Shown here: piece after piece, positions 1-64,000 of the stretch
Position numbering within the stretch: the first letter of the stretch is position 1
Layout: each line of letters begins with the position of its first letter
Origin: a bacterium
GTDB taxonomy: Bacteria > Bacillota > Clostridia > Oscillospirales > Acutalibacteraceae
Assembly: GCA_020625875.1 (NCBI GenBank)
Contig: JAHLAX010000032.1
Span: forward strand, 1 to 64,000
DNA length: 64,000 nucleotides
Direction: 5' to 3'
The notes under the pieces: model-generated
Seen by the model: the letters and a program-made list of their open reading frames with translations, nothing else
Told to the model about the DNA's origin: nothing
Database searches by the model: none
Translations under genes and position numbers: made by a program

Positions 1-1
1 C

Positions 2-106
2 ACGCAGGAAGGCGTTGAATACGCAATAAAGCACGAATTATTCACCACGACCTGTAGAGATATGGTAGCGCTTGCCGTTCAGGTTCTGGAGGAAATCGTT
101 GAATAA
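2..106 (+). CDS. C-terminal fragment of an unidentified protein (…EGVEYAIKHELFTTTCRDMVALAVQVLEEIVE*)
   Basis: Open frame 2 from window start to TAA at 104-106, followed by a terminator hairpin. Confidence 0.5.
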   Translation, partial: TQEGVEYAIKHELFTTTCRDMVALAVQVLEEIVE

Positions 107-146
107 AAACATTGCTTTGATTCTTATTTCTGTTCATCTATTCGCA

Positions 147-178
147 GGCAGCCTTTGAATGAGGCTGCCCGATTTTTG
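147..178 (+). terminator. Rho-independent terminator
   Basis: GGCAGCC..GGCTGCC stem then T-rich tract. Confidence 0.6.
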
Positions 179-261
179 CTTTAGTTCTTCAAAATACCTT
201 GTCGGGTTGATTGTTCTGTAATAGTATTTTATATATGAGGGTTGAGTCAAAAATAAAAAAA

Positions 262-335
262 TTATCGTTTATCATTAAAAAAGTGTTGACAAATGAAAAA
301 ATGTGTGGTATAGTCACGTTAACGATAAACGTTAA
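262..335 (+). promoter_or_regulatory. Sigma-70 promoter (TTGACA 286-291, N17, TATAGT 309-314) bracketed by two operator-like 17-mers (262-278 and 319-335)
   Basis: TTATCGTTTATCATTAA and, on the opposite strand, TTAACGTTTATCGTTAA differ at 2 of 17 positions; the downstream one is a perfect TTAACG-N5-CGTTAA dyad. Confidence 0.7.
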
Positions 336-361
336 ATAATTAATTTTTCGGAGGTACTGTT

Positions 362-1036
362 ATGGAGAACAAAATCAAAAAAAAGATTAATACTTTTGGC
401 AAGGTCGCTAAGATTATCACGATGATTGTTATTGTATTTATGTTGGTTACGGAGGGCTTTTTACTTGCCGGCGGCGTTATCGCGGCTGTAGTTCCTAAGG
501 AAAGCGTAACGGTTGAAACCGTTTCCCGCTCTGAAATCAGCGTAGATACAAACTACTTTGGAGTTGACGACCAGAAGTTTTATATCAATGTTGGCGGTCA
601 AAAGCTTTATATCGGAGACTTTGCCGACGAAGGATTTGAAATCAAGAATGAAAAAGACGGCTCGAGTCGCGACGTCAATATGACAGTCAGTCAATATGAT
701 ATGCATACAGCTTTGTGGTTGATTGTTTGCAAGGCGACAGCGCTGGCGGCTGTTATTGTTGCTTTATTTTTCTTCAGAGCTATTATGAAGCAATTTATGG
801 TCTGCGACACTCCGTTTTGCGACGGTATAGTAAACAAAATGCGGTCCTTTGCAATTGCGCTGATCCCTTGTATGATTGTATGGCAGTCGATGACCGCCGC
901 CAAAAACTGTATCATCGGGAAAGACGTTGATTTCAATCTGCTTTTTACCGTTTCCCTTGTGCTGATTATTTTTGTGCTGACGATGATATTTAAATACGGT
1001 ACCGAGCTCCAGAAAGAGCATGACAATACGGTCTGA
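362..1036 (+). CDS. DUF2975-like membrane protein
   Basis: Membrane protein with DUF2975-like C-terminal pattern, directly followed by a small HTH protein (typical pairing). Confidence 0.65.
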   Translation: MENKIKKKINTFGKVAKIITMIVIVFMLVTEGFLLAGGVIAAVVPKESVTVETVSRSEISVDTNYFGVDDQKFYINVGGQKLYIGDFADEGFEIKNEKDGSSRDVNMTVSQYDMHTALWLIVCKATALAAVIVALFFFRAIMKQFMVCDTPFCDGIVNKMRSFAIALIPCMIVWQSMTAAKNCIIGKDVDFNLLFTVSLVLIIFVLTMIFKYGTELQKEHDNTV

Positions 1037-1044
1037 GGTGAATT

Positions 1045-1254
1045 ATGGGAAGAATAATAGTAAGGCTCGATCGTGTAATGGCAGACCGTAAGATAGGGCT
1101 GAACGAGCTTTCTGAGCAGATCGGGATTTCTAACGTGAACCTCAGTAAGCTCAAGAACGGACATATAAGCGCCGTTCGCTTTTCCACGCTGATTGCGATT
1201 TGTGAGGCGCTGCGCTGCCAACCGGGCGATTTGTTGGAATACTCGGAAGTATAA
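1045..1254 (+). CDS. Small Cro/C1-type (YozG-like) HTH regulator
   Basis: 69 aa; ISNVNLSKLKNGHISAVRFSTLIAICEALRCQPGDLLEY is a typical XRE HTH. Confidence 0.9.
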   Translation: MGRIIVRLDRVMADRKIGLNELSEQIGISNVNLSKLKNGHISAVRFSTLIAICEALRCQPGDLLEYSEV

Positions 1255-1265
1255 ACATATCTGTC

Positions 1266-1297
1266 ACAGGCAGCCTTTTGAGGTTGCCTGTTTTTTA
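1266..1297 (+). terminator. Rho-independent terminator
   Basis: CAGGCAGCC..GGTTGCCTG then TTTTTT. Confidence 0.75.
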
Positions 1298-1540
1298 TGC
1301 CCTGAAACGAATCGCAAACTACGCTTTTCTCCCGTTTCCTATATAATATAGGTATAACAACAACAAAAAACCTTACGCCATTTAGAACAGCGTTTATAAA
1401 CACTTATAAAGACTTATGAAAAGCGGTAAAATCGAAAATGGCTTAAATAAAGGGTTGTGGATGGTTATGGAGAGTAATTTCCTTGATGTATCGGAAGTCC
1501 CGACAATGAAGTCCCTCGAAAAATAATTGACATTAAAACT

Positions 1541-1587
1541 CCCCGAAAGCCGCTTATCTATGCGGTTTTCGGGGATTGCTGTTTTTT
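1541..1587 (+). terminator. Strong hairpin terminator
   Basis: CCCCGAAAGCCGC / GCGGTTTTCGGGG stem then T-rich run. Confidence 0.75.
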
Positions 1588-1719
1588 CGAATTTTTATGC
1601 TTACACCAAAATTTACACCATTTTGTGCAGATAACAATCAGTTGAGTAAAATTAGTTGTTGAATTTTACGAAGAATTATGCTACAATTAATACATAAAAT
1701 AATACAGGGAGGTTGTACT

Positions 1720-1989
1720 ATGCCAAATATCAAACCGGTATCGGATTTACGAAACTACAACGAGGTGTTGAGCGATATAGCTGTCGGTGAGCCTGTTTTC
1801 CTGACAAAAAACGGCAGGGGAAGATATGCTATCCTCGATATTAAGGAATATGAAAAACTCCACGCTGAATTAAAACTCGTCAGCGAACTGCTTGCGGTTG
1901 AGCGAGAAAGAGAAGCAGGAGCGAAATATTATACTTTAGATGAAGTCGAGGATTCGCTGGACAAAATTTTGGGAGATAATAATGCGTAA
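1720..1989 (+). CDS. Phd/YefM-family antitoxin
   Basis: MPNIKPVSDLRNYNEVLSDIAVGEPVFLTKNGRGRYAILDIKEYEKL; RBS GGGAGG at 1708; track start 1678 is too early; promoter TTGAAT-N17-TACAAT at 1659-1687. Confidence 0.9.
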   Translation: MPNIKPVSDLRNYNEVLSDIAVGEPVFLTKNGRGRYAILDIKEYEKLHAELKLVSELLAVEREREAGAKYYTLDEVEDSLDKILGDNNA

Positions 1990-2290
1990 ATATAAGGTGT
2001 TAGTTTCTCCGAAAGCGAAGGAAATGCTGGATAAGCATATTGATTTTCTCGCTCAGGTCAATGCAGCTTCGGCGAGGAATAATAAAAACGAGATAATGAA
2101 AGGCTTGCGTTCTTTATCGGATATGCCTGCAAGATTTCCGTTGTTTGAAAGTGATTATATCAAATCAGGCAAATACCACAAGATGTATATCGAAAAATGG
2201 TATTTGGTACTTTATCAAATTATAGATGATACCGTTTATGTAGAGTATATTATTGATTGCAGAGAGAATTATAGTTGGTTGTTAAAGTGA
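1982..2290 (+). CDS. RelE/ParE-family toxin
   Basis: MRKYKVLVSPKAKEMLDKHIDFLAQV…; start overlaps antitoxin stop (ATGCGTAA). Confidence 0.88.
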   Translation: MRKYKVLVSPKAKEMLDKHIDFLAQVNAASARNNKNEIMKGLRSLSDMPARFPLFESDYIKSGKYHKMYIEKWYLVLYQIIDDTVYVEYIIDCRENYSWLLK

Positions 2291-2579
2291 TGTTTTCTGC
2301 GGAAAGGGGAAAAATGAAATCCCTCGACAAGTAGAAGGCTGAAAAGTTCAGTATTCATGCGGGTTTCTAACTTAAGCCTAAACCCAAATTTACGCCATTT
2401 ACGCCAAACTTACGCCAAAGTGTGCAGAGTTTTGTGCAAGGTAACAAAATCGCATAATTGTTTACGAGAGTTTTGTTGCGAGGAAATATAACAAAGAGAA
2501 TAAGGAAAATTTTAAAAAGAATCTATAAGGATTATGCATTTAAGCTTATACCAAATTTTGTTTATGATTTAAGAGTGAG

Positions 2580-3560
2580 GTGAAGCATATGTATTCCAAA
2601 ACAAGAATTATTATTCTATTCATTATAGTATTACTTTGTGCAGGGTGTACCATTAATGAAAAAAGCACTACAGAAAGTGATACAAAAAGGAAAAGCAGAT
2701 TTACTACTATTAGATACAAAAACGGTTTGGAACTAACTGAATATTCCGGAAATTATGAGGAATTAACAATTCCGAAGTTTGTTGACGGAAAAAAACTTGT
2801 AAAAATTGGTGGCTTTTATGATGAGTATGATTCTTTTTTTTATGGACCATTTAGAGGCAGTAATTGCAAACGAATTAAAGTACCATCCACAATTAAAGAA
2901 ATTGAACCTGACGCTTTTTTATCAGCCTATAAATTAGAGCGTATAGAAGTTGATAAAAATAATAAAAAATACGCAAGTGTAGATGGCGTATTATACTCTA
3001 AAGATAAAAAAACGCTAATATGTATTCCTCCAAATTACAAAAATAAAACGTTTATTATTCCTGACGGAACAGTTTCAGTAAAATCGTTAGTTTATAATGA
3101 TATTGAAAGCTTAATTATTCCTAAAACACTTAAAAAAATTGATATTAATTCTTATTATCCCGCGTGGTATTATGATTCGACTTACTTTTCCGCTTGTAAT
3201 TTAAAAAATATAGTTGTTGATAGAAATAATGACTATTTCAAATCAGAGAACGGAGTCTTATATAATAAGAAAGGTACGGAACTTTTGATTTTTCCTGAAA
3301 ATAGTGAAATAGAGGAGTTTACAGTTCCTAAGACAGTAAAAGTTATAAAAAGATTTTATATTAATTTTCTTTCTAATCTAAAAAAATTATATGTAGGAAA
3401 AAATGTAAAAAAAATAGAATTGGAATCAGATTATGACTTTGAATTAACTTACAGCTATAGACCAACAAAGCTTACAATAATTGGTTATAAAGATTCTGCG
3501 ATTTACAAATGGTATAAGGAACAAGATGAAAGTGAATATTTAATTTTTAGATTAATTTGA
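2580..3560 (+). CDS. BspA-like leucine-rich-repeat lipoprotein
   Basis: Lipobox LLCAGC; LRR_5-type repeats (IKVPSTIKEIEPDAF…, LIIPKTLKKIDI…). Confidence 0.7.
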   Translation: MKHMYSKTRIIILFIIVLLCAGCTINEKSTTESDTKRKSRFTTIRYKNGLELTEYSGNYEELTIPKFVDGKKLVKIGGFYDEYDSFFYGPFRGSNCKRIKVPSTIKEIEPDAFLSAYKLERIEVDKNNKKYASVDGVLYSKDKKTLICIPPNYKNKTFIIPDGTVSVKSLVYNDIESLIIPKTLKKIDINSYYPAWYYDSTYFSACNLKNIVVDRNNDYFKSENGVLYNKKGTELLIFPENSEIEEFTVPKTVKVIKRFYINFLSNLKKLYVGKNVKKIELESDYDFELTYSYRPTKLTIIGYKDSAIYKWYKEQDESEYLIFRLI

Positions 3561-3564
3561 TTTT

Positions 3565-3702
3565 TTGAAGAAGGATAATAAAGAACAATATAATGCGTAT
3601 AATGATGTGAAAGGTGATATTTCTATTAATGAACTTGCTCCAAGGGCATTGAATGATGATTTTTGTGATGCTAATAGTCCACTGAACAATGTTTTTAAAT
3701 GA
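3565..3702 (+). pseudogene. Possible truncated coding remnant (FLKKDNKEQYNAYNDVKGDISINELAPRALNDDFCDANSPLNNVFK*)
   Basis: 46-codon open frame with protein-like composition but no start codon or RBS. Confidence 0.3.
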
Positions 3703-3719
3703 AAGGGTGATTAAATCCT

Positions 3720-4055
3720 ATGTTTAAATCTTTAAAATGTTTTGAACTAACTAGGCACCACATGTATACAAAATTCAAACGGGTAATAACAGATAAATCA
3801 GAAAAAAATGAGAGTAATTTTTATAAGTTATCTCAAATTGTATTTTCTTCTACATTATCTCTTTTTATTTCATATCTTGCTAAAAACTATTTTTTAAAAG
3901 ATCAACAAGACAATACCAATCCAATTTATGATATAGCCTTTTTTGCTGTTGCGTTGGTTATTGTTTCGTTTTTGTTTTACAAGGAAGCTATTACACTAAA
4001 ACAAATCGCGGGTATTGTTCTTTGCGGCGGAGGATTAGTACTTATCAATATATGA
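3720..4055 (+). CDS. Hypothetical small membrane protein
   Basis: ORF with two or three predicted TM segments; AT-rich. Confidence 0.5.
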   Translation: MFKSLKCFELTRHHMYTKFKRVITDKSEKNESNFYKLSQIVFSSTLSLFISYLAKNYFLKDQQDNTNPIYDIAFFAVALVIVSFLFYKEAITLKQIAGIVLCGGGLVLINI

Positions 4056-4093
4056 TGCATTAACGGTTTTTAAGCTCTTTTGTTACTATTCGA

Positions 4094-4122
4094 TAGACAT
4101 TTTCTTTTTTGCGTGGTATAAT
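4094..4122 (+). promoter_or_regulatory. Promoter of ldh (TAGACA-N17-TATAAT)
   Basis: Exact 17-nt spacing, upstream of ldh RBS. Confidence 0.6.
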
Positions 4123-4196
4123 TAAGAAAACTATTAAATGAGCTTGTGGCACGCAATACTAATCGAAAAGCTAAATCAAAAAAGGAGAAATTCATT

Positions 4197-5150
4197 ATGG
4201 TAGAAATCAACAGCAGAAAAGCGGCTATCGTAGGCTGCGGATTCGTAGGTTCAGCTTCGGCGTTCGCGATTATGCAGAGCGGTTTGTTCTCTGAACTCGT
4301 ACTTATTGACGCTGATAAAAACAGAGCCGAGGGTGAAGCTCTCGACATCAGCCACGGTCTTCCGTTTTCAAAGCCGATGCAGATTTACGCGGGCTCATAT
4401 GAGGACATCAGCGACGCGGCGGTGATTATCGTTACCGCGGGCGCGGGGCAGAAGCCCGGTGAAACAAGGCTTGACTTGGTAAAGAAAAACGTGGGAATCT
4501 TCAAGTCGATCATTCCCGAAATCGCAAAGTACAACAAGAGCGGCATTCTGCTCATCGTGGCAAATCCCGTCGATATTCTGACATATGCCGCGAAGAAGCT
4601 CAGCGGATTCCCGAGCAACAGAGTATTCGGCTCGGGTACTGTGCTTGACAGCGCAAGATTAAAATACCTGCTCGGCGAGCACCTCGGCGTTGACAGCAGA
4701 AGCATCCACGCTTTTATTATCGGCGAACACGGCGACAGCGAAATCGCCGCTTGGAGCAGCGCCAATGTATCGGGCGTTCCGCTGCACAAATTCTGCGAGA
4801 TGCGCGGTCATTTCAATCATACCAAAGCGATGCGTGAGATTTCCGAAAACGTCAAGAACAGCGCCTATGAAATTATCGAGAAAAAGAAAGCGACCTACTA
4901 CGGCATCGCTATGTCCGTTAAGCGCATCTGCGAGGCGATTGTCAGGGATGAAAAATCCGTTCTTCCCGTGTCGAGCGTACAGACAGGCGAGGAAATCAGC
5001 GGCGTGGCTCTTTCAATGCCCGCCATCGTCGGAAAGCACGGCGTTGAGGGCTCCGTACCGATTGAGCTGAACGACAACGAAAAAGCCGCTCTCAAAGAAT
5101 CAGCGGAAACTCTGAGAGCAGTTATCAAGGACGTATTAGAGGAAAGCTGA
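4197..5150 (+). CDS. ldh: L-lactate dehydrogenase
   Basis: GCGFVGSASAFAIMQSGLF…, GEHGDSE catalytic motif; RBS AAAGGAG; track start 4146 precedes the RBS. Confidence 0.95.
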   Translation: MVEINSRKAAIVGCGFVGSASAFAIMQSGLFSELVLIDADKNRAEGEALDISHGLPFSKPMQIYAGSYEDISDAAVIIVTAGAGQKPGETRLDLVKKNVGIFKSIIPEIAKYNKSGILLIVANPVDILTYAAKKLSGFPSNRVFGSGTVLDSARLKYLLGEHLGVDSRSIHAFIIGEHGDSEIAAWSSANVSGVPLHKFCEMRGHFNHTKAMREISENVKNSAYEIIEKKKATYYGIAMSVKRICEAIVRDEKSVLPVSSVQTGEEISGVALSMPAIVGKHGVEGSVPIELNDNEKAALKESAETLRAVIKDVLEES

Positions 5151-5224
5151 GAAACCACTCGTAATGACAAAGAAATAATCTTCGGGATTATAATAGGATT
5201 CAGTGAGAATACTGTGAAAAACTA

Positions 5225-5253
5225 TTGACAAAAAATGGTTTTCAATATATAAT
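5225..5253 (+). promoter_or_regulatory. Consensus sigma-70 promoter TTGACA-N17-TATAAT
   Basis: Perfect hexamers and spacing, just upstream of the riboswitch. Confidence 0.8.
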
Positions 5254-5277
5254 ATAATAAATTAATATTTCTAGATA

Positions 5278-5356
5278 TAAAGGCAAAGCTGTCGAAAGGC
5301 AGTGACGCAAAGCGAAGAGCCTAAGGTGCTTTTGCACTATGGTCGTCTGGTTGCAT
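5278..5356 (+). ncRNA. Cyclic-di-GMP-I (GEMM-I) riboswitch
   Basis: GGCAAAGCTGTCGAAAGGCAGTGACGCAAAGC…GCCTAAGGTGC..GCACTATGGTCGTCTGGTTGC matches GEMM-I conserved blocks. Confidence 0.9.
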
Positions 5357-5428
5357 CTATATGTGTCCTTATATAAGTGGGCATATTATAGGTGCTTTTT
5401 TATTTTTAAATATAAGCGAGGGATACTT

Positions 5429-7087
5429 ATGAAAAAACTATTGTCCTTGATAATTGCCGCGATATTATTGATTACGGCATTCTGCCTGCCTGTCAATGCT
5501 TCTGTAGGTCATGTGAACGCGGGTGATACGCTGAGCTTCAACGGCGCTACATCATCAAACGCTTTCGGTGATTTGCTTGATTGGACAGGTATTGTTTTCG
5601 AAAACGCGAATAGTATAATAGATGTTGAGGGTACGTTAGCTGTCGGCGGTGACTTTAACTCCACCAACGGATTATCGGTTAACGGCGGCGCTTACGGATT
5701 ATCTCCCGCGTCTACTGAGGATGTAGCTTTCCTTGTTAACGGCAACGCGAAAATCAGCGGCTACGGCAACGTGTGGGGACAGACTGTTATAGGCAACTCG
5801 GACGGCAACACCTATCGCCTTTCGAACGTTACTCCGTCAGGAATAACAAACGGAAAGTATACTGTAGCGAACTCAACACAGTATTTTGCGGACGCTAAGA
5901 GCACAGCCGCTGCTGTGAAGACTGCAGTTCAAGACCTTTCTGTTAACGGAGTATGCGACATATCTAACGGCATATATAAGTTTAACGGTAACTCGAATGA
6001 GAATGTACTGGTTTATAATGTTGATGATTCGACCATTAATTCTTATCTTTTTGATTTCACTATCGCCGAAGGTCAGACAATTGTCGTTAATTTTACAGCG
6101 TCAGATTCAATCAAGTTTAAGTACGGCGCTTACAAAATAAACGGCAAGATGGATCCCAATTATCTGAGAAAATTTAACCGCAATATCATAATCAATGTTG
6201 TCAACGCGACTGAGATTGAAATGACTTATACTGAATTATACGGTATTCTTCTGGCTCCCGACGCGAATTTGACGGGCAGAGGTTCCAACGTATGCGGAAC
6301 ATCTATTTTGAACGGACTTACAGGCTCAAACGGTTTTGAAATCCATGAAGGCTACAACAACAGCTTTATTCCCGCTGTTCCCGTGTCGGCTTCCGCGTCT
6401 GCGGGGCAGTCTTCCGAGACCTCTCCCGAAACTTCTTCTGAAGCCACTCCCGAGATTTCTTCCGAAGAAGCTGCAGAAACCGTAAGCATAAGAATCGACA
6501 CCCCAAAGAAAATGGCGGTAGCTTTTGTTGACGGCACCGTATACTACAATGGCGATATGAAAGACGTTGTTGTCGGCAGAGAATATCCCTTCCAGATGTG
6601 CGCTGTCAACTGGGATAACGGCAAATATGACGAAAACGGCAACGGAATCCGCGGCAGCGTTGTTTACAGAATGAAGGTTGTTCATCAAAACGAATTCAAC
6701 GAGCTTGCGCGCGCGGCTAAGGCTAATTCTGAGAGATACACAGTCAAGGGAATTGACATCATCGACAACGAGAATAAAACAATCATTGTCAACTGTGACG
6801 CAAGTGATTTCCATCTTGAAACCGATGTTAACAACTTCTTTATGGCTTACAGATTCCATTTCGCGAATGGAGATTACAAAAAGACCACAGGTATTCAGAA
6901 CGTAATCAACACTTCTCTCGAGAGCCTGTCAGTCAACCTCCCCGCTGGTTCTACAATCACCTGCAACGCGTATGTCGGCGGTGATATGGTCGACAGCGAT
7001 AACGTGTTTATCACAAACAACTCAGGCGAGGGCATCTATGAGGATGAATACCTCACAAGCGTAAACGACTACACTTGGAATCACTAA
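5429..7087 (+). CDS. Secreted choice-of-anchor A family protein (adhesin-like)
   Basis: Signal peptide; NAFGDLLDWTGIVFENANSIIDVEGTLAVGGDFNST… fold signature; S/E/T-P linker; track start 5339 falls inside the riboswitch. Confidence 0.75.
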   Translation: MKKLLSLIIAAILLITAFCLPVNASVGHVNAGDTLSFNGATSSNAFGDLLDWTGIVFENANSIIDVEGTLAVGGDFNSTNGLSVNGGAYGLSPASTEDVAFLVNGNAKISGYGNVWGQTVIGNSDGNTYRLSNVTPSGITNGKYTVANSTQYFADAKSTAAAVKTAVQDLSVNGVCDISNGIYKFNGNSNENVLVYNVDDSTINSYLFDFTIAEGQTIVVNFTASDSIKFKYGAYKINGKMDPNYLRKFNRNIIINVVNATEIEMTYTELYGILLAPDANLTGRGSNVCGTSILNGLTGSNGFEIHEGYNNSFIPAVPVSASASAGQSSETSPETSSEATPEISSEEAAETVSIRIDTPKKMAVAFVDGTVYYNGDMKDVVVGREYPFQMCAVNWDNGKYDENGNGIRGSVVYRMKVVHQNEFNELARAAKANSERYTVKGIDIIDNENKTIIVNCDASDFHLETDVNNFFMAYRFHFANGDYKKTTGIQNVINTSLESLSVNLPAGSTITCNAYVGGDMVDSDNVFITNNSGEGIYEDEYLTSVNDYTWNH

Positions 7088-7101
7088 AACATAATAATCA
7101 G

Positions 7102-7138
7102 GCGCATAACCGTTATCTTTTTCGGTTATGCGCTTTTT
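7102..7138 (+). terminator. Rho-independent terminator
   Basis: GCGCATAACCG / CGGTTATGCGC then TTTTT. Confidence 0.85.
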
Positions 7139-7155
7139 GCTCTTATACTTTTTGA

Positions 7156-7184
7156 TAGACAAAATTATTCAGATATGATAGAAT
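7156..7184 (+). promoter_or_regulatory. Promoter TAGACA-N17-TAGAAT
   Basis: Spacing and position upstream of 7215 CDS. Confidence 0.5.
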
Positions 7185-7214
7185 TACTGTGATATATATT
7201 TTGAGGAGTTAAGT

Positions 7215-7652
7215 ATGAAAAAGGCGGTTTTAATCGTTATATCCGTACTCGCGCTGCTATTATGCGGTTGTCAGACAAAGGAGCAGAATAATATGAATAA
7301 CTCAGATAATAAGACAGTTTTATTTATAAACGGAGTTAATGACGCTGATGTGTGGATATTGCCTCAGACGAAGGCGAACCTCAAGACCACCGTGTGGGGA
7401 AAGGCTACAGCCTCAAAAGTCAAAAAAGGCGAAAGCCGTCAGGCTCCGCTGTGTGAGGCGGGGGACAACGGTCATTTTCTTTTCAGAATGATAGACACCG
7501 ACAGCTTTTATTATTCCGCTAATGACCTTGCGCTTGAAGCGGACTGGACATTGGAGATAAAAGAAAACGATTCGCGCGATATTACGCTCATAGTTACGGA
7601 TAAAAACGGTGAGTTAAAAAACAAATATGAAGTGTTCGCGGCAAAGTTGTAA
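7215..7652 (+). CDS. Hypothetical lipoprotein
   Basis: Lipobox LLLCGC; 145 aa. Confidence 0.75.
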   Translation: MKKAVLIVISVLALLLCGCQTKEQNNMNNSDNKTVLFINGVNDADVWILPQTKANLKTTVWGKATASKVKKGESRQAPLCEAGDNGHFLFRMIDTDSFYYSANDLALEADWTLEIKENDSRDITLIVTDKNGELKNKYEVFAAKL

Positions 7653-7729
7653 TCGCCGCAAAATAATGATTGATTTTCATACATCCATATTATATAATAA
7701 ACGTAGTAAAGCCAAGAGGAGGTTTTTAT

Positions 7730-8737
7730 ATGGAAGAATATACAAACACAAATTCGAACGATACAGTTCAGAACGGCGCTCCGCTCAGGTATTGCACACA
7801 GTGCGGCGCTCCTGTTTATGACGAAGCTGTGGGTTGCCCGAATTGTGACGTGCAACAGACTCAGGTTGTCAGCCCCGCGGTTACATATACAGAGCCGATA
7901 ACTCAGTATGTTCCGCAGCCGATTGATACTGTGCCTGAAAAGCCGAGCGGAAAACCTAATCTGTTGGTAGTACTGATTCTTTCAGCGGCTGCTGTGGGAA
8001 CTTTTCTGATTGTAAGATTATTTAACATAGGCGCTACAATTACAAGTCTGGGTTATTTTTTCAACGGAACGGATATTACATATCTGAACTCGGTTCTGAA
8101 CGATACAATATGCGATCTGCTGTTCTGTATGGCGGGATTGTTTATGGTTTTGTTTGTTGCTGTGGGTTACAAAAAGCAGCCGATTAATACCAAGTTTGTC
8201 GCTTTATCGTTCCTTTTTATGGCGATTTACTCTATTCTTCAGGTTACAGAGTACCCTGTCGCGTTAATTATGATGGGCGTTAAAGGTTATAGCCACTCAG
8301 TTGACGGATACGCGATTTTGTTGATGGTCCTTGATGTGGGTAAAGCGGTTCTGTTCTTTATCACTGCTCTCAATCTCTTTAAAGGCAGATTCAATAAGAT
8401 AATGGCAATAATAGCCGCAGGCGCTTATATTGTCTCGCTGTTATTCGCGATTACAAGCGTTTCTTATATTTCAGGGATGTTCTATTTCCTCGCGAATTCG
8501 GCTTTCGCGGCGGCGATGCTTATATTCGCGTTAATGTTCAAGCCTGACGCCGAGCCTGTTCCTGTAGCGGCTCCCGCGGCGGATTCGTATATGACCGACG
8601 ATACTGTGGCTGAGCTTCCGACAGCTGAGATTCCTGCGATCGAAGCGTCGATAGAAGAGGCTCCCGCGGCTGAAGCTCCTGTAGCGGATGTCCCCGAGGA
8701 ACAGCCTGTTGAAGCGGAAATACCGCCAACTGAATAA
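7730..8737 (+). CDS. Zinc-ribbon multi-TM membrane protein with P/A/E-rich tail
   Basis: CTQCGAPVYDEAVGCPNC; several TM helices; RBS AGAGGAGG; track start 7670 too early. Confidence 0.8.
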   Translation: MEEYTNTNSNDTVQNGAPLRYCTQCGAPVYDEAVGCPNCDVQQTQVVSPAVTYTEPITQYVPQPIDTVPEKPSGKPNLLVVLILSAAAVGTFLIVRLFNIGATITSLGYFFNGTDITYLNSVLNDTICDLLFCMAGLFMVLFVAVGYKKQPINTKFVALSFLFMAIYSILQVTEYPVALIMMGVKGYSHSVDGYAILLMVLDVGKAVLFFITALNLFKGRFNKIMAIIAAGAYIVSLLFAITSVSYISGMFYFLANSAFAAAMLIFALMFKPDAEPVPVAAPAADSYMTDDTVAELPTAEIPAIEASIEEAPAAEAPVADVPEEQPVEAEIPPTE

Positions 8738-8763
8738 TTATTATATAGCAAAGGAGTTTAGTT

Positions 8764-9198
8764 ATGGCATATAAAAGAGCTGGTTGGCATAGCGGACTTA
8801 CTTATCAGCAGGTATGCCCGTATTGCAGAACTGTAGTAAGATATAACGATTACAGCCTTGGATTCAGGGCTTGGTATCCCGACGGATTTGTATATTGTCC
8901 GAGGTGCAATAAGCCTCTCAGGCATCACGAGGGACACGCGATTAACGAGGACGGTTCGCCTTATTACACCACACCCGTTACAGCCTACGGACAGCCAATT
9001 CAGCAGGCTGGTCAGGCTGTACAGCAACCTGTGCAGCAGCCCGTACAACAGCCTGTTCAGCAGCCGTTACAGCAACCTGTTCAACAACCTGTTCAGCAGG
9101 AACCTCAGGTTGAAAAGGGCGAGTGTCCCAACTGCGGCAAGGCGTTTGACAAAGGCGTTGACCATTTCTGCAGCGGATGCGGAACAAAATTAGATTAA
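8764..9198 (+). CDS. Zinc-ribbon protein with Q/P/V tandem repeats
   Basis: Two CxxC clusters (CPYC, CPRC) and C-terminal CPNC…CSGC; QQPVQ repeat region. Confidence 0.8.
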   Translation: MAYKRAGWHSGLTYQQVCPYCRTVVRYNDYSLGFRAWYPDGFVYCPRCNKPLRHHEGHAINEDGSPYYTTPVTAYGQPIQQAGQAVQQPVQQPVQQPVQQPLQQPVQQPVQQEPQVEKGECPNCGKAFDKGVDHFCSGCGTKLD

Positions 9199-9208
9199 TC
9201 TCTATGTG

Positions 9209-9239
9209 AATCAGCGTCGTTTTTTCGGCGCTGATTTTT
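9209..9239 (+). terminator. Rho-independent terminator
   Basis: AATCAGCG / CGCTGATT then T run. Confidence 0.75.
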
Positions 9240-9312
9240 AATGCTTGATTTTAGGGTAGCGTTATGGTAGAATTATTTGTGGATTTTTATAATGAAAAGG
9301 CAGGTTTTTAAT

Positions 9313-10968
9313 ATGAGATCAGATTTAATGAAAACAGGCGCCACACGCGCGCCTCAGCGTTCGTTATTAAAAGCAATCGGACTGACAAACGAGGAGATTA
9401 AACGCCCGTTTATCGCGGTTGTCAACTCAAAGAGCGACTATATCCCCGGTCATAAGCACCTTGACGATATTGCGGCAAAGGTTATGGACGGTATCCGCAA
9501 CGCGGGCGGCGTTCCGTTCGAGTTCAATACAATCGGCGTTTGCGACGGTCTGGCTATGAACCATAAGGGTATGAAGTACAGCCTCTGCTCGCGCGAGCTT
9601 ATCGCCGATTCAATTGAGGTTATGCTCACGGCTCATCCGCTTGACGCTGTTGTGTTTATCCCCAACTGTGACAAGATTACCCCCGGTATGCTGCTTGCCG
9701 CCTGCCGCCTTAATCTTCCGTCAATCTTCGTTTCGGGCGGCCCTATGCTCCCCGGCGAGTACAAAGGCGAAAGATACGGACTTTCCGAGATGTTTGAGTT
9801 CGTAGGCTCTCACGCCGCGGGCAAAATCACCGATGAGGAGCTCGAGGCGTATGAAGACCACGCTTGTCCCACATGCGGCTCCTGCTCGGGTATGTATACA
9901 GCTAACTCTATGAACTGCCTCACCGAGGCTATCGGTATGGGGCTCCCCGGTAACGGCACACGCCCCGCGATTTCAGGCGCGCGCCGCGCTCTCGCTCAGG
10001 AAGCGGGCGAACAGATTATGGAGCTTTTAAAGAACGACATCCGTCCCCGCGACATCATCACAAAGGAGAGTCTCGAAAACGCTCTGCGCTGCGAGATGGC
10101 TCTCGGCTGTTCAAGTAATACAGTATTGCATCTGCTCGCTATCGCGTACGAGGCGGGCATCCCCGTTGACATCAATGTTATAGACGAAATCAGCAAGACA
10201 ACTCCCCAGATTTGTAAGCTCAACCCCGCGGGCAAGATTTTTATCACCGACCTCAACGAGATGGGTGGTATCCCCGCTGTTATGAAAGAGCTCTCAAAGA
10301 AGGGTATTATCAATGAGGACTGCGTGACCGTAAAGGGTACTGTAGGCGAGCGTATCAAGGACGCTCCCGCTCCCGACGGCGAGGTTATCCACACTGTTGA
10401 GAATCCGCTCAGACAGGACGGCGGTATCGCGATTCTGTTCGGCAACATTGCTCCCGACGGCGCTGTTGTAAAGCAGGGCGCGGTTGCTCCCGAAATGATG
10501 CAGAACACAGGTCCCGCCCGTGTATTCGACAGCGAAGAGGACGCGTGTGAGGCTATCTACGGCGGCAAGATTAACGCTGGCGATATTGTTGTTATCCGCT
10601 ATGAGGGGCCCAAGGGCGGTCCAGGTATGAGAGAGATGCTCGCTCCTACCTCCGCTCTGGTTGGTATGGGGCTCGACAGCTCTGTATCGCTGATTACCGA
10701 CGGACGTTTCAGCGGCGCTACAAAGGGCGCGGCTGTAGGTCATGTTAGCCCCGAGGCTGCTTCGGGCGGTATGATCGGTATCATCGAGGAGGGCGACAAA
10801 GTCACTGTTGATATTACCAACCGCAAGCTTACGCTCCACGTTGACGACGCTGTTATCGAGGAGAGAAAGAAGAAATTTACTCCCAAGCAGAAGGAGCTCG
10901 ACGGCTACATTAAGCGCTACGCCAAGCTCGTAACCTCAGGCTCAACAGGCGCGGTATTTGAAAAGTAA
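9313..10968 (+). CDS. ilvD: Dihydroxy-acid dehydratase
   Basis: [24 protein letters not shown]…, [33 protein letters not shown] motifs. Confidence 0.97.
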
Positions 10969-10980
10969 TTCGCAAAAGAA

Positions 10981-11138
10981 AAGGCTTCCCCCTGTGGGGG
11001 AAGCTGTCACGGAGCTTGCGGAGTGACTGATGAGGGCAGGCATACAATAGTTATTTGTATAAGTAAGTATGATTTAAAAGGCCCTCATCCGACTTCGCTG
11101 CGCTCAGCCACCTTCCCCCAACGGGGAAGGCTTTTTTT
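10981..11138. repeat. Dispersed palindromic repeat family R1, copy A; also serves as intergenic terminator
   Basis: GGCTTCCCCC..GGGGGAAGCTGTC…GATGAGGGC and inverted GCCCTCATCCG…CACCTTCCCC..GGGGAAGGC. Confidence 0.75.
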
Positions 11139-11139
11139 A

Positions 11140-11718
11140 TTATCTTTTAACTTCTTTATTCTTGAACTTCCATTCGCTGATGTCGTTGCCTTTGACCATA
11201 AAAGCTTTTTTGCTCATTTTGGCGAGCGGCTCATCGTTGTAGCTGTCCGAGTAAAACTCGTCAATTTCTTCGCCGAACTGCTCCTTGAACAGCTTTACCT
11301 TTTCATCGCCGTGGCAGTTTTCACCCGTGTACTTGCCTGTTTTTACATCTACGCGCGAGGCGATAAGATGCTTTACACCGAGATAATCACAAATAGGCTT
11401 CAGTAGAAAGTATGGGGAAGCGGAAATTACCAAATCATCAGGCATCTGCTGTTTTTTGTACCACATTTTAATCTTACTTTTGTTTGCTTTCCAGAAGTCC
11501 GTAATATCCTTCTCGGCGTCAATTTTGGTGAGAAAGCGGTACATATTCTCTTTCATAATTGTTTTTGTACCGATATTGAGCACATAATATCTGACGGCGC
11601 CCTTAACAAGCGGAAACGCGAGATGAAAAATCCCCTTGTGCCGCTTTAAACAAAAGAGGTAAAAATCCATCGTGGAATCGCCGTCATATATAGTTTTGTC
11701 AAAATCATAAACATTCAT
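11140..11718 (-). CDS. HAD-IB family phosphatase
   Basis: MNVYDFDKTIYDGDSTMDFY (DxDxT), ISASPYFLLKP. Confidence 0.85.
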   Translation of the reverse strand: MNVYDFDKTIYDGDSTMDFYLFCLKRHKGIFHLAFPLVKGAVRYYVLNIGTKTIMKENMYRFLTKIDAEKDITDFWKANKSKIKMWYKKQQMPDDLVISASPYFLLKPICDYLGVKHLIASRVDVKTGKYTGENCHGDEKVKLFKEQFGEEIDEFYSDSYNDEPLAKMSKKAFMVKGNDISEWKFKNKEVKR

Positions 11719-11866
11719 ATTGTCATCAACCCGTTTTTATCTAGTTTAGTATTAATTATAGATTAAAAACCGTTAAATTTCAACCATAATCAGATTTATT
11801 GCCGCTAAGTCTTGTTCTTTTTTTTATTTTGTAGTATAATGATTATAAGTATGTATAAGGGGTAAT

Positions 11867-12727
11867 ATGGTGTTCGGCTATATCAGGATTCAAAAAAGCG
11901 AATTGCTTGTTCGTGAATATGACGCTTACAAATCTGTTTATTGCGGACTTTGCAAGCAGATGGGCAGGGATTATTCCCGCCTCTCGCGCCTGATTCTGAG
12001 CTACGACTGCACCTTTTACGCGTTATTGCTTATGTCGCTGAGGCGATCCTGCGAGGGCTTTAACGACGGCAGATGCAGGTTTAATCCTCTGAAAAAATGC
12101 AAATTTTGTGACTGTGGTGACGACGCTGTTTCAAAAGCGGCGGCGCTGAGTGTGATTCTGGCTTATTACAAGCTGATTGACAACATCGAGGACAGCGGCT
12201 TTTTTAAACGCTTAGGCTGCAAGCTGATTCGACCGTTCTTTTCACGTTGGCGCAAAAAAGCGCTTGACCGTTATAACGAGATTGATAAAATCGCCTCTGA
12301 TATGATGAAGGCGCAAAAAAGCGCCGAGCTTATTCCCGACTGTTCGCTCGATATGGCGGCGGACCCCACGGCTTCAATGCTCGCGCGGGTGCTTGAGCTT
12401 GAGGCGGTGGACGAGGCGCAAAGGCGCATTCTCAGCCAAATCGGTTACGGCCTCGGCAGGTTTATATATCTGGTTGACGCCGCGGACGATTATGAGGATG
12501 ACGTAAAGTCTGGCAGTTTCAACCCTTTTAAAAATAATGATGAGGGTTTATTCGAAACAGTAAACAACAATCTTTCCCAGGCTCTCGCGTCTGTTTATGA
12601 CGCGTACAATCTGTTGGAGCTTGTGGACTTTAAAGGAATAATAGACAATGTAATTCTCAGAGGCTTGCCGTCGGTGCAGGCTGAGATTACACGGAAGGTA
12701 AAGGTGAACAATGAAAGATCCGTATGA
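11867..12727 (+). CDS. DUF5685 family protein
   Basis: [36 protein letters not shown]…. Confidence 0.75.
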
Positions 12728-13307
12728 GGTATTGGGCGTTTCGAGAGGCGCCTCCGAGAGCGAGATTAAAGCGGCTTACCGCGAGCTCGCTAAAAAATAT
12801 CATCCTGATAATTATCAGGACAGCCCCTTGGCGGATTTAGCCGAGGAAAAAATGAAAGAAGTCAATGAAGCTTACGATGCTATTTTGCAGGAGAAGAAGA
12901 ACGGCGGTTCCTCCTCGGGCAATTCTTACGGTGGTTCCGCGGGTTATAACCCCTCGAGCGAGTACGCCAACGTTCGTATGCTGATTCAGCAGAACAGGCT
13001 TGACGAAGCGGAGAGAATCCTCGATGGCGTTACGGGCGACCACAGCGCTGAGTGGTATTTCCTCAGGGGAATGTGCTATTACAGACGAGGTTGGGCTCAG
13101 CAGGCGGCGCAGTATTTTCAGCGCGCGTGCACAATGGAACCCAACAATATGGAATATCGTCAGGCGCTCAACAATATGAACCGTCAACAGGGCTTCGGCT
13201 ACGGCGGCTATAACACTACAAATATGAATCAGGGCAGCCAGTGCGGCGTTTGTGATGTTTGCGCGGGACTTATGTGTATGGACTGCCTGTGCAGGGGATG
13301 CTGTTGA
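12711..13307 (+). CDS. J-domain (DnaJ-like) protein with tetratricopeptide-like middle and Cys-rich tail
   Basis: [32 protein letters not shown]-terminal [21 protein letters not shown]. Confidence 0.9.
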
Positions 13308-13846
13308 TGAAAAGGGATACTTTCAGAACCGCGTTTTGCGGGCTGATTACGGCGTTCGCGTTTGTGCTGATGCTGCTGACTAATCTTGTCCCTGTTGGTA
13401 CATACGCGTTTCCGTGCCTTGCGGGAATGGTTCTTGTGACGGTTGTAATAGAGTTCGGCTGGAAATGGGCTCTCGGTTCTTACGCCGCCATTTCGCTGTT
13501 GTCAATCTTTCTGGCGGGAGATAAAGAGGCGGTAGTTTATTTTGTCGCTTTCTTCGGCTTTTATCCCATAATAAAAAGCCTTATTGAGAGGCTCCCGTCA
13601 AGAGTGATTCAGTATATTATAAAATACTCGGTGTTTACCGTGTGTATGATAGGCGCGTTTTTGGTGTGCAAATTTGTGCTTATGCTCCCCGACGACGATT
13701 TCACCATATCGGGAATGTATATTCCGTGGGTGTTCCTTATTGCGGGAGAAATTGTATTTATCGTATATGATTTGGCTGTAACTGTGATAGTCACCAATTA
13801 TATAAACAGAATCAGGGGTAAGTTATTTAAAGATTCTTTTAAGTGA
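13307..13846 (+). CDS. Multi-TM membrane protein
   Basis: Hydrophobic 180 aa; ATG overlaps preceding TGA (TGATGA); track start 13259 lies in the upstream gene. Confidence 0.7.
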   Translation: MKRDTFRTAFCGLITAFAFVLMLLTNLVPVGTYAFPCLAGMVLVTVVIEFGWKWALGSYAAISLLSIFLAGDKEAVVYFVAFFGFYPIIKSLIERLPSRVIQYIIKYSVFTVCMIGAFLVCKFVLMLPDDDFTISGMYIPWVFLIAGEIVFIVYDLAVTVIVTNYINRIRGKLFKDSFK

Positions 13847-13872
13847 TTTGGAAGTTTAAAGAAGGTTTAGGT

Positions 13873-16170
13873 ATGAGAAAATTTAGAAAATTCTCGGTAT
13901 TGTTGCTGATAATCGCGGCGTTTTTGGTGTCGGCGGCGGTTTTCCCCGCTTCGGCGGCTAACGCGCATCCTAAGGCGACAATTAAAACGTCTGATGTCAA
14001 CCTGCGCGCGGGCGCGGGCACAAGCTATAATATAATCGGCAATATGACAAAAGACGAAAAGGTAACGCTTCTGGACGGCAGGCTGTTCAATAAGGAATGG
14101 TATCATATCAAGAAATCAGACGGCGTTAAAGGCTATGTTCATCAGGATTATCTGTCAATCAACAAGAATCAGTTGTATATTGTTGATGCTGTGAACGTGT
14201 ATGCCGGTTACGCGGCTACATACCGTAATTTTGTAAACACAACCGAGCACGAAGCTGTATGGTCAAGCTCCGACAAGACAATTGCTACCGTCAGCGCGGG
14301 CAAGGTGACTCCCCACAAAGCGGGCACCGTCACAATTACCGTTCACGCTGGGGATAAGAAAGTTAAGTCTAAGCTGACCGTAAAAAAGGCGACGGTCACT
14401 CTTGATAAAAAGTCTTTGACGATATATACGGACGACAGTCCCGTCAAGCTTAAGGCGAAGTGCGCCAAAGCCGTTACATTCACAAGCTCGAAAAAAACAG
14501 TCGCGACAGTAAGCAATAAGGGAGTTGTAACTCCCAAGGGAGCGGGTACGACCAAGATTAAAGCCGCGAGTAAATCAGGCGAAGCTGTCTGTACCGTAAC
14601 GGTGAAAAAGCGCGTTATTACGCTTAAGTGCCTCAAGTCCGCTATGTATACCGATAACTACGACATTATCACACCCTCGGGCGGCAAAGAAGCGTATACG
14701 TTCAAGAGCAGCAATAAAAATATTGTTAAAGTTGACAGAAACGGCTGGGTACACGCTGTCGGTTCAGGTAAAGCCACGGTCACTATAACCAGCGGCAAGC
14801 TTAAAAAGACAAAAACTTACAACATAAAAGCGGGTTCTCTGGTAAGCCTTTCAAACCTGAAGGGTAATGTTAACGCGGGCAAAACGCTATATGTTAAGTC
14901 ATTTACAAGCGGAGTAAAATGGAAAACAAGCGACTCCAAAATCGCCACTGTCAATGGCGGATATGTGCTCGGCAAAAAGAAGGGCAAGGTTATTATTTCC
15001 GCGTCCACTTCAAAGGGCGCCAAGGATTGCGTTGTTACCGTTAAGGGCGCGGAACCCGTAAGGTTCGTTTATACATCCAACAACTCGGCTTTTAAAGGGA
15101 AAACCTTTAAGCTTTACGCCATTACCGATACATTAAGAACGAATGTAAAGTTCAAAATTACACGCTCTGACGGAAAGAAAAAGTGGATAACAAAAACCAC
15201 CAAGACCACAAGCTCAGGGCGCTATATTTGGACAGGCGAAACGGATTTGAAGAAAGCGGGCGTTTATACCATAAATGCCTACGCTCACAAAAAAGGTACA
15301 AAATGGGCGACCTCTGACGGCGGCGAAACCAATTTTATTGTCAACAGTTACACGAGCAGAGCTACTCCTACCTTCGCTCAAAAGAGAGTAACCACATCGC
15401 TGCTCAAGAACATCGCGCAGTTTGAGGGATTTCTGCCCAAGGTCGAGGCAGACCAGCTGGTCGCGGATTCGCCCACAGTCGGCTACGGTCACGTTACATA
15501 CGCGGGCACAACCTTCTATAACGGTATGACCAAGAAAGAAGCCTTTGCCTTTTTGACCAAGGATATTAATAATTCAGGCTATACAATCAGAGTCAATAAG
15601 TTACTCAAGGATAACAAAATCAAGTTTACTCAGTCGCAGTTTGACGCGCTTGTGGACTTCTCTTACAACCTCGGGCCGTACGCTATTGAGAACGATAACG
15701 ACCTTATGAATGTGCTCAAAAACACCTACGGCAAGACGTCAAATAAACTAAAAGGTTATATAAGAGTTACGTCCTCGCCGCTTAAGAAGACCGCCGCGTC
15801 CGACGCGAAAACATTAAAAACTCTCGCGCCTAACGCAACAGTCACTTTGAGCTCGACTAAGGTTTATAACAATAGCTGGTACAAGGTCAAGACTACTGAC
15901 GGCACAGAAGGCTATGTTAAAACGTCGCATATCGAAAGACGCACAACCGATACCAAAACTCGGGACCTTCGAAACATAAATTACAACTCTTTAAAATCAA
16001 ACATTCTTCCGTATCATCACGCCAGCGGCAGTTGCTATTGGGGCTTGCTGTACAGAAGAATTGATGAAATAGAGATGTTCTATTTCCGTGATTATACGGT
16101 TGACGGAGCCAATAACGACTATAATATGAAGTATTACTGCTCCAGAAACAAGAGCTTCGGAATGGGATAA
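13873..16170 (+). CDS. Secreted SH3b / Ig-like (BIG2) / GH24 lysozyme-like protein
   Basis: Signal peptide; SH3b (VNLRAGAGTSYNIIG…GYVHQDYL); BIG2-like repeats; GH24 pattern FEGFLPKVEAD…TVGYGHV…QFDALVDFSYNLG. Confidence 0.85.
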   Translation: MRKFRKFSVLLLIIAAFLVSAAVFPASAANAHPKATIKTSDVNLRAGAGTSYNIIGNMTKDEKVTLLDGRLFNKEWYHIKKSDGVKGYVHQDYLSINKNQLYIVDAVNVYAGYAATYRNFVNTTEHEAVWSSSDKTIATVSAGKVTPHKAGTVTITVHAGDKKVKSKLTVKKATVTLDKKSLTIYTDDSPVKLKAKCAKAVTFTSSKKTVATVSNKGVVTPKGAGTTKIKAASKSGEAVCTVTVKKRVITLKCLKSAMYTDNYDIITPSGGKEAYTFKSSNKNIVKVDRNGWVHAVGSGKATVTITSGKLKKTKTYNIKAGSLVSLSNLKGNVNAGKTLYVKSFTSGVKWKTSDSKIATVNGGYVLGKKKGKVIISASTSKGAKDCVVTVKGAEPVRFVYTSNNSAFKGKTFKLYAITDTLRTNVKFKITRSDGKKKWITKTTKTTSSGRYIWTGETDLKKAGVYTINAYAHKKGTKWATSDGGETNFIVNSYTSRATPTFAQKRVTTSLLKNIAQFEGFLPKVEADQLVADSPTVGYGHVTYAGTTFYNGMTKKEAFAFLTKDINNSGYTIRVNKLLKDNKIKFTQSQFDALVDFSYNLGPYAIENDNDLMNVLKNTYGKTSNKLKGYIRVTSSPLKKTAASDAKTLKTLAPNATVTLSSTKVYNNSWYKVKTTDGTEGYVKTSHIERRTTDTKTRDLRNINYNSLKSNILPYHHASGSCYWGLLYRRIDEIEMFYFRDYTVDGANNDYNMKYYCSRNKSFGMG

Positions 16171-16238
16171 GCCAATGGTATAATTAAACTTTCCGCCGCA
16201 TACTCTTTTTTAGGACAAACCTATGAAAGAGTGATAAA

Positions 16239-16901
16239 ATGCAGGGAATAGTTTTTACATATCGAAAGAAAAAACCGCGCGACAAAAAGCAGTTTAGCTT
16301 TAAAAAACGTGAGTTCAGAGATTTTCTGAAAAAATGGGGCAATATAATGCTCTTTGCACTGATGCTTGTTGTCGGGCTCGGTGTGGGATGTATCTGCTCG
16401 GGCAATCTGAGCAGCGATACGCTCAAAAATCTCGATTTTCTTTTTACAACCAATATGCCCGAAAGACTATCGGGCGGGGCGCTCAACGCCTTTTGCGCTG
16501 GCTTCGCTTCTGACTTTCTGTTTTTGCTTTCGGGCTTTTTGATGGGAATGTGCCTTTGGGGCGTTGCCGCGCTTCCGTTCATAGCTTTTTTCAAAGGATT
16601 TGGAATAGGTGTGAGCGCGGGATACCTTCTGATGACATATGGGTTTAAGGGCATACTTTTCTATTTGTTCGTGCTGTTGCCCGGGATAATCGTTTTCAGC
16701 CTCGCACTGATTTATGAACTCAGTTCCGCGTACTATATGTTCAAACGCTTTTGCTTTATGATAACAGGCAAAACAAAACGCGCTTTTAAGGAGTTTTTTA
16801 TAAACTATCTCAAAAGCGCGCTCAAATATCTCGCGATAACCTTCGCCGCTGCCGTTTTGGATACGGTGCTGTGGATGTTGCTCGCGAATCTGTTCTTTTA
16901 A
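16239..16901 (+). CDS. Stage II sporulation protein M (SpoIIM) family membrane protein
   Basis: Hydrophobic pattern NIMLFALMLVVGLGVGCI…FKGFGIGVSAGYLL. Confidence 0.75.
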   Translation: MQGIVFTYRKKKPRDKKQFSFKKREFRDFLKKWGNIMLFALMLVVGLGVGCICSGNLSSDTLKNLDFLFTTNMPERLSGGALNAFCAGFASDFLFLLSGFLMGMCLWGVAALPFIAFFKGFGIGVSAGYLLMTYGFKGILFYLFVLLPGIIVFSLALIYELSSAYYMFKRFCFMITGKTKRAFKEFFINYLKSALKYLAITFAAAVLDTVLWMLLANLFF

Positions 16902-16935
16902 AAGACTACCCAATAGGGTATCAGGGGTGATAGAT

Positions 16936-17877
16936 TTGGAAAAAACAAAGCTGGGCTTTATCCGCTTTTTTACAGGGTATTTCAAGAGTTTTCACAAGCT
17001 TTTGCTGACCAATATTCTGTTTGCGGTTCCCGCGGCGTTTTTTATAGCGCTCTTTAGGATTATTAACGAGATGACCAAGCTGAATCTGCTTGCGATTGAT
17101 TTACTGGCGATTATATTCTGCTTTCCGTTCTTGGCGGGAGTTACTGTAATCACAAGGAATATCGCGCGCGAGGACAAGCAGGTGCCCGTAGTAAAGCTGT
17201 TCTTCAAGGGCTTTAAGGAGAACCTGCCGCGCTTCATTATCCACGGAATAATCTATTATATAGCGTTCTTTTTGTGCTATTTTTCAATCACGCTGTACTG
17301 GCGCCTGGCTCAGGCAAATACGTTTTTTTATCTGCCGTTCGGCGTAGCGATACTCATTACAGTGGCGGTGCTGTTTATCGCCTATAACGTGCCGACTATG
17401 ACGGTGACATTCAAGCTCAAAATGAGCACGATTTATAAGAACTCGGGACTGATGAGCTTCGGCGAGATTAAAAACAACTTTTTCGCTACGGTAGGACTCT
17501 TCCTTTTGTTCCTAGTAATCGCGAGTATTTATCTCGTGATTCCTGATTTTCTAATCAGAAATATTGTCGGAATAGCCCTTTGCGCGCTGATAGTTCCCTC
17601 AACCGCCTCTTATATCATCAACTTCTATGTATTCAAGGATATGGCGCGGATGATTTCTCAGGACGGGGCGCGTTCGGCGGGTATAAAGGAAAAGGACGAA
17701 AACGAAAAGGAAAAGGAAGAAGAAATCTTCGATTTCTCTCAGCTTGACCTCGATGAGAATAAGGATATGGAGGAATACCTGTTCTACGGCGGAAAGATGA
17801 TAAAGCGCAAGACCTTAATCAAAATGCGCGACGAACAGGAAGCGAATAATAAGAATGAGCAAAAAGAAAAAGCCTAA
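16936..17877 (+). CDS. YesL/DUF624-like membrane protein
   Basis: Multi-TM protein; RBS AGGGGTGA before TTG start; family assignment tentative. Confidence 0.55.
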   Translation: MEKTKLGFIRFFTGYFKSFHKLLLTNILFAVPAAFFIALFRIINEMTKLNLLAIDLLAIIFCFPFLAGVTVITRNIAREDKQVPVVKLFFKGFKENLPRFIIHGIIYYIAFFLCYFSITLYWRLAQANTFFYLPFGVAILITVAVLFIAYNVPTMTVTFKLKMSTIYKNSGLMSFGEIKNNFFATVGLFLLFLVIASIYLVIPDFLIRNIVGIALCALIVPSTASYIINFYVFKDMARMISQDGARSAGIKEKDENEKEKEEEIFDFSQLDLDENKDMEEYLFYGGKMIKRKTLIKMRDEQEANNKNEQKEKA

Positions 17878-18340
17878 GAAAAAACATCAGATTGAAAAAA
17901 AGAAAAAGAGTAACGCTTCGTCGGTGATACTCGCTGTGTGCGTGAGCGCGGCTTTTGTATTGATTATTGTTGGCGTTATAGTTTTTGATCGGGTGACAAA
18001 TATTAAATACGCTGATTTTGTCGGTCATACAATGCAGAGCAAGGCGGCTTATGATAAATCAGGCAAGAAAGTCGATTTGTATAATATCTATAACGTTCAG
18101 TATGATAGTTATCACGGCACCTTGCAGTTCAACGAGGACAAAACCTTCAGCCTCTGGATGACTCCGGGCCCCGATGACGGCACCAACGAGGGCACGTTCA
18201 CCTATAACACATGGGATAACGTCATCAACGGCAAGTACAACAGCGGCAAAAAGATTGACTTCAAAATCGTCCGCAACGAGGACGGCTCACTGAATCGCAT
18301 TGAAGCGCCGTATGAAGAATATACGATATATTTCAGTTGA
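17855..18340 (+). CDS. Hypothetical single-TM protein with basic N-terminus
   Basis: MSKKKKPKKKHQIEKKKK… then TM; overlaps the previous gene by 23 nt. Confidence 0.65.
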   Translation: MSKKKKPKKKHQIEKKKKSNASSVILAVCVSAAFVLIIVGVIVFDRVTNIKYADFVGHTMQSKAAYDKSGKKVDLYNIYNVQYDSYHGTLQFNEDKTFSLWMTPGPDDGTNEGTFTYNTWDNVINGKYNSGKKIDFKIVRNEDGSLNRIEAPYEEYTIYFS

Positions 18341-18369
18341 AAATGAAAAATGAATGATAAAAACTGCGG

Positions 18370-18402
18370 AGCGCGCGCCCGATTATCGGACGCGCTTTTT
18401 AT
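18370..18402 (+). terminator. Probable terminator hairpin
   Basis: GCGCGCCCGATTATCGGACGCGC then TTTTT. Confidence 0.65.
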
Positions 18403-18530
18403 ATGCAAAATACATAAATGTAAGTCAGCATTTTTGTTGAATATTTTTGTTTCAAATATGATACAATATGTTTAAGAAATAAATATTAACAAATCTAAAT
18501 ATAAAACTTTTGATGTTTGAGGTGTCAATT

Positions 18531-20402
18531 ATGAAAAAGATTTACAGTGTTTTTAGCGTTATAATATTTTTAGTTACTTTAGTTGTTGTGCTTCCGCATA
18601 ATACATATGTAAAAGCTGAAAGTGATACATATGGAACATTATTATCAACTCAGTCAGGTAGTTTATCTGAAGATGAAAAAAAGGATTTTAATTTTTCAGT
18701 AAAAACTGAATCTTTGGTACATATATATTTTATTGGGAAAAATACAATCGGGAAAACAGATGGTAATCTAAAAATTGAATTATTTAATGATGAAAACAGT
18801 TCTTTATATTCAAAAAAACTAGATTTATCATGCGAGGATTTTCGATTCGACATTGTTCTAAAAGAGGGTGAATATAGATTCAGGTTAATCGGAAAGGAAT
18901 ACTATCCAAATGCTAAATACTGTTTTAATATAAAATCAGAAAAAAGCTTATTAAAGCCACAATCAGGAAAAATTAAATCTCTAAAATCAAAGTCTTTTAA
19001 ATTTATTACAGAGACATCTACTAAAGCTCATATAAACTTTTATGATGAAAGTTATGGCGATGCGTTGATAGAAATATTTAATAGCAATAAAAAACTTATT
19101 TATACCAAATGCATTTCTTTATCGTTTGATTATAAGGTTTTGACGCTAGATTTACCCGCAGATTGCTATATAATCAAATTATATGAAAATGATGATTTTT
19201 CTTTTGATTATTCTTTCAGCGTTTCGGGTGTGCCGTTAGATAAAAAGGTTACTATGCCAAAAGTTAATTCTTACTATGCTGTTAAATGTAAGTATAAATC
19301 GCTCGTTAAGAATAAATCGATTAGTTATACTTTTTCATTAAACAGAAAATCAAAAATATATATTCTTTTTGAAAACGCTGATGGAGATTATCAACTTGCA
19401 ATCAAGAAAGGAAAAAACTATATACAAAAATATCAGGGGGAATTATATACTCAAAAAAGAACCTTAAGCTGTTTTTTGAGCAAAGGAAAATATAAAATAA
19501 TTATAAAAGCAAAACCGAAGTTTACGTATTATCTTAGGGTGAAAGCAAAAACAGCAAAAGCGAGCGATAAAAATGTTTTTAAGATAAAAACAATATCAAA
19601 GAAAAAACACAACCTAAAGGTCAAAGCTTATCGAAAGCTTAGAATAAAATCAAGTTTTACCGATTCGATAATAAAATGGAAAAGCAGCAATAAAAGAATA
19701 GTGAGTGTTGATAGCGAGGGGTATGTTTATGCAAAGAAGCTCGGAAAAGCTAAGGTGACAGCAAAGCTTTATAAGGGTAACAAACTAACATACAGTATAG
19801 TTGTAAATAAATACCATAAAACAATAGAAATCCGACCAGGTAAAAAGTTAAGTATAAAAGGTATGTTTAAGTATTGTGGCGCTAAGGGTAAATTCTATTC
19901 TTCAAATAAAAAAGTTGCGATTGTTAAGAATAAAAAAATCATCGCCAAAAAACAGGGTACGGCTACTATATTCTATAAAAAATCAGGAATAAAATACTCT
20001 GTAAAGATTCGAGCTAGGTACAAAAAACCTATGGCGGTTATGTATATTTCTGATTATAATACACGAAACAATATTATTACAGCATGGGTGCATAATGACG
20101 GAAAAGGAACTATGAAATTATACTCTAACGATGCTGTACTTATTGATTGGGACTATAAATCATATGACAGAGATTTGCATATGACAGGGAATAAAAAAAG
20201 CGTAACAATAAAGCCTAATCACGGCAGATATGTTAGTTTTAAGGTCGAGGGAGATACTACTTATCCGGGCGAAAATCGAAAAGACATTCAATGTTATATG
20301 AACTATGATGGAAAGCTTTATTGGATCGCCATAGATAGCGAATCAGGTTATATTTGGAATAAGAGCAAATACGTAGAAATACCTGAAGCATATGATGATT
20401 AA
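18531..20402 (+). CDS. Large secreted protein, Ig-like domains, AT-rich gene
   Basis: Signal peptide; IIKWKSSNKRIVSVDSEGYVYAKKLGKAKVTAK BIG2 pattern; RBS GAGGTG. Confidence 0.75.
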   Translation: MKKIYSVFSVIIFLVTLVVVLPHNTYVKAESDTYGTLLSTQSGSLSEDEKKDFNFSVKTESLVHIYFIGKNTIGKTDGNLKIELFNDENSSLYSKKLDLSCEDFRFDIVLKEGEYRFRLIGKEYYPNAKYCFNIKSEKSLLKPQSGKIKSLKSKSFKFITETSTKAHINFYDESYGDALIEIFNSNKKLIYTKCISLSFDYKVLTLDLPADCYIIKLYENDDFSFDYSFSVSGVPLDKKVTMPKVNSYYAVKCKYKSLVKNKSISYTFSLNRKSKIYILFENADGDYQLAIKKGKNYIQKYQGELYTQKRTLSCFLSKGKYKIIIKAKPKFTYYLRVKAKTAKASDKNVFKIKTISKKKHNLKVKAYRKLRIKSSFTDSIIKWKSSNKRIVSVDSEGYVYAKKLGKAKVTAKLYKGNKLTYSIVVNKYHKTIEIRPGKKLSIKGMFKYCGAKGKFYSSNKKVAIVKNKKIIAKKQGTATIFYKKSGIKYSVKIRARYKKPMAVMYISDYNTRNNIITAWVHNDGKGTMKLYSNDAVLIDWDYKSYDRDLHMTGNKKSVTIKPNHGRYVSFKVEGDTTYPGENRKDIQCYMNYDGKLYWIAIDSESGYIWNKSKYVEIPEAYDD

Positions 20403-20405
20403 TTT

Positions 20406-20432
20406 AAGGGCAACCGAAATCGGTTGCCCTTT
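20406..20432. terminator. Bidirectional hairpin between convergent genes
   Basis: AAGGGCAACCG / CGGTTGCCCTT. Confidence 0.6.
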
Positions 20433-20462
20433 AACTGTTCACTGGTCACTGACCACTGATCA

Positions 20463-21974
20463 CTAAACTATAATGCTCTTGCCTGTCATTTCTTCGGGCT
20501 GCTCGAGTCCCATAATCTTAAGCATTGTGGGAGCAATATCAGCCAGCACGCCGCCTGTTCTGAGCTCGCAGTCATAGCCGACTACGCAGAACGGAACGGG
20601 GTTGGTGGTGTGAGCCGTGAACGGCTTACCGTCCTCATCAACCATCTTGTCGGCGTTGCCGTGGTCGGCGGTGATGAGCGTTACGCCGCCCATTTCCTTA
20701 ACAGCGTCCGTAACCTTGCCTACGCACTCGTCAACAGCCTCAACAGCCTTGACAGCCGCCTCAAACACGCCTGTGTGACCTACCATATCGCAGTTGGCAA
20801 AGTTGAGGATAATCATATCGTACTTGCCGCTCTTAATCGCGGGCACGAGCTTTTCTGTGACAATCGGAGCGCTCATCTCGGGCTGGAGGTCGTATGTAGC
20901 GACAGAGGGAGATTTAACGAGGATTCTGTCCTCGCCCTCGTACTGCTTTTCAACGCCGCCGTTGAAGAAGAACGTTACGTGAGCGTACTTCTCGGTCTCA
21001 GCTATTCTGAGCTGCTGCATACCGAGGGAAGAAATATACTCGCCCATAGTGTTCTTAAGGCTCTGCGGCTTGAACGCTACGTCAACATTAGGCATAGTCG
21101 CGTCGTACTGAGTCATACATACATAGGTGAGAGGGAAAAAGCCATTCTTTCTCTCGAAGCCGTCAAAGTCGGGGTCAACCAGAGTGCGGGTAATTTCACG
21201 TGCGCGGTCTGGACGGAAGTTGAAGAAGATAACGCTGTCGTTAGCCTTGATTGTGTCGCCGCCCTTGACGACAATCGGAACAACGAACTCGTCTGTTACG
21301 CCGTCGTCGTAGCTCTTCTGAATAGCCTCAACGGGACAGTCGGCATCCACGCCCTTGCCGTAAACGAGAGCGCTGTACGCCTTTTCGACGCGCTCCCAGC
21401 GGTTATCTCTGTCCATAGCATAATAACGTCCGTGAACTGTGGCGATTTTACCCACGCCGATTTCCTTCATCTTTTCAACCGCGTCGGCTACATATTCCTT
21501 AGCGGATGAGGGAGGAACGTCACGACCGTCGAGGAACGCGTGAACATAAACCTTCTCGAGTCCCTTTTTCTTGGCGAGTTCAAGAATGCCGTAAAGGTGA
21601 GTGATGTGGCTGTGCACGCCGCCGGGGGACATCAAACCCATAAGGTGCAGACTCGAGTTGTTCTCGAGTGCCTTGTCCATAGCGTTCACGATAGCCTCGT
21701 TGTCCTTGAGCTTGTCCTCGTCTATTGTCTTTGTAATTCTTGTCAGTTCCTGATACACGATGCGACCCGCGCCGATGTTGGTGTGACCTACCTCGCTGTT
21801 GCCCATCTGTCCGTCGGGCAGACCTACGTCCATTCCCGAAGCTCCGATTTGAGTAATCGGGTTGGATGAGAAAAGTCTGTCGAGGTTGGGCTTGTTGGCG
21901 GCGGCGATAGCGTTGTTCTCAGGCGGAGCTACGCCGAAGCCGTCAAGTATCATTAATAATACAGGTTTTTTCAT
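20463..21974 (-). CDS. gpmI: 2,3-bisphosphoglycerate-independent phosphoglycerate mutase
   Basis: MKKPVLLMILDGFG…, GNSEVGHTNIGAGRIVYQ, TADHGNADKM. Confidence 0.97.
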   Translation of the reverse strand: MKKPVLLMILDGFGVAPPENNAIAAANKPNLDRLFSSNPITQIGASGMDVGLPDGQMGNSEVGHTNIGAGRIVYQELTRITKTIDEDKLKDNEAIVNAMDKALENNSSLHLMGLMSPGGVHSHITHLYGILELAKKKGLEKVYVHAFLDGRDVPPSSAKEYVADAVEKMKEIGVGKIATVHGRYYAMDRDNRWERVEKAYSALVYGKGVDADCPVEAIQKSYDDGVTDEFVVPIVVKGGDTIKANDSVIFFNFRPDRAREITRTLVDPDFDGFERKNGFFPLTYVCMTQYDATMPNVDVAFKPQSLKNTMGEYISSLGMQQLRIAETEKYAHVTFFFNGGVEKQYEGEDRILVKSPSVATYDLQPEMSAPIVTEKLVPAIKSGKYDMIILNFANCDMVGHTGVFEAAVKAVEAVDECVGKVTDAVKEMGGVTLITADHGNADKMVDEDGKPFTAHTTNPVPFCVVGYDCELRTGGVLADIAPTMLKIMGLEQPEEMTGKSIIV

Positions 21975-21990
21975 TTTAATCTAAACCTTT

Positions 21991-22145
21991 CTGTACCCCT
22001 TTTCAAAGGGGTCAAAATTTTTAATTTTGGGGGATTATCCTTCCTGACATGAACGTTCTGATGAAGGACCGCTACGCTAGACAATCCCTCGAAATTGAAA
22101 TGCCACGCATTTATCAATTTCGGTCCCTTTAAAAAGGGACACGTA
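21991..22145. repeat. Intergenic palindromic element (R2) between tpiA and gpmI
   Basis: Ends are palindromes CCCCTTTTCAAAGGGG and GTCCCTTTAAAAAGGGAC with AATTTTGGGGGATTATCC / AATCCCTCGAAATT arms. Confidence 0.5.
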
Positions 22146-22151
22146 TAGGCG

Positions 22152-22922
22152 TTATTCTTTTGTTGCCGCGTCTATGATAGCGCCGAACTTAGCGGCTACG
22201 AGTGAAGCGCCGCCGATGAGACCGCCGTCAACGTTCTCTTTGGATACGAGCTCAGCGGCGTTGGCGTCGTTCATTGAACCGCCGTACTGAATTGTGATAG
22301 CCTGAGCTGTCTCCTCGTCATACTTCTTGGCGAGCTCGGCTCTTATAAAGGCGCAAACTTCTTCAGCCTGATCGGCTGTAGCTGTTTTGCCTGTGCCGAT
22401 AGCCCAAACAGGCTCATAAGCGATGATAGTCTTCTTAGCGTCCTCAGCGGATACGTCATAGAGGTCGAGCTTAATCTGACGGGCGATAACTTCCTCGGTA
22501 ATGTCGCACTCGCGCTCCCAGAGAAGCTCGCCTACGCATACGATTGGCTTCAAGCCCGCGGCTAAAGCAGCCTTTGTTCTCTTGTTGACGGTCTCGTCTG
22601 TTTCGCCGAAATACTGACGGCGCTCGCTGTGACCGATTACAACGTACTCAACGCCCATCTCTTTGAGCATACCTGTTGAGATTTCGCCTGTGAACGCGCC
22701 GCTCTCTGCCCAATGGCAGTTCTCAGCGCCGATTTTTACATTTGTGCCCTCTACTGTTTCGAGAGCTACCGCTAAATCAACATAAGGAACGCACGCGATA
22801 ACCTCGCAGTCAGCGCCCTTTGCTACGGGGATAATCTCCTGAAGAAGCGCTTTAGCCTCTGATGGAGTTTTGTTCATTTTCCAGTTGCCCGCGATAACGG
22901 CTTTTCTTTTAGCTTTATTCAT
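22152..22922 (-). CDS. tpiA: Triosephosphate isomerase
   Basis: RKAVIAGNWKMNKTP, YVVIGHSERR, AYEPVWAIGTGKTA, IQYGGSM. Confidence 0.98.
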   Translation of the reverse strand: MNKAKRKAVIAGNWKMNKTPSEAKALLQEIIPVAKGADCEVIACVPYVDLAVALETVEGTNVKIGAENCHWAESGAFTGEISTGMLKEMGVEYVVIGHSERRQYFGETDETVNKRTKAALAAGLKPIVCVGELLWERECDITEEVIARQIKLDLYDVSAEDAKKTIIAYEPVWAIGTGKTATADQAEEVCAFIRAELAKKYDEETAQAITIQYGGSMNDANAAELVSKENVDGGLIGGASLVAAKFGAIIDAATKE

Positions 22923-23055
22923 TTTTTAATTCTCCTCGTCATAAAATACAGTTCCTATCTGAAATACATATCCCCCGCACAAAAGATACTCTGTGAAGTT
23001 TTGGATATAACAGATAAGTTCTGCGCTATTATTATACAAAGTTTAAAACTTGGGA

Positions 23056-23087
23056 GGGAGCGGCAGGAGCAGTTCCCCTACAATTTT
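23056..23087. repeat. Dispersed hairpin repeat R3, copy 1
   Basis: GGGAGCGGCAGGAGCAGTTCCCCTACA; second copy at 32328. Confidence 0.6.
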
Positions 23088-23126
23088 AACCAACTGATCA
23101 CTGACCACTAGCCACTGACCACAGAA

Positions 23127-24335
23127 TTACTTATCCGCGATTACATCAATACCCGGGAGCACCTTACCCTCGAGATATTCGAGTGAAGCGCCGCCGCCTG
23201 TTGAGATGTGGCTCATCTTGTCTGAGTAACCGAGCTGGATAACAGCAGCCGCGCTGTCGCCGCCGCCGATGATTGTTGTAGCGTCTGTGTCAGCAAGAGC
23301 CTGAGCTACAGCGATTGTACCCTTGGCAAGAGTCGGGTTCTCGAATACGCCCATAGGTCCGTTCCATACAACAGTCTTGGCGGACTTAACAGCGTCGCCG
23401 AAGAGAGCCTGTGTCTTTTCACCGATGTCGAGACCTTCCATATCAGCGGGAATCTTGTCAGCGTCAACTGTGGTAACCTCGATAGGTCCGTCGATAGGAT
23501 CAGGGAAGCCCGCGGCTACAACTGTGTCGATGGGGAGGAGGAGCTTTTTGCCGAGCTTGTCAGCCTTAGCGATCATCTCTTTGCAGTAATCGAGCTTGGT
23601 GTCGTCAACGAGCGACTTGCCGATTTCCATACCCTGAGCCTTCAGGAATGTATAAGCCATACCGCCGCCGATGATGAGTGTGTCGCACTTCTCGAGGAGG
23701 TTTGAGATAACGTTGAGCTTGTCCGCAACCTTGGCACCGCCGAGGATAGCTACGAAAGGTCTTACGGGATTCTCTACCGCGTTGCCGAGGTAGTCAATTT
23801 CTTTCTGCATAAGATAGCCAACGGCTGTGTCCTTGATGTGGTTTGTAACGCCCGCTGTTGAGCAGTGAGCGCGGTGAGCGGAGCCGAAAGCGTCCATTAC
23901 GAATACTTCAGCGAGAGAAGCGAGCTCCTCTGAGAAAGGCTCGAGGTTCTTTGTTTCTTCTTTTCTGAATCTTGTGTTCTGGAGCAGTACAACGTCGCCG
24001 TCCTTCATAGCGGCTACGGCTGCCTTGGCGTTCGCGCCTACAACCTCGTCGTCGTTAGCGAAAACTACATCCTGACCGAGAAGCTCAGCCAGTCTTACAG
24101 CTACGGGAGCGAGCGAGAATTTTTCTTCGGGACCGTTCTTCGGTTTGCCGAGATGTGAGCAAAGGATAACCTTGCCGCCGTCCGCGATGAGCTTTTTGAT
24201 AGTGGGCAGAGCCGCTGTGATACGGTTGTCGTTGGTGATAACGCCGTCCTTAAGCGGAACGTTAAAGTCCACTCTGACTAATACTTTTTTGCCTTTTACG
24301 TTGATGTCATCAACGGTTACTTTGTTTAGTTTCAT
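23127..24335 (-). CDS. pgk: Phosphoglycerate kinase
   Basis: [46 protein letters not shown]. Confidence 0.98.
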
Positions 24336-24503
24336 TTGGATACACCCTTTCTGTTAAGCCGAGGCAATTTTTGCCTCTATAATCATAATAATTATACAAC
24401 ATCTGACAGGTAAAAAGCAATAGAATTTGGACAAAAATAATAATTATTTAGTTCTCAGTAGTCAGTAATCAGTTGTCAGTTAAACACTAACAAAATAATA
24501 AAT

Positions 24504-24548
24504 AAAATCAGCAAAAACATCTCTCGGGAGAAGCTCTGCTGATTTTTC
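24504..24548. terminator. Hairpin terminator downstream of trmL
   Basis: AAAATCAGCA…TGCTGATTTTT. Confidence 0.6.
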
Positions 24549-24574
24549 TTTTTCTTATTCGCGTGAACAACTAA

Positions 24575-25081
24575 CTACTGACTACTCCATTTATGCCTGT
24601 GCAACTCGCCGTGGGTTAAGAGCTCAGGGTAATCCCACTGTCTTAATACTTCATACGCGGCGATTGCAACCGAGTTTGAGAGGTTGAGGCTTCGCGCTTC
24701 CTCAATCATCGGAATCCTTACGGTGTTGTCGCGATTTTTTATGAGCAGACTTTCGGGCAATCCTCTGGTTTCCTTGCCGAAAACAAGATAGCAGCCGTCC
24801 TCGTACTCGGCGTCGGTGTGGCGGTTGAGCGCTTTTGTTGAAAAATAGAAATATTTTCCGCCTTTTGTTTTTTCAAAAAAATCGTTAATACTATCGTAGT
24901 ATGTAATGTCGAGCAAATGCCAGTAATCGAGCCCCGCGCGTTTTAAATGCTTGTCGTCAAGCGAAAAACCGAACGGCTTTACAAGATGAAGCCGCGCTCC
25001 CGTAGCGGCGCAGGTGCGCGCTACGTTGCCTGTGTTAGCGGGAATTTCGGGTTCGATCAGGACTATATTTAATGTTGCCAA
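24575..25081 (-). CDS. trmL: tRNA (cytidine(34)-2'-O)-methyltransferase
   Basis: NIVLIEPEIPANTGNVARTCAATGARLHLVKPFGF…, IPMIEEARSLNLSNSVAIAAYE (SPOUT). Confidence 0.93.
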   Translation of the reverse strand: MATLNIVLIEPEIPANTGNVARTCAATGARLHLVKPFGFSLDDKHLKRAGLDYWHLLDITYYDSINDFFEKTKGGKYFYFSTKALNRHTDAEYEDGCYLVFGKETRGLPESLLIKNRDNTVRIPMIEEARSLNLSNSVAIAAYEVLRQWDYPELLTHGELHRHKWSSQ

Positions 25082-25153
25082 AACTTATCACCTCTATTTA
25101 TATTTTAATCGGAAATAATAATTTTGCAAGAGTGAGTTTCAGGAGGTGAAAAA

Positions 25154-25333
25154 ATGGCAAAGGGAGCGATGAACGTCGTAAAAGGAATCGCGGGCGGTAT
25201 GATTGCGGGAATCGCGGTCGGCGCTGTCGGCAAAAGTGTGATTGACAAAAAGCCGAAGCTCAGAAAAAAGGCTAATAAGGCGATGAACGCAATGGGTCAG
25301 ATTATCGACACCGCGCAGTATATGTTTAAGTAA
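25154..25333 (+). CDS. Small 59-aa protein, not in ORF track
   Basis: MAKGAMNVVKGIAGGMIAGIAVGAVGKSVIDKKPKLRKKANKAMNAMGQIIDTAQYMFK*; RBS AGGAGGTG at 25141. Confidence 0.85.
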   Translation: MAKGAMNVVKGIAGGMIAGIAVGAVGKSVIDKKPKLRKKANKAMNAMGQIIDTAQYMFK

Positions 25334-25347
25334 GCAGTATGTGAATC

Positions 25348-25537
25348 GGCTTCCCCCGCTGGGGGAAGCTGTCAGCGTAGCTGACCGATGAGGGGAAATT
25401 ATACATTTGGAAAATGTATAATTTCAGAAACAATGAGATAAATACAGACTTGCATATACGAATTTCTACATATGTCTTCCCTCATCCGCCTCGCTTTGCT
25501 CGGCACCTTCCCCAAACGTGGGAAGGCTTTTTTGTTT
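25348..25537. repeat. Dispersed palindromic repeat R1, copy B, with nested hairpin
   Basis: GGCTTCCCCCGCTGGGGGAAGCTGTC…GATGAGGG…CCCTCATCCGCC…CACCTTCCCC..GGGAAGGC; internal GAAATTATACATT-TGGA-AATGTATAATTTC. Confidence 0.75.
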
Positions 25538-25652
25538 TTGTTAATAAATATGACGAATTAGCTTGATTAATAAATATGTTTCAAGTATAATGTTATGTGA
25601 AGAAGTGTTTACTTTTTTCACTATTCAAAAACTTTGGTCAGGGGGTGATGTT

Positions 25653-25892
25653 TTGGCTAAGAAAAAAATGATGAATAAACAACAGCTTTTAAAGGCTGTA
25701 GACAAAGCTAAAACAATCGCCGACCTGTTTAAGCTCGTTAAAGAGCAGAACATAAATATGCGTATGCACACACTTCCCAGCGCCAGCAACGTCGCTCCAA
25801 AGCGGCTGGAGCTTCGAAGCTTCCCTCCGGACTCAACTCACCTCGACAGGCTCAAAGCAGCTGTGAGGTTGACTGTAGAAAATACAAAGTAG
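25653..25892 (+). CDS. Hypothetical small protein
   Basis: RBS-like AGGGGGTGAT then in-frame TTG 25653 (or ATG 25668). Confidence 0.55.
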   Translation: MAKKKMMNKQQLLKAVDKAKTIADLFKLVKEQNINMRMHTLPSASNVAPKRLELRSFPPDSTHLDRLKAAVRLTVENTK

Positions 25893-25904
25893 CAGGTGAT
25901 TCCT

Positions 25905-27356
25905 ATGAAAAAAACAACAGCATTATTATTGGTACTGATACTCGCGCTCTCGGTTGTCGGCGTTTCGGCTCACACCAGCGCGCGCTTCAAAAACGGCGAC
26001 GTCAACCGCGACGGTGCTACAAAAATCCAGGACGCGAACCTGATTCAGCAGTCGCTCGTAGGTATGAAAACGCTTGACTGGCAACAGAATCAGCTCGCCG
26101 ATTATGATCTTAACGGGAATGTAAATATTTTGGACGTTACCGAAATACAGTTAATTCTTGTTAATGCAAAGAGCTCTCCCGAGGAAGCTCCCATTGTACC
26201 GGAAAAGGAGGTTCCGCCCGTGTCAAATACCCAGGTGAGTGATACAGTCAGAGTGTATTTCTCGAACAATAAGAACTGGTCGAATGTATATTTTTATGTG
26301 TATGACTCCTCGACAGAAGTTCCTAAGAAGGATTGGCCTGGCGATAAGATTACAACATATACCCCCAACGACAGCGGTGAAAACGTTTTTTACGCCGATG
26401 TTGATACAAGCAAGTATGACCGCATAATATTTACGGACGGCACAAATCAGACAGTGAACACCGCGTTGTGCAAGGCGAGCTCGGGCTTCTTTATTTCCAA
26501 CGACAGCAATAAATCCGCTATGATGGTAGGCACATACGCTTACACAGGAGCCGACAAAGGTAATCTGACTGAGCTCAATTTTGATTATCCGGGCGGCTAC
26601 AAAAAGAAGGTCTGGATCTGGACTCCCGCCGACTATAACCCTGAGGGTGAAAAGTACCGCACAATATATTTAACCGACGGTCAGAATCTTTTTGACAGCT
26701 ACCCGAACGGCCGCAAGCCTCCTTACGGCGGCTGGGAGGTAACAGACGCTGTTGAGTCTATGATGTCTAACGGCGGCAGAGGCGTTATAATTGTCGGTAT
26801 CGAGAACAAAACCTACCGCGATAACGAGCTCACTCCCAATATAGGCGAGCTTAATCCCGAGTTGTCGGCTGCCGATGCAAGAAGTTTTAAGGACGGAAAC
26901 GGCGCTCAGTTCGGCGACTTTGTAGTAAATTATGTAATGCCATATGTACAGGGCAATTACAACAGCTCCCGCGCTACCGCTGACAATATGATTTGCGGTT
27001 CAAGCTCGGGCGGAATAGAGTCCTTCTACATTGGAATGGAGTATAATGACAAGTTCGGTATGATTGGCGCGCTGTCGCCAGCGTTCCTGCTGTTTGACGA
27101 TTCTGTCTGGAACAGCTATCTCTCAAAATTCGACCTTGACTCGGATGATATGCCGAAGCTCTATCTTTTCAACGGAAACCACAAGGATGACTCTCTTGAG
27201 AGAAATCTTAAGGTTTACTGTGATGAAATGTACAACAGACTTAATAACGCGGGATACAAGAATATGACTTATGTTATTGAAGATGATTTTATGCATAACG
27301 AGGCGTATTGGAGGGTTATTTTCCCTGATTGTATTTCATATTTGTTGGGTATTTAG
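25905..27356 (+). CDS. Secreted esterase with N-terminal dockerin and starch-binding-like module
   Basis: GDVNRDGATKIQDANLIQQSL…DLNGNVNILDVTEIQLIL dockerin; VRVYFSNNKNWSNVYFYVYD…DWPGDKITTYTP…DVDTSKYDRIIFTDG CBM26-like; esterase D-like C-terminus with CGSSSGG. Confidence 0.85.
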   Translation: MKKTTALLLVLILALSVVGVSAHTSARFKNGDVNRDGATKIQDANLIQQSLVGMKTLDWQQNQLADYDLNGNVNILDVTEIQLILVNAKSSPEEAPIVPEKEVPPVSNTQVSDTVRVYFSNNKNWSNVYFYVYDSSTEVPKKDWPGDKITTYTPNDSGENVFYADVDTSKYDRIIFTDGTNQTVNTALCKASSGFFISNDSNKSAMMVGTYAYTGADKGNLTELNFDYPGGYKKKVWIWTPADYNPEGEKYRTIYLTDGQNLFDSYPNGRKPPYGGWEVTDAVESMMSNGGRGVIIVGIENKTYRDNELTPNIGELNPELSAADARSFKDGNGAQFGDFVVNYVMPYVQGNYNSSRATADNMICGSSSGGIESFYIGMEYNDKFGMIGALSPAFLLFDDSVWNSYLSKFDLDSDDMPKLYLFNGNHKDDSLERNLKVYCDEMYNRLNNAGYKNMTYVIEDDFMHNEAYWRVIFPDCISYLLGI

Positions 27357-27368
27357 TGTAATAAGATA

Positions 27369-27396
27369 AGCGGCGGAGAAATCTGCCGCTTTTTTT
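27369..27396 (+). terminator. Rho-independent terminator
   Basis: AGCGGC…GCCGCT then TTTTTTT. Confidence 0.75.
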
Positions 27397-27594
27397 GTAA
27401 AAAATGACAATTAAATTCATTTTACATCGTTAATTATAAAATAATAACCAGTTAAAACCTAGTGTTTTTGTTCACTTTGATAAAATTTTAAAATATCCTT
27501 AAAACTACTTGTAAAACCGCATAAATAGTAGTAAAATAGATTCTACAGTTTGTTATCTATTTTAATAATATATATGAAAGAGGGAACAATTTTT

Positions 27595-29265
27595 ATGAAG
27601 AAACTCATTTCAGTTGTTTTGGCTGTTCTCGTTTTCGCGTCAGTGGTTACGGTAGGCTTTACCGTATTCGCTACAGGAGGCACATCCTCTGATCTGAACG
27701 CGCCACAGTCAAGCAATTCGAATCCCGGAAACCCCACCGAGCAGACAATATATACGCCTGATACGGTTAAGGGTTTAGTAGCAACAAGCGTAAAGACTGG
27801 TTCGGTTGCTTTAAAATGGAATAAGAGTAAATATGCTACAAAGTATATTATCGGACGCGCTGTTGAAGCTGACAACGGAACAGTAGGCGCGTATAAGAGA
27901 TACGCTACCGTTACAAATACATCATTCAAAGAAAGCGGTTTGAAAGCGGGCAGGATTTATAAGTACAGAGTTTACGCCCGCCGCGTAAAGAACGGTGTAA
28001 CAACAGACGCCGACCCCTCTTCTATCGTTATTATGACGGTACCCCAGAAGGTAGCTAAATTAAAGGTTACGGGCAAAACCACAACCTCAATCACTCTCAG
28101 CTGGAGCAAGGTTCCGAACGCTTCTAAGTATCTGTTCTACAGAACAGGCGAGAAGCCCAGCGGCAAGGGCTACGGCAAGTATAAGCTCATCAAGACCTTT
28201 AAGGGTACAACAACTTCATATACTGACAAAAACCTCAACAGCGCGAGAATCTATAGATATAAGATAGTCGCTAATCGTACAAGAGCGGGCATCAGCAAGA
28301 ACAGCGGTGAGAAGGTTCTCAGAACAATCACTAAGCTTGAGACGCCCAAGAACTTCTCTAACAAGAAGGCTACAACGAATTCGATTACACTCTCTTGGTC
28401 TAAGGTTACCAGAGCGAGAAAGTACGAGCTATCCAGAAAGCCCGCGGGCAGCGGAAGCTTTAAGAAAATCGCGACGATTAAGAAAGCTTCATATACTGAT
28501 AAGTCAGTAACAAGCGGAGCTAACTACACATACAGAGTACGCGCTTTGCGCAAGGTTGGCGACAAGACTTATTACAGCAAATACGCTAAGATTTCTTCCT
28601 CAACTGCCGTAAACGGCGTTAAGGGTGTTACAACAAAATCTTACCTCAGACGCGCGCTTCTCCAGTGGAACGGCGTAAGCGGCGCTCAGGGCTATGACAT
28701 CTTTATTAATTCCAAGTATAAAGCTTCTACAACATATCCCAGATACTTATCCTGCAAGCTTAAGGCGGGCAAGGTTTATTCCTTCTCTATCAAGTCCTAC
28801 AAGACTGTAGGCGGCGAGAAGATTTACGGTACAAACAAGGTCGTTAAGGTTAAGATTAACGGCAAGGCTTACGGCAAAGCTCCTAAGGGCACTTGGGTAG
28901 AGGTTTGCACAGAGACTCAGGAACTTTATATGTATGTTAATAATAAGTTCTACCTCTCAACTCCTGTTGTTACTGGTAACGCGGGCGCTCTCGCTACAAC
29001 TCCTGGTTATCATCACGTTAACAGCAGACAATCGCCCTCAAGACTCAGAGGTTCTTACGGCGGCAGCTCATGGGATGTAACTGTTAACTACTGGCTCGGA
29101 TTTACATATGACGGTCAGGGTATCCACGATTCCACATGGCGCGGCGCTTACGGCGGCAACATCTATAAGGGCGACGGTTCACACGGCTGTGTAAACACTC
29201 CGCTCGATAAGGTTGCTAAGGTATACTCCAAAGGCTATGTAGGTATGCCTGTAATAGTTTACTAA
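27595..29265 (+). CDS. Secreted L,D-transpeptidase (YkuD) with fibronectin type III repeats
   Basis: FN3-like repeats (TTSITLSWSKV…YRYKI); YkuD motif SHGCVNTP. Confidence 0.9.
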   Translation: MKKLISVVLAVLVFASVVTVGFTVFATGGTSSDLNAPQSSNSNPGNPTEQTIYTPDTVKGLVATSVKTGSVALKWNKSKYATKYIIGRAVEADNGTVGAYKRYATVTNTSFKESGLKAGRIYKYRVYARRVKNGVTTDADPSSIVIMTVPQKVAKLKVTGKTTTSITLSWSKVPNASKYLFYRTGEKPSGKGYGKYKLIKTFKGTTTSYTDKNLNSARIYRYKIVANRTRAGISKNSGEKVLRTITKLETPKNFSNKKATTNSITLSWSKVTRARKYELSRKPAGSGSFKKIATIKKASYTDKSVTSGANYTYRVRALRKVGDKTYYSKYAKISSSTAVNGVKGVTTKSYLRRALLQWNGVSGAQGYDIFINSKYKASTTYPRYLSCKLKAGKVYSFSIKSYKTVGGEKIYGTNKVVKVKINGKAYGKAPKGTWVEVCTETQELYMYVNNKFYLSTPVVTGNAGALATTPGYHHVNSRQSPSRLRGSYGGSSWDVTVNYWLGFTYDGQGIHDSTWRGAYGGNIYKGDGSHGCVNTPLDKVAKVYSKGYVGMPVIVY

Positions 29266-29274
29266 TACAAATCA

Positions 29275-29303
29275 AAAGGCTGAGCTTTTGCTCAGCCTTT
29301 TTT
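29275..29303 (+). terminator. Rho-independent terminator
   Basis: AAAGGCTGAGC-TTTT-GCTCAGCCTTT. Confidence 0.85.
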
Positions 29304-29327
29304 AGTTGTCAGTATTTAGTAATCCGA

Positions 29328-30104
29328 TTATTGACTACTGTCAACTGCTCTCATTTTTCCCTGAATATCAGTTGTGTAGTCGCCTTTCAGCAGCAGTTTT
29401 GAGATGGGGACAATCTTAAAGCCCTTTGATTTTATCGCTTCAATCACTTTCGGCAGAGCGGTCGGCGTGTTTGTCGCTCCGTTGTGGAGCAGAATGATTG
29501 AGCCGTTCTCAAGCTTGCTTACGCAGTTTTGCACGATCTGCTCGGCGCTCGGATCCTTCCAGTCGAGACTGTCGATGTTCCACTGAACGCAGTACATATC
29601 AAGTGAGTTTACAGCTTCAACTACATCGTTGTTATAGTCGCCGTAGGGCGGACGAAACAGGGTAGGGGACTTGCCCGTCAGCTTTTTTATTTCCTTATTG
29701 CAATCCGTCAGTTCCTTTGTCATATCGGTCGCCCCGAGCTGAGTCATATAAGGGTGAGTGGAGCTGTGATTACCGATGTCGTGCCCCTTTTCGGCAATCT
29801 TTTTGACCGAATCGGGGTATTTTTTTACCCAGTCGCCGACAAGGAAGAAAGTGGTTTTGACGTTGTTTTCATCCAGTATGTCGAGCAGAGTGTCGGTCTG
29901 TTCGTTGCCCCACGCCGCGTCAAACGAGATTGCGCACTCCTTTTTATCACTGTCAACGCAGTAAATCGGAATCTTTCTGTCGGTTGACGCGGTCTGAACC
30001 GCTCTTGTCGCGGTATCCATACCAATCGCCAGCGCGCCTATCCCCAATATGACGCATATAAACAGAATCAAAAGACTTCTCTTCGTAAGTATCAAGAAAC
30101 GCAT
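29328..30104 (-). CDS. Polysaccharide deacetylase (NodB homology; PdaB-like)
   Basis: ISFDAAWGNEQTDTLLDILDENNVKTTFFLVGDW, GNHSSTHPYM, RPPYGDYN; start moved from 30167 because a terminator lies in that stretch. Confidence 0.9.
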   Translation of the reverse strand: MRFLILTKRSLLILFICVILGIGALAIGMDTATRAVQTASTDRKIPIYCVDSDKKECAISFDAAWGNEQTDTLLDILDENNVKTTFFLVGDWVKKYPDSVKKIAEKGHDIGNHSSTHPYMTQLGATDMTKELTDCNKEIKKLTGKSPTLFRPPYGDYNNDVVEAVNSLDMYCVQWNIDSLDWKDPSAEQIVQNCVSKLENGSIILLHNGATNTPTALPKVIEAIKSKGFKIVPISKLLLKGDYTTDIQGKMRAVDSSQ

Positions 30105-30147
30105 ATTATCACCGATAAAAGATATGCAGGCAAGTGACGACATATGA

Positions 30148-30180
30148 TAAAAAAGGGGCTGACTCAAAAGTCAGCCCCGT
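30148..30180 (-). terminator. Terminator downstream of cysS
   Basis: GGGGCTGACT-CAAA-AGTCAGCCCC; T-rich on minus strand. Confidence 0.8.
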
Positions 30181-30200
30181 TGATTGTTTATTATTAGTTG

Positions 30201-31592
30201 TTAGAGCTTCTCCCACTTGATGCCGTCGGGAGTGTCGATGAGCTTGATGTTTCTTGCGGCGAGCTCGTCGCGGATTTTGTCGGCGGTCGCCCAGTCCTTG
30301 TTCTTTCGGGCTTCCTGACGTTTGGCGATGAGCGCCTCAATTTCGCTGTCTATGTCGTCAGCTTCTTCAGCTTTGCTGTCGAGCAGTCCGAGACTCAATA
30401 CTTTTTCAAACTGTTCGATAACATAGCGCTTTGTGGCGTCGTTCGCGTCCGCCTTAAGCACATCATAGAGAGCTGTTATGGCGAGAGAGGTGTTGAGGTC
30501 GTTGTCGAGCGCTTCTCTGAATTTGGCGTCGAGCTCCTCAGCCTTAGCCTTATCGACCTCGCCGTCAGCCTTAAGCGCGGCTACACGCTTTTGGAGCTTG
30601 TCGTATGCCTTGGCTGTATTGTCGAGACTTTCATATGAGAAGGTGAGAGGCTTGCGGTAGTGGCTCTGCAGACAGAACATACGGTACACAAGCGGATTGT
30701 ATCCCTTTTCCTCAAGCAGAGAAACGGTTAAGAACTCGCCCTTTGATTTGCTCATCTTGCCGCGCGCGTCGTTTAGGTGAAGCACGTGGAACCAGTAATT
30801 GCACCACTTGTGACCGAGGAACGCCTCGCTCTGGGCGATTTCGTTTGTGTGGTGGGGAAAAGCGTTGTCAACGCCGCCGCAGTGGATGTCGAGGTATTCG
30901 CCGTTGTGCTTGATGCTGATTGAGGAACATTCGATATGCCAGCCTGGGTATCCTACGCCCCAAGGAGAATCCCATTTGAGCGCCTGGTCTTCAAATTTAG
31001 ACTTTGTAAACCACAGCACAAAGTCGGTTTTGTTGCGCTTGTTTTCGTCCTCGGTTACGTCCTCGCGCACGCCCACATCAAGGTCGTCGGCGTTCATATT
31101 GCCGAAAACATAGTATTCGTCGAGCTTAGAGGTGTCAAAATAAACGTTGCCGCCCGCGAAATAGGCGTAGCCCTTGTCCATAAGCGCCTGTACCATATTG
31201 ATGAACTCGTCAATGCAGTTTGTCGCGGGTTCAACTACATCGGGAGTTTTTATGTTGAGCTTTTTGCAGTCGTCAAAGAAAGCATCTGTGTAGAACTTCG
31301 CGATTTCCATAACCGTCTTGTGCTCGCGCTTAGCGCCCTCAACCATCTTGTCATCGCCTGTGTCGGCGTCAGAGGTGAGGTGACCTACATCCGTGATATT
31401 CATAACACGCTTGACGTCATAGCCCGCGTAGCGCAGGTACTTTTCGAGCACATCCTCCATAATATAGGTGCGAAGGTTGCCGATGTGCGCGTAGTGATAT
31501 ACGGTGGGACCGCAGGTATACATATTAACCTTGCCCTCGGTGAAGGGCACAAAGTCCATTTTCTTTTGACCTAAAGTGTTATATAGTTCCAT
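30201..31592 (-). CDS. cysS: Cysteinyl-tRNA synthetase
   Basis: CGPTVYHYAHIGNLRTY (HIGH), GKMSKSKGE (KMSKS). Confidence 0.98.
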   Translation of the reverse strand: MELYNTLGQKKMDFVPFTEGKVNMYTCGPTVYHYAHIGNLRTYIMEDVLEKYLRYAGYDVKRVMNITDVGHLTSDADTGDDKMVEGAKREHKTVMEIAKFYTDAFFDDCKKLNIKTPDVVEPATNCIDEFINMVQALMDKGYAYFAGGNVYFDTSKLDEYYVFGNMNADDLDVGVREDVTEDENKRNKTDFVLWFTKSKFEDQALKWDSPWGVGYPGWHIECSSISIKHNGEYLDIHCGGVDNAFPHHTNEIAQSEAFLGHKWCNYWFHVLHLNDARGKMSKSKGEFLTVSLLEEKGYNPLVYRMFCLQSHYRKPLTFSYESLDNTAKAYDKLQKRVAALKADGEVDKAKAEELDAKFREALDNDLNTSLAITALYDVLKADANDATKRYVIEQFEKVLSLGLLDSKAEEADDIDSEIEALIAKRQEARKNKDWATADKIRDELAARNIKLIDTPDGIKWEKL

Positions 31593-31612
31593 TTCTTACT
31601 CCTTCCTTATAA

Positions 31613-31675
31613 AAGCCTTCCCCCTTTTGGGGAAGGTGGGCAAATCGTTATTAACGATTTGGTCGGATGAGGGCA
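31613..31675. repeat. R1-family half-copy C
   Basis: GCCTTCCCCC..GGGGAAGGTGGGC…GGTCGGATGAGGGCA. Confidence 0.65.
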
Positions 31676-31687
31676 TTGGAGATTGTT

Positions 31688-32299
31688 TTATTTCATACTA
31701 ATAAACTCTTTGTTATCTCTGAGATAAATCACGCCCGAAATCATACAGAAAACCGTTGAAATCCAAAGCGCGATTTCACCAATCAAATAAAAAATAAAGT
31801 CAAGATTATAAGCGGCTATAAGCCCGATGCTGTATTCAGTCGGTATAGTCGGGAAGGCTATATTAATGACCTCAAGCACTATCTGAAGTACAAAAATAAT
31901 TATAATCGCGGCTATTTGAGTGACAGTTTTAATTTTGCCCCAGATATTAGCGGCGACGACTTTGCCCTCGCTTGCCGCCGAGAGGCGCACAGACATAACC
32001 GCGAATTCTCTGAACAGTACAATAATCACGATTACGCAGTCGCAAAGTCCGAGCTGGACCATACATAAAAGCGCCGCTGATACCAGTATCTTGTCAGCGA
32101 GCGGGTCCGAGAACTTGCCGAAGTTTGTGACGAGGTTTCTTTTTCTCGCGATTTTGCCGTCAAATAAATCCGTTAAGCTCGCCGCGCCGAAAAACGCGAG
32201 CGCGACAAGATAATGCAGCGGAAAAGGAATCAGCATAGCCGCTACAAAAAACGGTACAAGTATTATTCTTAATAATGTAAGTTTGTTGGGTAGATTCAT
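31688..32299 (-). CDS. pgsA: CDP-diacylglycerol--glycerol-3-phosphate 3-phosphatidyltransferase
   Basis: NLPNKLTLLRIILVPFF…ASLTDLFDGKIARKRNLVTNFGKFSDPLADK CDP-alcohol motif. Confidence 0.95.
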   Translation of the reverse strand: MNLPNKLTLLRIILVPFFVAAMLIPFPLHYLVALAFFGAASLTDLFDGKIARKRNLVTNFGKFSDPLADKILVSAALLCMVQLGLCDCVIVIIVLFREFAVMSVRLSAASEGKVVAANIWGKIKTVTQIAAIIIIFVLQIVLEVINIAFPTIPTEYSIGLIAAYNLDFIFYLIGEIALWISTVFCMISGVIYLRDNKEFISMK

Positions 32300-32327
32300 C
32301 TTTTCTCCATAATTGTTAATTGCTAAC

Positions 32328-32361
32328 GGGAGCGGCAGGAGCAGCTCCCCTACATTAATTT
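32328..32361. repeat. Dispersed hairpin repeat R3, copy 2 (touches rimO stop codon)
   Basis: GGGAGCGGCAGGAGCAGCTCCCCTACA. Confidence 0.6.
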
Positions 32362-33692
32362 ATCATTTCTCCGACTGGGTCAATTCCGAGACAGTCGGTG
32401 ATTTTTACTTTTACAAAGTCGCCTTCGCTCGGCTTATTATCTGCCGCTGTAAAGAAAACGTTGCCGTCAACCTCGGGACAATCGCCCGCGGTTCTTCCGA
32501 AGAAGCACTCGGCGTATTTGTCAAAGCCCTCAACAAGAACTTCGACTTCTTTACCGACCATAGCCTCGGCGTATTCCTCCATAATGAGCTGTTGCTGTTC
32601 CGAGATAATCTCGGCGCGGCGAAGCTTAACTTCCTCATCAATTTGGTCGGGGAGCTTGGCGGCGGGGGTGTTTTCCTCCTGAGAGTAGGGGAAGCATCCC
32701 ATACGCTGAAACTTCATTTCTTTTACAAATTCACACAGCTCCTCGAACTGTTCCTCACTCTCCCCAGGGAAGCCCGCGATGAAGGTGGAGCGAAGTGTTA
32801 TGTCGGGGATTCTCTCTTTGATTTTATTCAGCAGATTTGTCAGGTATTCACGACTGCCCTTGCGGTTCATACGCTTAAGAACCTCAGCGCTGCAGTGCTG
32901 TAAGGGTAAATCTAGGTATTTTACTATCTTGTCCTCGGTCGCGATTACGTCAATCAGCTCGTCGGTTATCCTCTCGGGATAGCAGTAGAGCACGCGCACC
33001 CATCTGAGTTCGTCGATTTTACAAATCTCCCTCAAAAGCTCGGGGAGCATCGGTTTTCCGTAAATATCGTTGCCGTAGTACGAGGTGTCCTGAGCGATGA
33101 GTATAAGCTCTCTGACTCCGCCGTCGGCGAGCCACCGCGCCTCTTTTACAAGGTTTTCTATACTGCGGCTGCGATAGCGTCCGCGAATCATCGGGATAGC
33201 GCAGTAGGTGCAGTGGTTGTCGCAACCCTCGGCGATTTTGAGATAAGCGTAATGTCTGGGCGTGCTCTGGATTCGCTCGCCCTCCAGCTCAAGCTCCTCT
33301 TTCGGCGGAAAAACCTCTTGTCTTTCACCGTTTAGCGCGTTTGTGATTATCTCGGCAATTTTGTCGTTAGCGCCCAAGCCTAAACAAGCGTCAACCTCGG
33401 GCAGCTGTTCCATTACCTCGTTCTGGTATCTTTCGGCGAGACAGCCCGTAACAATCAGGCATTTGATTTTGCCCTCTTTTTTCAGCTCGGCGAGCTCGAG
33501 AATTTCCTCGATGCTCTCCTGCTTCGCGGGCTCTATAAAAGCGCAGGTGTTTATAATCGCCGCGTCTGACATAGCAACGTCCTCGACGATTTCAAAGTGC
33601 TCTTTATCCTTATTCAGTTTTGCGAGCAGCATTTCGGCGTCTACGCGGTTCTTCGCGCAGCCGAGCGATACTATTCCTACTTTATATTTCAT
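32355..33692 (-). CDS. rimO: Ribosomal protein S12 methylthiotransferase
   Basis: VGIVSLGCAKNRVDAEMLL, CDNHCTYCAIPMIRGRYRSR radical SAM, TRAM tail. Confidence 0.96.
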   Translation of the reverse strand: MKYKVGIVSLGCAKNRVDAEMLLAKLNKDKEHFEIVEDVAMSDAAIINTCAFIEPAKQESIEEILELAELKKEGKIKCLIVTGCLAERYQNEVMEQLPEVDACLGLGANDKIAEIITNALNGERQEVFPPKEELELEGERIQSTPRHYAYLKIAEGCDNHCTYCAIPMIRGRYRSRSIENLVKEARWLADGGVRELILIAQDTSYYGNDIYGKPMLPELLREICKIDELRWVRVLYCYPERITDELIDVIATEDKIVKYLDLPLQHCSAEVLKRMNRKGSREYLTNLLNKIKERIPDITLRSTFIAGFPGESEEQFEELCEFVKEMKFQRMGCFPYSQEENTPAAKLPDQIDEEVKLRRAEIISEQQQLIMEEYAEAMVGKEVEVLVEGFDKYAECFFGRTAGDCPEVDGNVFFTAADNKPSEGDFVKVKITDCLGIDPVGEMIN

Positions 33693-34302
33693 TCAAATCC
33701 TCTGTGTATTCCGAAAGCACAGCGTTTATGTCGCCCCACGAGTAGCCCATTCTTTGAAGCGCGGCTACAGCGCGGCGTCTGCCTTTTTCATCATTGACGG
33801 CGTTGCTGTACTTTGTTTGTATCAAAATTTCGATATGTTCTCTAGGGTCGGGGTCGAGCTCCTCAAGAATCTGCTCCGAAAGCTCTCTGTCAATGCCCTT
33901 TTCGCCCAGCTTGTATTTAACGGCGCGGGCTGACAGATGTTTGACGTTTATGAGCTCCTCGGCGTAGCGGCGCGCGAACTTCTCGTCGTTAACAAGCCCG
34001 AGCTCCTCCATACGCTCAACCGCCTTTTTTGCGGAGCTTGTATCAGAGGTTTTCGCTATCTTGGTTTCGAGCTCGCGTTTTGAGTGGTCACGATAGGAGA
34101 TAAGCCACAGGGCTTTTTCCTTGGCGCGCTTTTCGTTCGAGAGGTCAACAAGCTCCTTGAGCTCATCGTCGGTTATCTCGCTGCCGACAGAATATCGGCT
34201 CGCGATAATAGTCTCTGTGTCGAGCTTGAGCGCGAACTCGCCGTCGATATAGAGCGCCGAGAGTTTTTTTCGCTTCGGAACAATATCGGTGATAATCATC
34301 AA
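33682..34302 (-). CDS. recX: Regulatory protein RecX
   Basis: RecX-like helical repeats; between recA and rimO with overlapping ends. Confidence 0.88.
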
Positions 34303-35390
34303 TCTTCTACGAGCACGTCGATGTTGGCGCTTTTGGCTTTGCTCTCAGCAGCAGGTTTTGCCGCTATGGGCTTAGCCTTGGCGGGAGCTTTTTTCTTTGG
34401 TGAAAGCTTGTCGACGTTTTCCCAGAGCTCGGTTTCGATTGCTTTGTAGAGTTCTTCGTTATTCAAAAGCATTTCTTTGACATTTTCACGACCTTGTCCG
34501 AGGCGCTCGCCGTTGTAGCTGAACCACGCGCCAGCCTTCTGGATAACATCCGCTTTAACGGCGAGGTCAACCAGCTCGCCTACACGGCTGATGCCCTGAC
34601 CATACATAATATCGAACTCCGCTTCTTTAAACGGCGGAGCTATTTTGTTTTTAACAACCTTGGCGCGTGTGCGGTTACCTATCATTTCGCCGCCCTGCTT
34701 TAAGGTTTCGATTCTTCTTACATCAATACGAACGGACGAATAGAACTTGAGCGCGCGGCCGCCTGTTGTAACTTCGGGGTTGCCGTAAACAACGCCGACC
34801 TTCTCACGAAGCTGGTTGATGAAAATTGCCACGCAGTTGCTCTTGTTGATAGCGCCCGCGAGTTTTCTTAATGCCTGTGACATAAGGCGCGCGTGCAAGC
34901 CGACGTGGCTGTCGCCCATTTCGCCTTCAATTTCCGCCTTAGGAACAAGCGCGGCTACAGAGTCGATAACAATTACGTCAATGGCGCCCGAGCGAATCAG
35001 AGCCTCCGCGATTTCGAGCGCGTCTTCGCCTGTGTCGGGTTGAGAAACGAGCAGAGAGTCAACGTCAACGCCCAGCGCTGAGGCGTAAGTCGGGTCAAGC
35101 GCGTGCTCAACGTCGATGAACGCGACGTTGCCGCCGTTCTTTTGACCTTCCGCGATACAATGGAGCGAGAGTGTGGTTTTACCCGAACTCTCGGGGCCGT
35201 AAATCTCAACAATTCTTCCTCTCGGAAGTCCGCCGATACCGAGCGCAATATCGAGCGACAGAGAGCCTGTCGAGATGTGATCAATATTCATATGCTGATT
35301 CTGACCGAGGCGCATTACCGCGCCTTTGCCGAATTGCTTTTCAATCTGTCCGAGCGCTGTTTCAAGCGCTTTGTTTTTATCTACTGCCAT
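34299..35390 (-). CDS. recA: Recombinase RecA
   Basis: [45 protein letters not shown]. Confidence 0.99.
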
Positions 35391-35570
35391 TTCACATACC
35401 TCCGCGATGTTTTTTAGTTGTCAGTTGTCAGTAATCAGTATTCAGTTAACGGTGGGCTCCGCCCGAACCCATTTACAGCTAATCACTGAACGCAAAAATT
35501 TACTATTCTATTTTAATATATCTTAATGAAAAAATCAATATAAAAGGGTTAAAAAATTCGAACAAATTTT

Positions 35571-36422
35571 CTATTTACCATTCAGAGTCCCATTAATCGC
35601 CCTTTGAATATCGCTGAAATCAAAATGAGCCGTAATATTCGTAAAACCTTCGGCTTCCATAAGCGCTTTGACCGTGTCGAATTGTCCTTCGCCCAGCTCA
35701 AAGGCGAGTGTTCCGCCGCGCTTAAGCTTTTTGCTCCATTCTCTTATTATGAATCGGTAAAAGTCATAGCCGTCCTCGCCGCCGTCAAGCGCCATTCGCG
35801 GCTCAAAGCCGACTTCTGTTTGCAGACCTTTTATCTCGTCTGACTTTATATACGGCGGGTTTGACAGAATCAAATCGAAATAACCGTTATTAAAATCCTT
35901 ATAATACTCAAAAACATCGCCCTCAATTACTTTTACATCGGCGTTGTTCAGATTAACGTTTTCATAAATATAGGGGAGGGCGTCTTTTGATTTTTCGACA
36001 GCGTAAACCTCCGAGTCGGTTTCTTTAGCGATAACGACAGCCAGCGCTCCGCTGCCCGAGCAGAGGTCGAGCACTTTAGCGCGGGGCTTTTCTTTTAATA
36101 TATCAAGGCACGTTCTCAATAATACCTCAGTGTCGTCGCGCGGAATCAGTACGCCCTCGCCGACCTTGAAGCGGTAGCCGAAGAATTCCCACTCGCCGAG
36201 AATGTATTGCAAAGGCTCGCCATTAAGCCTGCGTTCAACCAGTTTATTGAACAGTTCAAGCTCGGCGTCGTTCACAGCAGTTGCGGGATTAATTATTAAA
36301 TCCTGCTGAGAAACTCCGAATGCCTTTTCAACAAGGCATAATGAATTAAAGGCAGGATTTTCAATTCCTGCCTTATCAAATTTGTCTTTAGTTTTTTTTA
36401 CTAATTCTTTAACAACAACCAT
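35571..36422 (-). CDS. prmC: Peptide chain release factor N5-glutamine methyltransferase
   Basis: QYILGEWEFFGYRFKVGEGVLIPR, DLCSGSGALAVVIAKE, LSNPPYI. Confidence 0.95.
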   Translation of the reverse strand: MVVVKELVKKTKDKFDKAGIENPAFNSLCLVEKAFGVSQQDLIINPATAVNDAELELFNKLVERRLNGEPLQYILGEWEFFGYRFKVGEGVLIPRDDTEVLLRTCLDILKEKPRAKVLDLCSGSGALAVVIAKETDSEVYAVEKSKDALPYIYENVNLNNADVKVIEGDVFEYYKDFNNGYFDLILSNPPYIKSDEIKGLQTEVGFEPRMALDGGEDGYDFYRFIIREWSKKLKRGGTLAFELGEGQFDTVKALMEAEGFTNITAHFDFSDIQRAINGTLNGK

Positions 36423-37404
36423 TTTTAACAATGTCCGAACCGTCGTCGGGGATGACCGCCTCAATCGCCGTGATGGCAACCTCGCACATATCCTCGTTTG
36501 GTTCCTTTGTAGTGATTCTCTGAGCCCAAAGCCCAGGAGCGGCTATAATCCTTGTCAGTCTGTTATCGTGCTTACCGCAGAATTTAATCAGCTCATATCC
36601 GAGCGCGATTGTCAGCGGTAGCAGCGCGATTTTAAAAACAGGTCTGAGCACGGCTACGCCAAACGGAGCGTGCGGAATAAACAAGCCGATGATGATACCC
36701 ACAAGCAGGCTTAAAAGGATAAAGCTTGTACCGCAGCGGGGATGAAAACGGCGCTGCTTCTTGACGTTCTCAACAGTGAGAGGGAGCTCGTTTTCGTAGC
36801 AGAAAATCGCCTTGTGCTCCGCTCCGTGATATTGAAAAACACGTTTCATATCGGGCATCTGAGATACAATTAATATATAGCTCAGGAAAATTACGATTTT
36901 TAAAAAGCCCTCAATAACCGACTGCCAGAATCTTACATCGTTGCCGCCCTTGTTAATCGCGGGAATCCATAACCCGAATAAGTTAAATATCCATGTCGGC
37001 AGGAAGAAGAAAAGCAGTACAGCCAGAGCTACGCCCAGTATGGTTGAGAAAATCATAAGAACTTTCATAAATTTATCGCCGAGCTTTTCGTCGATCCATT
37101 TTTCAAATTTGCTCGGTTCTTCTTCCACAATTTCGCCCGCTTCCATAGCTTTGTTAGCCGAGAGCATAAGGCTTTTGTAGCTTAGGCGCATTGAATCAAT
37201 CATTCCCGCTACTCCGCGGAAGAACGGTACTTTCCATATTTTAGATTTTTCAGCCAGGAATGTCATCTTGACGTCTTCTGTATATATCTCATCTTCGCCC
37301 ACACGAACGGCGACCGTGGTTTTTTTGGGACCGCGCATCATAATGCCCTCAATAAGGGCACTGCCGCCGATGGACGTAATCTTTTTTGTTTTTGTTTTAC
37401 TCAT
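36409..37404 (-). CDS. DUF1385 family membrane protein (YqhQ-like)
   Basis: IGGSALIEGIMMRGPKKTTVAVR…YHGAEHKAIFCYE. Confidence 0.93.
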   Translation of the reverse strand: MSKTKTKKITSIGGSALIEGIMMRGPKKTTVAVRVGEDEIYTEDVKMTFLAEKSKIWKVPFFRGVAGMIDSMRLSYKSLMLSANKAMEAGEIVEEEPSKFEKWIDEKLGDKFMKVLMIFSTILGVALAVLLFFFLPTWIFNLFGLWIPAINKGGNDVRFWQSVIEGFLKIVIFLSYILIVSQMPDMKRVFQYHGAEHKAIFCYENELPLTVENVKKQRRFHPRCGTSFILLSLLVGIIIGLFIPHAPFGVAVLRPVFKIALLPLTIALGYELIKFCGKHDNRLTRIIAAPGLWAQRITTKEPNEDMCEVAITAIEAVIPDDGSDIVKNGCC

Positions 37405-37428
37405 AAAAATACCTTCACTAAATCTATC

Positions 37429-38874
37429 TTAATTATTTGTTGAATTGTCGGACTTCATAACAGGGAGCTTTATTGTGACTGTTGTGCCTACTCCTACGCC
37501 CGACTCAAGCTCAAGAGTACCCTTGTGAAGCTGAACAATCTCGTCAGCTACAGCAAGTCCGATACCCGAGCCGTTGACCTTTTGGTTAGCCTTATAGAAT
37601 TTTTCCTTTACCTTCGGTAAGTCCTCAGCCGAAATACCGCAGCCCGTGTCAGTGACAATAATTGTGATATAGTCGGGATCGGTTTCGGCGTTATATTTGA
37701 CCTCTATAGCTACAACTCCGTCCTCGGGAGTGTACTTAAGAGCATTGTCTATAATATTGATAAATACTTGTTTGAGCCTGTTGCGGTCGCCGTATACGGC
37801 GGGATAAACAACCTCGGGCTCGTCATAGAGAAGATGCTTGTTCTCGCTTACGGCGCGGTCACGAAGCATATATATTGTTTCGTCGAGCTCCGCCAGAATA
37901 TCGAGCTTTTCGTTGAGCAGAACCATTCGGCCTGTCTGGATTCTAGAGAAGTCCAGAAGCTCCTCAACGATACCCGTAAGGCGCGTACTTTCGTTGATGA
38001 TTACGCTCATACCCTTGTCGAAGGTCTTTCGGTCGAGCTTGCGCTTACTCGAAAGATACATGGTTTCAGCCCAGCCCTTGATAGCCGTCAGCGGTGTTCT
38101 CAGCTCGTGAGATACGCGCGAGATAAAGTCGTTCTTCATCTGCTCTGTCGCCTCAAGGTCCTTAGCCATATCGGTGAAAGCGTCGCACAAATCGCCGATT
38201 TCGTCATCGTTGCGCTTTTCGATTTTAGTGCTGAAATCACCGTGGGCGATTTTACTGGCGGTTTCGCTGAGCTCACGAACGGGAGTAACAATTGACCTGA
38301 TAAAGTATGAGCCCGACAGCGCAATCAAAAACATACAGAGAAGTCCCGAGAATATTACAAGCGCGCTGTAGATTACAATTGTCTGGTTGACATGGTCAAC
38401 AGATACAACATAACGCACCGCTCCGACAACCGAGCCTGTTCGGTTGGTGATGACCTGCGAAAGCCCCGTGATTGTTTCGCCTGAGCTTATGCTTCCGTGA
38501 TAAAACGCCTTGTGCTCCAAATTCTTCTTGGCGTCCTCAAAATCGGGCATAGAGTCACTTTCGTCATATGAGAATCCCGTTGAGGTGAGGACGATTCGTC
38601 CCGAGGAGTTTATAACCATAACCTCGATGTTCTCTTTGTGATGAAAGTTTTCGACATATTCGCGCGCGCCCGATGTAAAAGCGCTGGAGTTGTCAGTTTT
38701 ATAATCCTCAAAAACCGACAGCAGTTCTGTTGATACAGAATTCAGCTCGCGCTCGACCTCGCTGTTAAAAAGGTGGACAATAGCGAAGACAAGACCCGTT
38801 ACGATGAGACTGATTATTAAAAAAATTACAAGCATAGTGCTGAGAACCCATCGTCTGGTAATACCTTTAAACAA
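37429..38874 (-). CDS. HAMP-domain sensor histidine kinase
   Basis: FISRVSHELRTPLTAIKGWAE; N/G boxes. Confidence 0.96.
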   Translation of the reverse strand: MFKGITRRWVLSTMLVIFLIISLIVTGLVFAIVHLFNSEVERELNSVSTELLSVFEDYKTDNSSAFTSGAREYVENFHHKENIEVMVINSSGRIVLTSTGFSYDESDSMPDFEDAKKNLEHKAFYHGSISSGETITGLSQVITNRTGSVVGAVRYVVSVDHVNQTIVIYSALVIFSGLLCMFLIALSGSYFIRSIVTPVRELSETASKIAHGDFSTKIEKRNDDEIGDLCDAFTDMAKDLEATEQMKNDFISRVSHELRTPLTAIKGWAETMYLSSKRKLDRKTFDKGMSVIINESTRLTGIVEELLDFSRIQTGRMVLLNEKLDILAELDETIYMLRDRAVSENKHLLYDEPEVVYPAVYGDRNRLKQVFINIIDNALKYTPEDGVVAIEVKYNAETDPDYITIIVTDTGCGISAEDLPKVKEKFYKANQKVNGSGIGLAVADEIVQLHKGTLELESGVGVGTTVTIKLPVMKSDNSTNN

Positions 38875-38916
38875 GCTTTGTCCTTCCTTTCTTTAGCGTT
38901 TTAGCGTTGGATACTA

Positions 38917-39630
38917 TTAGTTGTTAGTATCCCATTTATAGCCGAGTCCCCATACTGTAACAATGTACTTGGGGTTGGAGGGCTCATCCTCGACCTTCAT
39001 ACGAAGTCTGCGGATATTAACGTCAACGATTTTTTCTTCGCCGACATAAGCGTCGCCCCATACATGTCTGAGAATATCGGTACGGTCAAGAGTTTCGCCG
39101 GGGTTAGAGAAGAAGTATTCCATAATCTGGAACTCAACCTGAGTCAGCTCAATGGTCTCGCCGTTCTTGAGCAGAGCGCGGTTGCGCAGATTGAGTATAA
39201 AGTCGCCCGAGTGGAGCTCCTCTTTAAAGTTGTTTTCGGCGTTAGCCTGAGCCAAAGATACTCTCCTGTGAAGCGAGTCGACTCTCGCCAGGAGCTCAGA
39301 GGGGGAGAAGGGCTTTGAAACATAGTCGTCAGCTCCGAGCATAAGACCTGTAACCTTATCCATTTCCTGAGTTTTGGCTGAGAGCATAATGATGCCTAAG
39401 CCGCCGTTCTTGTTTCTGAGTTCCTTACAAACCTGAAAGCCGTCGATTCCGGGGAGCATAACGTCCAGAATAGCAACGTCAAAGTCTCCGCTGTTCTCAT
39501 CGTACTTCTTAAGGGCAGCTTCGCCGCTGTCTGCTTCGACAACCTCATAACCCGCGCGCTGCAAGTTGATTACGACAAAATCGCGGATAGCAGCTTCGTC
39601 TTCGCACACAAGTACTTTTTTCATATTCAA
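38917..39630 (-). CDS. OmpR-family response regulator
   Basis: Receiver domain plus winged-helix C-terminus. Confidence 0.96.
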   Translation of the reverse strand: MNMKKVLVCEDEAAIRDFVVINLQRAGYEVVEADSGEAALKKYDENSGDFDVAILDVMLPGIDGFQVCKELRNKNGGLGIIMLSAKTQEMDKVTGLMLGADDYVSKPFSPSELLARVDSLHRRVSLAQANAENNFKEELHSGDFILNLRNRALLKNGETIELTQVEFQIMEYFFSNPGETLDRTDILRHVWGDAYVGEEKIVDVNIRRLRMKVEDEPSNPKYIVTVWGLGYKWDTNN

Positions 39631-39658
39631 AACCTCCTATAAAACAATGCGCTGATGT

Positions 39659-40969
39659 TTACACGCTTACATCGCTGAGCGCAAAATTTTCTTTTACTGT
39701 TTTATCGTCTATATACAGAACCGAAGTGTCGCCGATTTTATAGGCAAAGGTGTTCTGGTTATAGTTTTCAATCGTTGAATAACCCTTCATCTTCTCGGGC
39801 GGCGCACCGACATCGAACGCCTTTATGGTGAGGATAAGCGCGCCCTTCTTGTCATTGACAAGGCTGTAAATCTTCATTGTTTTTGAATCTTCCGACAATG
39901 TCGCGGCGGTTGCGTCGATGAAATTCTCGGGCATCTTGAAATAGTAACCGTACTCGATGTTGTTCATACAACGAAAATCCTCGACCAGTTTATTGTTCTT
40001 AATATCAAAGCTTCGCCAACTCGTTACGGGAGCTATATTCTCGGTGTCCGCCGTGTTTGCGGAAGACTTGATGACGGGGAACTCAATAATTTTATCCTCA
40101 TCGATGTCCCGACTTGTGATACTGTAGGAGCGGAATGTAGGGTTGCTGTTTTTTGAAACTGTATATGGATAGTTCATCAACAGCGTTTCTTTAGCGTCAT
40201 AATAGAGAATCTGTGTGTTATAGCCGCCGTCTACTATTCCGTCCACAGCGAGACCTGTAGTTTTTTTATCGAGCAGCGCCGCAGTGACGTTTTCGTATTT
40301 GGTGACTGTTGAGTCCATCGAACACTGGGAGAGCTTATATAACTTCTTTTTGTCATAATCAAAAAGAGTGGCTTTAGCCTCTGAATCGGCGCTTGTGAGT
40401 GTCAGTGTAATTATCTCGCTGCCGCCGTCGCCGTCAAAATCTCCGGTGGCGAAGGTTGAGTAGTTAGTTTTGAAGTTCGCTTCGGACGCCTGAGCGGTTT
40501 TAGGATTATAATTATAGATGCTCAGCTCGTTGATGTCGCCCGAGGTTGTGAATCCCGCGAGAATATCGAGAGTTCCGTCAAAGTTATAGTCCGAGAAGCA
40601 GATGCTGTCTACTTCTGTGTAATCTGTTTTGAAGTCCTGACAGGTTTTCCATTCGTCTTTTACACAGCACATAACGAGCATATGTACACTCTCGTCAAGC
40701 TGTGTGCGATAAAAAGCAACCGCTTCGTCATTTTCGTCGGAGTTGAGGTCCTTGGTTATAATCGCCGAGCGATACTCGCCGTTCTTTGGATATTTAAGCG
40801 AGTACCTGCCGCGGGCGGCTTTTTCGATAAGCTTTTGGATAGCCGCTTCCCGCCCCGTGTTTTTAGGAGGCTGAAGCAGGTTCTCATCGTCAAGCCCTAT
40901 TGAGCAGCTGCTCATCAGTACGCATACAATTATTATAAATAGTATCGGCAAAAAGCGTTTCGCTTTCAT
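39659..40969 (-). CDS. Hypothetical lipoprotein with VCBS/FG-GAP-like repeats
   Basis: Lipobox LMSSC; DFDGDGGSEI, DYNFDGTLDIL motifs. Confidence 0.75.
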   Translation of the reverse strand: MKAKRFLPILFIIIVCVLMSSCSIGLDDENLLQPPKNTGREAAIQKLIEKAARGRYSLKYPKNGEYRSAIITKDLNSDENDEAVAFYRTQLDESVHMLVMCCVKDEWKTCQDFKTDYTEVDSICFSDYNFDGTLDILAGFTTSGDINELSIYNYNPKTAQASEANFKTNYSTFATGDFDGDGGSEIITLTLTSADSEAKATLFDYDKKKLYKLSQCSMDSTVTKYENVTAALLDKKTTGLAVDGIVDGGYNTQILYYDAKETLLMNYPYTVSKNSNPTFRSYSITSRDIDEDKIIEFPVIKSSANTADTENIAPVTSWRSFDIKNNKLVEDFRCMNNIEYGYYFKMPENFIDATAATLSEDSKTMKIYSLVNDKKGALILTIKAFDVGAPPEKMKGYSTIENYNQNTFAYKIGDTSVLYIDDKTVKENFALSDVSV

Positions 40970-40978
40970 ATATGATTG

Positions 40979-41641
40979 CTATCCTTTCTCGGCTTTGAGA
41001 TACTTTATTTTTATGCCTTCATCCGAAAACATTTTTTCATGCTCGGTGACAGGCGAGTCCTCGGGGCTTATTTCGCTGTTGTGTAAATCGTAGGTTATGT
41101 ATTTTATTCGGTAGTTCTCGTCTTTGAAATATCCGAGGCTTTCTTTGAACAGTTCGTCGTCGTCGGTTTTGAAATGAATCTCGTCTCCGCCCGTCAGCAT
41201 TTCTCGGTAAAGCCTGAGCTTTGAGGGGTAGGTGAGGCGGCGTTTTTTGTGTTTGGGCTTTGGCCACGGATTGCAGAAGTTTATATAAATCCTGCTTATT
41301 CTGTCGTCAGGCGAGATAATATCGCCGAGCATATCAACGTTATAGCGCACAAGCGCGATGTTGTTTATTTCACGGTTGTTATCTTCAAAAAGCTTTACGA
41401 TATTTCTGCGCCCTACGCCAAGCATATCGAGCTTAATATCAACAGCGATAAAGTTGATTTCGGGGTGGAGCAGTGCCATCTGACCAACAAACGAGCCCTT
41501 GCCGCAGCCGACCTCGAGCATTATGGGATTGTCGTTATTAAAAAAGCTCTGCCATTTTCCGCGGTAATTCTTAGGCTCAGCCACATAAAAACCGCATACA
41601 CTGAGCTCGGGCTCCGCCCATTTTTTCTTTCTTATTCTCAT
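40979..41641 (-). CDS. trmB: tRNA (guanine-N7-)-methyltransferase
   Basis: PIMLEVGCGKGSFVGQMA, NFCNPWPKPKHKKRRL. Confidence 0.95.
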   Translation of the reverse strand: MRIRKKKWAEPELSVCGFYVAEPKNYRGKWQSFFNNDNPIMLEVGCGKGSFVGQMALLHPEINFIAVDIKLDMLGVGRRNIVKLFEDNNREINNIALVRYNVDMLGDIISPDDRISRIYINFCNPWPKPKHKKRRLTYPSKLRLYREMLTGGDEIHFKTDDDELFKESLGYFKDENYRIKYITYDLHNSEISPEDSPVTEHEKMFSDEGIKIKYLKAEKG

Positions 41642-41939
41642 ATATTCCCATTCTTCTGTTTTTGAGCATAACTATACATCAAACATTATAACAAATTATA
41701 ATCAATAATGCAATCTTTATTTTACAGTTTTTACAAGAGGAAAATATTTTTCTTTAAAAGATTAAAAAACTGTAAAAAACCAGCTGTATAATTCCGATAA
41801 AGAATTAAAATTGTGATAATCGTATTACAAATCTTTTGTTATTCCTTTAAAACCTATTTATCAGTTGACAAAACTACTTTTTTATTTTAATATTTTAGTG
41901 TACTAAATTGTGTTTTTGAGGCACAAAAGGAGGAAAAAT

Positions 41940-43373
41940 ATGAGTTTTTGCGCTAAATGCGGAAGTAAGCTTCCCGAGGGAAGTAAATTTTGTCTTAATT
42001 GCGGAGCGCCTGTAGAGGAAGTTCAGCCGAAAAAAGTCGCGCAGCCCGCTCAGCAGCCTGTTCAACAGCCTGCTCAGCAGCCCGTGCAACCTGTACAGCA
42101 GCCTGTAAGACAGCCTGTTCAACAGCCGACACAAGCACCTGTGCAGCCTGCGCAGCAGTATGCCGCTGAGAACGCGGCTCCCAAGGCTCCGGGTAAAAAG
42201 GTGAATATTAAACTGTGGATTATTCTCGGCGCGGTCGCTACGGTAGTTATCGTGGCGGTTATCATATTCTTTACCGTTATATTCCCCGAGATTACCGCTC
42301 GCCATATTAATATGGGCAATTATGTAAAAGCCAAGTTCTATTCAACAAAATATGTTGACGGATATGTAAAAGGCTATATGAATCTCGACCTTGAAAAGGC
42401 GTATGATGATATTGTTCAGAACGATAGTATATCTAAATATGAATTTAACAGATATTTCAGCTCTTACAACCTTGAATTTAAGAACAAAAAGGCAAGCGAT
42501 ACTATTGTTGAACCTGTTGAATTTGAATCAAAGGTAAATAACATAGGTGAACTCGAGAGAAAGCTGGGCGTAAGATTTGATAAAGAAGTCAAGTCACAGA
42601 TGAAGCTCGGCGACCAGCTCAATTCGCAGAAAATTGTCGTTGAGGAGCCTGTTGAAATTGATTTGTTCAGGTATATAGATAAATGCTATTACAACACGGG
42701 TATCCATCAAAAGGACGTTGTGGTCAATCTAAAGCAGAAAACCTTTAAGGGTGACGGTTATTCTGTAGAGGTAACAGGCTTTACGGGCACATACGGCTCT
42801 AACTCATGTTCGATTTATATCAAGAACAAGAACCAGTCCAGCGGTTATGTCAAGGTTGAGTCGAGCAAGGATAAGGGCAAAAACGGCAGCAAAGCCAAGT
42901 TCTTCCTGACATTTACGGCAAGCGATGACAACAAGTCGCTGATTAGCGGAACTCCGTTTATTATCACCAAAATGTCAAAGAACTACAAAATCAAAACTCA
43001 GAAGAGCCTCACAAGGAATCAGGCTGGGGAGTATCTCGGAGTTGTAAGAAAGAAAGTCAAGTACATCTTCGGCTCAGGTTCGTTTAGAATGGATGAGAGC
43101 GGATATTACCTTTTTACAGCCAGAAACAAGAATGCCAAGACTGTCAATATGCTTATAGCGCTTATCTCAAAGCACAGCAAGACAAGCGACAGCAAGTATT
43201 TCGCGGCATATATTGTTAAGAACTGTTATATCGACAAAACAAGAGAAAAGAAAGCGGACAGATTCATTTACGAAACTACCGATATTAAGTATAACTACAA
43301 GAAGCTCAGCGGTCTTTGGAAAACAATAAAGAACGCGTGGGCGGACGATTACAAAATTCAGAGAGTTGATTAA
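41940..43373 (+). CDS. Zinc-ribbon, QPV-repeat, single-TM protein
   Basis: MSFCAKCGSKLPEGSKFCLNCGAP; QQPVQQP repeats; TM; RBS AAAGGAGG. Confidence 0.8.
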   Translation: MSFCAKCGSKLPEGSKFCLNCGAPVEEVQPKKVAQPAQQPVQQPAQQPVQPVQQPVRQPVQQPTQAPVQPAQQYAAENAAPKAPGKKVNIKLWIILGAVATVVIVAVIIFFTVIFPEITARHINMGNYVKAKFYSTKYVDGYVKGYMNLDLEKAYDDIVQNDSISKYEFNRYFSSYNLEFKNKKASDTIVEPVEFESKVNNIGELERKLGVRFDKEVKSQMKLGDQLNSQKIVVEEPVEIDLFRYIDKCYYNTGIHQKDVVVNLKQKTFKGDGYSVEVTGFTGTYGSNSCSIYIKNKNQSSGYVKVESSKDKGKNGSKAKFFLTFTASDDNKSLISGTPFIITKMSKNYKIKTQKSLTRNQAGEYLGVVRKKVKYIFGSGSFRMDESGYYLFTARNKNAKTVNMLIALISKHSKTSDSKYFAAYIVKNCYIDKTREKKADRFIYETTDIKYNYKKLSGLWKTIKNAWADDYKIQRVD

Positions 43374-43390
43374 CAGAAAGGTATTCTATT

Positions 43391-43945
43391 ATGGATTTTA
43401 TTCAATCATTTGACTGGACTGTTCTTAATGGTATTCAGAATTCGCTTAAATGCGCGTTTCTCGATTCTTTTACGGTGATTCTGAGTTATATTACAACATC
43501 GGGAATAATCTGGATTGTCGCGGGCGTAATCCTGTTGTTTTTCAAAAAAACACGCGCGGCGGGAATTATTGTTTTGGCTGCTTTGGCTGTAGGATTCCTG
43601 ACTGGTGATGTGCTTTTAAAGCACATTATAAACCGTCCCAGACCTTTTATGATAAATACTGATGTAGTTCTGCTCATAGATCCGCCCTCAGGCTCGAGCC
43701 TGCCCTCAACCCACAGCTGTCTTGCAGCGGCGGCGACAACCGTGCTTCTGGTCAAAAAAAGAAGTTTGGGCTTTATCGCCTTGGCGCTAACAATTTGCAT
43801 AGCGTTTTCGCGCTTGTATCTCTATTTTCATTTCCCGAGTGACGTTCTTTGCGGACTGTTGCTCGGAGTGCTCAGCGCGTTGTTGGTTCTGTGGCTCGCG
43901 AAGGTACTTAAGCTCGAAAATAAATTGTCAGGAAAGCGTAATTGA
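43391..43945 (+). CDS. PAP2-family phosphatase
   Basis: KHIINRPRP, PSTHSC, SRLYLYFHFPSDV. Confidence 0.93.
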   Translation: MDFIQSFDWTVLNGIQNSLKCAFLDSFTVILSYITTSGIIWIVAGVILLFFKKTRAAGIIVLAALAVGFLTGDVLLKHIINRPRPFMINTDVVLLIDPPSGSSLPSTHSCLAAAATTVLLVKKRSLGFIALALTICIAFSRLYLYFHFPSDVLCGLLLGVLSALLVLWLAKVLKLENKLSGKRN

Positions 43946-43967
43946 TAATAACACATTCATAATTATG

Positions 43968-44010
43968 GCGGCGCTTCGGTTTAACCGAGGCGCCGCTATT
44001 TTTATTTTTT
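43968..44010. terminator. Bidirectional terminator between convergent genes
   Basis: GCGGCGCTTCGG / CCGAGGCGCCGC then T run. Confidence 0.75.
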
Positions 44011-44013
44011 GTT

Positions 44014-45654
44014 TTACTTAACTTTAATCTTAACCGTTTTGGTTATTGAAGCTGATTTGTAGTTGGTTGTTCCCTTGGCGGTGACTTTAACCTTGACCTT
44101 GTAGGTGTTTTTCTTTAAGCCTTTTTTGACTGTGATTTTGCCGGTCTTTTTGTTGACAGTAATCTTCTTGTTGCCCGAGAGCTTTTTGAATGACTTTGTT
44201 CCCTGGGCTTTTTTGACCGTAAGAGCTGTGACCGTGACATTCTTCTTTTTGACGGCGCTGTACTTAACGTTTTTGTTTGTCGCCTTAACGGTCATCGGGT
44301 TCTTAGCTTTTTTAATATTAAAAGTTTTTTCGATTGAACCTGAGTAGTCGCCCTTGCCGTTGATTGTTATAGTCGCCGTGCCCGCGTTCTTGTTATTCTT
44401 GTAGCTTATTGTGTAGTCTTTGCCCTGAGTGAGAAGGACATAATTGGCTTTCACGTTTATTGCCTGAGTCTGAGCCTTACCGTTGTAGGTTTTGTCCTTG
44501 ACGCCTGTTATTTTTGCGTTTTTGATTGTTTTGGTATCAATCAGGAATCGGCAATTGACATAGATGTCCTTTGACGCGTCTTCGCCTTCATAGGCATATA
44601 CATCGTCATCGTTTCCGTTTACCCTGGCGTCAACGGTTAACACAACAGAAACGTCCGCGTTGTATACATAAGCGAACTCATAGCCGTCCGCGGCGGTGAG
44701 CTTTACGGTGAAGCTGTACGCGTTGCCGAGCTCAAACTCATCGCCAGTGTTGAAGGGCACTTGATCGGTTTCGTTATACCACTTCACAAGCTCAAGAGTG
44801 TATCTTTTGTCTGTGTTACAGCTGAACTCAGCCTTATCGCCTGCCGCAAACTTTGGAAAGCCTGTAATGTCGAGGACTTGGATGAGCTTTGTGTACAAGG
44901 TCGAGAATTCGTTGGCCTTAGCGTATTGGTCGCCGATGGAGTTTTCTTCGGCATATACGGAAAAGCCGCTCATAGGCTTATAAATATTGTTTTTATCATA
45001 ATAGTATCCGAAAGCGCGCGCGCCGATGGCATCGATCTCTTTGGGAATATAAATGTAACGCAGCGGGGAGCTTTCAAAGGCGTACGGCTCAATTATGGCT
45101 TTCAGACCGTCGGGCAGAACTGCCTGAGTGAGTGAAGTACAATTGCCAAAAGCGCTTAGACCTATGTATGTTACGCTTTTTGGAATAATAATGCTTCCTC
45201 TTAAACCTGACATAAAAAACGCGGAGTCGCCTATGGTTTTGAGTTTTTGGGGCAGGGTGATTTTGCCGAGATTTTCGCAATCCTCAAAGGCATGCTCGCC
45301 GATAGTTTCAAGTGTATCGGGCAGATATACATGCTCCAGACCGTATAAAAAATCAAACGCGTCCTCTCCGATAGTCTTTATGCCTTTTTCGATATAAACG
45401 CTCTCGATGTCGTATTTTTCATCCCAGTCATCCCACGGATATATGGTATTATAGTTTTCGGGATTAATTTCGGGAGCGATGTTTGTTCCGTTTTTAATAA
45501 CGAGCTTACGACTATTTTCGTAGAAGGCGTAGTCGCAGTCGCCTACTTTGCCCTGATACTTAGGGGCTTCTTTTTCGTCCGCCGAGACGGTTATAATGGA
45601 AAACACGCTCACGAGCATAAGCAGAGCGAGTATTATGCTTACAGTTTTTTTCAT
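44014..45654 (-). CDS. BspA-like LRR surface protein with Lys-rich C-terminal domain
   Basis: Signal peptide; LRR_5 repeats (LEHVYLPDTLETIGEHAFEDCENLGKITLPQKLKTIGDSAF). Confidence 0.85.
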   Translation of the reverse strand: MKKTVSIILALLMLVSVFSIITVSADEKEAPKYQGKVGDCDYAFYENSRKLVIKNGTNIAPEINPENYNTIYPWDDWDEKYDIESVYIEKGIKTIGEDAFDFLYGLEHVYLPDTLETIGEHAFEDCENLGKITLPQKLKTIGDSAFFMSGLRGSIIIPKSVTYIGLSAFGNCTSLTQAVLPDGLKAIIEPYAFESSPLRYIYIPKEIDAIGARAFGYYYDKNNIYKPMSGFSVYAEENSIGDQYAKANEFSTLYTKLIQVLDITGFPKFAAGDKAEFSCNTDKRYTLELVKWYNETDQVPFNTGDEFELGNAYSFTVKLTAADGYEFAYVYNADVSVVLTVDARVNGNDDDVYAYEGEDASKDIYVNCRFLIDTKTIKNAKITGVKDKTYNGKAQTQAINVKANYVLLTQGKDYTISYKNNKNAGTATITINGKGDYSGSIEKTFNIKKAKNPMTVKATNKNVKYSAVKKKNVTVTALTVKKAQGTKSFKKLSGNKKITVNKKTGKITVKKGLKKNTYKVKVKVTAKGTTNYKSASITKTVKIKVK

Positions 45655-45758
45655 TTGAAAAACCTCCTTTGTTAAATTATATCACAGACGCTCGAAAAAA
45701 AGTGCACAAAGTTTATATACCCGCTTTGGACACTTTGCACAGTGTCCTGTAGAACTTG

Positions 45759-45787
45759 TAGACAAACGAAACTATATCTGTTATCAT
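45759..45787 (+). promoter_or_regulatory. Promoter TAGACA-N17-TATCAT
   Basis: Spacing and position upstream of 45820 CDS. Confidence 0.5.
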
Positions 45788-45819
45788 ATTTTCAGAATCA
45801 ATAAAACTGGAGAGATTTT

Positions 45820-46479
45820 ATGAAAGGCAATATAAAAAATATGATAGAGAATCCTTCCGACTTTGTACTGCTTTCGGATTATGTCCCGAGTATTATTCAG
45901 GAAATACGCTACCACTCTACCTATAATTTTATCGGCGATAGAATAGACGGATACGAGGAGCCGTGTGCGCTTCTGACTAAAGAGGCGGCGCGAGCACTTA
46001 AGGGCGTAAGCAACGAGATGATGGTTCAGGGCTATCGGCTCAAAGTGTTTGACGCCTATCGCCCCGTATGCGCGGTAAAGCATTTTGTGCTGTGGGGAAT
46101 TGAAGACCAGGATATACGGATGAAGCCGTATTTCTACCCCGAGCTTCAGAAGCAGGAGCTTTTTGAAAAAGGATATATCGCCAAAATGTCCAGCCACAGC
46201 CGCGGCAGCACCGTAGATTTGACGCTGTTCGATATGAGCACGGGCAAAGAACTTGATATGGGCAGTCCGTTCGACTTGTTCAGCCCTGTCTCTCATCCCG
46301 ATTATACGGGGATTAGCGAGGAACAGTATAATAACCGAATGATTCTCAGACGCGCTATGCTCCGCGGCGGGTTTAAGCCAATTGACTGCGAGTGGTGGCA
46401 TTTTACTCTGGATGACGAGCCCTATCCCGATACATATTTTGAGTTTCCCGTATCTTCAGACTACCTGAGAAAAAAATAA
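45820..46479 (+). CDS. VanX-like D-alanyl-D-alanine dipeptidase
   Basis: DAYRP, SSHSRGSTVDLTL and CEWWHF zinc/catalytic motifs. Confidence 0.9.
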   Translation: MKGNIKNMIENPSDFVLLSDYVPSIIQEIRYHSTYNFIGDRIDGYEEPCALLTKEAARALKGVSNEMMVQGYRLKVFDAYRPVCAVKHFVLWGIEDQDIRMKPYFYPELQKQELFEKGYIAKMSSHSRGSTVDLTLFDMSTGKELDMGSPFDLFSPVSHPDYTGISEEQYNNRMILRRAMLRGGFKPIDCEWWHFTLDDEPYPDTYFEFPVSSDYLRKK

Positions 46480-46484
46480 AATCA

Positions 46485-46516
46485 ACGAGCAGGAGTACGT
46501 TCTTGCTCGTTTTTTT
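46485..46516 (+). terminator. Rho-independent terminator
   Basis: ACGAGCA…TGCTCGT then TTTTTT. Confidence 0.7.
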
Positions 46517-46604
46517 GTACGCCTTAAACCTGCATAAACACTGTCTGGTATCTATCTGCTCGCAAAACGTGAATACATATTACAGACGGTGTTTAACAAA
46601 TCCA

Positions 46605-46633
46605 TAGACAAAGACATCTTTTTCTGTTATCAT
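46605..46633 (+). promoter_or_regulatory. Promoter TAGACA-N17-TATCAT
   Basis: Identical hexamers and spacing to 45759 promoter. Confidence 0.5.
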
Positions 46634-46675
46634 TAAAGCGTACTTTTTAGCAGAAAAGCATTTGGAGGATTATCA

Positions 46676-47548
46676 GTGACAAAAAAGGCAATCAAAACTG
46701 GTTTAATTATGGAAGGCGGCGCTATGCGCGGCATGTTTACCTGCGGAGTAATTGACGTCTTTATGGAGAATAATATCAGCTTTGACGGCGCCGCTGGTAT
46801 TTCGGCGGGCGCGGTTTTCGGTTGCAATTTTAAGTCAAAACAAATCGGCAGACCGATTCGCTACAACAAAAAATATTGCAGGGATCCCCGATATTGTAGC
46901 TTTCGTTCGCTGATAAAGACGGGGGATATGTACGGGGTGGATTTCTGTTACAGGGAGCTTCCCGACATACTTGATCCTTTTGACCGAGAGACCTTTCGAA
47001 ATAATCCTATGGATTTTTATATAGGCGCTACCGATGTAAAAACAGGTAAATGTATTTATCACAAATGTACCGACGGCGGCGAAACAGACATTAGATGGAT
47101 GCAGGCTTCAGCCTCAATGCCGTTGGTATCGAAGCCTGTTTCTGTTGACGGATATGTGTTGCTCGACGGGGGAATATCCGACTCGGTTCCTTACAAATAT
47201 ATGGAAAACATCGGTTACAACCGAAATGTGATGATTCTGACGCAGCCCGAAGGATACAGAAAGACTAAAAGCAAGACGCTTGTGTTGTCAAAGCTTATCC
47301 TTCATAAATATCCCGCCATAGTAAAGGCGCTGGCGGAACGTCACAATATGTATAACAGACAAATGGACGAAATAAAAGAGAGGGAGCTAGGCGGCTCATC
47401 TTTTATAATCAGACCTCCCGAAGCACTCGGTATCAGTCGAACCGAGAATAATCCCGACGAGTTGGAAAGAGTTTACAGAACAGGCAGAAGGGCGGCGGAA
47501 GAAGCGCTTTCTAGCCTAAAAGCTTTTCTCGACAAGGAGGAGTTATAA
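46676..47548 (+). CDS. Patatin-like phospholipase
   Basis: GLIMEGGAMRGMFTCGVIDVFMEN, GISAGA (GxSxG), DGGISDSVP. Confidence 0.92.
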   Translation: MTKKAIKTGLIMEGGAMRGMFTCGVIDVFMENNISFDGAAGISAGAVFGCNFKSKQIGRPIRYNKKYCRDPRYCSFRSLIKTGDMYGVDFCYRELPDILDPFDRETFRNNPMDFYIGATDVKTGKCIYHKCTDGGETDIRWMQASASMPLVSKPVSVDGYVLLDGGISDSVPYKYMENIGYNRNVMILTQPEGYRKTKSKTLVLSKLILHKYPAIVKALAERHNMYNRQMDEIKERELGGSSFIIRPPEALGISRTENNPDELERVYRTGRRAAEEALSSLKAFLDKEEL

Positions 47549-47550
47549 AA

Positions 47551-48687
47551 ATGACAGAACAAAAAGACATAGCGGTGCTTGCCGCCGAAAGAGAAAAAAC
47601 AATCGTTAAAACCAGCGTCATCGGCATACTTGCCAATGTGCTGCTTGCCGCTTTTAAGGCGTTTGTCGGTTTGGTGTCGAACTCAATCGCTGTTACACTG
47701 GACGCGGTCAACAACCTTTCCGACGCGCTGTCGTCAGTAATAACGATTATCGGCGCGAAGCTCGGCGCTAAACAGCCCGATAAAAAGCATCCGCTCGGCT
47801 ATGGCAGAATAGAATATCTCAGCTCGATGATTGTCGCGGCGATTGTGCTCTACGCGGGTATCACTTCGCTTGTGGAATCAATAAAGAAGATTATCAGCCC
47901 TGAAACAGCCGATTACAGTATGGTTTCGCTCATCATTATCGCTGTGGCGATAGGGGTAAAGCTGATACTCGGCGTTTATGTCAGAAGCAAGGGCAGAAAG
48001 GTGAACTCGGGCGCGTTAATCGCCTCTGGTTCCGACGCCTTGTTTGACGCGATTCTGTCCGCTTCCGTTTTAGCTTCGGCGATAGTATTTTTGATTTGGG
48101 GTATTTCGCTCGAGGCGTATGTCGGCGTTGTTATCGCGGGCTTCATCATAAAAGCAGGTATCGAAATGATGATAGAAACGCTCAACGATATTATCGGCAA
48201 GCGTGAGGACGCTGAAAGTATCAAGGAGCTTAAACAGACTATCTGTGAGGAAGAAGCGGTGCTCGGCGCGTATGATATTACTCTGTTTAATTACGGTCCC
48301 AGCAAAAACTACGCTTCGGTTCATATTGAACTTCCCGATACTCTGACTGTCAATGATGTTGATATTATTACAAGAAGAATACAGCTTAATGTTTATCAAA
48401 AGACAGGGGTAATACTGACAGGTATCGGCGTATATTCCTATAACACATCAGACGATGAGGCGGCTCAGATTCGAAACGCGATACAAAAAACCGTTATGTC
48501 TCACGAATGGGCGCTTCAGCTTCACGGCTTTTACGCTGATACACAGAATAAAACAATACGCTTTGACGTAGTTATTAGCTTTGATATTGACAGGAGAGAA
48601 GCGGTTGAGATTATGACGGGCGAGGTTATGGCGTTGTATCCCGATTATACCGTTTCGATTGTACCCGATTTTGATGTGGCTGATTAA
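47551..48687 (+). CDS. Cation diffusion facilitator transporter
   Basis: NSIAVTLDAVNNLSDALSSVITIIGAKL…KKHPLGYGRIEYLSS. Confidence 0.93.
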   Translation: MTEQKDIAVLAAEREKTIVKTSVIGILANVLLAAFKAFVGLVSNSIAVTLDAVNNLSDALSSVITIIGAKLGAKQPDKKHPLGYGRIEYLSSMIVAAIVLYAGITSLVESIKKIISPETADYSMVSLIIIAVAIGVKLILGVYVRSKGRKVNSGALIASGSDALFDAILSASVLASAIVFLIWGISLEAYVGVVIAGFIIKAGIEMMIETLNDIIGKREDAESIKELKQTICEEEAVLGAYDITLFNYGPSKNYASVHIELPDTLTVNDVDIITRRIQLNVYQKTGVILTGIGVYSYNTSDDEAAQIRNAIQKTVMSHEWALQLHGFYADTQNKTIRFDVVISFDIDRREAVEIMTGEVMALYPDYTVSIVPDFDVAD

Positions 48688-48742
48688 AAACGTGAGTATA
48701 GTAAGATATAATTAACATACACAGAAAAGGAGCGGAGTAATT

Positions 48743-49177
48743 ATGCGAAGAAGACAAAGACGGCGCCTGCTGCTAAAATCGTTCAGGACTTTAGGCGCGG
48801 ATAAGGTAATGCTTGTGTATATCATCTGGTTTTTCGCTGCCGCTGTTCCTATTTGGCTGTTGGAGCCGCATATCAAAACTTATGCCGACAGCCTGTGGTT
48901 TTGTTTCGCCTCCGCTACCTCGATAGGTTACGGAGACATCAGCGCGACAACTGTAATGGGCAGGATAATAACCGTTATACTCTCTGTCTATTCAATAGCT
49001 GTTATCGCGATTTTTACAGCCGTAATTGTAGGCTTCTTTATGGATATAGCTAAAGCAAAAGCGAACGAAAGCGCTCAGCAGTTCACGGACGACCTTGAAC
49101 ATCTGCACGAACTGTCTAAAGAAGACCTCGAGAATCTCTCTAAGCGGGTTAAGAATTTTTTGAAAAAAGGTGAATAA
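48743..49177 (+). CDS. Two-TM potassium channel-like protein
   Basis: Pore FASATSIGYGDISATTVMGR between two TM helices. Confidence 0.88.
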   Translation: MRRRQRRRLLLKSFRTLGADKVMLVYIIWFFAAAVPIWLLEPHIKTYADSLWFCFASATSIGYGDISATTVMGRIITVILSVYSIAVIAIFTAVIVGFFMDIAKAKANESAQQFTDDLEHLHELSKEDLENLSKRVKNFLKKGE

Positions 49178-49191
49178 TCTATAAAATAAAA

Positions 49192-49224
49192 CCGTGAGGA
49201 TTTTAGTTGAATCCTCACGGCTTT
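49192..49224. terminator. Bidirectional terminator
   Basis: CCGTGAGGAT / ATCCTCACGG. Confidence 0.75.
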
Positions 49225-49236
49225 TGTTTAGATGAC

Positions 49237-51402
49237 TTAAATTACTATTTCGCTGTCCTCAACGCGTTCGTTAAAGAAGTTTATAACCTTAAGACACGGC
49301 TTTCTGAGAACCAGTCCTATAAACAGCGCGCCCACAGCAAACAGCATCAGGTATCCCAAATCCGACCAGTACGCGCCGTAGTCAACGCCCGCCACAGCTT
49401 CTCTCAAAGCGTTGACGCCGTACTTAAACGGCAGGAACGGTGCCATAGCCTGGAACGGAGCGGGAAGAACCTCTATGGGGAATGTTCCGCCCGAGCCCGC
49501 TACCTGAAGAACGAGGATGATAACGGCGAGAGCTTTTCCTATTACACTGAAAGTTATGGTCAGAGAATAGATAATCAGCGTGTATACGAAACTCGAAACC
49601 AGACTCGCTACTACAAAGAGAACAGGGTCCAGACACTGGGTTTTGAGGAAGAACAAATCTCCGAGCGAAATTACCAATGCCTGAATCTGACCGATAAAGA
49701 AGAATATGAGATAGCGGCCGAAATAAACCTGATACGGTTTTGGCTCGTTCAGGGCTTTTTGCTGGCGTTTGGTCAGTTCAACGCTTATTACCGCTACGAG
49801 CACAACTCCGCCTACCCATAAGCCGAGCGAGGTGTAGAACGGCGTCATCGCCGAGCCGTAGTTCTCAATCGGATACAGACGTTCCTTGTCGGTGCTGACA
49901 GGGCTCGAAACGAAGTCAGCGAGCTTCTCGGGGCTTTCTATGATTGGCGAGATAAAGTCCTCGACCTTTTTACTGTTTTTAACATCGTTAATCTTCTTGA
50001 TCAGTGAATCAATTTTTGTGTTCGTATTGTCAAGAAGTCCGTTAAGGTTTTTAAAGGTTAATTTGAGGTTATCGACAGTATCTTTGCCTGTGCTGATAAC
50101 TTTACCAATGCCGAGCGAACCTGAACCGATTGACGATACAAAGTCCGAAACATTGTCGAGAGCCTTGTATGCTTTGCTCGCGGCGTCGTCAATTTTGCTT
50201 TTTGCTCCCGAAAAATCTGTTTTAACACCGCTTAATTCGGTTTTTGCCGACGAAACAGCGTTCTTTATATCGTTTTGAACATTCTTGGGAAGACTTCCTG
50301 TCTTGCGGATAGTGGAGCAGGCGTTGTTAATCTTGCTTATAATGAGGTTCTGCTTTGTGTTCGAATCATTAAGCTTTTTTGTCAGCGCCTTGAATTCAAG
50401 TTTCGGGAAGGTCTGATTAATCTTCTGTAATACAGACAAAACCTTGTCGTTAATACCGATAATCTTGTTGTTTATCTTTGTAACGCGCGAGAGCCTGTCG
50501 GCAGCGCTGTCAGCGTCCTTGCTTATTTCGTTGAACGAAGAAGTGAGCTCAGTGTCAACATTATCAGCATAATCTATAGTCTGATCGATAAAATCAGAGA
50601 GCGATGATGTAATCTGAGGTGATGTGGAGCCTAAAGACTTCAGGGTGTTTTTAATGTCGTCGCCCATAACGCCCGCTTTGGCAAGCGCGGATTTAATAGC
50701 GGGGCCCATATCCTCGTTTGCTTTTAACAGGTTGTTGATTGAGTCAAGCGTTGTAATAAACAATCCGTTTGTTTTCTTTAACGAGTTTATGTCGGTTTTA
50801 GTGTTTTTCAGGGTAGTGATTGCTTTGTTTAAAAGCTCCTCCTTCGACGAAGAAAGCTCGTCGCCCGTAAGGTTCAACGCGGTGGCGATAACGTCCGTTA
50901 CCTTGTTGACGTAGGTGGTGTTTACCGAGCTTTCGATAGCCTCCGCGCCCTTATCCGTTATTTTGGGAGCGATAGCGTTTTTCTTTTCGTTTACATAATA
51001 TTTAACTTTTGCTTTTTTGAAAGCTCCTGTCGTAACAGATAACAGATTTTCGCTGAAGTCCTTTGGAATAATGACGGCAGCGTAATAAGTGCCGTTTTTT
51101 ACGCCGTCCAGAGCTTTTTTCTTGCTGACAAAATCCCAGCCCATTTTAGGATTGGCTTTGAGGTTCTTGACTATTTCATCGCCTGCGTTGATTTTTAACG
51201 CCTTATAGTTATAACCCTTGTCAAGCGTGCATACCGCGAAATCGAGCGCGGCTGTGTTTGAGTACGGATCCCAGTTGGCGGCGATATTGAACCATGAATA
51301 AAGCGCGGGCAAGATTCCGATACCGATGATTACAACGAAAACAATAATGTTTTTCGCTACGTTTTTTAAATCAAATTTAAAAATTCCGAATATATTTTTC
51401 AT
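49237..51402 (-). CDS. YhgE/Pip-domain membrane protein
   Basis: N-terminal ILPALYSWFNIAANWDPYSNT and ABC-2-like C-terminal TM domain. Confidence 0.92.
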   Translation of the reverse strand: MKNIFGIFKFDLKNVAKNIIVFVVIIGIGILPALYSWFNIAANWDPYSNTAALDFAVCTLDKGYNYKALKINAGDEIVKNLKANPKMGWDFVSKKKALDGVKNGTYYAAVIIPKDFSENLLSVTTGAFKKAKVKYYVNEKKNAIAPKITDKGAEAIESSVNTTYVNKVTDVIATALNLTGDELSSSKEELLNKAITTLKNTKTDINSLKKTNGLFITTLDSINNLLKANEDMGPAIKSALAKAGVMGDDIKNTLKSLGSTSPQITSSLSDFIDQTIDYADNVDTELTSSFNEISKDADSAADRLSRVTKINNKIIGINDKVLSVLQKINQTFPKLEFKALTKKLNDSNTKQNLIISKINNACSTIRKTGSLPKNVQNDIKNAVSSAKTELSGVKTDFSGAKSKIDDAASKAYKALDNVSDFVSSIGSGSLGIGKVISTGKDTVDNLKLTFKNLNGLLDNTNTKIDSLIKKINDVKNSKKVEDFISPIIESPEKLADFVSSPVSTDKERLYPIENYGSAMTPFYTSLGLWVGGVVLVAVISVELTKRQQKALNEPKPYQVYFGRYLIFFFIGQIQALVISLGDLFFLKTQCLDPVLFVVASLVSSFVYTLIIYSLTITFSVIGKALAVIILVLQVAGSGGTFPIEVLPAPFQAMAPFLPFKYGVNALREAVAGVDYGAYWSDLGYLMLFAVGALFIGLVLRKPCLKVINFFNERVEDSEIVI

Positions 51403-51710
51403 TCTTCTGTTTCCTCATCTTCCGTATGATTGCTGTATTCGTCCTCAACCCCGAGGTAATAGGCGAACTTATGGTACTTATAATCTGCGCGTATCATCAG
51501 CGCGGCGCAGTAAAAGTCCGTAATAACCCAGAGAATCAAAAAAGCTATTTTGTTTTCAAGGCTAAACATCAGAGTAAGAAATATTATTCCCGAAATGATG
51601 ATGAACATAGCGCCGTAGCGTCTGTATTTCAGGCGTTTTTCTTTAGCTTCCTCATACCCTTTTTTTATTTTTTGATAGGTAAGATGTTCCTTGCTTTCCG
51701 CGGCGGACAT
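51399..51710 (-). CDS. Hypothetical small membrane protein
   Basis: MSAAESKEHLTYQKIKKGYEEAKEKRLKYRRYGAMFIIISGI…; RBS AGGAGG; 4-nt overlap with YhgE gene. Confidence 0.75.
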   Translation of the reverse strand: MSAAESKEHLTYQKIKKGYEEAKEKRLKYRRYGAMFIIISGIIFLTLMFSLENKIAFLILWVITDFYCAALMIRADYKYHKFAYYLGVEDEYSNHTEDEETEE

Positions 51711-51894
51711 ATCATCGCCTCCTGTTAAAAAATATACATATATTTTATCACACATTTTTTCTCAAAACAAGACGTATAGGCAATAGAATGACGAGAAAAA
51801 CATAATACCTTGTTGAGTTTCTTTTCTTCTTGTGTTAAGATGAGATAGTTGAGAATAAAAATAATTATTCGATAAAATATAAAGACGGGTTATT

Positions 51895-52680
51895 ATGAAA
51901 TCAATTGAGTTTAAAAAACGATTCGCCGCTCTAAAGGAGCGCCATAAACTTCTTATGGAGAGAAATAACGAGGTTTATGAAAAAAAATATGATAATAAAG
52001 AGGACGCGCCGTTCGCTCACGGACTTTGTCTGTCTAAGCTGTTCTGGCTGTTTTTTATCGGCAGCTTCTTCGGAACGGTTCTCGAAACGTTCTACACCAT
52101 TATAATTGACGGGCACTTTGAAATCAGAGTAGGTATGGTTTTCGGACCTTTTATTCCTGTTTACGGCGGCGGAGCTGTGGCTATCACGCTATGTCTGTAT
52201 AAACTGCACAGGATGAACAACATAATTGTGTTTATCGCGTCCGCGATTATCGGAGCCGCCTTCGAGTTCTTTTGCTCGTATTTTCAAGAGATGATTCTGG
52301 GAACAATTAGCTGGGACTACAGCGATACCCCGTTCAATATTGACGGCAGAACCAACCTCGCGTATGCTGTTGTCTGGGGTATTCTGGGGCTTTTGTGGCT
52401 GAGGTATATTTATCCCTTCCTTAGCCGTCAGATTGAGAAGATTCCTAAAAAGCCAGGCAAAATTCTCACAATCGTTCTCTGTATTATTATGATAATCGGC
52501 GGCGTCCTTACAAATGTCGCGATAGACAGAAAGAATAAACGCGCCGAGAATATTCCGCCCAAGACCGTGATAGGTCAGTTTTGTGACGCGGTATTCACGG
52601 ACGATTATATGAAGCTTATTTTTCCTCATATGGGTACAAAGGAGACCTTCGCCGAGGAGAGAATGCAAAAATCAAAATGA
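51895..52680 (+). CDS. Putative ABC-transporter type IV (CmpB/YmaB-like) membrane protein
   Basis: LFWLFFIGSFFGTVLETFYTIIIDGHFEIRVGMVFGPFIPVYGGGA…. Confidence 0.85.
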   Translation: MKSIEFKKRFAALKERHKLLMERNNEVYEKKYDNKEDAPFAHGLCLSKLFWLFFIGSFFGTVLETFYTIIIDGHFEIRVGMVFGPFIPVYGGGAVAITLCLYKLHRMNNIIVFIASAIIGAAFEFFCSYFQEMILGTISWDYSDTPFNIDGRTNLAYAVVWGILGLLWLRYIYPFLSRQIEKIPKKPGKILTIVLCIIMIIGGVLTNVAIDRKNKRAENIPPKTVIGQFCDAVFTDDYMKLIFPHMGTKETFAEERMQKSK

Positions 52681-52683
52681 ATT

Positions 52684-52712
52684 AGCGGAATCCGATTTGG
52701 GTTCCGCTTTTT
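52684..52712 (+). terminator. Rho-independent terminator
   Basis: AGCGGAA…TTCCGCT then T run. Confidence 0.7.
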
Positions 52713-52760
52713 AGTTCGAAGCGTATATGACAGATAGGGACGATAATTATTATAAAAAAT

Positions 52761-52793
52761 TTCAATAATACTTCAATAAAACCTCTGTACTAT
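52761..52793 (+). promoter_or_regulatory. Promoter P1: TTCAATA-ATAC-TTCAATA-N9-TACTAT
   Basis: Direct repeats with 11-nt period; second repeat 9 nt from -10. Confidence 0.75.
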
Positions 52794-52825
52794 ATGATCA
52801 ACATAATATACAGGAGGTAAGTGCA

Positions 52826-54229
52826 ATGAAACGTTTAAATAAATCTATTCTGGCATTAATAACGGCGGCTTTGCTTACCGCGTCGCTCGCGTCCTGCGCG
52901 GGCAGTGGGGACAGCGGATCAACATCAACAACGTCAACAACCAAAGCTACAACGGCGACGACGACAGCGGCGACAACAGTCGAAAAAACTTCAGCGATAA
53001 GCGAAAGCGACATAAAAACTTCAAAAACAATCAAGAACAATAACGACGGCGAACACGCGATAACAGCTGACGGCGAGTCGAAAAGCTATAAGAACACAAA
53101 GGTCGTCAAAACAGGCGACAGCTCACAGAACGATGAAGCTGATTTCTACGGCGATAATTCGGCAATCTTCGCCACCAATAAAGCTACCCTTGATATATCC
53201 GATATGGTTATAAAAACCGACGGTACACACGCCAACGCGGTGTTCAGCTACGGCGAGGGTACGACAGTTAATGTTTCAAATTCCTACATCGAGACGAGCG
53301 GCAACTGCTCGGGCGGCTTGATGACCACGGGTGGCGGTACGATGAACGCCGAGAATCTCACGATAAAGACATCGGGCAGGTCCTCGGCGGCGATACGCTC
53401 TGACCGAGGAGGCGGTACCGTCAACGTTGACGGCGGCAGCTATACGACCTCGGGCACAGGCTCGCCTGTTGTTTACTCGACAGCCGACATTACTGTCAGC
53501 AACGCCGAGATGAAATCCACGGCTTCTCAGGGCGTAGTAGTCGAAGGCAAGAACAGCGTGACACTCAACAACGTTAATCTCAACGCCGATAACAACACCA
53601 AAAACAGCGATAAGTCCGATTGGTATCAGGCGGTAATGATTTATCAGTCTATGTCGGGCGACGCGGCTGAGGGACTTTCGTCATTCACTATGAACGGCGG
53701 CACTCTCACAAATCAGAACGGCGACGTTTTCTTCGTCAACAATACAGCCACAAAGATTACCCTGAAAAACGCCGCAATCACTAACAAGGACAGCGACGGA
53801 TACTTTCTTCGCGCGGCAGCTGCCGGCTGGGGCAACGAGGGCTCAAACGGCGGTCAGGTCAGCCTTTACGCGAGTAATCAGACCATTAACGGCGATATGT
53901 TGGTTGACGATGTGTCCAACCTCAACCTCTATCTCAGCAAGAAGTCAACCTTTAAAGGCGCGATAAACAGCGACGGTCAGGCGGGCGAGGTTTATGTTGA
54001 ACTCGACAGCAACTCAAAATGGGTGCTCACTGGCGACAGCTATATCACATCATTGACCTGCGACGCGGACAGCATTGACCTCAACGGTCACAAGCTCTAC
54101 GTCAACGGCAAGGAATATAAAGCGGGTACAAGCTCAAAGGGCGAAGCGATTGAGGTTGTATCGACAGGCAGCTCAAACGGCGGCGATGCTCCCGACGGAG
54201 GTATGCCTCCCGCGAAACCGAATAAATAA
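52826..54229 (+). CDS. Secreted beta-helix lipoprotein (pectate-lyase-like fold)
   Basis: Lipobox LASCAG; Thr-rich linker; iterated short repeats ATLDISDMVIKTDG…TTVNVSNSYIETSG…. Confidence 0.8.
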   Translation: MKRLNKSILALITAALLTASLASCAGSGDSGSTSTTSTTKATTATTTAATTVEKTSAISESDIKTSKTIKNNNDGEHAITADGESKSYKNTKVVKTGDSSQNDEADFYGDNSAIFATNKATLDISDMVIKTDGTHANAVFSYGEGTTVNVSNSYIETSGNCSGGLMTTGGGTMNAENLTIKTSGRSSAAIRSDRGGGTVNVDGGSYTTSGTGSPVVYSTADITVSNAEMKSTASQGVVVEGKNSVTLNNVNLNADNNTKNSDKSDWYQAVMIYQSMSGDAAEGLSSFTMNGGTLTNQNGDVFFVNNTATKITLKNAAITNKDSDGYFLRAAAAGWGNEGSNGGQVSLYASNQTINGDMLVDDVSNLNLYLSKKSTFKGAINSDGQAGEVYVELDSNSKWVLTGDSYITSLTCDADSIDLNGHKLYVNGKEYKAGTSSKGEAIEVVSTGSSNGGDAPDGGMPPAKPNK

Positions 54230-54242
54230 TTATGTTTAAAAA

Positions 54243-54275
54243 AATAATACAAATTCGATAAAACTGTGCTATAAT
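54243..54275 (+). promoter_or_regulatory. Promoter P-RR: degenerate AATAATA-CAAA-TTCGATA-N9-TATAAT
   Basis: Same geometry as P1-P4 with weaker repeats. Confidence 0.55.
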
Positions 54276-54301
54276 AGTTAAAAAGAAAATGAGGTGATTT
54301 T

Positions 54302-54985
54302 ATGCGCTTGCTTTTGGTTGAGGACGAAAAGCGAATGGCTGAGGCTCTCGCCGCGATTCTCAGAAAAGAAAACTACGAAGTCGATATTATGAACGACGGC
54401 GACGACGGGCTTTATGCCGCTCAGAGCGACGCCTATGATATTATGATTCTTGACGTAATGCTGCCCGGTATGTCTGGTTTTGAAATCGCTAAACAGATAA
54501 GACGCGACGGCATAAAAACGCCGATTCTTATGTTGACGGCGAAGGGCGAGCTTGACGATAAGGTTGAAGGGCTCGACAGCGGCGCCGACGATTATCTCAC
54601 AAAACCGTTTATGACAAAGGAGCTTCTCGCGAGGCTTCGGGCGTTAGAGCGCAGATACTCGGGCGTTAATAACGAAAATACTCTTGAGTTCGGCGATGTT
54701 GAGCTCAATACCGAGAGCTGTATGCTGATTTGTAAGACTAACGGGCAGTCAGTTCGTCTTAAGGAAAAGGAATTCAACATAATGCGCCACCTGCTTATCA
54801 ACAAAAACCGTGTTATGGAGCGTGAAAGTCTCGCGATGAAAATCTGGAACTACGACAGCGAGGCTGAATACAACAATGTTGAGGTGTATATTTCGTTCAC
54901 AAGAAAAAAGCTCAAATTCATAGGCGCGAAAACCGAGATTAAATCCGTGCGCGGAATAGGTTATGAGTTGAGATACGGAGGCTGA
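54302..54985 (+). CDS. OmpR-family response regulator
   Basis: MRLLLVEDEKRMAEALAAILRKENYEVD…; winged-helix C-terminus. Confidence 0.96.
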   Translation: MRLLLVEDEKRMAEALAAILRKENYEVDIMNDGDDGLYAAQSDAYDIMILDVMLPGMSGFEIAKQIRRDGIKTPILMLTAKGELDDKVEGLDSGADDYLTKPFMTKELLARLRALERRYSGVNNENTLEFGDVELNTESCMLICKTNGQSVRLKEKEFNIMRHLLINKNRVMERESLAMKIWNYDSEAEYNNVEVYISFTRKKLKFIGAKTEIKSVRGIGYELRYGG

Positions 54986-54987
54986 CT

Positions 54988-56223
54988 ATGTTTCGAAAAT
55001 CAAAAATAAAAATTGTCGCCTCAATAATGACGATTATGACGCTGCTCATCGCGGGTACCTTTGGAGTTATTTATTTTTCCAGCTACCGTGAGATGTCCCA
55101 AAAGGACCAGCATATGCTGGAGCGTTACTGTGAAATGTATAATGACGAGGACGGATTCTCAAAGCCCGACAAGAATAATATGCGTGACGATAACCGTCCT
55201 CAAAAGCCTGAGGATGAGCGGGCTTTTGACGTCGCGGCAATGTACTCAGTTTCATTTGACGAAGATAATGAGGTTGAGAAAATTGACAACAGCAGTCAGA
55301 CAATGTCAAACGAGGATTTGACCGCTTTGGCGAAAACCGCGCTGAATTCATCCGACGCTAAGGGAAAGCTTGAGGGGTATAATTATCTTGTCAAAAAAAC
55401 GGATGATTACACGCTGGTTGTATTTATGGACAGCTCAAGCTTCGATAAAAACGCCGAGACTTTGTTAAAGTACACGCTGATATTCGGAGCGGGTTCTCTG
55501 ATTATTGTTTTCGCGTTGTCAATTTTGCTCGCTAATCTGATTATCCGCCCGCTCGAAAAGAACCACGAAGCTCAAAAGCGTTTTATATCTGACGCGGGAC
55601 ATGAGCTTAAAACGCCCGTAACCGTTATATCCACCAACGCCGAGGTGCTCGAGGGCGAAATCGGCGAGAATCGCTGGCTTAATAATATCGTCTACGAAAA
55701 CGAGCGGATGTCGATTCTTATAAAACAGCTTATGGCGCTCACAAAGACCGACAAAAACGAGATTAAGCTCGAAAAGGTCGACTTTAGCCATATTGTAATC
55801 GGTGAGATTCTTCCGTTTGAGAGCATAGCTTTTGAAAAGGGGATTGAGATAGATTACGAAAAAATTGAGGATGGTATAACCGTAAACGGCAATTCCTCTC
55901 AGCTCAGCCAGCTTGTGTCAATCCTGATTGACAACGCCATTGAACACAGCACAGGCGGCAATATAGAGGTCAGCCTCGGCAAAAATCATAACAAGGCTGT
56001 TCTGAGTGTTATAAATAACGGTGATGAGATTCCCGAGGACAAGAGAGCGCTGCTCTTTGACCGCTTCTACCGCGTCAACGAGGCGAGAAACGACGACGGC
56101 GGCAACCACTACGGCTTGGGGCTTTCTATCGCGAAATCCATTGTTGACGCTCACAAGGGCGAGATGACTGTTGACTGTAAGGACGGCAAGGTTATTTTTG
56201 AGGTTAGTTTAAAAACAGTTTAA
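54988..56223 (+). CDS. Sensor histidine kinase
   Basis: RFISDAGHELKTPVTVISTNAEVLEGE H-box; HATPase motifs. Confidence 0.95.
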   Translation: MFRKSKIKIVASIMTIMTLLIAGTFGVIYFSSYREMSQKDQHMLERYCEMYNDEDGFSKPDKNNMRDDNRPQKPEDERAFDVAAMYSVSFDEDNEVEKIDNSSQTMSNEDLTALAKTALNSSDAKGKLEGYNYLVKKTDDYTLVVFMDSSSFDKNAETLLKYTLIFGAGSLIIVFALSILLANLIIRPLEKNHEAQKRFISDAGHELKTPVTVISTNAEVLEGEIGENRWLNNIVYENERMSILIKQLMALTKTDKNEIKLEKVDFSHIVIGEILPFESIAFEKGIEIDYEKIEDGITVNGNSSQLSQLVSILIDNAIEHSTGGNIEVSLGKNHNKAVLSVINNGDEIPEDKRALLFDRFYRVNEARNDDGGNHYGLGLSIAKSIVDAHKGEMTVDCKDGKVIFEVSLKTV

Positions 56224-56344
56224 ATCAGAATAGTCGAGCGTAGCACCTATATTTACTATCCAAAACTTGACATAAGTATTATGGTCAGGGGGATAGCATT
56301 GTTTAAATAGGAAATTCACGGACTGACGTGGAAAATTAAAAAAT

Positions 56345-56377
56345 TTCAATAAATAATCAATAAATCTCCTGTATTAT
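56345..56377 (+). promoter_or_regulatory. Promoter P2: TTCAATA-AATA-ATCAATA-N9-TATTAT
   Basis: Same geometry as P1. Confidence 0.75.
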
Positions 56378-56433
56378 ATGGTTGTAATACAGGAGATTAC
56401 TTGTTTAACAGATAAAGATTGGAGGTCTACTCA

Positions 56434-58950
56434 ATGAAAACTACCAGACTATTCAGCGTAATACTCGCGGCGTTAATGCTTATATCGGTATTTCCGCTAA
56501 GCGCGGGCGCTTACTCAAAGGAGCAGGCGACGCTCACATTCACAAGCGACGGTATTACCGAGACCGTTTCGGGCTCTGGATATACTATAGACGGAACGTC
56601 GCTGACAATCACCTCGGACGGAACGTACAGAATAACGGGCTCCTGTACCGAGGGTAAATTAGAGGTCGCTAAGAGCCTGTCAAATGTTACTCTTATTCTT
56701 GACAATCTCACACTTTCGAACTCAGACACAGCCCCGATAATTGTCAAGAAAAGCTCATCCGTACTGATGAAGCTTGTTGGCACAAGTACAATCACCAACA
56801 ACGAGGAAGCCTCAAAAGAAACTACAGACCCCGATAATTTTGAGGGCGCGGCGATAAAGGTCAAGTCGGGCTCGGCGCTCACTATATTCGGCGACGGAAC
56901 TCTGAACGCTGTCGGCAACGCAAAGAACGCTATTAAGGGCGGAGCGGAAAGCTCGCTGAAGGTTGACGGCGGAACGATTAAGGCGACAGCCATAAACAAC
57001 GGTATCGGCTTTGACGGAAGTATTGTTATAAACGCGGGCTCTTTTGATGTGACCGCGGGCAACGATGGTATCAAATCCGAGCCAGACGAGGGCGACACAG
57101 CCTCAGCGGGCACAGTCACAATCAACGGAGGCACTTTTAACATAAACTCTCAGGGTGACGGTATTGTCGCGGCTGAAAAGCTCACGATTAACAACGGCGA
57201 ATTTACTATTAAGACGCTTAACGGATATAACAGCTCATCCTTCAATAAAGACACTATGAGCTGCAAGGGCTTAAAGGCTTCGAGCAACAATGTCGCCGAC
57301 GCCGATAATCCTACAACGTCAATTGAGATTACAGGCGGTAGTTTCAACCTCAACACAGCTGATGACGCGATTCATTCAGACGGTTATGTAACAATAACAG
57401 GCGGCACTTTCAATATATACACAGGCGATGACGGCGTACACGCCGATGTGACGCTCACTCTCGGCACAGAGAACGGCTACGAGCGCGATCCCGAAATTAC
57501 AATCAACTCAAGCTACGAGGGCTTGGAGGGAGCTGTTGTTAATATCTATTCGGGCAAGTATTATGTGATTGCTTCCGATGACGGAATCAACGCCGCGGGC
57601 GGAAGCTCAAATGGCTCAGATCCCGCTCAAGGCGGCAACGACAGCTTTACACCTCCTCAGGGCGGTCAGGGAGGTCCTGGACAAGGCGGACCTGGTCAAG
57701 GCGGTCCGGGTCAGGGCGGCTTTAATCCCGGTGGACAGCAAAGCTCGGGTAACAGCAACTATTCAATTAACGTCTACGGCGGCAGCATTTATGTCAATTG
57801 TTTAGGCGATGGACTCGACTCAAACGGCGATTTAAACCTGCTAGGCGGAGATATAACCGTACTCTCAATGCAGAGCGGCGGCGATAACTCGCCTCTTGAC
57901 GCAGACGGAACAGTTACAATAAACGGCGCGACGGTATTCGCCGCGGGCTCCCGAGGAATGGGTGTTAATCTTTCGGCTTCAAGCCAGAGCGCTTATACAA
58001 GTTCAAGCTCCTACAACGCTAATACAGTGGTTAATGCCACAAGCTCGGGTACAGTTCTCAGAAGCGAAAAGCTCGTCAGAAATATCAATTATCTGCTTTA
58101 CTCAGAGCCGAACCTCGGCAACTGCTCGGTTTCAACATCATCGAGCGTAAACAGCTGCAAGTCAAACGCCTTTGCCCACAATTGGGATAACGGCACAACC
58201 GAAAACGGCGTGATTACCTATACCTGTTCTGACTGCAACAAGACAGAGCGCAAGTCAGTCGCGAACTCAGCAACCATAACAGAGTATGTTGAGGAGGAAG
58301 CGGCGACAAGCGAGACAACCTCCGCAACATCTGAAAGCGAGGCGACAAGCGAGACAAACGCCGCCACATCCGAAAGCGCGGCTTCAAGTGAAACGACTCA
58401 GACAACAGAACAAACCGAAGGCAATCAGACAACAATAAAACTCTCGGCGGCAAAGAAAACTATTTATGTTAACGCTTCCACAACAGTTAAGGCGACTGTT
58501 ACAAATAAGAAAGGCGCTACGACTTTTACTTCGAGCGACAATAGCGTCGCCGCGGTGAATTCAAAAGGTAAGGTAACAGCCAAGAAAGCGGGCACTGTCA
58601 CTATAAAGGCAACAAACAACGGCAAGACCGCTTCTGTTAAGATAAAGGTTGTAAAGAAAGCTAACACGATAACTGTAAAAGGCAGAACCATAACAGCCAA
58701 AGCAAAGCAGAAAACCGCGTTTAACGCCTCGAAGATTCTCACGGTAAAAAAGGCTCAGGGCACGGTGGTTTATAAGAAACTGTCGGGTAATTCAAAGATA
58801 AGTATAAACGCAAAGACAGGCAAACTGACTGTTAAGAAAGGGCTTAAAAAGGGCAAAACCTACTCAGTAAAGATTAGAGTAACCGCCAAAGGAACTAAGG
58901 CCTACAAGTCCAAATCAAAAACAGTAACAGTAAAGATAAAGGTTAAGTAA
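56434..58950 (+). CDS. Secreted DUF4353-like carbohydrate-binding/beta-helix protein with Gly-rich linker, Ig-like and Lys-rich C-terminal domains
   Basis: Signal peptide; repeats GGTFNINSQGDGI, GGSFNLNTADDAIHSDG, GGTFNIYTGDDGVHAD; RBS GGAGG. Confidence 0.85.
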   Translation: MKTTRLFSVILAALMLISVFPLSAGAYSKEQATLTFTSDGITETVSGSGYTIDGTSLTITSDGTYRITGSCTEGKLEVAKSLSNVTLILDNLTLSNSDTAPIIVKKSSSVLMKLVGTSTITNNEEASKETTDPDNFEGAAIKVKSGSALTIFGDGTLNAVGNAKNAIKGGAESSLKVDGGTIKATAINNGIGFDGSIVINAGSFDVTAGNDGIKSEPDEGDTASAGTVTINGGTFNINSQGDGIVAAEKLTINNGEFTIKTLNGYNSSSFNKDTMSCKGLKASSNNVADADNPTTSIEITGGSFNLNTADDAIHSDGYVTITGGTFNIYTGDDGVHADVTLTLGTENGYERDPEITINSSYEGLEGAVVNIYSGKYYVIASDDGINAAGGSSNGSDPAQGGNDSFTPPQGGQGGPGQGGPGQGGPGQGGFNPGGQQSSGNSNYSINVYGGSIYVNCLGDGLDSNGDLNLLGGDITVLSMQSGGDNSPLDADGTVTINGATVFAAGSRGMGVNLSASSQSAYTSSSSYNANTVVNATSSGTVLRSEKLVRNINYLLYSEPNLGNCSVSTSSSVNSCKSNAFAHNWDNGTTENGVITYTCSDCNKTERKSVANSATITEYVEEEAATSETTSATSESEATSETNAATSESAASSETTQTTEQTEGNQTTIKLSAAKKTIYVNASTTVKATVTNKKGATTFTSSDNSVAAVNSKGKVTAKKAGTVTIKATNNGKTASVKIKVVKKANTITVKGRTITAKAKQKTAFNASKILTVKKAQGTVVYKKLSGNSKISINAKTGKLTVKKGLKKGKTYSVKIRVTAKGTKAYKSKSKTVTVKIKVK

Positions 58951-58983
58951 TTGTCTAACTGACATTTGCATACACACTCCAAC

Positions 58984-59017
58984 AATCGGCATCCGCGCAC
59001 ATCGGGTGCCGATTTTT
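58984..59017 (+). terminator. Rho-independent terminator
   Basis: AATCGGCATCCG / CGGGTGCCGATT then TTT. Confidence 0.75.
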
Positions 59018-59126
59018 GTATATATGATTTTTACTTGTTTGTTTATAGTTTGTTAGGACGAACATATACGGGGGATAGGGGTTTTTCGAGAGGAACGCAC
59101 GCGTTTGACGTGGAAAATTAAAAAAA

Positions 59127-59159
59127 TTCAATAAAACTTCAATAAAACTTTTGTAGAAT
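59127..59159 (+). promoter_or_regulatory. Promoter P3: TTCAATA-AAAC-TTCAATA-N9-TAGAAT
   Basis: Same geometry as P1. Confidence 0.8.
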
Positions 59160-59192
59160 ACTTCCGTAATTAAATAAGGAGGCGTGTGAACA

Positions 59193-60863
59193 ATGTATTT
59201 AGTTAAAAACGCGTTTAAAAGCATAACGCGCAACAAGCTCAGAAATATACTTATCGGGATTATTGTTCTGATAATTTCGGTATCGGCTTGTGTAGCTCTT
59301 TCAATCCAACAGGCTGCCGAGGTGGCTAAGGAGGACACTCTGAGCAACCTTAAGGTTACCGCTCAGATTTCGTTTGACAGAAAAAAAGCGATGAATGAAA
59401 TGATGAATAACAAAGACTCGGATTCTGACGATGACGACAGCTCCCAAAGGAGCTTTGACCGCGGAAAATTCGATTTTAATGTGCTTCAGGGCTCGTCGCT
59501 TACTCTTGATGATTATATGAAATATACCAAAGCGCTCACAAAGGACGACGGTTACTATTATTCGGGCGCGGTTTCGCTCGACGCCACGGGTGATTTGTTG
59601 CCCTACGGTACAAGCGAGGACGATGAAAGCGATTCCTCCAGCGAAAAAACAGCCGACAATTCCCCGAGCGGCAATATGCCCGCTCAGCCGCCTCAGAGGG
59701 GCGGCGATAACAGCAGCGGCGGAGGCTTTGGCGGAATGCCTTTCCAGGTTAACCAGGGTGATTTTTCAATCACTGGCTATTCCTCGAGCGACGCTATGCT
59801 CTCTATGTTCGGTGAGGACGGCAGTTATAAGATAACCGACGGCAGTATGTTTGATTTTTCGTCCGATGATTATGAGTGCGTTATATCAAACGAGCTCGCG
59901 ACTTATAACAATCTCAAGGTGGGCGACACGATAAAGCTCGCTAACCCCAAATGCGAAAGCGAAACCTACAAACTGAAGATTGTGGGCATATACACGGATT
60001 CGGATTCATCATCCGAAGAAAACAACCGCTTCAGGATGAACGACCCCGCTAATAATATCTATATGAACTACAACGCTTTTTCAAAGCTCATAAAAGCTTC
60101 TGAAAAGGCGGACAACACAACTACCGACAACGACGGCAACAAGACCTCGGCGGCACTCAAGGAAAACCTCGCGTTCACATACACATTCGCGAACACCGAC
60201 AATTACGAGAAATTCTCCGAGAAGGTTTATGACCTTGGGCTCAGCGATGATTACAAGGTCAGCTCAAGCGATTTGCAGGCGTACGAAAACAGCCTCACTC
60301 CGCTCAACACTCTCAGCAGTACGGCGATGTGGTTCTTCTTTATTGTGCTCGGTGTAGGCGGAATAATATTAGTTACGCTCAATATATTCAACCTCAGAGA
60401 ACGCAAATACGAGGTCGGTGTACTGACGGCAATCGGAATGAAGAAGGCTAAGGTTGCCCTGCAGTTTGTAACGGAGATTTTTATAGTTACATTTATAGCG
60501 CTGATTATCGGTACGAGCATAGGCTCTGCGGTATCTGTGCCCGTCACCAATACCCTGCTCGCCAATCAAATCAGCAGCAGTCAGTCGAGCGACAGCAAAA
60601 TAAAAGAGAACTTCGGCTTTAACCCCGACAACGGCGGACCTTCGAGCGATAACGGCGGCGCTCCTCAGATGAAGGGCTTTAAAGACTTTAGCAAGAGCTC
60701 AAAAGCGGCTAAGTATGTTGACAGCGTATCAAGCGCGACAAATCTATTTGTTATTTTAGAGCTTGTATTGGTAGGTCTGTTCCTGACGATAGTGGCGAGC
60801 CTCGCGGCGCTTGTTAGCATAATGAGGTATGAACCGCTTAAGATTCTTTCGAACAGGTCGTAA
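59193..60863 (+). CDS. MacB/FtsX-like ABC transporter permease
   Basis: N-terminal TM, large extracytoplasmic domain, three C-terminal TMs with FNLRERKYEVGVLTAIGMKKAKVALQFVTE. Confidence 0.92.
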   Translation: MYLVKNAFKSITRNKLRNILIGIIVLIISVSACVALSIQQAAEVAKEDTLSNLKVTAQISFDRKKAMNEMMNNKDSDSDDDDSSQRSFDRGKFDFNVLQGSSLTLDDYMKYTKALTKDDGYYYSGAVSLDATGDLLPYGTSEDDESDSSSEKTADNSPSGNMPAQPPQRGGDNSSGGGFGGMPFQVNQGDFSITGYSSSDAMLSMFGEDGSYKITDGSMFDFSSDDYECVISNELATYNNLKVGDTIKLANPKCESETYKLKIVGIYTDSDSSSEENNRFRMNDPANNIYMNYNAFSKLIKASEKADNTTTDNDGNKTSAALKENLAFTYTFANTDNYEKFSEKVYDLGLSDDYKVSSSDLQAYENSLTPLNTLSSTAMWFFFIVLGVGGIILVTLNIFNLRERKYEVGVLTAIGMKKAKVALQFVTEIFIVTFIALIIGTSIGSAVSVPVTNTLLANQISSSQSSDSKIKENFGFNPDNGGPSSDNGGAPQMKGFKDFSKSSKAAKYVDSVSSATNLFVILELVLVGLFLTIVASLAALVSIMRYEPLKILSNRS

Positions 60864-60876
60864 AGGAGGTGCTGTT

Positions 60877-61536
60877 ATGAGTAAGCTAAAATTAAACAAC
60901 GTTTCTTACAGATATGAAAAAAGCTCGACAAACGTTCTTGATAATATATGTATGGACTTTGAGGCGGGCAAGATATACACAATTGTCGGAAAATCAGGCG
61001 CTGGCAAGACTACGCTTCTTTCTGTTCTTTCAAGTCTTGCCAGACCTACAGGCGGCGAAATCCTGCTTGACGACAAGGATGTTTCAAAAATTGACCGCTA
61101 TAAGTTCAGAAGCAAATATGTCGGGGTAATCTTTCAGAATTTTAATCTTCTGACGCACCTGACAGCGCTCGAAAACGTGGAGCTCTCTATGGATATTTCG
61201 GGCAAAAAGTTCGACAGACCTAAAAAGGAGATCGCGCTTGAATTACTCGGCAAGGTTGGACTTAACGCCGACGAGGCAAAGCGCAGAGTGTTAAAGCTTT
61301 CGGGCGGTCAGCAGCAGAGAGTGGCAATCGCCAGAGCTCTGTCATATGACCCCGATATAATCCTCGCGGATGAGCCGACAGGCAACCTTGACGGCGAAAC
61401 ACAGAACGAGATTATAAGCATTTTCAGAATGCTCGCGGATGAGGGCAAATGCGTTATTATAGTGACGCACTCACCTGATGTAGCCGCGGCAAGCGACGTT
61501 AAATATGAGCTGAAAAACGGAAAAAAGAAAACCTGA
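60877..61536 (+). CDS. MacB/LolD-like ABC transporter ATPase
   Basis: GKSGAGKTTLLSVLSSL, LSGGQQQRVAIARAL, ADEPTGNLD; RBS AAGGAGGT; track start 60829 too early. Confidence 0.97.
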   Translation: MSKLKLNNVSYRYEKSSTNVLDNICMDFEAGKIYTIVGKSGAGKTTLLSVLSSLARPTGGEILLDDKDVSKIDRYKFRSKYVGVIFQNFNLLTHLTALENVELSMDISGKKFDRPKKEIALELLGKVGLNADEAKRRVLKLSGGQQQRVAIARALSYDPDIILADEPTGNLDGETQNEIISIFRMLADEGKCVIIVTHSPDVAAASDVKYELKNGKKKT

Positions 61537-61552
61537 TAATATCATCAAAATG

Positions 61553-61577
61553 GCGCTCGTTTTACGGGCGCTTTTTT
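61553..61577 (+). terminator. Rho-independent terminator
   Basis: GCGCTCG-TTTTA-CGGGCGC then TTTTTT. Confidence 0.7.
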
Positions 61578-61631
61578 GCGTTTGTGAAGCTTTTGTGATG
61601 GGTTATTGAAACTTCTGATTCTTTAGGATTT

Positions 61632-61664
61632 TTCAATGTTTCTTCAATACTTCTGCATTATTAT
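61632..61664 (+). promoter_or_regulatory. Promoter P4: TTCAATG-TTTC-TTCAATA-N9-TATTAT
   Basis: Same geometry as P1. Confidence 0.75.
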
Positions 61665-61696
61665 ACAGACAACATAAGAACACGGAGGTGCTTTAA

Positions 61697-62410
61697 ATGA
61701 ATAACACGACAGTAGTAATTAACCCGATTGCGGTAATGAAACGCTACGAGATAAAATATATAATCGCAAAAGAACAGGAGGACTTCCTCAAAGAGAAGTT
61801 AAAAGGTCATTTGTATGTTGACGAATTCGGCAAGACCTCAATCGCCTCGCTCTACTACGATACACCCGACTATAGGTTTATAAGACTGTCCAACGATAAG
61901 CCGATGTTCAAGGAAAAGCTCAGGCTTCGCTCCTATGGTTTGGCGAACGACCAATCGCCGGTGTTCCTCGAGCTAAAGCGCAAGGCGTACGGGGTGGTCT
62001 ACAAAAGACGAATCAAGAGCACAATCCCCGAGATTGAAGACTATCTGGAAGGCGAAACAGACAGCCTAGGCGAAGGTCAGATAAATATGGAGTTGAGTTA
62101 TTTTATATCTCAGAACGAGCTGGTTCCCGCTTGTCTGATAATCTATGACCGAACAGCCTACTACGAGCCGAACGGTGACCTGAGGCTCACAATTGACAAC
62201 AACCCTCGATTTCGTATGGACGACCTCGATTTGAGAGTTTCAATGGACGGCGAACCGCTTTTGCCCGAGGGTTACTCAATACTCGAAGTAAAGGTTCAGG
62301 GCGCGATGCCCTTGTGGCTGGCGAGAATCCTTGATGAGGGGAGAATATATAAAACCAGCTTTTCAAAATACGGAGAAGCATACAAAAGATTGTTGGTAAA
62401 CAGGAGGTAG
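61697..62410 (+). CDS. VTC-domain (polyphosphate polymerase-like) protein
   Basis: RYEIKYII, SLYYDTPDYRFI, KEKLRLRSYG, FLELKRK, YKRRIK, ILEVKVQGAMPLWL, FSKYGEAYKR. Confidence 0.9.
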   Translation: MNNTTVVINPIAVMKRYEIKYIIAKEQEDFLKEKLKGHLYVDEFGKTSIASLYYDTPDYRFIRLSNDKPMFKEKLRLRSYGLANDQSPVFLELKRKAYGVVYKRRIKSTIPEIEDYLEGETDSLGEGQINMELSYFISQNELVPACLIIYDRTAYYEPNGDLRLTIDNNPRFRMDDLDLRVSMDGEPLLPEGYSILEVKVQGAMPLWLARILDEGRIYKTSFSKYGEAYKRLLVNRR

Positions 62411-62414
62411 AACA

Positions 62415-63101
62415 ATGGATATTAACACGATTTTCAACACTATATACACTTCATCCGTGACAGCGGAGCAGTTCTTCACAATGGCGGGATTTTCGCTTCT
62501 GTTCGGAATACTTTACGCGTTTGTGATTTCATTCAGAATCCGCTCGACAAAGCGATTCTTTACGGTGACGGCGCTCATACCTTTTGTTGTCGCGGCGGTA
62601 ATCACATTCGTAAACGGCAACATCGGAGCGGGTGTCGCGATCGGCGGAGCATTCAGTTTGATTCGCTTTCGCTCGGCTCAGGGCAGCGCGGATGAAATCG
62701 CCTCAATTTTCATAGCGATGGGCTCGGGCATAGCCTTTGGTATGGGATATATAGCCTACGGCGTATTGATTCTCGTGTGCCTGTCGCTGCTGTTCATAGC
62801 TTTTTCGGCGTTACCGATTTTTGAGCACAAGCGGTTTACTCAGGAAAACCTGCTCAGGGTGACAATCCCAGAGTCACTGGAATATCAGGACGTGTTCGAC
62901 GATGTTTTCAACAAGTATCTTTCAACCTGTGAAAACGTCGGAATAAAGACAACGGCTATGGGCTCAATGTTCAGACTCTCATACAAAATCAGAATGAAGG
63001 ACCAATCGCTCCAAAAAGAATTCGTAGACGAGCTCAGAACCAAGAACGGCAATCTGGAGATAGCAATCCTGCCGTTCGTTGAAACAGAAAACCAGTTATA
63101 G
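62415..63101 (+). CDS. DUF4956 membrane protein
   Basis: Four-TM N-terminal region with GAGVAIGGAFSLIRFRSAQGSADEIASIFIAMGSGIAFGMGY. Confidence 0.9.
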   Translation: MDINTIFNTIYTSSVTAEQFFTMAGFSLLFGILYAFVISFRIRSTKRFFTVTALIPFVVAAVITFVNGNIGAGVAIGGAFSLIRFRSAQGSADEIASIFIAMGSGIAFGMGYIAYGVLILVCLSLLFIAFSALPIFEHKRFTQENLLRVTIPESLEYQDVFDDVFNKYLSTCENVGIKTTAMGSMFRLSYKIRMKDQSLQKEFVDELRTKNGNLEIAILPFVETENQL

Positions 63102-63113
63102 GAGGTAATCAAA

Positions 63114-64000
63114 ATGAAAAAGAGATTTTTGGCGATAATCGCGGCGGCGCTGATAGCTGTAACAGCCGCTTCGTGTTCAACACAAAATACAGAATCAACC
63201 GAGGAGACAACCACATCCGCCGTGCAGACTACGGCGGTCAAGACGACAGCCAAAACAACCGAGAGCGCTGACAGCTCAACCAAGGACGATTTAAAAGCGA
63301 ACAGCCTCAGCGGAACGCTGACGAAAGACATCGTGTTCACTGAGCGTGACCTCGAGCAGACAGCCGATTTGACAAACGCGAAAAAATACACCGTAAAAGA
63401 CGGCGAAGACATTAGTATAACCGCCGAGGGCGTTTATGTTCTCAGCGGCGAGGCGGAGAATGTCACTATAACCGTGGACGCGGAGGACGAAGCCAAGGTT
63501 CAGCTTGTGCTCGACGGCGTGAGTATCAATAACTCAGACGCTCCCGCGATTTATGTCAAAAGCGCCGACAAGGTTTTTGTAACAACAGCTTCAGGAAAAG
63601 TAAGCAGCCTTTCGGTTACGGGCAGCTTTACCTCTGACGGCGACACAAACACAGACGCGGTAATCTTCTCAAAGGATGACCTTGTGCTCAACGGCAAGGG
63701 AACGCTTAAAATATCCTCTACCGCCAACGGTATAACAAGCAAGGACGACCTTAAAGTCACGGGCGGTACGATTAACATAACCTCAACCGCTGACGCTGTT
63801 GAAGCGAATGATTCAATAGCGATCGCTGACGGTAAGATTACTATAAACTCACAAAAGGACGGATTGCATTCTGAAAACGAAGACGACAACTCGCTCGGCT
63901 ATATCTATATCTGCGGCGGTACTCTCAACATCAACGCCTCCGCGGACGGAGTTCAGGGTACAACCACAACTCAGATTGACGGCGGTACGCTCAATATCAC
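63114..64000 (+). CDS. Secreted DUF4353-like lipoprotein (5' part; runs off the window)
   Basis: RBS GGAGG; MKKRFLAIIAAALIAVTAASCSTQNTES… lipobox; GVYVLSGEAENVTITVDAED…LVLDGVSINNSDAPAIYVKSAD. Confidence 0.85.
   Translation, partial: MKKRFLAIIAAALIAVTAASCSTQNTESTEETTTSAVQTTAVKTTAKTTESADSSTKDDLKANSLSGTLTKDIVFTERDLEQTADLTNAKKYTVKDGEDISITAEGVYVLSGEAENVTITVDAEDEAKVQLVLDGVSINNSDAPAIYVKSADKVFVTTASGKVSSLSVTGSFTSDGDTNTDAVIFSKDDLVLNGKGTLKISSTANGITSKDDLKVTGGTINITSTADAVEANDSIAIADGKITINSQKDGLHSENEDDNSLGYIYICGGTLNINASADGVQGTTTTQIDGGTLNI

Follow-up and report, generated by a model that had tools for sequence, protein, structure and literature searches.

In a stretch of 64,000 nucleotides of a contig from a gut bacterium akin to Ruminococcus (JAHLAX010000032.1, positions 1 to 64,000; hereafter the window), the gene for a secreted, adhesin-like protein is preceded by a c-di-GMP-I (GEMM-I) aptamer whose 3′ end is shared with a strong intrinsic terminator, an arrangement that recurs in front of genes encoding the same unnamed C-terminal domain. 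It is probable that this leader is transcribed constitutively and terminated by default, and that c-di-GMP allows read-through into the adhesin-like gene, which would be one member of a c-di-GMP-activated regulon. The features of the locus, and of a second switch in the same genome, are compiled in Table 1.

Table 1. Features of the riboswitch-controlled locus (window coordinates) and of the second c-di-GMP-I aptamer of the genome (contig C232)
Feature	Position	Strand	Details
Sigma-70-type promoter TTGACA-N17-TATAAT	5225..5253	+	12/12 consensus positions
Transcription start (+1) of leader	expected near 5260	+	
c-di-GMP-I (GEMM-I) aptamer	5272..5358	+	RF01051, 75.0 bits, E 6.7e-13, all 87 model positions
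5′ strand of closing helix P1 (AUAUA)	5275..5279	+	complementary to 5358-5362 (UAUAU)
Equivalents of Vc2 G20, A47, C92	G5282, A5309, C5354	+	mapped by model position
Intrinsic terminator hairpin, 43 nt	5353..5395	+	16 pairs, one bulge, 10-nt loop
U tract of terminator	5396..5407	+	TTTTTTATTTTT (T6AT5)
Shine-Dalgarno GAGGG	5418..5422	+	6 nt upstream of ATG
Secreted protein, 552 aa	5429..7087	+	signal peptide, pAdhesive_15/choice-of-anchor A, linker, unnamed C-terminal domain
pAdhesive_15 / choice_anch_A domain	5564..6340	+	aa 46-304; ice-binding (DUF3494)-like fold
Low-complexity Ser/Glu/Thr/Pro linker	6365..6481	+	aa ~313-351; pLDDT low over aa 321-348
Unnamed conserved C-terminal domain	6482..7084	+	aa ~352-552, last ~200 residues; two alignments (A1, A2), own AlphaFold2 model
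Terminator after gene	7100..7135	+	-20.6 kcal/mol, z -7.5, then T run
Second c-di-GMP-I aptamer (L033)	C232:5714-5797		65.3 bits

The original prediction had a perfect consensus promoter driving a GEMM-I aptamer, and both elements were recovered: the promoter matches the consensus throughout, and the proposed covariance-model check returned a full-length RF01051 match of 75.0 bits, against a gathering cut-off of 35 bits, with bounds of 5272-5358 compared to the 5278-5356 given originally. This match is the sole above-threshold Rfam match in the 64-kb window, and the 2.4-Mb genome contains one further c-di-GMP-I element. A strong promoter is also typical of related leaders, the best pre-aptamer match reaching at least 10 of 12 positions in 37 of 51 (2.9 expected from shuffles). 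The ligand contacts G20, A47 and C92 named for Bc1/Vc2 (PMC11218506) have the equivalents listed in Table 1, a GAAA tetraloop is located at 5294-5297, and the position corresponding to Vc2 G20 is occupied by G in the window aptamer as well as in 69 of 72 related aptamers; the window aptamer is accordingly presumed, from its sequence, to bind c-di-GMP. In other bacteria, an A at the G20 position has been associated with c-AMP-GMP sensing, and such specificity was rejected for the window aptamer, which carries G, not A. Three other leaders (L090, position 2122; L091, 2121; L096, 2050), all of which serve adhesive-type genes with the C-terminal domain, do possess A at this position, and the ligand may vary among close relatives.

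The region between 5357 and 5428 had previously been described as lacking a clear-cut terminator, which is incorrect. The hairpin at 5353-5395 (GCAUCUAUAUGUGUCC, a 10-nt loop, then GGGCAUAUUAUAGGUGC) and the UUUUUUAUUUUU after it constitute a strong intrinsic terminator (-20.1 kcal/mol, z -4.6; none of 200 shuffles equally stable), which the pattern scan overlooked because its 10-nt loop exceeds the 8 nt permitted. Its 5′ arm begins at G5353, inside the aptamer, takes in C5354 and also absorbs the 3′ strand of P1 (5358-5362), such that terminator and aptamer/P1 overlap over 5353-5362. Computed leader energies, which are ligand-free and silent on folding kinetics, amount to -44.4 kcal/mol for the terminator state versus -29.2 kcal/mol with aptamer and P1 enforced, i.e., a gap of ~15 kcal/mol. 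Since the terminator state is far more stable than the P1-closed state, termination is expected to be the default, as would suit a kinetically controlled ON switch, and the ligand would have to act during RNA synthesis; and as the terminator and the ligand-closed helix are mutually exclusive, the leader is predicted to be a transcriptional ON switch operating by antitermination. The mechanism, originally left open between transcriptional control and control of the ribosome binding site, can on the basis of this overlap be called transcriptional. According to the proposed mechanism, the strong promoter would drive constant transcription of the leader, and without c-di-GMP the aptamer 3′ end would pair into the terminator hairpin, causing a stop upstream of the gene. 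If c-di-GMP were bound during transcription, C5354 (the Vc2 C92 equivalent) and the P1 strand would be kept in the ligand pocket, and with the 3′ end thus held no terminator would form and the secreted adhesin-like protein would be produced.

The overlap is strongly conserved. A terminator with a stability of at least 8 kcal/mol (-8 or better) and a 5′ arm that begins 5 nt or more within the aptamer is present at 59 of 65 aptamers preceding genes with the C-terminal domain, where 6.35 would be expected from shuffled downstream sequences. The terminator stems of four sequence groups differ in sequence and yet retain pairing, with the caveat that stem pair types were assigned by counting positions from the stem base, which is an approximation. 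Among 26 other c-di-GMP-I elements of the bacterial family, an overlapping terminator was found at five and a separate terminator farther downstream at 17; as the overlap is common for domain genes and rare elsewhere, the polarity of the switch seems to vary with its target in this family. Two of these 26 elements precede a flagellar-like (L004) and a chemotaxis-like (L014) gene, these names having been assigned by eye. Separately, ON-type overlapping terminators were seen at L019 and L030 before a gene that, by eye, resembles those of VTC/CYTH-type polyphosphate polymerases and has a membrane protein gene behind it.

These observations bear directly on the opposite polarity, whereby c-di-GMP would favor the terminator, as in the Clostridioides difficile flgB leader, and the protein would be made at low c-di-GMP. 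Class I riboswitches of C. difficile have without exception been reported as OFF switches (PMC11477304), and the many family leaders with a separate downstream terminator are compatible with such behavior. An OFF switch, however, requires an antiterminator that is disrupted by the bound aptamer, whereas in the window leader the terminator itself takes up the aptamer 3′ strand and the ligand-pairing C; binding and termination here compete, and relatives generally have the same overlap, which renders the OFF reading improbable.

The link between riboswitch and C-terminal domain emerged at two scales. A protein search in 300 genomes of the family returned partial matches to the C-terminal part in other genes, the best of which sit behind c-di-GMP-I elements (G066, with two divergent genes, G114, G050, G137 and G002). 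The pAdhesive_15 domain was present in 14 genomes of this sample, and a c-di-GMP-I element adjoined it only in the two that have the C-terminal domain (G000 and G066); none was found near adhesive-domain proteins without this domain in the 12 other genomes, nor was a c-di-GMP-I riboswitch detected in three sampled genomes of the same genus. Searching alignment A1 against 84,980 species genomes yielded 66 loci, representing about 51 genomes (counted by record title), mostly rumen or gut Ruminococcus-like MAGs according to the organism names in the records. Rfam scans of these loci, combined with a profile search for every domain copy, identified 75 reading frames with the C-terminal domain, from which five cut at the contig start, three without a usable start, L147 (leader under 100 nt) and L137 (broken frame) were left out. 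A c-di-GMP-I aptamer (RF01051 or RF03167) is located 14-208 nt upstream of the start codon in 60 of the 65 domain genes with a readable leader, and at least eight of these 60 possess tandem aptamers. Three aptamers occur at L113, L114 and L115 and two at L101, L102, L103, L105 and L108; nearly all tandem aptamers have their own overlapping terminator. The five readable leaders without an aptamer (L131, L135, L138, L144 and L148) belong to beta-helix types without the GACGCAAA core. The L131 and L148 domain genes lie directly downstream of a frame that ends like the C-terminus of a GGDEF protein. c-di-GMP-I leaders were also noted before a small lipoprotein family (CG-DPNVK.., 'RSYELRFLFA') near domain genes, i.e., at L101 4199-5171, L129 3817-4647 and L106 448-533 (minus strand), and this family is probably a second member type of the domain-gene regulon.

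It is the C-terminal domain, which makes up the last third of the protein and had escaped the original prediction, rather than the adhesive domain, that tracks with the riboswitch. The converse proposal, in which the riboswitch accompanies choice-of-anchor A adhesins generally and the domain is simply carried along in a single gene lineage, draws on the co-occurrence of domain and adhesin in the closest relatives; it is contradicted by the restriction of adjoining riboswitches to the two domain-bearing genomes among the 14, by the mostly riboswitch-preceded domain genes that have no adhesive module and by the domain tree, and has little to recommend it, being slightly less probable even than the OFF reading. 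Apart from a short type without a name, the N-terminal modules combined with the domain comprise pAdhesive_15, Beta_helix_3 and Flg_new/InlB-type repeats. Along the domain tree, 13 switches of module label are counted (minimum 4, shuffled mean 32), a figure derived from simple motif labels that left ten rows as 'other'; three of these rows (L101, L109 and L112) are adhesive types by alignment, so the 13 switches are an overstatement. The minimum forced by the starred branches is three changes for each of the three main module types. The sister domains (support 100/99) of one adhesive and one short-type gene in genome RGIG2388, together with the label changes, indicate that modules and tail have recombined or been converted repeatedly. 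Genes of different types are often adjacent, and each then has a riboswitch of its own (L094, L096, L104, L107, L109, L110 and L112).

The protein encoded in the window corresponds to the original description of a secreted choice-of-anchor A protein with a Ser/Glu/Thr/Pro linker, both family profiles scoring above their cut-offs: pAdhesive_15 (PF20597) with 101 bits against 23.8 (Pfam E 1.3e-28) and TIGR04215 choice_anch_A with 83.4 bits against 29 (E 2.1e-23). A Foldseek search with the adhesive domain returned 6bg8_A (probability 1.00, E 4.3e-5), and this domain is an ordinary family member, clearly belonging to pAdhesive_15/TIGR04215 and sharing the DUF3494 fold. The start had been assigned correctly to ATG 5429, the mechanical open reading frame start at 5339 lying inside the aptamer; this ATG, with its GAGGG, opens the signal peptide, and the same start position is found in orthologues. 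Least probable among the alternatives is translational control, by which the aptamer would alter how accessible the Shine-Dalgarno sequence is, the hairpin at 5353-5395 being incidental, since the Shine-Dalgarno region, although predicted to be partly paired with coding sequence in the full-length transcript, is so without involvement of the aptamer, while T6AT5 lies directly 3′ of the hairpin and both hairpin and U tract are kept in related leaders despite stem changes. In view of the terminator that follows it, the gene is probably monocistronic. Elsewhere in the window (1678-2290), two overlapping small open reading frames resemble, by eye, a Phd/RelE-type toxin-antitoxin pair.

Unlike what the family name suggests, the 552-aa protein contains neither an LPXTG motif (LPxT[GANS]) nor a hydrophobic segment beyond the signal peptide, and hence no transmembrane anchor, its C-terminus being the unnamed domain; a C-terminal surface anchor is not needed for a choice-of-anchor A domain match. 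The genome encodes eight sortase matches. Of the original proposal that c-di-GMP controls surface attachment, the sequence gives good support to the control of a secreted adhesin-like protein, and a role of this protein in surface attachment is an inference.

As the full-length AlphaFold model (pLDDT 67.6 overall) is weak in its C-terminal part, the C-terminal domain was judged from its own AlphaFold2 model, which is compact and mostly beta, with one helix (pLDDT 89.9, pTM 0.85). In an alignment of 36 domain sequences, 23 columns are invariant and the C-terminal end is conserved around a tryptophan. Against Pfam, the best match of these 36 members was Big_8 (E 0.0012, in six members), and NCBIfam returned no convincing match; the best hit of a PDB sequence search had an E-value of 0.16, and Foldseek against the PDB returned none at E<=0.001. 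The top Foldseek matches had low TM-scores to unspecific beta proteins and were dismissed as relatives. The domain is thus without a Pfam, NCBIfam or PDB relative. Because secreted adhesin-type proteins that have no other anchor share it as their C-terminal part, it may retain these proteins at the surface or in a matrix. The window protein would belong to a regulon activated by c-di-GMP in Oscillospiraceae of gut and rumen; its members carry this common, undescribed domain after N-terminal modules of various adhesin types, and jointly they probably form a surface or matrix attachment layer. More tentatively, and falling somewhat short of an even chance, the domain itself could be a surface-retention or matrix-assembly tail that defines a c-di-GMP-ON attachment regulon, with swapped modules (adhesive, beta-helix or repeat) and own antitermination switches that are sometimes double or triple.

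The second c-di-GMP-I switch of the genome has the same architecture as the window leader, with an overlapping terminator of -21.6 kcal/mol, and precedes the gene for a secreted beta-helix protein that is interrupted at the end of contig C232. The start of contig C185 (L081, 1-1565) consists of the identical 97 bases, and its frame continues into the C-terminal domain; both switches of the genome control C-terminal-domain proteins. The genome codes for four GGDEF domains and a single EAL domain: two GGDEF genes are located just upstream of the C232 switch, and a GGDEF-EAL gene and a GGDEF gene lie ~65 kb farther along the window's own contig. The assembly is a MAG with an estimated contamination of 5.7%, and the window contig itself bears riboswitch, protein and cyclase genes. 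No c-di-GMP-II match was obtained in this genome, nor in the control genomes, so the negative result does not establish absence.

The window switch is a known kind of riboswitch. Its closest counterpart is Bc2 of Bacillus thuringiensis cap, encoding a collagen adhesion protein, an antitermination ON switch tested in vitro and in vivo (PMC4933901), which likewise combines a class I aptamer, an adjoining terminator and an adhesin target. For the window leader, ON behavior is a prediction from sequence alone; it also differs in its target protein family and in belonging to a whole family of switches with one common C-terminal domain. The C. difficile c-di-GMP-II riboswitches of CD2831, CD3246 and the pilin operon similarly activate adhesins at the transcriptional level (PMC11477304), as predicted here, but belong to an unrelated aptamer class, and in C. 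difficile the protease PPEP-1 releases these adhesins (PMC11477304). Vc1 of Vibrio cholerae gbpA shares the class I aptamer and the positive control, predicted for the window, of a secreted attachment protein; for Vc1 itself, neither a terminator nor an anti-Shine-Dalgarno sequence was found (PMC4744006), whereas the window leader has a clear terminator. Tandem c-di-GMP-I riboswitches (PMC9481103) are paralleled by the domain genes with two or three class I aptamers, while the window leader has a single aptamer. In the open-licence literature, nothing relevant was found on choice-of-anchor A, pAdhesive_15 or c-di-GMP riboswitches in Ruminococcus, and the domain and its c-di-GMP-I ON regulon in this gut and rumen lineage appear to be undescribed there.

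c-di-GMP signaling in gut and rumen Ruminococcus-like bacteria seems to have been little studied. The proposed regulon would provide a direct readout of c-di-GMP through riboswitch-controlled secreted proteins, predicting that attachment proteins are turned on through RNA, and it offers experimenters a recognizable, structurally predicted and as yet unnamed domain. Attachment to plant fiber or mucus would be the natural candidate for the process involved.
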